Positions 1 to 36,623 of a stretch of DNA of 36,623 nt are shown here, piece by piece; positions within the stretch are counted from its first letter, which is position 1; each line of letters starts with the position of its first letter. The DNA lies in assembly GCA_017936845.1 (NCBI GenBank), contig JAGBES010000001.1, positions 75,026 to 111,648 on the forward strand, written 5' to 3'. A program made the translations under genes and the position numbers. Origin of the DNA: Bacilli bacterium (GTDB taxonomy: Bacteria > Bacillota_I > Bacilli_A > RF39 > UBA660). The notes below the pieces were generated by a model. It was given only the letters and a program-made list of their open reading frames with translations, was not told where the DNA came from and ran no database searches.

Positions 1-496
1 TATTGTAAATAAAAATTTGAAATTTTTTAACAAGGGATTTAGAAAAACTCAAGTAAGTGTAAGAGGAGCTCCATTTATTCCAACAATACCTAAAAATGTT
101 CCATCTGAAATATATAATTTATTTGATTGTTATAATAATGTATGGAATATTTTAAATCCATATGAAAGAGAAGCTATGTTTCATATAAAATTTATTAGAA
201 TTCATCCATTTGAAGATGGAAATGGGAGAACAGGTAGAATAATAACAAGTTATAATTTATGTAAATCAAATAAGGCACCTATTGTCATAAATAGTAGTGA
301 AAGAGAAAAATATTTCAAATTTATAAATGAGAATGATGTTGATTCATTAGCTAATATGTTTGAACAAAAATCAAAAGAAGAATTAGAAGTAATGGTTGAA
401 TTATATAAAACAATATGTGGTGATGAGATAAAAAATAGTATATTAAATGATGGTGATGTAAAAATATATGAATTATCAAGAAGAATAAATAATTAA
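1..496 (+). CDS. Fic/DOC-family protein, 5'-truncated by the window edge
   Basis: The reading frame is open from the left edge and ends with TAA at 494-496, so the N-terminus lies outside the window; the TTG at 17 is not a convincing start. The Fic catalytic loop is complete: HPFEDGNGRTGR, with the catalytic His encoded near 203-205, matches the HxFx(D/E)GNGRxxR consensus. The preceding helices (around YNNVWN, EREAMFHIKFIRIH) also fit the fold. Fic enzymes usually transfer AMP from ATP to a target hydroxyl; some act as toxins or self-regulators. No antitoxin-like partner or inhibitory (S/T)xxxE(G/N) helix is visible in the part available, so target and role are unknown. Confident for the domain, not for function. 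Confidence 0.85.
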   Translation, partial: IVNKNLKFFNKGFRKTQVSVRGAPFIPTIPKNVPSEIYNLFDCYNNVWNILNPYEREAMFHIKFIRIHPFEDGNGRTGRIITSYNLCKSNKAPIVINSSEREKYFKFINENDVDSLANMFEQKSKEELEVMVELYKTICGDEIKNSILNDGDVKIYELSRRINN

Positions 497-499
497 TAA

Positions 500-527
500 A
501 AATAGCTTGAAAAAGCTATTTTTTTTT
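500..527 (+). terminator. Rho-independent terminator of the Fic gene
   Basis: Stem AAATAGCTT (500-508) pairs with AAGCTATTT (513-521) around a GAAA loop and runs into nine T. The -35 of the next promoter lies in its loop region. Confidence 0.85.
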
Positions 528-535
528 ACTATAAT
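507..535 (+). promoter_or_regulatory. Sigma-A-type promoter of the large prepilin gene
   Basis: TTGAAA (507-512), 17-bp spacer, TATAAT (530-535). The -35 overlaps the upstream terminator hairpin, so terminator and promoter share DNA. Confidence 0.7.
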
Positions 536-560
536 TGATATAGTAGAAAGTAGGGATAAA

Positions 561-2450
561 ATGAAAAAAAAGGGATTCACATTAATAGAATTATTAGCAG
601 TCATAGTAATACTAGCAATTATATCATTAATAGCAGTACCAGTAATATTAAATATAATAAGAGATGCTAAAAAATCATCAGCAAAAGATTCAGCATATGG
701 ATATATAAAAGCAGTAGAAAATTATCAAGCAATGGAAATGTTGAAAGGAAATATAGGATTAAAAGAAGGAAAATATAATACAGTATCAGAAACAACAATA
801 GGTGAAACAAAATATAAAAAACTAAATGATATAGTAAGTTTAAAAGGAAATAAACCAACAGGAGGAACAGTAACAATATTAAAAAATCAAACAGTAGGAT
901 CAGCATATCTATGTATAAATAGTTATGTAGTAGAATACTTAAATAATGAAGCAAATATAGTAAGTGATGATTGTGGAGAAATGGGAAGTATAATAGAATT
1001 TATTGTAGATAGTGAAGACTATCAAATAAATAGAACATTAACAATAAATTATCCAAAAGGAAATTATGAATATTACTATAAGGTAAGTGGAAAAGCAAAA
1101 TTAAATGATACATATATAGAAAAAGATAAAGAAATAAAAACAGAAAATAATGTATCTATATTACTAGAGGAAAATCAAACAGTAGAAGTATGGATGATAA
1201 AAAATGGTAAGAAAATATCATTAAGAAATTATGTAGAAGAAAAAATAGACAATGTAGAAATAGGTGTACCAACAGTAGAACTTCAAGCAAGTATACCAAT
1301 ATTAACTAAAACGGGAGTACAAAATAAATCTATTTTAAAAGTAACATATGAAAAACAAGAAGGAACAACCCCATATTATAGTATAGATGATGGAAAAACA
1401 TGGATAAAATATTTAAATGAAACTACAATTAATAAATCAGTTGTTAAAGTAAAATTGATGAGAGATAGTGGAAGATATGGCGAAATAGTTGAAGAAATAG
1501 GAACCGCTGATTCAAAATATTTATCAACTGATGTATATGATAATGATTTAAATACATATTATGAAGTTCAAAGATATGATTCGGATAGTAATATAGTTAA
1601 TTTACCATCTATAGAAGTATCAAGTGAAATGCAGGGTAAAAATTTTGATTTCTATGTAAAAACTGATGCTACTACTGGTACTGTATGGCCAGCGTATTAT
1701 GATAAAGATGATAATCTTATATCATATACTAAAATCAATTATGATAAATATGATGGAGAAATAACAGATACAATACCATTAAATACTTCAAAAATAAGAT
1801 TCTTTAAACGAGATACATATACAGCTGGATATGTATGTGAAGTTGGTCCTTCATATAAGGCTACAATTGATATTGATATAACTGCTCCTAAATTAACAGA
1901 AAGCGGTGTTAAAGATGCTTCAGCAACTATTAATATTAATTATTCTGAAGAATCAAATGTTAAATTGTATAGAATAAATGATGGAGAATGGCAAAAATAT
2001 ACTGGAGCTATTAAAACGTCTTCTGGAAGTACCATATATGCTAAATCAACTGTTAATGATATTGATAAAGATTTTATTGTTGAACAAAAAGTTGTTTTTC
2101 CAGAAAATATAATAAAAAAAGATGCTTATGATAATGATAAAGAAACGTATATTTCTTTACCAAGATATGATTCTTCAACTTATGTTTACAGAGAACCATA
2201 TATAGAAGTATCAAATGAAATGTGGGGAAAACAATATACAATATATTCAAAAACATTGGGAACAGCAGGAAGAACATGGCCATTCTATTATGATAAAGAC
2301 GATAAATTAATATCATATGAAGATTTAGGAACAGGACAATTTGATCAAGAATTACATGGAACTATTCCAGAAAATACAGTAAGAATTAGATTTGCAAAAA
2401 TAAGTACAGATACAAGTAGTTATATTTATGAAATATATCCTAAAAAATAA
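561..2450 (+). CDS. Large prepilin-like surface protein with duplicated C-terminal module
   Basis: Starting at ATG 561 (629 aa) gives a classical type IV prepilin leader: basic MKKKG, then F-T-L-I-E and a hydrophobic helix to about residue 33; the Gly-Phe bond is the expected prepilin peptidase site. An in-frame TTG at 507 would lie upstream of the promoter -10 and is rejected. Residues 1 to about 150 form a pilin-like head with a conserved LCINSY.VEY motif and a later Cys that may form a disulfide; the same head begins the gene at 15809. Residues 245-417 and 442-613 are two diverged copies of one module (Ig-like stretch with YSIDDGKTW / YRINDGEWQ, then YDND...WP.YYDKDD.LISY). Likely a surface-exposed minor pilin or adhesin. 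No pilus ATPase or prepilin peptidase is in the window. Monocistronic: own promoter and terminator. Confidence 0.8.
   Translation: MKKKGFTLIELLAVIVILAIISLIAVPVILNIIRDAKKSSAKDSAYGYIKAVENYQAMEMLKGNIGLKEGKYNTVSETTIGETKYKKLNDIVSLKGNKPTGGTVTILKNQTVGSAYLCINSYVVEYLNNEANIVSDDCGEMGSIIEFIVDSEDYQINRTLTINYPKGNYEYYYKVSGKAKLNDTYIEKDKEIKTENNVSILLEENQTVEVWMIKNGKKISLRNYVEEKIDNVEIGVPTVELQASIPILTKTGVQNKSILKVTYEKQEGTTPYYSIDDGKTWIKYLNETTINKSVVKVKLMRDSGRYGEIVEEIGTADSKYLSTDVYDNDLNTYYEVQRYDSDSNIVNLPSIEVSSEMQGKNFDFYVKTDATTGTVWPAYYDKDDNLISYTKINYDKYDGEITDTIPLNTSKIRFFKRDTYTAGYVCEVGPSYKATIDIDITAPKLTESGVKDASATININYSEESNVKLYRINDGEWQKYTGAIKTSSGSTIYAKSTVNDIDKDFIVEQKVVFPENIIKKDAYDNDKETYISLPRYDSSTYVYREPYIEVSNEMWGKQYTIYSKTLGTAGRTWPFYYDKDDKLISYEDLGTGQFDQELHGTIPENTVRIRFAKISTDTSSYIYEIYPKK
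1293..2399 (+). repeat. Intragenic tandem duplication (two modules of about 173 codons)
   Basis: Copy 1 spans about 1293-1811 and copy 2 about 1884-2399. Shared landmarks in order: LTxxGVxx(K/A)S, Y.I(D/N)DG.W.KY, Y-D-N-D, RYDS, EVS.EM.GK, TWP.YYDKDD.LISY, and TIP.NT..IRF. DNA identity is low, so the duplication is old. Confidence 0.75.
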
Positions 2451-2454
2451 ATTA

Positions 2455-2487
2455 GAAAAATCAAAATTGATATTTTCTTTTTTTTTT
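2455..2487 (+). terminator. Terminator after the large prepilin gene
   Basis: GAAAAATCAA (2455-2464) pairs with TTGATATTTTC (2467-2477) with one bulged A, followed by a run of T. The right arm contains the parE -35 element. Confidence 0.55.
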
Positions 2488-2495
2488 GTTATAAT
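2467..2495 (+). promoter_or_regulatory. Sigma-A-type promoter of parE
   Basis: TTGATA (2467-2472), 17-bp spacer, TATAAT (2490-2495), directly before the AGGTGAT ribosome site at 2501-2507. Confidence 0.75.
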
Positions 2496-2510
2496 TAATA
2501 AGGTGATAAG

Positions 2511-4421
2511 ATGGCAAAGTATGATGAGAGTTCTATAAAAATACTAGAGGGATTAGAAGCAGTAAGAAAAAGACCTGGTATGTATATAGGGTCAACAGAT
2601 AAAAGAGGATTACATCATTTAATATGGGAAATTGTAGATAATGCAATAGATGAAGTAATAAACGGATATGGTAAAAAAATAAAAATAATTTTAAATAAAG
2701 ATGGTAGTGTAACAGTAGAGGATGAAGGAAGAGGAGTCCCTGTTGGGATGCATTCTAGTGGAATTTCAACACCTGAAGTAATTTATACCGTATTACATGC
2801 TGGTGGTAAATTTGAAGAAGGCGGATATAAAGTATCTGGAGGGCTTCATGGAGTTGGTGCTAGTGTTGTAAATGCTTTAAGCAAATGGATGGAAATTAAT
2901 ATAAAACGAGATGGTTATGAATATTATATAAGTTTTGAAGATGGTGGAAAACTAAAACAACCATTAACAAAATTAGATAAAACAAATAAAACTGGTACTA
3001 AAGTAACATTTATGCCAGATGATAAAATATTTTCTACAGTTAATTTTTCATTTACAACAGTATGTGAAAGAATGCAAGAATGTGCTTTTCTTTTAAAAGG
3101 TTTAACAGTTGAAGTAGAAGATATTTTAGATAATAAAAAAGAAATATTTAATTATGAAAAGGGTTTAGAAGCATTTGTTGATTACCTAAATGATGGAAAA
3201 ACACCACTACATAAATCAGTATTTTTTGAAGGTGTAAAAGATAAAATAAATGTTGAAGTAGCATTTCAATATACAGATACATATTCAGAAAATATAATAT
3301 CATTTGTAAATAATGTAAAAACAAATGATGGTGGAACTCATGAAGTAGGCTTTAAAACAGCAATTACTAAAGTTTTTAATGATTATGCTAGAAATAATGG
3401 ATATTTAAAAACAAAAGATAAAAATTTTGAAGGGCCAGATACAAGAGAAGGATTAACAGCTATAATAAGTTTACAAATTCCAGAAGATTTATTACAATTT
3501 GAAGGACAAACAAAAGGCAAGCTAGGTACACCAATTGCTCGTAATGTTGTAGATAATATAGTTACTCAGAAGTTACAATTTTTCTTAGAAGAAAATAAAG
3601 CTAGTGCTACAAAAATATTAGAGAAAATGGTAAAAAGTAGAAATGTTAGAGAAGCAGCACGAAAAGCACGTGATGAAGCAAGACAAGGAAAAGATAAAAA
3701 TAAAAAAGAAAGATTTACTAACGGTAAACTTACACCAGCTCAAACAAAAGATCCTAAAAGAAATGAATTATTCTTAGTCGAAGGAGATTCCGCTGGTGGT
3801 ACAGCAAAAACTGGAAGAGATAGAAAATTTCAAGCAATTTTACCACTTAGAGGAAAAGTTTTAAATACAGAAAAAGCTAAATTGGATGAAATATTAAAAA
3901 ATGAAGAAATTAATACATTAATATATACTATAGGAGCTGGTATAGGTAGTGATTTTAAAATAGAAGATTGTAATTATGATAAAGTTATAATAATGACAGA
4001 TGCTGATGTAGATGGTTCACATATTCAAGTATTATTATTGACATTTTTCTATAGATATATGAAACCATTAATAGAACATGGAAAGCTTTTTATAGCAATT
4101 CCACCATTATATAAAATAAGTAGTGGAAAAGAAGAACAATATGCATGGACTGATGAAGATAGAAAAATATTATTGGAAGGTAAATTCAAAAATAAACAAA
4201 CGAAAACACAAAGATATAAAGGTCTTGGGGAAATGGATGCTGAAGAACTTAGAGATACAACAATGGATCCAGATAAAAGAAGTTTAATAAAAGTTAGTAT
4301 AACAGATGCTTCATTAGCAGAAAAAAGAGTAAGTGTATTAATGGGAAATAAAGTAGAACCTAGAAAAGAATGGATAGAAGAAAATGTTGATTTTTCATTT
4401 GAAGATAATTATGCAACTTAG
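2511..4421 (+). CDS. parE: DNA topoisomerase IV subunit B (ParE)
   Basis: 636 aa, normal length for a type IIA topoisomerase B subunit. GHKL ATPase: E40 and N44 in the EIVDNAIDE segment, D71 in the DEGRG turn, GGLHGVGASVVNALS lid, and the QTKGKLG lysine loop. TOPRIM: E424 in EGDSAGG and the D497-D499-D501 metal site, then QRYKGLGEMD near the C-terminus. ParE is preferred to GyrB because of the GMH after GRGVPV and the IQVLLLTFFYRYMKPLIE segment after the TOPRIM aspartates (GyrB typically has IRTLLLTFFYR). ParE provides the ATPase for chromosome decatenation together with ParC. Unusually, parC does not follow; the next gene is a sigma factor. SD AGGTGAT lies 3 nt before the ATG. Confidence 0.93.
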   Translation: MAKYDESSIKILEGLEAVRKRPGMYIGSTDKRGLHHLIWEIVDNAIDEVINGYGKKIKIILNKDGSVTVEDEGRGVPVGMHSSGISTPEVIYTVLHAGGKFEEGGYKVSGGLHGVGASVVNALSKWMEINIKRDGYEYYISFEDGGKLKQPLTKLDKTNKTGTKVTFMPDDKIFSTVNFSFTTVCERMQECAFLLKGLTVEVEDILDNKKEIFNYEKGLEAFVDYLNDGKTPLHKSVFFEGVKDKINVEVAFQYTDTYSENIISFVNNVKTNDGGTHEVGFKTAITKVFNDYARNNGYLKTKDKNFEGPDTREGLTAIISLQIPEDLLQFEGQTKGKLGTPIARNVVDNIVTQKLQFFLEENKASATKILEKMVKSRNVREAARKARDEARQGKDKNKKERFTNGKLTPAQTKDPKRNELFLVEGDSAGGTAKTGRDRKFQAILPLRGKVLNTEKAKLDEILKNEEINTLIYTIGAGIGSDFKIEDCNYDKVIIMTDADVDGSHIQVLLLTFFYRYMKPLIEHGKLFIAIPPLYKISSGKEEQYAWTDEDRKILLEGKFKNKQTKTQRYKGLGEMDAEELRDTTMDPDKRSLIKVSITDASLAEKRVSVLMGNKVEPRKEWIEENVDFSFEDNYAT

Positions 4422-4437
4422 GGTTGCATTTCTTTTT
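4411..4437 (+). terminator. Terminator of parE
   Basis: ATGCAAC (4411-4417) pairs with GTTGCAT (4423-4429), followed by a T-rich tract; the parE stop codon lies at the start of the loop. Confidence 0.8.
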
Positions 4438-4452
4438 ATTTTGTGATAAGAT
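4424..4452 (+). promoter_or_regulatory. Possible promoter of the sigma factor gene
   Basis: TTGCAT (4424-4429), 17-bp spacer, TAAGAT (4447-4452). The match is moderate; the -35 would be the right arm of the parE terminator. Confidence 0.35.
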
Positions 4453-4478
4453 AATTTCCAATTAAAGGGGGATTTTAT

Positions 4479-5603
4479 ATGGAAAACCTAAATTTAGAAA
4501 AAATTGATATGTTAAATAGTATAATAATAGAAGAAAATGTTAAAGTTAAAGATATAAAAATCGTATTAAGAAATTCAAGTAAATTAAATAAATTATTAAA
4601 GGATATATTTAAAGAATATATAGAAGAAGGAGCTATTGATAAACCAATAATAGAAGAATTAAATATAAATAATGTAACTAAACAAATGATATATTATTTT
4701 TTGAGAAAAAATAAATGTGAAATTGTAGATTTAGAAAATATAGAAGAAGAGAGTATTGACCAAAATGATTTAGTGTGTTTTAATGATGACTCAATAGGTT
4801 TTTATATTAAAAGTGCTACAAGTTATCCATTATTAACCAAAGAAGAAGAAAAAGATTTATTTATTAGATATAGTAATGGAGAGAAAGAATTAAAAGATAA
4901 AATAATAAATTCAAATTTACGTTTAGTTATAAGTATAGCAAAAAGATATTATAATAATGGGGTTGATTTTTTAGATTTAATTCAATTTGGAAATGAAGGA
5001 TTAATAAAAGCTGTAGATAAATTTGATGTAACAAAAGGATATAAATTTTCTACATATGCAACATGGTGGATTAGGCAATCAATAACTAGATCGGTACTTG
5101 ATTCAGGAAGGACAATAAGAATACCAGTTCATGTAAGTGAAGCTATTATTAAAATTAAAAGAGTTAGAGGGAAATATTTAAATGAATATAGTGAAAATCC
5201 AACAATAGAAGAATTAGCTAATCTAACGGGTTATACAAAAGAAAAAGTTGAAATGTGTTTAAAAAATATTGATGATGCTGCAAGTCTTGATTCACCAATT
5301 GGTGAAATGGAACATGGTCAACAAACTACTGTAATTGATATGCTTGATTCAGGTTATTCACTAGAAGAAGAAGTTATTAATATTGTAAGAAAAGAAGAAT
5401 TATTAGATTTGATAGAAAGTTTAAATAATGAAAGAGAAAAAGAGATAATAAGATTAAGATTTGGATTTGTAGATGGATATCCAAAAACATTAGAAGAAGT
5501 TGGGCAAATATATGGAGTAACAAGAGAAAGAATAAGACAAATAGAAGCAAAAGCGTTAAGAAAAATAAGAGTAAAAGCAAGAAAAAATAATTTTATTAGA
5601 TAA
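4479..5603 (+). CDS. RpoD/SigA-type sigma-70 factor (group 1 or 2)
   Basis: 374 aa. Region 1.2 begins near residue 104 (DSIGFYIK...PLLTKEEE), regions 2.1-2.4 span about 137-207 ([51 protein letters not shown]), region 3 starts at RTIRIPVH (211-218), and region 4.2 is the HTH at about 337-364 ([28 protein letters not shown]). It directs RNA polymerase to -35/-10 promoters of the type seen throughout this window. Deviations from the usual primary sigma include DLIQFGN where DLIQEGN is typical and [10 protein letters not shown] where [10 protein letters not shown] is typical. The first 100 residues are helical and acidic. It is not next to dnaG, the common site of the primary gene, so a second group 1/2 sigma is possible. 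Strong SD AAAGGGGGA at 4464-4472. Confidence 0.85.
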
Positions 5604-5617
5604 GATTATTTTTTTTT
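5586..5617 (+). terminator. Terminator of the sigma factor gene
   Basis: An 11-bp AT-only stem with one G-U pair (5586-5596 with 5600-5610, loop TAG) followed by seven T. The stem includes the end of the coding region. Confidence 0.65.
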
Positions 5618-5690
5618 GAAATTTTTGTTGATTAAAAATATTTCTTTTTTTTCATTATATACATAGAATAATAATGGAAAGGAAGATAAT

Positions 5691-8006
5691 ATGTTTAGTA
5701 ATTTCACTGAAGAAGCAAGAAATATAATAGTAAAAGCAAAAACAGAAATGAAGAAACTTAAACATCCTTATGTTGGAAGTGAACATTTATTATTAGCTAT
5801 ACTAAAAGAAGAAAATAGTGTAAGTAAAATACTAAAAGAATATGATCTTGATTATAACAAATTAAAAAAAGAAATTATTAATGTTATAGGTGTAGGTAGT
5901 AATGAAAGTGAATGGTTTTTATATACACCATTACTAAAAAGAATATTTGAAACAGCCATTATAGACAGTAAAGAAAACAATAGTGATGTTACTATTGAAA
6001 ACTTATTTAGTGCATTACTAGAAGAAGGAGAAGGAGTAGCAATACGTATAATGGTAGGTATGAATATAGATTTAGATAGCTTATATAAAGAATTTTCGTA
6101 TTCATTAATAAAACCTGTAAAACATAAAAAAAATAAAAAATTATTATTAGATGAATTAGGAGTAGATTTAACTAAAAAAGCATTAAATAATGAATTGGAT
6201 CCTGTAATAGGAAGAGAAGAAGAGATAAAAAGAGTTCTAGAAATATTATCTAGAAGATGTAAAAATAATCCAATTTTAATAGGAGAAGCAGGAGTAGGAA
6301 AAACAGCAATAGTAGAAGAATTAAGTAGAATGATAGTAAATGGTAGTGTACCTTTATCATTATTAAATAAAAGAATAATAAGTTTAGATATGGCAAGTGC
6401 AGTAGCAGGTACTAAATATCGTGGAGAATTTGAAGAAAGAATGAATAAAATAATAAAAGAAGTAGAAGAAAATGATGATATTATTTTATTTATTGATGAA
6501 ATTCATACTTTAGTTGGTGCTGGAGGTGCTGAAGGGGCTATTGACGCTTCTAATATATTTAAACCAGCATTAGCACGTGGTAAATTAAGATGTATTGGTG
6601 CTACTACTATAAATGAATATAAAAAGTATATAGAAAAAGATGGAGCTTTAGATAGAAGATTTCAAAAAGTTTTAATAGAAGTACCAGATAAAGAAAAAAC
6701 TAAAGGAATATTATTAAATTTAAAAAAAATATATGAAAAATATCATATGGTATCCATAAGTGAAGAAATAATAGATACTATTTTGGATTTAACAGATAAA
6801 TATGTATATGATAGATATGAACCAGATAAATCAATAGATGTCTTAGATGAAGTATGTGCTAAAGTAAGTTTAAAAGAAACAAAAGAATTAAAAAAATATA
6901 ATGAATTAAAAAAAGAATATCAAATAATTAATACTAAAAAAAATGAGTCAATAGTAAAAAATGATTTTAAAGAAGCTAGTAATTATAAAGAAATAGAAAA
7001 TAAATTAATGGATGAAATTAACAATATTGAATTAAAACTTTATACTAAAAAGAAAAAAGAGGTAACAAAAAAAGATGTAGCAGAAGTAATAAATATTAAA
7101 ACTAAAATACCTGTATATGAACTTTTAAATGAAACTAAAACAACAATAAAAAATATAGAAAACAAATTAAAACATAATATTATAGGACAAGATAATGCTA
7201 TAAAAGAAGTATTAAATAATACTAAGAAAATAAAACTTGGATTTAAAGACAAAAATAAATGTTATTCTTTTATGTTTATGGGACCTAGTGGTGTAGGAAA
7301 AACAGCACTTGCAAAACTTTTTGGGGAATGTTTGGTCGGTGAAAAGAATATTATCAAACTCGATATGAGTGAATTTAGTGAACCTCATAGTGTTAGTAAA
7401 ATAATAGGATCGCCTCCAGGATATATAGGATATGATGATAATAAAAATGTTTTAGAAGAAGTGAAAAATAAACCATATTCAGTAATAATACTAGATGAAA
7501 TAGAAAAAGCTCATAGTTCAGTGATAAATTTGTTTTTCCAAATATTAGATGATGGAAAAATAAAAGATTCAAGTGGAAAAATAGTAAGATTTGATAATGT
7601 AACTATAGTTATGACATCAAATATAGGTTTTAACGATATACATGTAGGATTTAATAAAAAAAATAATAATATAGTTACATCTAAATTAAAAGATTATTTT
7701 GATGTATCATTTATTAATAGATTAGATAGTATAATTATATTTAATGAACTTGATGAGGAAACTATAAAATATTTAATAAATGAAAAAATAAATAAATTAA
7801 AACAAAAATATAATTTAATGGAAGTTAATATAAAAATAGATAATAATGTTATAAATGAGATAATAGAATTATCAAATTATAAAGAATATGGTGCTAGAAA
7901 AATAGATAAACTAGTAAAAGATAAACTAGAAAATAAAATTATAGATGAATTAATCAATAATAAATATGATATAGAAATTAAAAGTTTAAAGGAAAACGTT
8001 GTATAA
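5691..8006 (+). CDS. clpC: AAA+ unfoldase ClpC (ClpP partner)
   Basis: 771 aa. Clp N-domain repeats at about 1-140 ([29 protein letters not shown]). First AAA+ domain has Walker A GEAGVGKT (198-205) and the [20 protein letters not shown] segment. A middle domain at about 400-460 contains a UVR-like [16 protein letters not shown] stretch, typical of ClpC rather than ClpA or ClpB. The second AAA+ domain has Walker A GPSGVGKT (531-538) and Walker [10 protein letters not shown]. The VGF tripeptide at 652-654 is the ClpP-docking loop; clpP is encoded at 19352-19921. It unfolds substrates and feeds them to ClpP in the cytosol. SD AAAGGAAG (5678-5685). No CtsR or CIRCE operator was seen upstream, and no ctsR/mcsAB operon accompanies it. 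Confidence 0.92.
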
Positions 8007-8040
8007 AAAATAATAAAATCTTTTAAACTTAAAACAATGA

Positions 8041-8065
8041 AAAATCAAGGTTATACCTTGATTTT
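8041..8065. terminator. Bidirectional terminator between clpC and the PBP gene
   Basis: Perfect 10-bp stem AAAATCAAGG / CCTTGATTTT (8041-8050 and 8056-8065) between convergent genes. The PBP stop codon begins 1 base away at 8067-8069. The T tract is clearer on the plus strand. Confidence 0.75.
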
Positions 8066-8066
8066 A

Positions 8067-10025
8067 TTATTCTATTTTAATTGTTGGAATAGTTTTATCT
8101 AGATCACTAGCATTAGGTTCAGTTCCTTTAATATAATACATAATAGTAGCTTTTTTGGTATTAGAATCAGCAATTTCACCATTTATAGGATCAACTAAAA
8201 CTCCAACTACATTACTAGGTGTTTTATACCATGATTCATCTTTATCTTTAAAATATCCTTCCATAATTTCTACCCATATATTTTTTAAAACGGTTCCATC
8301 TTTATCAGTTGTTAAATTATTGTTATCATAACCTATCCATCCTCCTATTAATAAATCAGGATTATAACCAAAGATTAAATGATCAGTATCAGTTGTTCCT
8401 GTTTTAATAGCATATTTTTTTGTTATTTTAGGTGCAATATTAATACAGGTTGGATAATTATAATCGATTAAATTTTTATTATAACAATTAGATAATAATT
8501 CACTAAGAATATATGTAATACTTTTATTTAAAATATATTCTTTTTCTTCTTTAAATTCGTATAAAGTATTACCATTCATGTCTTCTATTTTTTTTATAAA
8601 ATGTGGAGATACTTTATATCCTTCATTTGCAAAACTAGAATATCCTTTCATCATTTCTAAAATATTTATTTCTTCAGTTCCTAATGCAAGTGATGGAATA
8701 GGCTCTAGTTTTGAAGTTATTCCTACTCTTTTAGCAAAATCAACTAAAGTATCTTCACCTAAGAATAAATGTGTTTTAACGGCAAAAATATTATCAGAAT
8801 AAGATATAGCAGCAGCTAAAGTGATTGGTTTGTTAGCATATACATCATTATAGTTTTTTGGACTATAAGTTTTATTTCCAGAAAAAGTAAATGTTGTTTT
8901 TTCACTAGTAAAAGTTGTTGTAGATGTAAATCCATTTTCTAAAGCACTATAGTATAGAAATGGTTTCATAGTAGAACCAACTTGTCTTTTTGAATCTGTA
9001 ACACGGTTAAATTGACTTTTATTATAATCTTTTCCACCTGTTATACCTAAAATTTCACCATTATTAGGATTCATAACAACAATAGCTGTTTCTAAATCAG
9101 AATCTTTTAAATATTTTTTAACAGTAGAATTAATTAAATCTTGTGTTTTATTATCAAGAGTTGTGTATATTTTAAGACCACCTGTTTCTAAAAAAGAAGA
9201 AGGAATCTCTTTAATATTTTTTAATTCTTTTAAAACTGCATCTTGATAATACATTAATGTAGAATGATTATCATTTTCTTTAATACCTAAATATTCCAAT
9301 TCAGTATTATATGCTTCATCCATTTCTTCTTTAGTTATATAACCATTATTAACCATTGCTTGAAGAATTAGCTTTTGCCTTTTTTTTGCTTTTTTTTCAT
9401 TAATAGTTGGTGCATAGTTAGAAGGTGATTTTGGAATACCAGCTAGCATAGATGCTTCAGCTAGTGTTAAGTCTTGTGCAGATTTATCAAAATAATATTT
9501 GCTGGCATTTTCAATACCATAAACACCACCATAATTTATTGTATTTAAATAACCTTCTAATATTTCATTTTTACTATAATGAACTTCAAGTCTAATAGTT
9601 AACCATGCTTCTTCTATTTTACGACTCCATTTTTTATCAAAATCTAAAAATAAGTTTTTAGCATATTGTTGTGTTATAGTAGAAGCACCTTGCACTGTTT
9701 TTTTATTCATAATATTAGTTTCCATAGCTTTGATAATTCTTAAAAAGTCAAAACCTTGATGTTTATAAAAATTTTTATCTTCAATAGATATAGTAGCATT
9801 TATTAAATTAGGAGAAATATTATTTAAATTAATCCATTCATCATTATTTCCATTAAATAATTTATCATCTTTGTCATATAAATAATAACCATTTGCAGAA
9901 TTAATTGCTAATTTAGGTGATATTTTAGCATATATATATAATCCAATAATAAATAATATAGCTAAAGTGATTAAAGATAATAAAACAATTAATATTCTAG
10001 TTATATATTTTTTTATATCAATCAC
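8067..10025 (-). CDS. Class A penicillin-binding protein (transglycosylase/transpeptidase)
   Basis: 652 aa when started at GTG 10025. One membrane anchor at about residues 10-33. GT51 glycosyltransferase domain: catalytic Glu82 in IEDKNFYKHQG, then GASTITQQYAKNLFL and a NEILEGYLN...YYF segment. Transpeptidase domain: S351-T-M-K (SxxK), S410-D-N (SxN) and K541-T-G. It polymerises lipid II glycan and cross-links peptides outside the membrane. Start choice is uncertain: the AGGTGAT at 10027-10021 that serves as SD for other genes here overlaps the GTG. With the usual 3-4 nt spacing the start would be ATA at 10016-10014, giving a typical MKKYITR N-terminus. No convincing -35 was found. Single gene, ending at a shared terminator with clpC. 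Confidence 0.92.
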   Translation of the reverse strand: MIDIKKYITRILIVLLSLITLAILFIIGLYIYAKISPKLAINSANGYYLYDKDDKLFNGNNDEWINLNNISPNLINATISIEDKNFYKHQGFDFLRIIKAMETNIMNKKTVQGASTITQQYAKNLFLDFDKKWSRKIEEAWLTIRLEVHYSKNEILEGYLNTINYGGVYGIENASKYYFDKSAQDLTLAEASMLAGIPKSPSNYAPTINEKKAKKRQKLILQAMVNNGYITKEEMDEAYNTELEYLGIKENDNHSTLMYYQDAVLKELKNIKEIPSSFLETGGLKIYTTLDNKTQDLINSTVKKYLKDSDLETAIVVMNPNNGEILGITGGKDYNKSQFNRVTDSKRQVGSTMKPFLYYSALENGFTSTTTFTSEKTTFTFSGNKTYSPKNYNDVYANKPITLAAAISYSDNIFAVKTHLFLGEDTLVDFAKRVGITSKLEPIPSLALGTEEINILEMMKGYSSFANEGYKVSPHFIKKIEDMNGNTLYEFKEEKEYILNKSITYILSELLSNCYNKNLIDYNYPTCINIAPKITKKYAIKTGTTDTDHLIFGYNPDLLIGGWIGYDNNNLTTDKDGTVLKNIWVEIMEGYFKDKDESWYKTPSNVVGVLVDPINGEIADSNTKKATIMYYIKGTEPNASDLDKTIPTIKIE

Positions 10026-10098
10026 CTCACTATATTTATTATTGGAAAAATATATTAAAATATAACATAATTATATTTAAAAAAAATAAAAAAAATAG

Positions 10099-10127
10099 TT
10101 GCAATTATATATTATCTATATTATAAT
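10099..10127 (+). promoter_or_regulatory. Sigma-A-type promoter of the DUF1934-argS-rpoE operon
   Basis: TTGCAA (10099-10104), 17-bp spacer, TATAAT (10122-10127). It places transcription start near 10134 and therefore excludes the upstream TTG start at 10099. Confidence 0.75.
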
Positions 10128-10149
10128 TATGCAGGAATGGAGAAATGCC

Positions 10150-10485
10150 ATGTCTAGAGTAAATATTAAGAGTATTTTAGAAAATAAAAATACAAAGAAA
10201 ATTATAACATTAAATACAAGAGGAATAAAAAATAATAATATTATAACTTATAAAGATAATGATATATTAGTTATTATAAAAATAGATAAAAGTATTAAAA
10301 TGAAGCGAAATAATATAGAATTTGAGTTTATAGAAAATGAAAATACAAATTGTATTTATAATATATATGATAAACAATTAAATCTAAATATATTCACTAA
10401 TAAATTAATTATAGAAGAAAAATATTTAGAGATAGATTATATAATAGAAGAAGAAAAGTTAAATTTTAAACTTTTTATAGAATAG
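10150..10485 (+). CDS. DUF1934 (YwiB-like) beta-barrel protein
   Basis: 111 aa from ATG 10150, chosen because GGAGAA (10139-10144) precedes it and the promoter -10 rules out longer forms. The chain is a series of short beta strands rich in I/N/K (ITYKDNDILVIIKID, KRNNIEFEFIENE, CIYNIYDKQLNLNIFT, YLEIDYIIEEEKLNFKLFIE). That fits DUF1934, a small calycin-like barrel of unknown function often found next to argS in Bacillota. Recognition rests on the pattern plus the argS neighbour rather than on a diagnostic motif. Its stop (483-485 of the 10 kb block) overlaps the argS SD, indicating translational coupling. It heads the argS-rpoE operon. Confidence 0.65.
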   Translation: MSRVNIKSILENKNTKKIITLNTRGIKNNNIITYKDNDILVIIKIDKSIKMKRNNIEFEFIENENTNCIYNIYDKQLNLNIFTNKLIIEEKYLEIDYIIEEEKLNFKLFIE

Positions 10486-10494
10486 AGTGATAAC

Positions 10495-12183
10495 ATGATT
10501 ACTAAAATATTAGAAAATATAATGAAAGAAGAATTAAATAAATTAAATTACAATGGTTATACTAAAGTAATAAAATCAAATAGACCAGATTTATGTGATT
10601 ATCAATTTGATGGTGTATTTAAACTTGCTTCAATTTATAAAAAGAGTCCTATAGAAATAGGAGAAGAAATAGTTTCAAGTTTAAATGAAAGAGGAGATTT
10701 TTCTTGTTATTTTAAAGAAGTAAATTTTGTAAAACCAGGTTTTATAAATATAACAATTAGTGATTCATTAATAAATGAATTATTAATAAAAATGAACGAA
10801 AAAGAAAAATTTAATATAGAACAAAAAAATGATGAAGTATTTTTCTTAGATTATGGTGGACCTAATATAGCAAAACCACTACATGTAGGACATTTAAGAA
10901 GCGCTATTGTAGGTGAATCAGTAAAGAGAATAATAGAATTTAAAGGATATAAAACAATATCAGATGTTCACTTAGGAGATTATGGACTTCAAATAGGTCA
11001 AGTAATATATGCTATAAAAAAAGATAATATAAATATAGATGATATAACAATAGATTATTTAGAAAAAGCATATCCTACAATTAGTGCTTTATGTAAAGAA
11101 AATAAAGAAGTAAAAAGTATATGTGAAGATATTACGAAAGAATTGCAAGACGGTAATTTAGAATATCATAAATATTTTCTAAAAATTAAAGAAGTATCAG
11201 GAAATGATATAAAAAGAATATATAAATATTTAGATGTAAATTTTGATTTATGGTATGGAGAAAGTGATTCTTATAATTATATAGAAGAAGCAAAAAATAT
11301 TATAGATAGTAAAAAATTATTTAAAATAAGTGAAGGTGCTTTAGTAGTAGATGTTAAAGAAGATACTGATAAAAAAGAAATACCACCACTTATATTTAGA
11401 AAGAGTAATGGTGGATATCTATATGGAACAACAGATATCGCAACGATTTTACAAAGAGAAAAAGAATATAAACCAGATCATATATTATATTTTACAGACT
11501 TAAGACAAGATATGCATTTTAATCAAGTATTTAGAACGGTAAAAAAAGCTAGTATAACAGATGCTAATTTAGAGTTTTTGGGATTTGGAACAGTAAATGG
11601 TAAAGATGGAAAACCATATAAAACAAGAAGTGGAGAAGCACCAAAACTTGATAATTTATTTAAAGAAGTAAAAGATTTATTTATTTCTAAAAAGCCTGAA
11701 AATGAAGGTATGAGTTTAAAAGATCAAGACAAAATAGTAAATGCTATAATTAAATTTGCTGATTTACAAAACAATAGAGAAAAAGATTACATATTTGATA
11801 TAGATAAATTTAGTGAAGTTGTAGGAAAAACAGGACCATATATTCTATATACTTATCTTAGAATTAATAAAATTATAGAAAATAAGGAAATTACTACACT
11901 AAATAACATAGTATATAATGATTATGATAGAAATTTGAGAATTAAATTGATAGAGCTTGAGTTAGCATTTAATAATGCATTTGAGTGTAGAATGCCAAGC
12001 TATATAGCTGATTATATATATGATCTTTGTGTGATTGTAAATTCATTCTATCAAAATAATCATATAAATAGTGAACAAGATTTAGAAAAGAAAAATAATT
12101 GGATTTATATATTAAATCTAACAAATAAAATAATAAAAGAAATGTTAAATATACTTGTTATAGATATACCAAGTGTAATGTAA
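10495..12183 (+). CDS. argS: Arginyl-tRNA synthetase
   Basis: 562 aa, close to the family norm. The N-terminal Arg-tRNA additional domain covers about 1-100 (FASIYKKSPIEIGEEI, CYFKEVNFVKPGFINI). The class I HIGH-type signature appears as GPNIAKPLHVGHLRSAIVGE at about residues 120-139. The KMSKS loop is represented by the degenerate KTRSGEAPKLDNL segment, as is normal for ArgRS. The C-terminal anticodon domain begins near KFADLQNNREKDYIFD. It charges tRNA-Arg with arginine using ATP. SD AGAGTGAT overlaps the end of the DUF1934 gene, and rpoE follows after 14 bases, so the three genes are probably co-transcribed. Confidence 0.95.
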   Translation: MITKILENIMKEELNKLNYNGYTKVIKSNRPDLCDYQFDGVFKLASIYKKSPIEIGEEIVSSLNERGDFSCYFKEVNFVKPGFINITISDSLINELLIKMNEKEKFNIEQKNDEVFFLDYGGPNIAKPLHVGHLRSAIVGESVKRIIEFKGYKTISDVHLGDYGLQIGQVIYAIKKDNINIDDITIDYLEKAYPTISALCKENKEVKSICEDITKELQDGNLEYHKYFLKIKEVSGNDIKRIYKYLDVNFDLWYGESDSYNYIEEAKNIIDSKKLFKISEGALVVDVKEDTDKKEIPPLIFRKSNGGYLYGTTDIATILQREKEYKPDHILYFTDLRQDMHFNQVFRTVKKASITDANLEFLGFGTVNGKDGKPYKTRSGEAPKLDNLFKEVKDLFISKKPENEGMSLKDQDKIVNAIIKFADLQNNREKDYIFDIDKFSEVVGKTGPYILYTYLRINKIIENKEITTLNNIVYNDYDRNLRIKLIELELAFNNAFECRMPSYIADYIYDLCVIVNSFYQNNHINSEQDLEKKNNWIYILNLTNKIIKEMLNILVIDIPSVM

Positions 12184-12197
12184 TTAGGAGGAATTTT

Positions 12198-12620
12198 ATG
12201 AAAATTAAAGATATGCCAATTGAAGAATTGGAGTTAATGAGTCTTACTGATTTAACTTATATGATATTAAAAGAAAATAAAAAATCAATGAGTACATCAA
12301 TAATATTTAAAGAAATATGTAACTTACTTGATTATAGTGATGAACAATATACTTCAAAAATAGGTGATTATTATACTTCATTAAATATTGATAAAAGATT
12401 TGTTTTATTAGATAATAATGAATGGGATATTAGAGATAATCATTCAGTTGAATTAGTAATGGATGAAGAAGATGAAGAAGAAATAGAAGAAGACGAAAAA
12501 GAAGAGGAAGAAATAGAGGAAACAGAAGAAGAAAATATTGATGAAATATTAGAAGATGATGATCTAGATGATGATTTAGAAGAATTATCTATAATTGATG
12601 AAGAAGATGAAGAAGAATAA
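12198..12620 (+). CDS. rpoE: RNA polymerase delta subunit
   Basis: 140 aa. The N-terminal HARE-HTH domain (about 1-85) contains MSLTDLTYMILKE, a variant of the delta signature, and DYYTSLNIDKRFVLLDNNEWDIR. The rest is an almost purely acidic, disordered tail of Glu and Asp (about 90-140). This two-part design is diagnostic of the Bacillota delta subunit, which speeds transcription complex recycling and sharpens promoter selectivity in the RNA polymerase core. Strong SD TTAGGAGGAATTTT just before ATG 12198. It is downstream of argS by 14 bases. Its stop codon forms the loop of its own terminator. Confidence 0.9.
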   Translation: MKIKDMPIEELELMSLTDLTYMILKENKKSMSTSIIFKEICNLLDYSDEQYTSKIGDYYTSLNIDKRFVLLDNNEWDIRDNHSVELVMDEEDEEEIEEDEKEEEEIEETEEENIDEILEDDDLDDDLEELSIIDEEDEEE

Positions 12621-12633
12621 TTCTTCTTTTTTT
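12611..12633 (+). terminator. Terminator of the argS-rpoE operon
   Basis: AGAAGAA (12611-12617) pairs with TTCTTCT (12621-12627); the three-base loop is the rpoE stop codon TAA. A run of T follows. Confidence 0.75.
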
Positions 12634-12657
12634 ATTCATTATAATAATGGTGATAAT

Positions 12658-13149
12658 ATGTATTATATAAATGTTTTTTTTATATATTCTGTAATAGGAT
12701 ATATAATTGAATTTGTAATCAATTTAATAAGTGAATATAATGGAGGAATATTATATGGTTTTTGGACACCTGTTTATGGAATAGGAAGTTTAATAGTAAT
12801 TTATATTTATGATAAATTAGTTTATAAATTAGATAATCACAAAATACTAAAATTTTTAATTATATTTTTAATAGGTTTTTTCTTATTATCCTTTATAGAA
12901 TATATAGGAGGAATATTAATAGAACTTATTTTCAATAAAACCATATGGGATTATTCTGATTATAAATTTAATTTAGGAAAATATGTAGCTTTAGAAATGG
13001 CTTTAATATGGGGTATTTCTGCTTTAATATTAATATATTTTATGAGAAAACCGATTGATAAAATAATAAAAAAAATACCCAAATTTATAACTTGGATACT
13101 TTGTGTTTTATTCATAATTGATTTAATTTGTACATTACTTTTTAAGTAA
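12658..13149 (+). CDS. Small membrane protein, CmpB-type putative ABC-transporter family (PF06541-like)
   Basis: 163 aa from ATG 12658, chosen for GGTGAT at 12650-12655 three bases upstream and because longer forms overlap rpoE and its terminator. About five hydrophobic segments. The conserved loop motifs of the CmpB/DUF1113 family are present: GYIIEF near the start, GFWTPVYGIGSL, EYIGGILIEL, and WDYSDYKFNLGKYVALEMALIWG. The family is annotated as a putative type IV ABC transporter but has no established substrate. Its last bases overlap the end of the convergent GNAT gene by 15 bases. No ATPase partner is nearby. Confidence 0.75.
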   Translation: MYYINVFFIYSVIGYIIEFVINLISEYNGGILYGFWTPVYGIGSLIVIYIYDKLVYKLDNHKILKFLIIFLIGFFLLSFIEYIGGILIELIFNKTIWDYSDYKFNLGKYVALEMALIWGISALILIYFMRKPIDKIIKKIPKFITWILCVLFIIDLICTLLFK

Positions 13150-13158
13150 TTTTTTTTT
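13134..13158 (+). terminator. Palindromic terminator shared by two overlapping convergent gene ends
   Basis: ATTACTT (13134-13140), TTT loop, AAGTAAT (13144-13150), then T to 13158. The stem contains the stop codons of both the CmpB-like gene (+) and the GNAT gene (-). Only the plus strand has a T tract. Confidence 0.65.
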
Positions 13159-13623
13159 ATATATTAATCTTTCAAATTCATTTCCTTTACCATTAAAAAT
13201 TATATCATTATTTTTAATATTAGTTAAATTCCAGTCTCTAGCCATAATATATGACATATAATAACCAATATATTCATTTGAAATAATAATTTTTGGGTTG
13301 TATGTTTCTAACCAATTTATTGATTCATCTATAATACTATTCCATATTCTTTTTTGATCAAATCCTGGCTTTACATATAAGTTAGATATAACTTTTTCAT
13401 TTTCATTTTTTAAATTAGCATATCCGACAATTTTATTGTTTTTATATGCAATAATAATATTTCTTTTTTTTGTTATTAGACCAGGAATTACTTTTTCTAA
13501 AAACCATTGTTCATAATTTGGATATTTTTCTTTCATAAGCAAATCTGCTTCTGTTATAAAATTTTCAATATCACAATTTTTATCAAGTAATTTTGATATA
13601 TTTATATAAGTAATCTCTTTCAT
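13135..13623 (-). CDS. GNAT-family N-acetyltransferase-like protein
   Basis: 162 aa from ATG 13623, chosen because GGTGAT lies three bases upstream and a promoter -10 lies at 13645-13640; a longer frame exists but starts inside the upstream gene. The centre matches a GNAT fold: NIIIAYKNNKIVGYANLK (beta 2-4 of the acetyl-CoA fold), then NLYVKPGFDQKRIWNSIIDESINWLE, which stands for the usual V-x-P-xx-x-x-G-x-G/A loop and following helix. The Q/R-x-x-G-x-G/A motif is degraded (GFDQKRIW), so acetyl-CoA binding should be checked. Substrate unknown. It has its own promoter inside the end of the VanY gene and may also be read from upstream. Confidence 0.65.
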   Translation of the reverse strand: MKEITYINISKLLDKNCDIENFITEADLLMKEKYPNYEQWFLEKVIPGLITKKRNIIIAYKNNKIVGYANLKNENEKVISNLYVKPGFDQKRIWNSIIDESINWLETYNPKIIISNEYIGYYMSYIMARDWNLTNIKNNDIIFNGKGNEFERLIYKKKLLKK

Positions 13624-13639
13624 AAAATCACCGATTGTT

Positions 13640-13668
13640 ATTATAACATAATTAATTTTATTTAACAA
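13640..13668 (-). promoter_or_regulatory. Sigma-A-type promoter of the GNAT gene
   Basis: On the minus strand TTGTTA (13668-13663), 17-bp spacer, TATAAT (13645-13640). It overlaps the last codons of the upstream VanY gene. Confidence 0.6.
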
Positions 13669-14299
13669 ACTTTTTATGATATTCTTCAAAAGTTAATTTA
13701 TTGTTATAGATAATTGTGGCTACTTCTTTACCTACATATCTATAGTGCCATGGTTCATATTTAAATCCTGTAATATTTTCTTTACCTTTAGGGTATCTAA
13801 GGATAAAACCATATTTATGAGCATTTTTTTTCATCCATTCGAATTCTTTAGATTTTTCAAATAAATTATAATCTAAATTAGAACCCTCAACATCAATAGC
13901 AAGACCGGTTTGGTGTTCTGAATGTCCTGGCTTAGCGCTACACATTAAAGTATAATTCATACCTTTAGTTTCTACATAGTATTCAAATAATTTTTCTTGA
14001 TATGTATAGCTTCTATATCCAGAAACAGCAACAATTCTATAGTTTAATTTTTTTGCTTCTTCACTTAATTTATAAAATTCTAGAGCTGCTTCTTCTTTTA
14101 AATATTTTTCTGCATGAGAATAATTTAAATCTAGTTTCACTAAATTATCAGGAATAAAATCGTTTTTAAGTTTATTATTTTTATTTACTAATACTAAAGT
14201 ATCATTAGGATTTTTTATGTCTTTTATATTTTTATAAAAATCATTATCACAACCTATTATAAATAAAATAAAAATAATAATTAAAATATACTTCTTCAT
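13658..14299 (-). CDS. VanY-type D-alanyl-D-alanine carboxypeptidase, lipoprotein (short copy)
   Basis: 213 aa. A lipoprotein signal peptide (MKKYILIIIFILFIIGC) puts the lipidated Cys at residue 17. Peptidase M15B/VanY domain: SGYRSYTYQ, zinc ligands H129 and D136 in SEHQTGLAID, catalytic Glu182 and zinc ligand H185 in EPWHYRYVG. It should trim the terminal D-Ala from peptidoglycan stem peptides at the outer membrane face. It is a diverged paralogue of the next gene upstream (14342-15370), sharing the NAHKYGFILRYPKGKE segment; tandem duplication is the likely origin. No vanH/A/X genes are present, so this is housekeeping and not vancomycin resistance. SD AGTGAT three bases before ATG. Confidence 0.88.
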   Translation of the reverse strand: MKKYILIIIFILFIIGCDNDFYKNIKDIKNPNDTLVLVNKNNKLKNDFIPDNLVKLDLNYSHAEKYLKEEAALEFYKLSEEAKKLNYRIVAVSGYRSYTYQEKLFEYYVETKGMNYTLMCSAKPGHSEHQTGLAIDVEGSNLDYNLFEKSKEFEWMKKNAHKYGFILRYPKGKENITGFKYEPWHYRYVGKEVATIIYNNKLTFEEYHKKFVK

Positions 14300-14321
14300 A
14301 ACATCACTACAATATTATATG

Positions 14322-14348
14322 AAAAAAAAGAAATAGTTTTACTATTTC
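14322..14348 (-). terminator. Terminator of the long VanY gene
   Basis: Minus-strand stem GAAATAGT (14348-14341), AAA loop, ACTATTTC (14337-14330), then eight T. The gene's stop codon lies in the stem. Confidence 0.85.
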
Positions 14349-15370
14349 ACATAATATGCATAATATTCTTCAAAAGTTAAATCATTTTCATAAATAGTCG
14401 TAGCTGCTTCTATTCCTACATATCTATAATGCCAAGATTCATACATATAACCAGTTAAATATTCTTTTCCTTTAGGATATCTAAGAATAAAACCATATTT
14501 ATGAGCATTATTTTTTAACCAATCGCATTCTTTTGTTCCTTCAAATTTACCAAGTAATGTTTTTGGGGTAGTTAAATCCATGGCAAGACCAGTTTGATGT
14601 TCTGAATATCCTGCACGTGCTGAATATGTGTCAGCATTTATTTTTCCATCGGTTGCAACATAATTATTATATAAAGATAGTTGAGTATTATAACTTCTAT
14701 ATGGACTTCTTATATAAAGGTATAAATTTTTTTTTGCAGCATCATTATACATTTTAATAAATTGCTCATAAGTTGTCTTTTCAATTTGTAATGGATTACC
14801 ATATTTTTTATCAATGTTAACTAAATTAGATGGTGTATAATTACTATCTAGTTTATTAAATTTATTTACAAGAATTAAATATCCTTTTGATAAATCAGTA
14901 TTTTTAACATTTGTATAGAATTTATTATCAATATCACTATTTACATCACGAATAATATCTTTTGTATTTTCTTTTTTAGTATATTTTAAATATCTATCAA
15001 GATTATCAAATATAAAATAATCTTCTTTCATTAATTTGATAACTTTTTCACTATAATTATCCGTATAGTATTCTTTATTAACAACAAATATTAAATCATC
15101 AACATTAAAATTATATTTATCTAAATACTCTATATATTTAGATAATTTCTCTTCTTTAAAATCTTTGTTTTTTATTATTTCCTCAATTGATGATACAAAA
15201 TCATGTGTTAATAAATAATTTATTGAATCTTCTTTTAAATTATTATTTATATATGTAGATAATTTTTCATCATATCCAATTTTTTTTAATTTATCTATAT
15301 TAGTTTCTTTTCTTAAATTGCATCCAGTTAGTAAGATTATAGATATAAAAATAATACATATCTTTTTCAT
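14342..15370 (-). CDS. VanY-type D-alanyl-D-alanine carboxypeptidase, lipoprotein (long copy)
   Basis: 342 aa. Lipobox LLTGC with lipidated Cys17. Residues about 20-155 are an extra helical stretch (NIDKLKKIGYDEKLSTYINNN..., SIEEIIKNKDFKEEKLSKYIEYLDKYNF) absent from the short paralogue. The VanY domain follows: RSPYRSYNTQ, H258 and D265 in SEHQTGLAMD, Glu311 and H314 in ESWHYRYVG. Same predicted role, trimming D-Ala from stem peptides outside the cell; the extra domain may place the enzyme or bind another wall component. SD AGGTGAT three bases before ATG 15370, with TATAAT just upstream but no clear -35. It has its own strong terminator. Confidence 0.88.
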   Translation of the reverse strand: MKKICIIFISIILLTGCNLRKETNIDKLKKIGYDEKLSTYINNNLKEDSINYLLTHDFVSSIEEIIKNKDFKEEKLSKYIEYLDKYNFNVDDLIFVVNKEYYTDNYSEKVIKLMKEDYFIFDNLDRYLKYTKKENTKDIIRDVNSDIDNKFYTNVKNTDLSKGYLILVNKFNKLDSNYTPSNLVNIDKKYGNPLQIEKTTYEQFIKMYNDAAKKNLYLYIRSPYRSYNTQLSLYNNYVATDGKINADTYSARAGYSEHQTGLAMDLTTPKTLLGKFEGTKECDWLKNNAHKYGFILRYPKGKEYLTGYMYESWHYRYVGIEAATTIYENDLTFEEYYAYYVK

Positions 15371-15405
15371 TTAATCACCTATTATATTATACACCCAAAT
15401 AAAAC

Positions 15406-15436
15406 AAAAAAAAAGAAGCTACTATGCTGCAGCTTC
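15406..15436 (-). terminator. Terminator of rpmB
   Basis: Minus-strand GAAGCT (15436-15431) pairs with AGCTTC (15420-15415), followed by nine T. The hairpin includes the last rpmB codons. Confidence 0.75.
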
Positions 15437-15619
15437 AGTATTAACTTCTTTACTTGCTTTCTTTAAACTTCTTAGTTCTCTAGCACTCATTCTTACCTTT
15501 ACACCATTATCAAGTGTTACTTGTTGTAAATTTGGTTTTTGAGCATGTTTAGTAGCTCTACATGAGTGTGATCTTCTATTACCAGATAAAGGTTTTTTTT
15601 CAGTTACTTTTTTAGCCAT
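15422..15619 (-). CDS. rpmB: 50S ribosomal protein L28 (bL28)
   Basis: 65 aa, normal size. The bL28 core is clear: GNRRSHSCRATKHAQKPNLQQVTLDNGVKVRMSARELRSLKK, with the basic N-terminus and the SAR(E/A)LR(S) motif. It lacks the N-terminal CxxC zinc pair, so it is the zinc-independent form. A good SD AGGAGGT (15633-15627) sits 7 bases before ATG 15619. It stands alone with its own promoter and terminator, as often seen in Bacillota. Confidence 0.95.
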   Translation of the reverse strand: MAKKVTEKKPLSGNRRSHSCRATKHAQKPNLQQVTLDNGVKVRMSARELRSLKKASKEVNTEAAA

Positions 15620-15663
15620 TTTACATACCTCCTATATATAGATTTTTTGTTCCATGCCTTATA

Positions 15664-15692
15664 ACTTTATCATATTCTAAGAAATAAGTCAA
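15664..15692 (-). promoter_or_regulatory. Probable rpmB promoter
   Basis: Minus-strand TTGACT (15692-15687), 17-bp spacer, TAAAGT (15669-15664). Strong -35, weaker -10. Confidence 0.5.
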
Positions 15693-15743
15693 ATATTTAT
15701 GCATAAAAAGGTATAAAAAAATAATTTTATATAAATAATTATA

Positions 15744-15772
15744 TTGAAACATTAAAAGTTTTAGTATATACT
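15744..15772 (+). promoter_or_regulatory. Sigma-A-type promoter of the glycine-rich prepilin gene
   Basis: TTGAAA (15744-15749), 17-bp spacer, TATACT (15767-15772), just upstream of ATG 15809. The downstream leader GTATAGAAAGTAGGTAAAAT resembles the leader of the paralogue at 541-560. Confidence 0.7.
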
Positions 15773-15829
15773 ATAGAATAGTTATATAGTATAGAAAGTA
15801 GGTAAAATATGTTAGCAAATAGTAAAATC

Positions 15830-15838
15830 GGGGGGGGG
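15830..15838 (+). repeat. G9 homopolymer between start codon and prepilin leader
   Basis: Nine consecutive G in an otherwise very AT-rich sequence. Frame arithmetic: 8 or 11 G would be in frame with the pilin; 9 or 10 G are out of frame. Confidence 0.9.
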
Positions 15839-15852
15839 TTATTTAAATAACC
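15837..15852. repeat. Perfect 16-bp palindrome GGTTATTTAAATAACC
   Basis: It shares its first two G with the G9 tract and lies within the predicted leader codons. No function is assigned; it could form a small hairpin in the mRNA near the start codon. Confidence 0.9.
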
Positions 15853-15941
15853 TAAAGAAAGGATTCACACTAATAGAATTATTAGCCGTAATAGTAATAT
15901 TAGCAATCATCGCATTAATAGCAACACCAATAATATTAAAT

Positions 15942-16304
15942 ATGATAAATGATGCAAAAAAGAGTGCATCAGTAGATAGTGCATATGGATATATTGAAGC
16001 CATAGAATATAATAATTCAATGGCTCAAATGGATAATAAAAAGTATACACTAATAAATGATGGAACGGATATAGATATAAGTACAATAACAAATATAGAA
16101 TTAAAAGGAACAAAACCAGAAAGTGGTAAAGTATCAATAACAAAAGGAAGAATAATAAAAGCAATACTTTGTATAAATAGTTATAATGTAGAATATGATG
16201 GAAAAGAAGCAAAAGTAAAAGGAAAATGTAATGAAGAAGAAAAAAATTTAGAAACTAATGATAGCTTACTAGGATATGTAGCAAAAAAAAACATTAAAAA
16301 ATAA
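15942..16304 (+). CDS. Pilin-head fragment of the frameshifted gene, as read
   Basis: The frame carrying the prepilin helix and pilin head has no usable ATG, GTG or TTG upstream of ATG 15942, because TAG at 15813 closes it. As read, a 120-aa product would lack the leader and membrane helix and would end at the stop after the A9 tract. It contains the conserved DSAYGYIEAIE, KAILCINSYNVEY and a second Cys (GKCNEE) shared with the first pilin gene. I regard this as part of the larger gene and not as an independent protein. Confidence 0.45.
   Translation: MINDAKKSASVDSAYGYIEAIEYNNSMAQMDNKKYTLINDGTDIDISTITNIELKGTKPESGKVSITKGRIIKAILCINSYNVEYDGKEAKVKGKCNEEEKNLETNDSLLGYVAKKNIKK
16283..16291 (+). repeat. 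A9 tract at the second frameshift
   Basis: Nine A between the pilin head and the glycine-rich frame. Deleting one A joins the frames without a stop: the next codons encode TLKNNTYETIKIKDETYTAH and lead into MTFGDS at 16390. Confidence 0.85.
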
Positions 16305-16389
16305 TACATATGAAACAATAAAAATAAAGGATGAAACATATACAGCACATGTATATAATTATAATGGAAACCAAACATGGACAAGTGAT

Positions 16390-18150
16390 ATGACATTTGG
16401 AGATAGTAATGATGTAGCAACAAATAATGAAAATGCAAAAAATATGGTTATAGTAAAAGTAAATGGAGATTTAACAATAAATGGAGGAGTAACAGTAACA
16501 GCCTATGCAAGTGAAGAAGGATATGGAGGACCAAAAGGGTTATTCATATATGTAACAGGAACATTAACAAATAATGGAACAATAACAATGACAGCAAGAG
16601 GAGCAAAAGCAGAAGGACAAAATGTATATTTATTTAAAAATAGTGATGGAAGTTATGAATATGTTCCTAAAGAAGGGGCAAATGGTGGAGAAAGAACATC
16701 TAATTCTATTAGATGGAATCCAGGAAATGATGGAAGTAATGGTATAAATAGGCAAACTGGTGGTGTAGGATCAGGAGCATGTGGAAATGACAAATCATCA
16801 TATGCTAATTCAGGATATGGAGGCGCAGGAGCTTCTGGAACATCATATTCAGGAGGAACTGGAGGAGGAGCAGCTAAAATATATGGTAGTGGAAGTATAG
16901 AAGCAGAATCAGGAAACTCAAATGGTGGAAAAGGTGGCGATGGAAAATCATGGAGTTCAACGTACGGTGCTTCGGGAGGAGCAGGAAATCCTGGGGGAAT
17001 TTCAGCAGGAAATGGAACATCAGGAAATAATGGTACAGGAGGATTGCTTATAATATATTCCAATGTTTTTGATAATTTGAATACAATTTCATCAGACGGA
17101 ACATTAGGAGGATATAATGTAACAGGCGGAGGATCTTCAGGCGGAGGATCAATAAATATATTCTACAGTGATAATATAAAAAATATTGGCCTAATTTCAG
17201 CAACCGGTGGAGAGTCTAAGAAACAAAGTAATGTTAATAATGATCTTGGTGGTAATGGTGGTAATGGAACAGTTACAATAGGTACACTTATAAATAATAA
17301 ATTTTCAAATACAGTATATAATTTTGATTATACAGGTAATGAACAAGTATTTGATGTTCCAGTTACTGGATATTATTTACTTGAAACATGGGGAGCCCAA
17401 GGAGGTTCTTATAATCAAACATATAGAGGTGGATATGGAGCATATGCCACTGGAATTATAAGCTTAGTTAAAAATGAAAAATTATATATTAATATTGGTG
17501 GTATGGGAAGTTCTGCTATTAAAGAAAATGATGGTGGTTACAACGGTGGAGGTAGTCGTTTACATATTACTAGTTCAGATAGTTATATGGGTTCTGGAGG
17601 TGGAGCAACACATATTTCAACCAAATCAGGATTATTACAAACATTAGAAGAATATATAGGGATATATAATGAAAAAACTGGAACATATAATTCGAACAAA
17701 ATATTTATAATTTCAGGAGGAGGTGGAGGAAGCTACTGGTATAATTCTTCATATTATGGAATGGGTGGAGATGCTGGTGGAATAACTGGTTGTAGTGGTT
17801 ATTCATATAGAAATGGTTCTAAATATTATTCTATAAATTCAACTCAATCATCAGGTTATAAATTTGGAGAAGGGAATATAGGTGGAACATATCTTTCAGG
17901 AGGTGGCTCAGGATTATATGGTGGATTAAGTAATAATCAAAATAATTCTGGTGGAGGCTCAAGTTTTATTGGTTCATCAAGATTAATTTCAATTGATAAT
18001 CGAAGAAAAGCAATGTATTGTTATAATTGTGAAGAATCAAATGGAGAAGCAACAAAAACAATTTCTACTACCAATGTATCAGAAAGTCCAATAAGTAATT
18101 ATGCTAAAATAGGAAATGGATATGCAAGAATAACTTATATAGCAGAATAA
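16390..18150 (+). CDS. Glycine-rich surface region with ALK/LTK-like glycine-rich domain, as read
   Basis: 586 aa as read from ATG 16390; the frame is open from 16282. Residues about 10-300 are a glycine/serine-rich beta region with NGDLTINGG, IYVTGTLTNNGTITMTARG and many GG turns. Residues about 311-586 resemble the glycine-rich domain of animal ALK/LTK receptors: FDVPVTGYYLLETWGAQGG, a GGYGAYATGIISL strand, LYINIGGMG, GSGGGATHI, IFIISGGGGGS, GGGSSFIGSS, and a final NGYARITYI strand. Similar domains occur in bacterial surface proteins. There is no signal peptide of its own and no SD near ATG 16390, so it probably depends on the upstream pilin leader for export. Probable adhesin or ligand-binding part. 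Confidence 0.65.
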   Translation: MTFGDSNDVATNNENAKNMVIVKVNGDLTINGGVTVTAYASEEGYGGPKGLFIYVTGTLTNNGTITMTARGAKAEGQNVYLFKNSDGSYEYVPKEGANGGERTSNSIRWNPGNDGSNGINRQTGGVGSGACGNDKSSYANSGYGGAGASGTSYSGGTGGGAAKIYGSGSIEAESGNSNGGKGGDGKSWSSTYGASGGAGNPGGISAGNGTSGNNGTGGLLIIYSNVFDNLNTISSDGTLGGYNVTGGGSSGGGSINIFYSDNIKNIGLISATGGESKKQSNVNNDLGGNGGNGTVTIGTLINNKFSNTVYNFDYTGNEQVFDVPVTGYYLLETWGAQGGSYNQTYRGGYGAYATGIISLVKNEKLYINIGGMGSSAIKENDGGYNGGGSRLHITSSDSYMGSGGGATHISTKSGLLQTLEEYIGIYNEKTGTYNSNKIFIISGGGGGSYWYNSSYYGMGGDAGGITGCSGYSYRNGSKYYSINSTQSSGYKFGEGNIGGTYLSGGGSGLYGGLSNNQNNSGGGSSFIGSSRLISIDNRRKAMYCYNCEESNGEATKTISTTNVSESPISNYAKIGNGYARITYIAE

Positions 18151-18210
18151 TAATATATAATTAATTTAGTAAAATAAAAAAAGAATTATAAAGAATTATT
18201 TAAAATTGTA

Positions 18211-18238
18211 AAACAGATAAAGAAAATCTGTTTTTTTT
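18211..18238 (+). terminator. Terminator of the glycine-rich prepilin gene
   Basis: AAACAGAT (18211-18218) pairs with ATCTGTTT (18226-18233), followed by T to 18238. Confidence 0.85.
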
Positions 18239-18265
18239 ATAACTAAAAAAAGCTAAAACCTTCAT

Positions 18266-18294
18266 TTGTAGTAAAAAAATAACTATGGTAATAT
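18266..18294 (+). promoter_or_regulatory. Possible promoter of the Rpn-family gene
   Basis: TTGTAG (18266-18271), 17-bp spacer, TAATAT (18289-18294), before SD AAAGGAGG at 18301. Confidence 0.45.
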
Positions 18295-18314
18295 GCAATT
18301 AAAGGAGGCAAAAA

Positions 18315-19301
18315 ATGCTTAATATAAAAAAGAAAATATTAAAAGAAGGAGAAATAATACCATTAACATTTGATGCAATGTTTACAGAAGTATTTAATAA
18401 CGAGGAGAATATATGTATATTAGAAGAATTTATCGCATTTTATCTTGAAATACCATTAAAAAGAGTAAGAGATAATTTAAAATTATTGTCAAGGAATTTA
18501 AAAAGAGAAAATCTAAAAGAATCAAGAAAAGAAGTAGATTTATTATTAGATTTAAATGATAAAAAAATAAACATAGAATTATCAAACGGATGGAATGAAG
18601 AAGTAAGAGATAGAAATGTAGTATTTTTATCAAATGTACATGGAACGCAGTTAAAAAGAGGATTTAAAAGTTATAAAGAAATAGAGGAAACAATCCAAAT
18701 AAATTTAAATAATTTTAATGAACAAAAAGAATTAGTAACAACATATTATTTAAAAAATGAGGAAGGAGAAATATTCAGTAAAAAATTAAGAATAGATTCA
18801 ATAAATCTTGAAAAAGGGAAGAAAATGATATATACTAATAATAAAAGAGAAAATATGCTAATAGATTGGTGTAAAGTATTAACAAGTAGAACAAAAAAAG
18901 AAATGGAAGAAGCATTAAAAAAAATACTAAGTAAAAAATCCATTAATAAGTTAACAGAAAATGTAAAAAGATTAAGTGGAGATGAAGATATGATAGATTT
19001 ATATGGATATCAAGAAAAAAGAAAATTAGAAGAAGAAAGTATGATGAGGTTAGGGAAAGAAGAGGCAAGAAAAGAAGGTTTTAACGATGGATTTAATGAT
19101 GGATTTAATAATGGATTTAACAAAGGAGTAGATGAAGGATATAATGATGGTTTTAATAAAGGAGTAAATGAAGGAATAAGTCAAGGAATAAGTCAAGAAA
19201 AAATAGAAATAGCAAAAAATCTTTTGAAAAATAATATTGATATTAATGTAATAATTTCATCAACTGGTCTATCAGAAGAAGAAATTTTAAAATTAAAGTA
19301 A
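18315..19301 (+). CDS. Rpn-family PD-(D/E)XK nuclease-like protein (PDDEXK_2 transposase-associated family)
   Basis: 328 aa. The N-terminal half matches Rpn/PDDEXK_2 proteins: FDAMFTEVFNNEENICILEEFIAFYLEIP, a conserved start to this fold, then EVDLLLDLNDKKINIELSNGW, the place of the D...E-x-K/Q nuclease motif, followed by LSNVHGTQLKRGFKSYKEI. The usual Gln/Lys after E-x is Ser here (IELS), so activity is uncertain. The C-terminus has GFND/GFNK-type tetrapeptide repeats (255-295) and a short helix (EKIEIAKNLL...LSEEEILKLK) typical of Rpn proteins. Rpn proteins promote RecA-independent recombination and some act in phage defence. Perfect SD AAAGGAGG 6 bases before ATG. Transcribed alone. Confidence 0.8.
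   Translation: MLNIKKKILKEGEIIPLTFDAMFTEVFNNEENICILEEFIAFYLEIPLKRVRDNLKLLSRNLKRENLKESRKEVDLLLDLNDKKINIELSNGWNEEVRDRNVVFLSNVHGTQLKRGFKSYKEIEETIQINLNNFNEQKELVTTYYLKNEEGEIFSKKLRIDSINLEKGKKMIYTNNKRENMLIDWCKVLTSRTKKEMEEALKKILSKKSINKLTENVKRLSGDEDMIDLYGYQEKRKLEEESMMRLGKEEARKEGFNDGFNDGFNNGFNKGVDEGYNDGFNKGVNEGISQGISQEKIEIAKNLLKNNIDINVIISSTGLSEEEILKLK
19077..19199 (+). repeat. Imperfect 12-nt tandem repeats in the Rpn gene tail
   Basis: Codons for G-F-N-D / G-F-N-K / G-V-(D/N)-E / G-I-S-Q recur with 12-nt periodicity (for example GGATTTAATGAT), about ten units. They stay in frame when units are gained or lost. Confidence 0.85.
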
Positions 19302-19326
19302 TGGGAAATTTATATTAATATAAAAC

Positions 19327-19353
19327 AAAAAATCTTCAGTGGAAGATTTTTTT
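19327..19353. terminator. Bidirectional terminator between the Rpn gene and clpP
   Basis: ATCTTC (19332-19337), AGTG loop, GAAGAT (19342-19347), flanked by A and T runs on both sides. It ends on the clpP stop codon. Confidence 0.85.
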
Positions 19354-19921
19354 ATAATATTTTATCAATTAAACCATATTTTAATGCTTCTTCAGAATTA
19401 AGAAAATAATCTCTCTCAGTGTCTTTTTCAATCGTTTTAATATTTTGACCAGTATTTTTTGCTAACATTTTATTTAATTTTTCTCTTAATTTTAATATTC
19501 TCTCGGCAGCTATTTTAATCTCTGTTGCTTGTCCTTGAGCTCCACCAAGTGGTTGATGAATCATAACTTCACCATTAGGTAAACAATATCTTTTACCTTT
19601 TTTTCCACTTGAAAGTAAGAATGCAGCCATAGAAGCAGCCATACCAACACATATGGTAGAAACATCACTTTTAATAAAATTCATTGTATCATAAATAGCC
19701 ATTCCAGCAGTAACACTGCCTCCTGGAGAATTAATATATATACTAATATCATTATGATTAATTGAATCAAGATATAAAAGTTCTGCTATTACGATATTAG
19801 AATTAGAATCAGTAATTTCATCATTTAATATTATAATTCTATCTTTTAAAAGCCTTGAATATATATCATAACTTCTTTCACCATTACTACTTCTTTCTAT
19901 AACAGTAGGTATTAAGTTCAT
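19352..19921 (-). CDS. clpP: ATP-dependent Clp protease proteolytic subunit
   Basis: 189 aa, slightly shorter than typical. The catalytic triad is in place: Ser97 in GMAASMAA, His122 in MIHQPLGG, Asp171 in DTERDYFLN. The N-terminal [22 protein letters not shown] and [18 protein letters not shown] are characteristic. It forms the tetradecameric protease chamber that ClpC (5691-8006, with its VGF loop) and possibly ClpX dock onto. SD AGAGGATGAT before ATG 19921. It is transcribed away from the TGS/uridine-kinase gene. I saw no CtsR-type GGTCAAA repeat in the 117-base divergent region. Confidence 0.95.
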
Positions 19922-19942
19922 TAAATCATCCTCTCTATATTT

Positions 19943-19972
19943 ATAATAGTAAAAAACTCATTATTTATTCAA
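19943..19972 (-). promoter_or_regulatory. Possible clpP promoter
   Basis: Minus-strand TTGAAT (19972-19967), 18-bp spacer, TATTAT (19948-19943). Confidence 0.5.
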
Positions 19973-19980
19973 TAAAAAAT

Positions 19981-20009
19981 GTGACAAAATAATAAAATGT
20001 TGATATAAT
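19981..20009 (+). promoter_or_regulatory. Sigma-A-type promoter of the TGS/uridine-kinase gene
   Basis: GTGACA (19981-19986), 17-bp spacer, TATAAT (20004-20009). Confidence 0.65.
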
Positions 20010-20038
20010 GTATATGATATAAAGAATAGAGGGATTTT

Positions 20039-21706
20039 ATGAGTAAGATGATAAAAATAAATTTTAGAGATCTTGAAGTAAAAGAATTTGAAGCGGGTAC
20101 TAAGTTAAAGGATATTAGTGATGCATTTTCTCATTATTTTAATTATCCAATTTTAGTAGGTAAAATAGATAACGATATAGTTGAATTAAATGAACCAATA
20201 AATAGAAGTTATAAAGTAGATTTTTATGATAGAAGTAGTGGTCTTGGAAATGGAATTTATGGAAGGACTGCCCAATTTTTACTTATTGTAGCTGTAAAAA
20301 AATTATTTGGAGAAGATACAGAAATAGTTATTGAACATTCTATAGATAAAGGTTTTTATTGTGAAATAATAGGTGTTGATTTAGATAAACCTATTGTAGA
20401 TAGAATACAAGATAAAATGTATGAAATATCTAAAATGGATTTGAAAATTCAAAAAATGAGTGTTTCTAGATTTGATGCGATAAAATATTTTGAAAAGAAA
20501 AAACAAATAGATAAAGTACATGCATTAAAATATATAAGTAACACATATGTAAATTTATATAGAATAGATGATATATATGATTATTTCTATGGAGAATTAG
20601 CTTACACTACAAAAGATATAGATGATTTTAAATTAACATATATAAAAAATAATGGATTTGTACTTAGTTATCCTACAACATATAATCCAGAATGCACATT
20701 AGATTATGTGCATCATGAAATGTTGTTTAATAAATTTTTAGATTATACAAATTGGGGAAGAATGATTAATATTACAAATGCTGCAGAGTTAAATAATGTT
20801 GTATCAATGGGAAAATATGACGAATTAATTCGTTTATCAGAAGTTTATTATAATAATCAATTAGTAGAAGTTGCTAATAAGATATGTGATAATAAAGAAA
20901 ATATAAAAATAGTTTTGATTGCTGGGCCATCTTCTTCAGGAAAAACAACTACCTCTAAAAAATTACAAGTTTATTTACAAAGTAAAGGAATAAAACCACA
21001 TCAAATATCAATAGATGATTATTTTGTGGATAGAGATAAAACAAAAGTATTACCAAATGGAGAATTAGATACAGAATCATTAAGTGCTGTAGATGTAACT
21101 TTATTTAATAAACATTTAACTAAATTATTAGATGGAGAAAAAGTTGAATTACCTGAGTATAATTTTGTATTAGGTAAAAGAGAATATAAAGGTAAATTTT
21201 TGGAAGTAGGTAAAGACGATGTAATTATAATAGAAGGCTTACATGCTCTTAATGAAGATTTAACAATGTCAATAGATAGAAGACAAAAATTTAAAATTTA
21301 TATAAGTGCTTTAACACAACTTAATATAGATAATCATAATCGTATACATACAAGTGATACAAGAAAATTAAGAAGAATAGTAAGAGATAATAAATATAGA
21401 GGAAAAGATGCTAGTGAAACATTAAAGATGTGGCGCGGTATAAGAGAAGGAGAAGAAAAATATGTATTTCCTTTTCAAGATGATGCTGATTATGTAATAA
21501 ATTCAGCATTAGTATATGAAATAGGTGTATTAAAAGTTTATGCTGAACCATTACTATTTAATGTAGATGAAAATGATGATAGTTATCCAGAAGCATTGAG
21601 ATTAATAAATTTCTTGAGAAATTTTTTACCAATACCTAGTGATCAAGTACCAAAAGATTCTGTAATAAGAGAATTTATTGGACAAAGTAGTTTTAATAAA
21701 GAATAA
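20039..21706 (+). CDS. Nucleoside (uridine) kinase-like protein with TGS and ThrRS-type N-terminal domains
   Basis: 555 aa. The N-terminus has a TGS-like domain (about 1-65), then a second domain resembling the threonyl-tRNA synthetase accessory domain (about 70-190: [31 protein letters not shown]). The C-terminal P-loop kinase belongs to the phosphoribulokinase/uridine kinase family: Walker [10 protein letters not shown] from G296, [13 protein letters not shown], and [10 protein letters not shown]. This long three-domain form is common in Bacillota; it probably phosphorylates a nucleoside, but the substrate is not proven by sequence. SD AGAGGGA before ATG 20039. gapA begins 35 bases downstream without a visible terminator, so the two may be co-transcribed. 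Confidence 0.85.
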
Positions 21707-21741
21707 ATTGGTTATATTATAAATTAGAAAGAAGGAATTTT

Positions 21742-22752
21742 ATGATAAAAGTAGCAATAAATGGTTTTGGAAGAATAGGAAGACTTGCTTTTAGACAAAT
21801 GTTTGGAAAAGATGGATATGAAATAGTAGCAATTAATGATTTAACAAGTCCAGATATGTTGGCACATTTACTTAAATATGATTCAGTTCAAAAAAGATAT
21901 GAAGGTCATACTATAGAAGCAACAGAAGATTCTATAATAGTAGATGGAAAGAAAATAAAAATATATAAAGAAAAAGAACCAATTAATTTACCATGGAAAG
22001 AATTAAATGTAGATGTTGTATTTGAGTGTACAGGTTTCTTTGCTAAAAAGGAATTATCAATGGCACATATAGATGCAGGGGCTAAAAAAGTAATTATTTC
22101 AGCACCTGCTGGAGATAATGTAAAAACGATTGTATATGGAGTAAATGAAAAAGAACTAACAAGTGAAGATAAAATAATAAGTGCAGCATCTTGTACAACA
22201 AATTGCTTAGCACCTATGGCATATAATTTAAATAAATATGCACCAATAATAAGTGGTATAATGACAACTGTTCATGCATATACAGGTGATCAAATGGTTT
22301 TAGATGGACCACATAGAAAAGCTGATTTAAGAAGAGCACGAGCTGCAGCTATAAATATTGTTCCAAATTCAACTGGAGCAGCTAAAGCAATAGGATTAGT
22401 AATACCTGAATTAAAAGGAAAGTTAATAGGATCAGCTCAAAGAGTTCCTGTTCCAACAGGTTCAACAACTATTTTAACAGCTGTAATTAAAGGAGAAAAT
22501 ATAACAAAAGAAAGTATAAATGATTTTATGAAACAACAAGTAAATGAATCATTTGGATATACAGAAGAACCAATTGTATCATCAGATATTATTGGTATAA
22601 CTGAGGGTTCGCTTTTTGATGGAACGCAAACTATGGTTTCTAAAATAGCTGATGATTTATATCAAGTACAAGTAGTTGCTTGGTATGATAATGAAAATAG
22701 TTATACATCACAAATGGTAAGAACAGCTTTATATCTAGAGAATTTAAAATAA
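21742..22752 (+). CDS. gapA: Glyceraldehyde-3-phosphate dehydrogenase, phosphorylating
   Basis: 336 aa. NAD-binding [14 protein letters not shown] at the N-terminus and Asp33 in [18 protein letters not shown], which favours NAD over NADP. Active-site Cys151 in [12 protein letters not shown], with His178 in [11 protein letters not shown]. The rest ([32 protein letters not shown]) is canonical. It converts glyceraldehyde 3-phosphate to 1,3-bisphosphoglycerate in glycolysis. The partner glycolytic genes pgk and tpiA are about 4-8 kb downstream in a different transcription unit. SD AAGGAA four bases before ATG 21742. No clear own promoter was found. Confidence 0.96.
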
Positions 22753-22780
22753 CAGAAAGTACAAATCTGTTATTTTTTTT
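22748..22780 (+). terminator. Terminator of gapA
   Basis: AATAACAGA (22748-22756) pairs with TCTGTTATT (22766-22774), then T to 22781. The gapA stop lies in the left arm. Confidence 0.88.
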
Positions 22781-22804
22781 TGAATAAAATTCTGTTTTTG
22801 ATAT

Positions 22805-22833
22805 TTGAATTATTAAATTTAAAGTGTTATTCT
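22805..22833 (+). promoter_or_regulatory. Possible promoter of the orphan small ORF
   Basis: TTGAAT (22805-22810), 17-bp spacer, TATTCT (22828-22833). Confidence 0.45.
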
Positions 22834-22862
22834 ATATTAGAAAGAAGACTAGAAAGGAAAAT

Positions 22863-23114
22863 ATGTTAGACGAATTTTATATTTGGCAAAAAATATTTGA
22901 AGAATCAAATAATATAGAAATGTATAATTTAATAAAATTAGTTATATTCGATAATCAAACTAGAGAATATGTGTATAATAAAATATTAGAATTAAAAGAA
23001 AATAAAATTAAATTAGATATTAATATTGATAAAGAAATGAAAGATTATCCTATTACATTATTAGCAAATGAAATAGTTGATAAATTAATTAGTAAAATAA
23101 AAAAAGAATATTAA
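22863..23114 (+). CDS. Small hypothetical protein
   Basis: 83 aa from ATG 22863, chosen because of AAAGGAAA just upstream; a longer frame from 22824 would overlap the promoter. I do not recognise the family. The protein is helical and charged, with MLDEFYIWQKIFEESNNIEMYNLIKLVIFDN at the start and LANEIVDKLISKIKKEY at the end. It has no signal peptide, membrane segment or cysteine. It has its own promoter-like signal, and it ends one base before the end of the convergent RNase J gene, inside that gene's terminator hairpin. The plausible SD and promoter support a real gene. Confidence 0.6.
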   Translation: MLDEFYIWQKIFEESNNIEMYNLIKLVIFDNQTREYVYNKILELKENKIKLDINIDKEMKDYPITLLANEIVDKLISKIKKEY

Positions 23115-23129
23115 GTTATCGCTTAATAT
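23099..23129 (-). terminator. Terminator of the RNase J gene
   Basis: Minus-strand stem ATATTAAG / CTTAATAT (23129-23122 and 23115-23108), followed by a T-rich run. It overlaps the last codons of the convergent small ORF. Confidence 0.65.
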
Positions 23130-24783
23130 CCATTATAACAGGTAGAATAATTGGTTTTCTTCCTGTTTTTTTACATGTATAATTAGATAATTGTCCAATG
23201 ATTTCAGATTTTATATCAGCATAGTTAATAGAACCATTAATTTTAGATATAATAGCTTTCTTAGCCACGTTTTCTAAATTTTTAAGTAGTGCTTCATTTT
23301 CATTTACTAAAACAAATCCTCTTGTAGTTATATTTGGATTTCCTAAGAGTTTACCATTTTTAGTATCAATGTTAGCAACTATTATTATAATTCCATCATT
23401 TGCCATTAATTTTCTATCTTTAATAACAGCATTAGAAACGTCACCAATTCTATTTCCATCAACATATACATCATCAGCTTGAATAAAACCATCTTTTTTA
23501 ATTTTTCCTTTATACATAGATAATACTTCCCCATTAGAAAGTATAAAATTATTCTCTTTAGGTATTCCACACATTACACCAATATCAGTATGTTTTTTTA
23601 ACATTCTATATTCTCCATGAAATGGTGCGAAATATTTAGGATTAATTAATCTTAACATCCATTTTAATTCTTCTTCACTACCATGTCCACTAGCATGTAT
23701 ATCATTTAAAGATGTATTAGTATAAACTTTAACACCTTTTAAATATAATTTATTTATTGTTCTTGAGATACTTGCAGCATTTCCTGGAATAGCAGATGAA
23801 GAAAATATTACAATATCATTTGGTTGAAGTTTTATTTGTTTATGAACACCATCAGCAATTCTAGATAAAGCAGCTAATGGTTCACCTTGACTTCCTGTAC
23901 AAAGTAAACATACTTTTCCAGGTTCTAATTTATTTGCTTCTTCTGGTGTTATAAAAATACCTTTGTTAGTTATATATCCACCTTTTACGGAAATTTCAAT
24001 ATTATTTTCCATACTTCTACCAAAAGTGGCAATTTTTCTTCCGTTTCTTCTACAGTTATCAACTATATGTTTAAGTCTATAAATATTAGAAGCAAATGTA
24101 GCAATTATAATTCTACCATTTTCTCTTTTAAATATTTCACTTAAAGCATCATCAACTTTTGATTCACTTTTACTTATACCTTCTGTTAGTGCATTAGTAC
24201 TGTCACTTAATAGTAATGTAACACCTCGACTTCCTATTTCAGCCATTTTATGAATGTTAGCTGTAGGACCTATTGGTGTTAGATCAAATTTAAAATCTCC
24301 TGTTGTTACAACTATACCGTTAGGAGTTGTAATACAAATACCATGAGAATCAGGAATTGAATGAGTTGTTCTAAAAAATTCAACCTCCATAGTTTTAAAT
24401 TTTACTTTTGTATTTTCATCATAAACAACTAAATTTTTATATTGAATATTTCTATCTTCTAATTTCTTTTTTATTAATCCAACCGCATGATTTGGTGCAT
24501 ATATAATAGGTATATTAACAGATTGTAATAAAAATGGTATACCACCAATATGATCTTCATGACCATGTGTTATAAATAAACCTTTTATTTTAGACTCATT
24601 TTCTTTTAAAAATGTAAAATCAGGTATTACATAGTCTACACCCATTAAATCATCTTCAGGCATTAACATACCAGCATCAGTTATAATTAGTTCATCTCTA
24701 TTCATAACACAATACATGTTTTTACCTACTTCACCAAGTCCACCTAAAGCGAATATTTTTGTATCATCGCTTTTAAATTTCAC
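23116..24783 (-). CDS. rnj: Ribonuclease J (metallo-beta-lactamase/beta-CASP family)
   Basis: 555 aa, full length. Zinc-binding motif HGHEDHIGG with H73, H75, D77 and H78; further motifs are FFRTTHSIPDS, TGDFKFD, LLSDSTNA, the beta-CASP segments IATFASNIYRLKHIVD and CTGSQGEP, SGHGSEEELKWMLRLINPKYFAPFHGEYRM, and the C-terminal dimer domain ending RKPIILPVIMDI. RNase J is a dual endo- and 5'-3' exoribonuclease in mRNA turnover and rRNA maturation. The sequence alone does not safely separate J1 from J2. The start is GTG 24783, supported by AAAGGAG seven bases upstream. Confidence 0.94.
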   Translation of the reverse strand: MKFKSDDTKIFALGGLGEVGKNMYCVMNRDELIITDAGMLMPEDDLMGVDYVIPDFTFLKENESKIKGLFITHGHEDHIGGIPFLLQSVNIPIIYAPNHAVGLIKKKLEDRNIQYKNLVVYDENTKVKFKTMEVEFFRTTHSIPDSHGICITTPNGIVVTTGDFKFDLTPIGPTANIHKMAEIGSRGVTLLLSDSTNALTEGISKSESKVDDALSEIFKRENGRIIIATFASNIYRLKHIVDNCRRNGRKIATFGRSMENNIEISVKGGYITNKGIFITPEEANKLEPGKVCLLCTGSQGEPLAALSRIADGVHKQIKLQPNDIVIFSSSAIPGNAASISRTINKLYLKGVKVYTNTSLNDIHASGHGSEEELKWMLRLINPKYFAPFHGEYRMLKKHTDIGVMCGIPKENNFILSNGEVLSMYKGKIKKDGFIQADDVYVDGNRIGDVSNAVIKDRKLMANDGIIIIVANIDTKNGKLLGNPNITTRGFVLVNENEALLKNLENVAKKAIISKINGSINYADIKSEIIGQLSNYTCKKTGRKPIILPVIMDIKR

Positions 24784-24825
24784 TTTTTTACTCCTTTCTT
24801 TTAGATTTGAAATCCAACTTTCTAC

Positions 24826-24854
24826 ATTATATACTTTTTTTTTTATTTTGTCTA
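24826..24854 (-). promoter_or_regulatory. Sigma-A-type promoter of the RNase J gene
   Basis: Minus-strand TAGACA (24854-24849), 17-bp spacer, TATAAT (24831-24826). Confidence 0.65.
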
Positions 24855-24869
24855 GTTTCCATTTTTAAC

Positions 24870-24898
24870 TTGTATTTTTATTAAATAAATAATATAAT
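24870..24898 (+). promoter_or_regulatory. Sigma-A-type promoter of the EIIB-like gene
   Basis: TTGTAT (24870-24875), 17-bp spacer, TATAAT (24893-24898). It is divergent from the RNase J promoter. Confidence 0.65.
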
Positions 24899-24913
24899 TA
24901 TATGGGTGATAGT

Positions 24914-25231
24914 ATGAATCAAATAGTACAATATGGAATAATAATATTATTATTAATTATAATAGCTATAGCAATCATAAAATCAAAAAGAAAAGATTTT
25001 AAAATTGAAATTAATAAATTAGTTTCATATTTAGGTGGAAAAGATAATATAGTTAGTTATGAAGTTAATAAATCAAGATTTATAGTTACTCTTAAAAATG
25101 TAAATATTGTAAATAAAGAAGGAATACAAAAAATGGGTGCTAGAGGAATTGTTGAAATTGATAATCAATTAAAGATTATATTAGGAGAAAATGCTAATGT
25201 ATTAAAAAAACATATTGATGAATTAAAGTGA
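24914..25231 (+). CDS. Membrane-anchored PTS EIIB-like protein lacking the phospho-cysteine
   Basis: 105 aa from ATG 24914; the earlier ATG at 24902 overlaps the SD GGGTGAT and is rejected. One N-terminal membrane helix (about 5-25), then a cytoplasmic domain that lines up with glucose-family PTS EIIB: SYLGGKDNIVSYEVNKSRFIVTL against the usual LGGKxNIxxxxxCxTRLRVxx, and MGARGIVEIDNQLKIILGENANVLKKHIDEL against the usual LGAxGVV..GxxxQxIxG. Where EIIB carries its phosphorylated Cys this protein has Asn; the following Arg is kept. It therefore cannot take part in the usual Cys phosphotransfer and may be a regulator or sugar-phosphate sensor. No EIIC, EIIA or HPr gene is near. Confidence 0.7.
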   Translation: MNQIVQYGIIILLLIIIAIAIIKSKRKDFKIEINKLVSYLGGKDNIVSYEVNKSRFIVTLKNVNIVNKEGIQKMGARGIVEIDNQLKIILGENANVLKKHIDELK

Positions 25232-25247
25232 TAATATCACTTTTTTT
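25225..25247 (+). terminator. Terminator of the EIIB-like gene
   Basis: AAAGTGAT (25225-25232), AAT loop, ATCACTTT (25236-25243), then T to 25247. The stop codon TGA is in the stem. It lies 5 bases before the 0A boxes. Confidence 0.85.
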
Positions 25248-25252
25248 CATAT

Positions 25253-25269
25253 TTCGACAAAATTCGACA
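25253..25269 (+). promoter_or_regulatory. Two tandem 0A boxes (Spo0A-binding motif) upstream of the sensor kinase
   Basis: TTCGACA at 25253-25259 and again at 25263-25269, exactly 10 bp apart in the same orientation, matching the Spo0A target (complement TGTCGAA). A partial reverse copy TGTCGAG lies at 25289-25295 next to the kinase SD. Confidence 0.75.
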
Positions 25270-25303
25270 TAAAAAAAATGTATTATTATGTCGAGGTGAT
25301 TAA

Positions 25304-26533
25304 ATGAATCTATTTCAAAACGTATTACTAGATATAATATTAATATTATTTCCTATGATTTTATTTTTATTATATAATGCTTATAATGAAGTTTATGATT
25401 TAAAGAAAAGTGATTTATGTTTAGATTTTGCTATTATAACTAGTTTTTATTTGGTTTTAACATTTAAACCTGATGGTTATTCATATCCTTATTTAATGAT
25501 GAATGTTCCATTAGCTTTAGCTTATTTAAAAAATAAGAATAAGAGTATTTTAATTTTATCAGTTTTATGTTTTATTACATTAATGGGAAAATATAATATT
25601 CCAGCATATTACTATATAATAGAATATACTATGCTATATATACTATATAAAGTGATGGATAAATTTACATTTGTAAATTTATTTATAACTTTAAATATAT
25701 TTTTTTATTTATTATATGAAGTATTGGAAAAACCATATTTGTTTGGTAATAATTCTTATATTCCAAATGCTTTAACTGTATTAATTCCTTTTATTATAGT
25801 AACATATATTATTATGTTTACATTTAAAAAAGCAAGTACTATAATTACTTTTCATAAAGATAGTAAAAAAACCCAAGATGAAAAAGAATTAAGACTTTCT
25901 TTATTTAAAATAACACATGAAATAAAAAATCCTATTACAGTTTGTAAAGGATATTTAGATATGTTCGATTTTGATGATATAAAAAAGAGTAAAAAATATA
26001 TAAGAATAATAAAAAATGAAATAAATAGAGTTTTAATATTGTTAGAAGATTTTTTATCAATAAATAAAATAAAAATAGAAAAAGATATTATAGATATTAA
26101 TTTACTATTGGAAGAGATGACAAATAGTTTTTTACCAATACTAAAAGAAAAAAATATAGATAAAATTTTTAATATAAGTAAAGATGAATTGTTTATAAAT
26201 GCTGATTATAATAGATTAAATCAAGTATTTATAAATATAATGAAAAATAGTATAGAAGCAATAACAGATAATGGGGTTATATGTGTATTTTTAAAGAAAA
26301 ATAAAGATAATATTGAAATTCATATCGAAGATAATGGTGTTGGAATGGATAAAGAAGAATTAAAAAAAATAAAAGAACCATTTTTCACAACAAAAAAACA
26401 AGGTAGTGGCTTAGGCGTATATTTATCTAGACAAATAATTGAAGCACATGGTGGAAATATAGAATATGTATCAAAAAAATATATAGGAACAAAAACAATT
26501 GTAACACTACCTTATGAAGAAATAGGAATATAA
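25304..26533 (+). CDS. Membrane sensor histidine kinase, KinB-like
   Basis: 409 aa. The first about 175 residues hold six or so hydrophobic segments with little extracellular loop, as in KinB-type sporulation kinases that sense membrane signals. Dimerisation/phosphoacceptor H-box: His205 in ITHEIKNPITVCKGYLDMF. ATPase domain: N-box NQVFINIMKNSIEAI, G1 box EDNGVGMD, F-box EPFFTTKKQGSG, G2 box SGLGVYLSRQIIEAHGG. It should autophosphorylate on His and pass phosphate to a response regulator; the only receiver-domain gene in the window is spo0A, 5 kb downstream. SD GAGGTGAT three bases before ATG 25304. Two 0A boxes upstream suggest control by Spo0A. Partner assignment is inference. Confidence 0.85.
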   Translation: MNLFQNVLLDIILILFPMILFLLYNAYNEVYDLKKSDLCLDFAIITSFYLVLTFKPDGYSYPYLMMNVPLALAYLKNKNKSILILSVLCFITLMGKYNIPAYYYIIEYTMLYILYKVMDKFTFVNLFITLNIFFYLLYEVLEKPYLFGNNSYIPNALTVLIPFIIVTYIIMFTFKKASTIITFHKDSKKTQDEKELRLSLFKITHEIKNPITVCKGYLDMFDFDDIKKSKKYIRIIKNEINRVLILLEDFLSINKIKIEKDIIDINLLLEEMTNSFLPILKEKNIDKIFNISKDELFINADYNRLNQVFINIMKNSIEAITDNGVICVFLKKNKDNIEIHIEDNGVGMDKEELKKIKEPFFTTKKQGSGLGVYLSRQIIEAHGGNIEYVSKKYIGTKTIVTLPYEEIGI

Positions 26534-26548
26534 CATTCCTTTTTTTTT
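26524..26548 (+). terminator. Terminator of the kinase gene
   Basis: AGGAAT (26524-26529), ATAAC loop containing the stop, ATTCCT (26535-26540), then eight T. Confidence 0.85.
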
Positions 26549-26565
26549 AATTTACTTTAAAAATA

Positions 26566-26594
26566 TTGAAAATAAATAAAAAAAGTTATATCAT
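26566..26594 (+). promoter_or_regulatory. Probable promoter of the pilin-pgk-tpiA operon
   Basis: TTGAAA (26566-26571), 17-bp spacer, TATCAT (26589-26594). Confidence 0.55.
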
Positions 26595-26619
26595 ATTTAT
26601 ATATGAAATAGGTGATATG

Positions 26620-26991
26620 ATGAAAAATGAAGGTTTTACATTAATAGAATTAATAGCTCTTTTAGGATTAATATCAATTATTATATTAATTGGAGCGCCT
26701 AGTTTAATAAATCAAATTGAATCAATGAGAAATAAAAGCTATAATAATTTTATTGGTGATATATGTTTAGCTAGTGAATCTTATATAAATCATAATAGCG
26801 ATATAGAAGGTATAGAAAATTTTAAGAATGCTAATGATACAATTACAATAACAGCTGGTGAATTAATGAATAAAGGATACATAAAAAGTAATATAAAAAA
26901 TCCTAAAACAGATACTAAGATTAATTCAAGTGATATAATTACTGTTAAATTAAATAGTGACATGACTTATAGCTGTTCTTTAAATAGTTAG
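26620..26991 (+). CDS. Small type IV prepilin-like protein
   Basis: 123 aa from ATG 26620, which lies three bases after GGTGAT (26611-26616); ATG 26617 is immediately upstream and in frame but too close to the SD. Prepilin leader MKNEG followed by FTLIELIALLGLISIIILIG, with Glu at position +5 after the cleavage site. The mature part is about 118 residues, a normal pseudopilin size, and ends with a Cys (YSCSLNS). Another Cys is at DICLASES. No assembly ATPase, platform protein or peptidase gene is in the window. It is separated from pgk by only 8 bases and probably co-transcribed with it, an unusual pairing. Confidence 0.8.
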   Translation: MKNEGFTLIELIALLGLISIIILIGAPSLINQIESMRNKSYNNFIGDICLASESYINHNSDIEGIENFKNANDTITITAGELMNKGYIKSNIKNPKTDTKINSSDIITVKLNSDMTYSCSLNS

Positions 26992-26999
26992 GAGATAAT

Positions 27000-28193
27000 A
27001 TGAAAAAAACAATACGTGATTTTAATTTAAATGAAAAAAAAGTTATAATTAGAGTAGATTTTAATGTTCCAATAAAAGATTCTATTATACAAGATGATAA
27101 TAGAATTAAACAAAGTTTAAAAACGATTAATTATGCAATAGATAATGGTGCTAAAGTTATTTTGATGTCACATTTAGGAAGAATAAAAGAAGAAAAAGAT
27201 AAAATTAAAAATACATTAGAACCAGTAGCATTAAGACTTAGTGAATTGTTAGGAAAAGAAGTAATATTTGTTACTGAAACGAGAGGGAAAATATTAGAAG
27301 ATGAAATAAACAATTTACAAAGTAGACAAGTACTTTTAATGGAAAATACAAGATTTGAAGATCTAAATGGAGAATTAGAGAGTTCTAATGATAAAGAACT
27401 TTCTAAGTATTGGGCAAGTTTAGGAGATATCTTTATTAATGATGCTTTTGCAACATCTCATAGAAATCATGCTTCAAATGTTGGAATTGCATCTTTATTG
27501 CCTAGTGGTATTGGTTTTTTAATAGAAAAAGAAATTAATGTATTAAGTGAAGTATTAGAAAATCCTAAAAGGCCATTTAATGTAATATTAGGAGGAGCTA
27601 AAGTAAAAGATAAAATAGGTGTTATAAAAAACTTAGTAAATATTGCTGATCATATTTTAATAGGTGGAGGAATGGCTTATACATTTTTAAAAGCAAGTTC
27701 ACTTCCAATTGGTAAATCTTTAGTAGATATGGAAAGTATACCATTTTGTAAAGAAATGTTAGAAAAATATAGTGATAAAATAATACTACCAATTGATAGT
27801 ATAAATGCTAAAGAAATAAAAGAAGATGTTAAGACTACAGAATGTTTCATATCTGATATAAAAGAAGATGATATTGGTTTAGATATTGGATACGGAACAA
27901 CCAAAATATTTAAAGAGTACTTATTAGAAAGTAAAACAGTTGTATGGAATGGAACAGTAGGGTATAGTGAAATAGATTTGTTTGCTAAAGGAACTAAAGC
28001 ATTGTGTGAAGTGTTGAAAGATATAGATGCTACTAAAATAATAGGTGGAGGAGATACAGCATCAGCTATTACTAATTTAGGATATAGTGATTATATGACA
28101 TATATTTCAACTGGTGGAGGAGCATCTTTAGAATACTTAGAAGGAAAAAAACTTCCTGGGATAGAAGTAATAAGTGATAAAGATGAAAAATAA
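27000..28193 (+). CDS. pgk: Phosphoglycerate kinase
   Basis: 397 aa, normal length. N-terminal substrate domain: IIRVDFNVP, the SHLGR loop and ENTRF; INDAFATSHRNHAS is the conserved 3-phosphoglycerate site. Nucleotide domain: LGGAKVKDKIGVI, GGGMAYTFLKA, VWNGTVGYSEIDLFAKGT and the IIGGGDTASAI...STGGGASLEYLEGK end. It makes ATP from 1,3-bisphosphoglycerate in lower glycolysis. AGGAGAT precedes ATG 27000. Its last 11 bases overlap the start of the following membrane protein gene. With tpiA four genes on, it forms a partial glycolytic operon that lacks gpm and eno here. Confidence 0.96.
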   Translation: MKKTIRDFNLNEKKVIIRVDFNVPIKDSIIQDDNRIKQSLKTINYAIDNGAKVILMSHLGRIKEEKDKIKNTLEPVALRLSELLGKEVIFVTETRGKILEDEINNLQSRQVLLMENTRFEDLNGELESSNDKELSKYWASLGDIFINDAFATSHRNHASNVGIASLLPSGIGFLIEKEINVLSEVLENPKRPFNVILGGAKVKDKIGVIKNLVNIADHILIGGGMAYTFLKASSLPIGKSLVDMESIPFCKEMLEKYSDKIILPIDSINAKEIKEDVKTTECFISDIKEDDIGLDIGYGTTKIFKEYLLESKTVVWNGTVGYSEIDLFAKGTKALCEVLKDIDATKIIGGGDTASAITNLGYSDYMTYISTGGGASLEYLEGKKLPGIEVISDKDEK

Positions 28194-29193
28194 AGTATTA
28201 AATTGTTTTTTATTAATATCTGTAACATTATTAGTCCTTTACTTTTCATTAAAAGATAATTTTTATGATACGTTAAATATACTAAAAACATTAGATAAAT
28301 GGTGGCTTTTAGTAGCTTTTCTTTTAGTGGCTAGTTATTGGTTTTTTAAAGCAATTGCTCTACATAAAATTGTTAGGAATTTTAAAAAAGAATATAGTTT
28401 TGAAAAAGCATTTAAATTTATATTAGAAATTAATTTTTTTAATGCTATTACACCATTCTCAAGTGGTGGTCAACCATTTGAATTATATTGCTTAAAGAAG
28501 GAAAAAATAAAGATGGCCGATGCTACAACTATTGTCATAGAACAATTTGTAGTATATCAAATTGCACTTGTGATATTAGGAGTAGTAGCAATTTTATGTA
28601 ATTCTATATTTCACATATTTACTAATAATACTATTTTAAAAAATTTAGTAACAATAGGATTTTTTACTAATACTTTGGTTACAGTTATTTTATTTTTACT
28701 AGCATTTACTAAAAAAACTAATAAATTTGTAGTAAATAAAGTAATTCACTTTTTACATATAATTAAAATAATTAAAGATGAAGAAAAACAAAAAAATAAA
28801 TTAAATAAATATATCAATGAATTATATGATGGAACTAAATTATTATTAAAAGATAAGTTGAACTTTATTGGTATGATATTTATTAATTTTATAGGATTAA
28901 TTTGTTTATATTTAGTTCCACTAGCACTTTTATATTCAACAGGTGATTATGTAAGTTTTGATGGATTTAAGAGTATAATTTCATCTGCTTATGTAATGTT
29001 AATTGGTTCATTTGTACCAATACCAGGAGGAACAGGTGGTCTTGAATATGGATTTGTTCAATTCTATGGTAATTTTATTAAAGGAAGCATATTAACAGCA
29101 ATTATGATAACATGGCGTTTTATAACCTATTATATTCCAATGGTTGTAGGAGCTATTGCATTTAATATAAGAAAAAGGAATGATAAAAAATGA
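28183..29193 (+). CDS. Flippase-like membrane protein of the lysylphosphatidylglycerol synthase TM family (UPF0104)
   Basis: 336 aa from ATG 28183, four bases after AGTGAT; a GTG at 28174 is part of that SD. Around eight membrane segments. The family signatures are present: FNAITPFSSGGQPFELYCLKK, and GSFVPIPGGTGGLEYGFVQFYG near the C-terminus, as in the transmembrane half of MprF and in UPF0104 proteins. These proteins are lipid flippase-like. The coupling to the next gene (4-nt ATGA overlap) suggests that it works with the glycosyltransferase on glycolipids, but its substrate is not shown by sequence. No aminoacyl-transfer (LPG synthase) domain is attached. Confidence 0.82.
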   Translation: MKNKVLNCFLLISVTLLVLYFSLKDNFYDTLNILKTLDKWWLLVAFLLVASYWFFKAIALHKIVRNFKKEYSFEKAFKFILEINFFNAITPFSSGGQPFELYCLKKEKIKMADATTIVIEQFVVYQIALVILGVVAILCNSIFHIFTNNTILKNLVTIGFFTNTLVTVILFLLAFTKKTNKFVVNKVIHFLHIIKIIKDEEKQKNKLNKYINELYDGTKLLLKDKLNFIGMIFINFIGLICLYLVPLALLYSTGDYVSFDGFKSIISSAYVMLIGSFVPIPGGTGGLEYGFVQFYGNFIKGSILTAIMITWRFITYYIPMVVGAIAFNIRKRNDKK

Positions 29194-30416
29194 GAATAGG
29201 TATTTTTACAGACACTTATCCACCTTTTATAAATGGTGTATCAACAAGTATAGCAATGTTAGAAAAAGCTTTAATTGAGGAAGGACATGAAGTTTTTATT
29301 GTAACTGTAAATCCAGAAAATATGGCTTATAGATATGAAGATGAAGAAAGAATAATTAGAATTCCTGGTATTCCAACCGGTATATATGATTATCGTTTAG
29401 CAGGAATATATCCTATAAGAGCTGTAAATAAAATAAAAAAATGGAATTTAGATATAATTCATTCACATACAGAATTTGGAGTAGGAACATTTGCAAGAAT
29501 AATAGCGAAACAGTTTGATATTCCTTTAGTTCATACATATCATACAATGTATGAAGATTATGTTTATTATATAACTAAAGGATATTTTGATAAATCAAGT
29601 AAAAAAATACTTGAATATTTAACAAAATTTTATTGTGATAAAACAGCTAAGGAATTAATAGTTCCAAGTAAAAAAACATATGATTTATTTAAGAAAAAAT
29701 ATAAATTTGATAAAGAAATACATATAGTTCCAACAGGAATAGATACTAAGAGATTTTCAAAAGAAAATTATAAAGAAGAAGAAATAATGGAATTAAAAAA
29801 AGAATTAGGTATAAAAAAAGATGATTTTGTTATTTTATATGTTGGAAGATTAGCACAAGAAAAAAATATAGAATTATTATTAAGAGGATTTAAAAATATA
29901 TCAAAAAATCATAAAAATACTAAATTTGTAATAGTAGGTAGTGGACCAGATTATGAACATTATATCAATCTATCGAATGAATATAAAATAAGTAATAATG
30001 TTATTTTTACAAATGCTATACCATGGGAAGAAATACCAATATATTATCAATTAGCTTCTGTTTTTGTAACAGCATCTAATACTGAAACACAAGGATTAAC
30101 TTTAATAGAAGCAATGTCAGGTTCAATACCAGTTGTATGCTTAGAAGATGAAAGTTTTAAAGATATTTTAATAGATAATATAAATGGAAAATATTTTAAA
30201 AATGAAGATGAGTATGTAGAGGTAATCGAATATCTTATTCAAAATCCAGATATTAGAAAAAAAATGTGTGATCAAGCAGAGATTACATCAGAAATGCATT
30301 CATTAAAATTTTTTGCTAAAAGAGTTTTAGATGTCTATAAAGAGGCATTAGGAATGAATAAAAAGGGATTTTTTGGTAGATTAAAGGATGCGTTAAAAGG
30401 TAATAAAGATGAATAA
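29190..30416 (+). CDS. GT4-family glycosyltransferase, probably diacylglycerol glucosyltransferase
   Basis: 408 aa. GT-B fold, family 4: N-terminal FTDTYPPFINGVSTSI, HSHTEFGVG, HTYHTMYEDY; C-terminal ILYVGRLAQEKN, IVGSGPDY, and the EX7E motif E299-E307 within SNTETQGLTLIEAM. The N-terminal motifs are those of 1,2-diacylglycerol 3-alpha-glucosyltransferases that make glycolipids and lipoteichoic acid anchors in Bacilli and mollicutes, so that is the favoured role. No signal peptide; a basic C-terminus (KKGFFGRLKDALKGNK) may bind the membrane. It overlaps the preceding flippase-like gene by 4 nt and tpiA by 8 nt, so it is translationally coupled to both. Confidence 0.82.
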   Translation: MRIGIFTDTYPPFINGVSTSIAMLEKALIEEGHEVFIVTVNPENMAYRYEDEERIIRIPGIPTGIYDYRLAGIYPIRAVNKIKKWNLDIIHSHTEFGVGTFARIIAKQFDIPLVHTYHTMYEDYVYYITKGYFDKSSKKILEYLTKFYCDKTAKELIVPSKKTYDLFKKKYKFDKEIHIVPTGIDTKRFSKENYKEEEIMELKKELGIKKDDFVILYVGRLAQEKNIELLLRGFKNISKNHKNTKFVIVGSGPDYEHYINLSNEYKISNNVIFTNAIPWEEIPIYYQLASVFVTASNTETQGLTLIEAMSGSIPVVCLEDESFKDILIDNINGKYFKNEDEYVEVIEYLIQNPDIRKKMCDQAEITSEMHSLKFFAKRVLDVYKEALGMNKKGFFGRLKDALKGNKDE

Positions 30417-31098
30417 AATAGTAGTTGCTAATATGAAAATGAATCTAACTATAGATTTAATAAAAGAATATTTGAATGAAATAAATAATAATGAAGTTAT
30501 ATATTTTCCAACTGCTATTTATATTCCTTATTTTATTGAAAAAAATTTAAAAGTTGGGATTCAAAATATTTCTTGTTATGAAAAAGGAAATCATACTGGA
30601 GAAATATCGGCTTTACAAGTTTCTAGTTTAAATATTAAATATGCTATTGTAGGTCATAGTGAAACTAATGATAACAGTAGTAATATAAATAAAAAATTAA
30701 AATTATGTTTAAAATATGATATAATTCCAATATTATGTATAGGTGAAAAATCTTTAACTGATGATATTAAAACGGTTTTAAAAAAACAATTGGATAAATA
30801 TCTAAAAGATATAAAAAATATAAATAAAATCATGTTAGCCTATGAACCAGAATGGATGATAGGAACAAATAATAATATAGAAATATCAAAATTAGAAGAA
30901 ATAATTTCTTTTATAAAAGAATTTATTTATCAAAAATATAAAATTAGTGATATAATAGTTTTGTATGGTGGAAGTATAAATAGTCATAATATAAAATATA
31001 TAAATAAAATACCATACTTAGATGGAATATTAGTTGGAAATAATTCAACTAATATAAAAGAGTTTTTAAAAATTATAGAAGTTGCTTTAAATCAGTAA
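30409..31098 (+). CDS. tpiA: Triosephosphate isomerase, short divergent form
   Basis: 229 aa, shorter than the usual about 250. Catalytic residues are kept: K10 in ANMKMN (usually GNWKMN), His83 in VGHSETND (usually IGHSERR), Glu146 in AYEPEW (usually AYEPVW), loop 6 MIGTN, then VLYGGSI and DGILVGNNS. It interconverts dihydroxyacetone phosphate and glyceraldehyde 3-phosphate. Substitutions around K10, H83 and E146 and the missing Arg after the His make it divergent, but the full catalytic set argues that it is active. It is the last gene of the pgk operon, overlapping the glycosyltransferase gene by 8 nt. Confidence 0.88.
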   Translation: MNKIVVANMKMNLTIDLIKEYLNEINNNEVIYFPTAIYIPYFIEKNLKVGIQNISCYEKGNHTGEISALQVSSLNIKYAIVGHSETNDNSSNINKKLKLCLKYDIIPILCIGEKSLTDDIKTVLKKQLDKYLKDIKNINKIMLAYEPEWMIGTNNNIEISKLEEIISFIKEFIYQKYKISDIIVLYGGSINSHNIKYINKIPYLDGILVGNNSTNIKEFLKIIEVALNQ

Positions 31099-31105
31099 CT
31101 TTTTT
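31081..31105 (+). terminator. Terminator at the end of tpiA
   Basis: GTTGCT (31081-31086) pairs with AGTAAC (31094-31099) with one G-U pair, then T to 31105. The stem includes the last tpiA codons. Confidence 0.6.
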
Positions 31106-31120
31106 GTATTTTAAAATCTT

Positions 31121-31137
31121 TTCGACAAAATTAGATA
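31121..31137 (+). promoter_or_regulatory. 0A box upstream of spo0A, with a degenerate second copy
   Basis: TTCGACA at 31121-31127 is a perfect 0A box. Ten bp downstream TTAGATA (31131-31137) matches 5 of 7 positions. The geometry is the same as upstream of the kinase gene. Confidence 0.65.
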
Positions 31138-31171
31138 TTTTTTACTCTAGAAAAATATATGTAGTATGTTG

Positions 31172-31177
31172 TATAAT
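31172..31177 (+). promoter_or_regulatory. Possible -10 element of spo0A
   Basis: TATAAT at 31172-31177 without a good -35 at the expected distance; only a weak TAGAAA lies 18 bases upstream. This would fit a promoter needing an activator. Confidence 0.45.
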
Positions 31178-31216
31178 TGATGTATCGTAGTAAGCAGTAT
31201 AGGAAAGGAAGATAAT

Positions 31217-31975
31217 ATGGATAGCATAAAGGTGCTTATGATAGACGATAATGAAAATTTAGTAGAAATGGTAAAAGAATATTTTAAGAATGATAAGCAA
31301 ATACATATAAATTTAGTTGCGTATAACGGATTAGATGGATTAGATATGATTGAAAATAAACAAGATCAATATGATGTTATTTTATTAGATCTTATAATGC
31401 CTAAAAAGGATGGAATGTATGTGTTAGAAGAAATGAAAAAGAAAAAATTAAATAAAAAAATTATTGTAGAAACAAGTTATAATTCACAAGATGTAATAAA
31501 AGAAGTTTCAAGTTATGGAGTAAATTATTTTATATTAAAACCTTTTGAATTATCAGATCTTCATAAAAGAATATTGAATTTGTTTAATGAAAATAATAAT
31601 TCTGATTTATATCATAATAATCTTCAAATATCTATTACGAAAGTATTACATGAACTTGGAATTCCATCACATATTAAAGGATATCAATATATAAGGGAAG
31701 CTATAGGAATTATATATGAAAGACCAGAAACTATAGGAGGAATAACTAAAGAATTATATCCCGAGCTTGCTTTAAAATTTGATACAACAGTATCAAGAGT
31801 TGAAAGAGCAATAAGACATGCGATAGAGGTTAGTTGGAATAGAGGTAGTTGGGATTTAATGGAAGAAATATTTGGCCATAGTGTTGATATTGATAAAGCA
31901 AAGCCAACTAATAGTGAATTTATTGTTACAATTGCTGACAAACTTAAATTAGATTCCATAAGAATAGGAATATAA
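31217..31975 (+). CDS. spo0A: Sporulation master regulator Spo0A
   Basis: 252 aa. Receiver domain 1-120: acidic pair D10-D11, phosphoacceptor D58 in VILLDLIMPKKDG, Thr86 and Lys108 in LKPF. The C-terminal Spo0A DNA-binding domain (about 135-252) is unmistakable: ITKVLHELGIPSHIKGYQYIREAI, GGITKELYPELALKFDT, recognition helix SRVERAIRHAIEVSWNRG and KPTNSEFIVTIADKL. Phosphorylated Spo0A binds TTCGACA-type boxes to switch on sporulation and related programmes. A perfect box lies 90 bases upstream. The KinB-like kinase 5 kb away is a candidate phosphate donor. No spo0F or spo0B in the window. SD AAAGGAAG before ATG 31217. Whether this organism sporulates cannot be told from here. Confidence 0.95.
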   Translation: MDSIKVLMIDDNENLVEMVKEYFKNDKQIHINLVAYNGLDGLDMIENKQDQYDVILLDLIMPKKDGMYVLEEMKKKKLNKKIIVETSYNSQDVIKEVSSYGVNYFILKPFELSDLHKRILNLFNENNNSDLYHNNLQISITKVLHELGIPSHIKGYQYIREAIGIIYERPETIGGITKELYPELALKFDTTVSRVERAIRHAIEVSWNRGSWDLMEEIFGHSVDIDKAKPTNSEFIVTIADKLKLDSIRIGI

Positions 31976-31988
31976 ATAAATTTATTAG

Positions 31989-32013
31989 AAAAAGCATAAT
32001 TTATGTTTTTTTT
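31989..32013 (+). terminator. Terminator of spo0A
   Basis: AAAAAGCATA (31989-31998), ATT loop, TATGTTTTTT, with one G-U pair, then further T. Confidence 0.65.
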
Positions 32014-32030
32014 ATTTTGATAAAAAAAAC

Positions 32031-32058
32031 TTGATTTTTTTTCTTTTTATGTTATAAT
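32031..32058 (+). promoter_or_regulatory. Sigma-A-type promoter of the capsule regulatory genes
   Basis: TTGATT (32031-32036), 16-bp spacer, TATAAT (32053-32058). Confidence 0.65.
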
Positions 32059-32082
32059 AAAGCGCACTGAGAGGGGTTTTTT

Positions 32083-33432
32083 ATGGAAGAATTAGATGTT
32101 AAAGATTTTTTTAAGTATATTATTTCAAAACAAATAATTATAATTTTGTGTATATTTTTGGTAGTAATATTAGGTTGTATTTATACCTTTAAATTAAAAG
32201 TACCAAAGTATAAATCAAATACAACTATTGTTTTAACTACGGAAAATAAAAGTAATAGCGCTATTACACAAAATGATTTGACTTTAAATAAAAGTCTAGT
32301 ATTAACTTATAGTGAAATAGTAAAAAGTAAAAAAGTATTAAATCAAGTTATAAAAAACTTGGATTTAAACATGACAGTTGAGCAATTAAATAGTATGATA
32401 TCGGTTCAATCTGTATCAAATACAGAAATAATTAATATAACAGTAGTTAATGAAGATAAAAAATTATCTACTAAAATAGCAAATGAAACAGCCAAAATAT
32501 TTACTAAAGAAATAGTTGAACTTTATAATATACAAAATATTAATATTATTGATAAAGCAGAAATACCTAGTGAACCATATAACATGAATTATACTAAGGA
32601 TATAATAATATATGTGATAATCGGTATTATTATGGGATGCGTTATTGTAATATTAAATTTCTATTTTGATAATTCAATTAAAAGTATAGATGAGATTGAA
32701 CAAAAATTAAAGTTACCATTATTGGGTAGTATACCTTTTGTAGGAAAGAAAAATAAAAAAATACAAGAATTAGTAGTGCAAGAAAATTCAAAATCAATAG
32801 TAAGCGAAGGAATAAAAACACTTAGAACAAATTTACAATTTTCATCAATTGATAAAAAAGTAAAAAGTATTTTAGTTACAAGTTCAATACCAGGAGAAGG
32901 AAAAAGTTTTACTAGTTCTAATTTAGCAATTGCTTTTGCTCAAATTGGTTATAAAGTATTACTAGTTGACTGTGATATGCGTAAGGGTAGATTACATCAT
33001 ATATTTAGTGTAAGAAATGATTTAGGACTTTCTAATTTACTTATTTCAGATAATATAGATAGTTATAAAAATTTCTTTAAAAAAACAACAGTTGATAATT
33101 TATTTTTACTTACAATGGGTACAATTCCCCCAAATCCTAGTGAGCTTTTAGGATCAGAAAAGAATAAAAAATTAGTTGAATTGTTTAGTAAACATTTTGA
33201 TATGGTTATATATGATGGTGTTCCAACAAATGGACTTCCAGATTCACTTGTTATGTCACAACTAGTTGATAAAGTAATTGTTGTTACAGAATTAAAACAC
33301 ACACCTTATGATTTATTAGAAAATACTACAAAATCATTACAAAAAGTAAATGCTAATATAGCTGGTATAGTTGTAAATAAAGTTTCAACTGGAAATAAAA
33401 ATATGTATACTTATGATAAATATTACGGGTAA
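32083..33432 (+). CDS. Fused Wzz/CpsC-type chain-length regulator and CpsD-type bacterial tyrosine kinase
   Basis: 449 aa, one protein where many Gram-positives use two. Wzz domain between two membrane helices (about 17-37 and 174-194). Cytoplasmic BY-kinase: Walker A SSIPGEGKS (K274), Walker A' VLLVDCDMRKG (D296, D298), Walker B MVIYDGVP. The tail ends in a tyrosine cluster (YTYDKYYG, four Tyr) as expected for autophosphorylation. It controls chain length and export of capsule or exopolysaccharide through cycles of Tyr phosphorylation reversed by the CpsB-type phosphatase encoded 3 bases downstream. SD GAGAGGGG before ATG 32083. No polymerase, flippase or initiating glycosyltransferase gene follows in the window. 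Confidence 0.9.
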   Translation: MEELDVKDFFKYIISKQIIIILCIFLVVILGCIYTFKLKVPKYKSNTTIVLTTENKSNSAITQNDLTLNKSLVLTYSEIVKSKKVLNQVIKNLDLNMTVEQLNSMISVQSVSNTEIINITVVNEDKKLSTKIANETAKIFTKEIVELYNIQNINIIDKAEIPSEPYNMNYTKDIIIYVIIGIIMGCVIVILNFYFDNSIKSIDEIEQKLKLPLLGSIPFVGKKNKKIQELVVQENSKSIVSEGIKTLRTNLQFSSIDKKVKSILVTSSIPGEGKSFTSSNLAIAFAQIGYKVLLVDCDMRKGRLHHIFSVRNDLGLSNLLISDNIDSYKNFFKKTTVDNLFLLTMGTIPPNPSELLGSEKNKKLVELFSKHFDMVIYDGVPTNGLPDSLVMSQLVDKVIVVTELKHTPYDLLENTTKSLQKVNANIAGIVVNKVSTGNKNMYTYDKYYG

Positions 33433-33435
33433 ATT

Positions 33436-34155
33436 ATGGTAGATATACATACACATATATTAAATAATATTGATGATGGAAGTAATAATATAGATGATAG
33501 TATACATATTTTAAAACAATATATAAATGAAGGTGTAAAGAAAGTTGTGTTAACACCACACTATATAGAAAATAGTAATTATAGTGTTGAAAATAAACAA
33601 AAGATAGAATTGTTTAAAAAATTAAGTGAAGAAGTAAAAAAACAAAATATAAATATAGAATTGTATTTAGGAAATGAAGTATATCTTTCTGATAATATAT
33701 TAGAATTAATAAATAAAAATAAAATAATGACTATAAATAATAGTAAATATATTTTAATAGAATTACCAATGGTAAATGAAAATCCTAATGTAATAGATAC
33801 GATATATAATTTAAAGTTAAGTGGAATAACACCTATAATAGCTCATCCTGAAAGATATGTTTATATACAAAAAGATATTAATAAAGCATTAGAATATATA
33901 AATGCCGGTGCTTTATTACAAGTTAATAAAGGAAGTTTATTTAAAAAATATGGTAAAGCATCTTATAAAACAGTAAAAAAATTAATAAAGAAAAAATTAG
34001 TACATTTTATAGCATCTGATATTCATTCATCTAAAAATATTTATTCATCTAAAAAAGTTAGAAAGAAATTAAAAAGACTTGCAAGTAATAACTATATAGA
34101 TAATATTTTAGAAAAAAATGGATTAAATGTGTTAAATAATGTAGAAATTGGATAA
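33436..34155 (+). CDS. CpsB/YwqE-type tyrosine-protein phosphatase (PHP family)
   Basis: 239 aa, usual size. PHP metal-binding motifs in order: DIHTHIL at the N-terminus, TPHY, LGNEVY, IAHPERY and SDIHS. It is a manganese-dependent phosphatase that removes phosphate from the tyrosine tail of the CpsD-type kinase, encoded immediately upstream with only 3 bases between. Together they form the kinase/phosphatase pair that tunes polysaccharide assembly. No separate promoter or strong SD is visible, so translation is probably coupled to the kinase gene. Confidence 0.9.
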   Translation: MVDIHTHILNNIDDGSNNIDDSIHILKQYINEGVKKVVLTPHYIENSNYSVENKQKIELFKKLSEEVKKQNINIELYLGNEVYLSDNILELINKNKIMTINNSKYILIELPMVNENPNVIDTIYNLKLSGITPIIAHPERYVYIQKDINKALEYINAGALLQVNKGSLFKKYGKASYKTVKKLIKKKLVHFIASDIHSSKNIYSSKKVRKKLKRLASNNYIDNILEKNGLNVLNNVEIG

Positions 34156-34180
34156 ACTAAATAATAGATATTTAGTTTTT
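34154..34180 (+). terminator. Terminator of the kinase-phosphatase pair
   Basis: AAACTAAAT (34154-34162) pairs with ATTTAGTTT (34170-34178), followed by T. The right arm supplies the -35 of the next promoter. Confidence 0.75.
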
Positions 34181-34199
34181 CTTTTATATGTGATATAAT
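34171..34199 (+). promoter_or_regulatory. Probable promoter of the LCP gene
   Basis: TTTAGT (34171-34176), 17-bp spacer, TATAAT (34194-34199); the -35 lies inside the terminator stem. Confidence 0.55.
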
Positions 34200-34215
34200 A
34201 AGTCAGGTGGTTTAA

Positions 34216-35658
34216 ATGAGTAAAAAAAATAAAAAAAAATTAAATTTATTTAGTGGAATAATAGGTGTTATATTTAATATAACTTTAATTATATTTTCAT
34301 ATTTGATTATAAATTTGGATGTATTACCAACAAAATATTTTTCATTATTATTTAGTGTATTATTAATTATAACATTTATATTTAATTTAATTATATTTAT
34401 ACCTAAGGTTAAATCAAAATTAAAAATAGGAACAGATATATTTGCTATATTGTTTTCAATAGTATTTGGTGTAGGAATAAATTATTTATATAATACAGCA
34501 GATTTCTTTAATAAAATTACGGATTCAAAATATCAAGTAGAAAACTATTATGTTGTTGTACTTGATAATGGAACATACGATAATATTAAAGATTTAGGTA
34601 ATGATAATATGGGTATTTTTGTAAGTAATACGGATACTTATAAAGAAGCAAGAGAAAAATTATTAGACAAAGTTAAAACAAAAAATAAAGATTATGATGA
34701 TGCGAATAAATTAGCAAATGACCTTTTAAAAGAAAATGTAGATGCTATGTTTATAAGTGAAACATATAAAGTAGCACTTGATGAAGAAGTAGATGAATTT
34801 AAAGAATCAACAAAAATAATTGATACAATTTCAATTAAAACTGAAAATAAAGATATAGTGAAAGATGTAAAAGTAACTAAAGAACCATTTAATATTTTTG
34901 TAAGTGGTATAGATACTTATGGAAAGATAGCTAATGTATCTAGAAGTGATGTTAATATGATTATGACAGTAAATCCAAATACAAATGAAATATTACTTAC
35001 TTCTATACCAAGAGATTATTATGTTCAATTAAACGGAACTACTGGTTTAAAAGATAAATTAACACATGCTGGAATATATGGTGTAGATAAAAGTGTAAAA
35101 ACACTAGAAGATTTATTTGGAATAGAAATAAATTATTATGTTAGAGTAAATTTTACAACTTTAATTGATGTAGTAGATGTTATTGGAGGAATAGATGTTT
35201 ATTCAGATGCAACATTTGTACCATGGACAGATCGAACTCTTAAGATAAATAAAGGTATGGTACATATGGATGGAAAAACAGCTTTAGCTTTTTCAAGAGA
35301 AAGATATGCATATCGTGAGGGAGATAGGCATAGAGTAAAAAATCAACAAGATGTTATAACAGCTATTATGAATAAAATATTATCTTCAAAAACAATAATT
35401 TCAAAATATAATAGTTTATTAAATACGTTGGATGGAAGCTTTCAAACTAATATGGACACTAAAGATTTAACAAGTTTAATAAAGAAACAATTAAATGATA
35501 TGTCTAAATGGACAATCACATCACAAAGTGTAAATGGAACAGATAGTAGTAATTATACATATTCATATTCTAAACAAAAACTTTATGTTATGATACCAGA
35601 TATGAATACGGTAACAGAAGCAACTACAAAAATAAATGAAGTATTAAATAAAGATTAG
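34216..35658 (+). CDS. LytR-CpsA-Psr (LCP) family cell-wall polymer ligase
   Basis: 480 aa. Three N-terminal membrane helices (about 12-33, 42-62, 72-92), then an accessory extracellular domain (about 105-220), then the LCP catalytic domain: FNIFVSGIDTYG, SRSDVNMIMTVNPNTNEILLTSIPRDYYVQL, HAGIYG, VNFTTLIDVVDVIGGIDV, and FSRERYAYREGDRHRVKNQQDVI, which carry the conserved Arg and Asp residues that bind the polyprenyl pyrophosphate substrate. It attaches wall teichoic acid or capsule polymers to peptidoglycan. The three-helix plus accessory-domain form is the CpsA type, matching its position next to CpsB/C/D-like genes. SD AGGTGG before ATG 34216. Confidence 0.92.
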   Translation: MSKKNKKKLNLFSGIIGVIFNITLIIFSYLIINLDVLPTKYFSLLFSVLLIITFIFNLIIFIPKVKSKLKIGTDIFAILFSIVFGVGINYLYNTADFFNKITDSKYQVENYYVVVLDNGTYDNIKDLGNDNMGIFVSNTDTYKEAREKLLDKVKTKNKDYDDANKLANDLLKENVDAMFISETYKVALDEEVDEFKESTKIIDTISIKTENKDIVKDVKVTKEPFNIFVSGIDTYGKIANVSRSDVNMIMTVNPNTNEILLTSIPRDYYVQLNGTTGLKDKLTHAGIYGVDKSVKTLEDLFGIEINYYVRVNFTTLIDVVDVIGGIDVYSDATFVPWTDRTLKINKGMVHMDGKTALAFSRERYAYREGDRHRVKNQQDVITAIMNKILSSKTIISKYNSLLNTLDGSFQTNMDTKDLTSLIKKQLNDMSKWTITSQSVNGTDSSNYTYSYSKQKLYVMIPDMNTVTEATTKINEVLNKD

Positions 35659-35675
35659 GTATCTAATCTTTTTTA
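35651..35675 (+). terminator. Terminator of the LCP gene
   Basis: AAGATTAG (35651-35658), GTAT loop, CTAATCTT (35663-35670), then T. The stop codon is in the stem. Confidence 0.88.
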
Positions 35676-35704
35676 TTGAATTATTAAGAAAAATATTGTA
35701 AAAT
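35676..35704 (+). promoter_or_regulatory. Sigma-A-type promoter of the YebC gene
   Basis: TTGAAT (35676-35681), 17-bp spacer, TAAAAT (35699-35704), starting right after the previous terminator. Confidence 0.55.
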
Positions 35705-35728
35705 ATATTTATTAGAAAGAGTGATTTT

Positions 35729-36463
35729 ATGAAATTAAATATCCAATTATTTGGTAGAGCTTATGAAGTTAGAAAAGCAAGTATTCAAAAAACAGGGGCA
35801 GCTAAAGCTAAATTATATTCAATGTATGCTAGAGAAATATATGACATTGCTAAAAAAGGTGGAACTGATCCTAATTCAAATGCTTCACTTAAGAGAATAA
35901 TGGAAAGAGCAAAAAAAGAACAAGTTCCAGCTGATATAATAAAAAGAGCTATAGATAAAGTAAATAGTGGTGTAGATGAATCATATGAAAAGGTAAGCTA
36001 TGAAATATTTGGACCTGCAGGTTCTACTTTGATTGTTGAATGTTTAACGGATAATGTTAATAGATCTATAAGTAGTGTAAAAGCAGCTTTAAATAAATGC
36101 AAATGTAAAATAGGCGTACAAGGATCTGTATCATTTAATTATGATAATCTATGTATTATAGGTTTTAAGGGAATATCCGAAGAAGAGGCAATGGATGCTA
36201 TTATAGAAGATGGTTTAGATATTGATGATATTGAATCAGATGGTGATATGGTAATTATTTATGGTAATCCTAAAGATCTACATGCCTTAAAATCAGCAAT
36301 AGAAAAAATTAAAAATGTAGAATTTGAAATAGATGAAATATCAATGATTCCAAAAGATAAAATAACTATATCAGGTGAAGATAAAGAAATTTTTGATAGA
36401 CTTCTTAATATGTTAGAAGATATAGAAGATGTAAAAGATATATATCATAATGTAGAACAATAA
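35729..36463 (+). CDS. YebC/PmpR (TACO1-like) family protein
   Basis: 244 aa. Typical YebC architecture: N-terminal helical domain (YSMYAREIYDIAKKGGTDPNSNASLKRIMERAKKEQVPADIIKRAIDK), then YEIFGPAGSTLIVECLTDNVNRSISSVKAALNK and the C-terminal alpha/beta domain. YebC proteins were annotated as transcription regulators; newer work links them to translation of proline-rich stretches. The start MKLNIQLFGRAYEVRKASI is unusual: family members usually begin MAGHSKW or MGRA, and here the GRA is preceded by eight extra residues. The start is supported by AGTGAT three bases upstream. It stands alone between promoter and terminator. Confidence 0.9.
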   Translation: MKLNIQLFGRAYEVRKASIQKTGAAKAKLYSMYAREIYDIAKKGGTDPNSNASLKRIMERAKKEQVPADIIKRAIDKVNSGVDESYEKVSYEIFGPAGSTLIVECLTDNVNRSISSVKAALNKCKCKIGVQGSVSFNYDNLCIIGFKGISEEEAMDAIIEDGLDIDDIESDGDMVIIYGNPKDLHALKSAIEKIKNVEFEIDEISMIPKDKITISGEDKEIFDRLLNMLEDIEDVKDIYHNVEQ

Positions 36464-36485
36464 AAAAACGTTTTTAAACGTTTTT
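36464..36485 (+). terminator. Terminator of the YebC gene
   Basis: AAAAACGTT (36464-36472) pairs with AACGTTTTT (36477-36485). Confidence 0.7.
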
Positions 36486-36501
36486 CCTAAATTGAAATTT
36501 C

Positions 36502-36528
36502 AACCGCACCACAAAGGTGTGGTTTTTT
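36502..36528 (+). terminator. Hairpin just inside the putative IS end
   Basis: AACCGCACC (36502-36510), ACAAA loop, GGTGTGGTT (36516-36524), with one G-U pair, then T. It has terminator form and could shield the transposase from outside transcription. Confidence 0.7.
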
Positions 36529-36568
36529 GATACAATAAAAGAGCCCACCCAGCCAGGAGGACTCATAT

Positions 36569-36623
36569 ATGAATTATACACAATTAACAGAAAAAAAGAA
36601 AGTAGAAATAGATATTTTATTAA
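36569..36623 (+). CDS. N-terminus of an IS30-family transposase (cut by the window edge)
   Basis: Eighteen codons are visible: MNYTQLTEKKKVEIDILL. This matches the opening of IS30-family transposases (M-x-Y-x-x-L-T-x-x-E/K-R/K-x-x-I-x-x-L), which begin with a helix-turn-helix that binds the IS ends. A perfect AGGAGG SD (36555-36560) precedes it by 8 bases, stronger than the SDs of the neighbouring host genes. The DDE catalytic domain would lie beyond the window. With only 18 residues the assignment is a pattern call. Confidence 0.55.
   Translation, partial: MNYTQLTEKKKVEIDILL

Follow-up and report, generated by a model that had tools for sequence, protein, structure and literature searches.

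In Bacillus subtilis, a dimer of Spo0A~P enables RNA polymerase at spoIIE and spoIIG, promoters with wide spacing in which a −35-like element covered by a 0A box lies 21 and 22 bp, respectively, from the −10 element. The genes sigE and sirA are also activated by Spo0A in this organism. RF39, to which the DNA studied here belongs, is an order of Bacilli that is associated with the gut and has not been cultured. It is predicted to be spore-forming, with a regulation markedly unlike that of Erysipelotrichales, which lack the sporulation sensor kinase known from the Bacillus model (PMC10868615). Spo0A~P of B. subtilis raises the expression of its own kinases by an indirect loop: it inhibits AbrB, upon which kinA increases via sigma-H and kinB is derepressed, and the deferral of sporulation depends on feedback on kinase expression (PMC3269414). 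At B. subtilis comK, with its multiple Spo0A sites, Spo0A~P acts with dual sign, activating first and repressing later; activation works by antagonising Rok, and the sites carry one or two mismatches (PMC3297582). For clostridia, the accessible sections of two studies describe orphan kinases, such as CBO1120 and CD2492, for which phosphorylation of Spo0A in the absence of Spo0F and Spo0B is either proposed or demonstrated, and these sections report no 0A box at the kinase genes (PMC2530871, PMC4028888). In the same sections, direct phosphorylation of Spo0A is shown for an orphan kinase of C. botulinum (PMC2530871), and the transcripts of CD1492 and CD1579 are altered in a C. difficile spo0A mutant (PMC4028888).

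The locus described here lies in a window, i.e., the whole stretch of DNA analysed, of 36,623 nucleotides; its features are compiled in Table 1. The preliminary description had reported two perfect TTCGACA motifs exactly 10 bp apart (start to start, + strand) directly upstream of a kinase gene, a partial inverted copy next to the Shine-Dalgarno sequence and, as the only other perfect TTCGACA of the window, a copy upstream of spo0A. All of this is confirmed by the window sequence. The second box is separated from the TATTAT hexamer by an AT-rich spacer of 11 bp, and the inverted copy TGTCGAG overlaps the Shine-Dalgarno sequence GAGGTGA. Transcription of the kinase gene probably starts around position 25293, which would leave a leader of only about 11 nt before the ATG at 25304. 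The box belonging to spo0A is situated about 90 bp ahead of the spo0A start codon, and a degenerate TTAGATA (31131-31137) follows it at a distance of 10 bp.

Table 1 Features of the kinase and spo0A upstream regions (positions within the window)
Feature	Position	Strand	Remarks
0A box 1, TTCGACA	25253..25259	+	perfect; occupies the −35 location; 21 bp from its end to the −10
0A box 2, TTCGACA	25263..25269	+	perfect; 10 bp after box 1; 11 bp from its end to the −10
−10 element, TATTAT	25281..25286	+	5/6 to TATAAT; from sequence; position kept across the family
Partial inverted 0A box, TGTCGAG on the + strand	25289..25295	-	6/7 to TGTCGAA; possible repressing site
Shine-Dalgarno sequence of the kinase gene, GAGGTGA	25293..25299	+	from sequence
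Membrane sensor histidine kinase, 409 aa, orphan, KinB-like catalytic core	25304..26533	+	domains, fold and sequence search
Single 0A box upstream of spo0A	31121..31127	+	recurs before spo0A across the family
spo0A, 252 aa	31217..31975	+	TIGR02875, E 7e-79

The gene preceding the kinase promoter (24902-25231) encodes a membrane-anchored protein of 109 aa with a PTS EIIB-like domain, a possible signal partner. This neighbourhood is conserved, as the end of the gene (VEIDNQLKIILG...) directly precedes the promoter of the kinase in many genera. A terminator scan from this upstream gene to the boxes scored nothing, although AAGTGATAATATCACTTTTTTT is visible immediately ahead of them. The gene downstream of the kinase (26566-26991) resembles those for the pilins ComGC and ComGD, at scores under the NCBIfam cut-offs.

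A search of 145 genomes of the family, nearly all from different genera, provided 89 kinase orthologs for analysis, most of which share 35-50% protein identity with the window kinase. When a tandem was defined by at least 12 of 14 matches within 250 bp upstream, it was present before 77 of the 89 orthologs, compared with 0.067% of cases when these regions were Markov-shuffled. Named genomes, among them UBA660, Candidatus Faecisoma and uncultured Bacilli, several of them from gut samples, were scanned separately and yielded 54 loci outside the first set, and 49 of these passed as well; all genomes in both counts are metagenome assemblies, and those that are related are not independent. The expectation that the sites would be conserved in relatives is thus borne out. 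The remaining 12 of the 89 orthologs stayed below 12 matches, and in at least one of them the contig ends before the start of the gene is reached. Of the 77 tandem-bearing orthologs, 62 have a perfect box 1 and 44 a perfect box 2, and apart from the boxes and the −10 element the promoter sequence has diverged. All hits listed by a search at the level of the order belong to the same family. Across the 145 family genomes the tandem pattern TTCGACANNNTTCGACA has 121 matches, while the reversed tandem used as a control has none; in the window's own genome the pattern occurs once, at the kinase. In one relative (G097), several tandem hits (L097, L098, L100, L141, L142) appear to stem from a dispersed repeat carrying TTCGTTCGACAAAATTCGACA and do not look like promoters.

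The spacing within the promoter is conserved: a hexamer with at least five of six matches to TATAAT lies exactly 11 bp after box 2 in 52 of the 77 orthologs and, in the second set, in 36 of the 49 loci with a tandem. Where a clear −10 element is present, the gap between box 1 and this element is 21 bp in 47 of 70 orthologs and 31 bp, one helical turn more, in nine. The distance to the ATG, on the other hand, varies from 13 to 91 bp (sd 11). The sharp peak at 21 bp together with the varying distance to the start codon identifies box 1, the 21-bp gap and the −10 element as the rigid unit. The same gap stands out family-wide, since 33 of the 150 matches listed for TTCGACA-N(4-26)-TATAAT fall on 21 bp, whereas the other gaps average about five each (binomial P about 1e-14, from related genomes that are not independent). 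A consensus sigma-70 scan called no promoter at the kinase −10 element and found no −35 element at a spacing of 16-18 bp; as its overall counts were no better than those of shuffles, it was used just for this absence. Box 1 shows the arrangement of spoIIG and spoIIE, where a 0A box takes over the −35 position and some 21-22 bp separate it from the −10 element. The boxes of spoIIG are called weak in the title of Baldus 1994 (cited in PMC3485338), whereas those of the present locus are perfect and precede a kinase gene. While the preliminary description had left the sign of regulation open, the resemblance of the 21-bp gap to the spacing in spoIIE and spoIIG and the fixed distances of 21 and 11 bp to the −10 element now favour activation of the kinase gene.

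On this basis, the pair at 25253-25269 would be the site through which Spo0A~P activates a promoter of the sigma-A type. Box 1 would take the place of the −35 element at a distance from the −10 element that is probably too large for RNA polymerase alone. Most likely, Spo0A~P binds both boxes as a head-to-tail dimer, along the same face of the DNA, makes a bridge to sigma-A and probably lets the polymerase use the kinase promoter, as it does at spoIIG and spoIIE of B. subtilis. The outcome would be direct positive feedback, in which the kinase generates Spo0A~P and Spo0A~P in turn more kinase. We consider it probable (roughly 0.72), judging from the sequences compared, that in the uncultured RF39/UBA660 lineage the gene for the probable Spo0A kinase is under direct activation by Spo0A~P. 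As in B. subtilis, Spo0A~P would raise the expression of its own kinase; the loop is indirect there, whereas here the sites reside in the kinase promoter itself and Spo0B was not found.

The regulator that would bind these sites is encoded in the same genome. The Spo0A protein has a receiver and a Spo0A_C domain and scores over the cut-off of the curated model, and a 21-residue region around its recognition helix differs from that of B. subtilis Spo0A (1lq1) only outside a core of 13 residues. The 7-bp core of the 0A box is TGTCGAA/TTCGACA (PMC3485338), so that two perfect cores and a cognate Spo0A with a known recognition helix occur together. In the genome containing the window, comK, cse60 and recU are found behind single or imperfect tandem sites. 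In the family, spo0A itself is preceded by tandem or gap-21 sites, and such sites also precede sirA, agrB and a sigma factor gene in relatives and sigE in one of them (G110), where the register again resembles that of spoIIG and spoIIE. The 21-bp register is repeated at sigE, sirA and cse60. A set comprising spo0A, comK, cse60, sigE and sirA is hard to explain by a regulator other than Spo0A, and these genes, among others recovered, appear to form a coherent Spo0A regulon. Together with conservation over about 80 genera and the near-identical recognition helix, these known targets support the original reading of the motifs as tandem 0A boxes, to which Spo0A putatively binds. Spo0A, SpoIVA and ComK were found in most of the family. 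Of four genomes in which Spo0A is missing, two still have comK boxes that match at 12-13 of 14 positions; these genomes may be incomplete.

Several further observations were made on genes associated with 0A boxes. In the family, spo0A carries a different conserved leader, TTCGACAAAACTAGCTAATTTTTNCTCTAG (31121-31200 in the window), well ahead of a TATAAT. Two adjacent spo0A genes occur in two genera (L171, G028:C32; L149, G001:C31), the second copies being 69% and 52% identical, respectively, to the window Spo0A. In several genera, AgrB-like genes, related to peptide quorum sensing, are preceded by tandem 0A boxes (L087, L090, L110 and similar loci). A small membrane protein recurs behind 0A boxes (L003, L114, L413, L416, L422, L424, and also the window's own genome), in some cases with a weak match to the SPOR domain. 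In two genera, arrays of 0A boxes or sites with the 21-bp gap accompany Bro-N/DinD-like genes (L115, L116, L118, L409, L410), and genes for BadF/BcrAD-type ATPases follow TTCGACA-21-TATAAT in three (L412, L415, L423).

The window kinase combines HisKA and HATPase_c domains (Pfam) and has a conserved H-box, HExKNP. In the predicted fold, six to seven N-terminal helices lead into the DHp hairpin, while a hydropathy scan gave fewer clear segments. Its designation as KinB-like holds for the catalytic core, for which sporulation kinase B (3d36) is the second-best match in the PDB (E 1.5e-27), but not for family membership: ThkA scores higher, the 25 NCBIfam families listed for the protein include no model for kinB, and KinD, with 103.6 bits, does not reach its cut-off of 775. 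A fold search agrees, as 3d36_A was retrieved with a TMt of 0.78 and its score is equalled or exceeded by those of other types of kinase. KinB-like is therefore a description of the protein.

In the genome, which is about 88% complete, no orphan histidine kinase other than this one was found. Of the remaining kinases, two are hybrids, two are encoded next to OmpR-type regulators, and one, an AgrC-like protein, also has a regulator as its neighbour. Spo0A, in turn, is the only output regulator found in this 88%-complete genome without an adjoining kinase, and the two genes are 5 kb apart. Spo0B was not found in the window's genome; weak sub-threshold matches in three relatives fall inside the kinase orthologs themselves and were rejected as candidates. 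A single orphan kinase, a single orphan output regulator and no Spo0B point to direct phosphorylation of Spo0A, similar to what is described for the clostridial orphan kinases. By elimination, the window kinase is most likely the phosphate donor to Spo0A, in a draft whose completeness of about 88% leaves room for a further orphan kinase or for a phosphorelay protein. By hand count, a Spo0A match is also present in 84 of the 89 kinase-bearing genomes. Conversely, about 40 genomes of the family have Spo0A but no strong match to the window kinase, which cannot therefore be the universal Spo0A kinase of the family.

The arrangement of boxes could in principle be explained in other ways. The preliminary description had judged chance improbable because perfect TTCGACA is so rare in the window. 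For single sites this argument had to be dropped: six of 100 window shuffles contain at least three copies, the number present in the window itself, and the 1.12-Mb genome holds 21, close to the roughly 23 expected from window shuffles. The reversed single pattern is commoner (120) and hence hardly suited to control for composition where single sites are concerned. A high genome-wide frequency, named as counter-evidence in the preliminary description, thus applies to the single boxes but does not extend to the tandem. Counts of single boxes therefore match what a low-complexity coincidence in an AT-rich genome would give, but the tandem behaves differently, as it is kept across about 80 genera, occurs once in the genome and is never met in reversed form, so that coincidence can practically be dismissed as its origin. 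Spo0A~P bound to the pair might still repress the kinase gene, for example by blocking polymerase, and thereby establish negative feedback. The sites are located ahead of the −35 region and inside it, the third, inverted copy covers the presumed transcription start, and at B. subtilis comK the Spo0A site R1 overlaps the −35 element and represses (PMC3297582). However, the kinase promoter offers no usable −35 element at 16-18 bp that could be blocked, and the inverted copy is confined to a subclade. Moreover, sigE, sirA and cse60 share the register of 21 bp, and the first two of these are activated by Spo0A in B. subtilis. We consequently regard repression through the pair as improbable. Only slightly less improbable is a feed-forward arrangement, in which Spo0A controls the kinase and the kinase serves another regulator. 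Phosphotransfer from the kinase to Spo0A is putative, and not only KinB but also ThkA and enzymes of the WalK type are among the solved kinases closest in sequence; against this stand the pairing of the sole orphan kinase with the sole orphan output regulator within 5 kb and the co-occurrence of the two proteins in nearly all kinase-bearing genomes.

Direct activation by Spo0A~P through the tandem can be extended, rather than replaced, by a role for the inverted copy. In the subclade of the window, the tandem would activate at low and the inverted box, lying over the start site, repress at high Spo0A~P, capping the loop and producing a pulse of kinase. The motif TGTCG is found at the exact offset in nine of 81 rows of a quick tree, and eight of these belong to a single clade of ten genera that includes the window (branch support 93). 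Behind the boxes, GTCGA was observed 12 times against 1.06 expected. The inverted box is hence real but local, being restricted to eight of the ten genera of this clade and one other row. Sites serving both activation and repression by Spo0A are known from comK (PMC3297582), which is a likely target here too, and by this analogy a function of the copy as a brake is conceivable, albeit speculative. On the other hand, the copy overlaps the Shine-Dalgarno sequence, part of which is constrained anyway, a lone box with six of seven matches may be weak, and most of the family lacks it. Dual control of the kinase is accordingly a rather doubtful proposition.

Taken further, entry into sporulation in this lineage, whose genomes are reduced, might be governed by a minimal two-gene switch, consisting of an orphan kinase and Spo0A, both with 0A boxes, operating without Spo0F and Spo0B. 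The kinase would be subject to direct positive feedback and, within one clade, also to a brake placed over the start of transcription. This is a tentative proposal, somewhat easier to entertain than dual control. If it is true, the indirect loop of B. subtilis would be one of two wirings for kinase feedback. The promoter rule TTCGACA, 21 bp, TATAAT recovers a seemingly coherent Spo0A regulon by sequence alone, and the finding nominates a kinase for sporulation in RF39. Feedback on kinase expression, which times commitment in B. subtilis (PMC3269414), is suggested to be wired directly in these bacteria.
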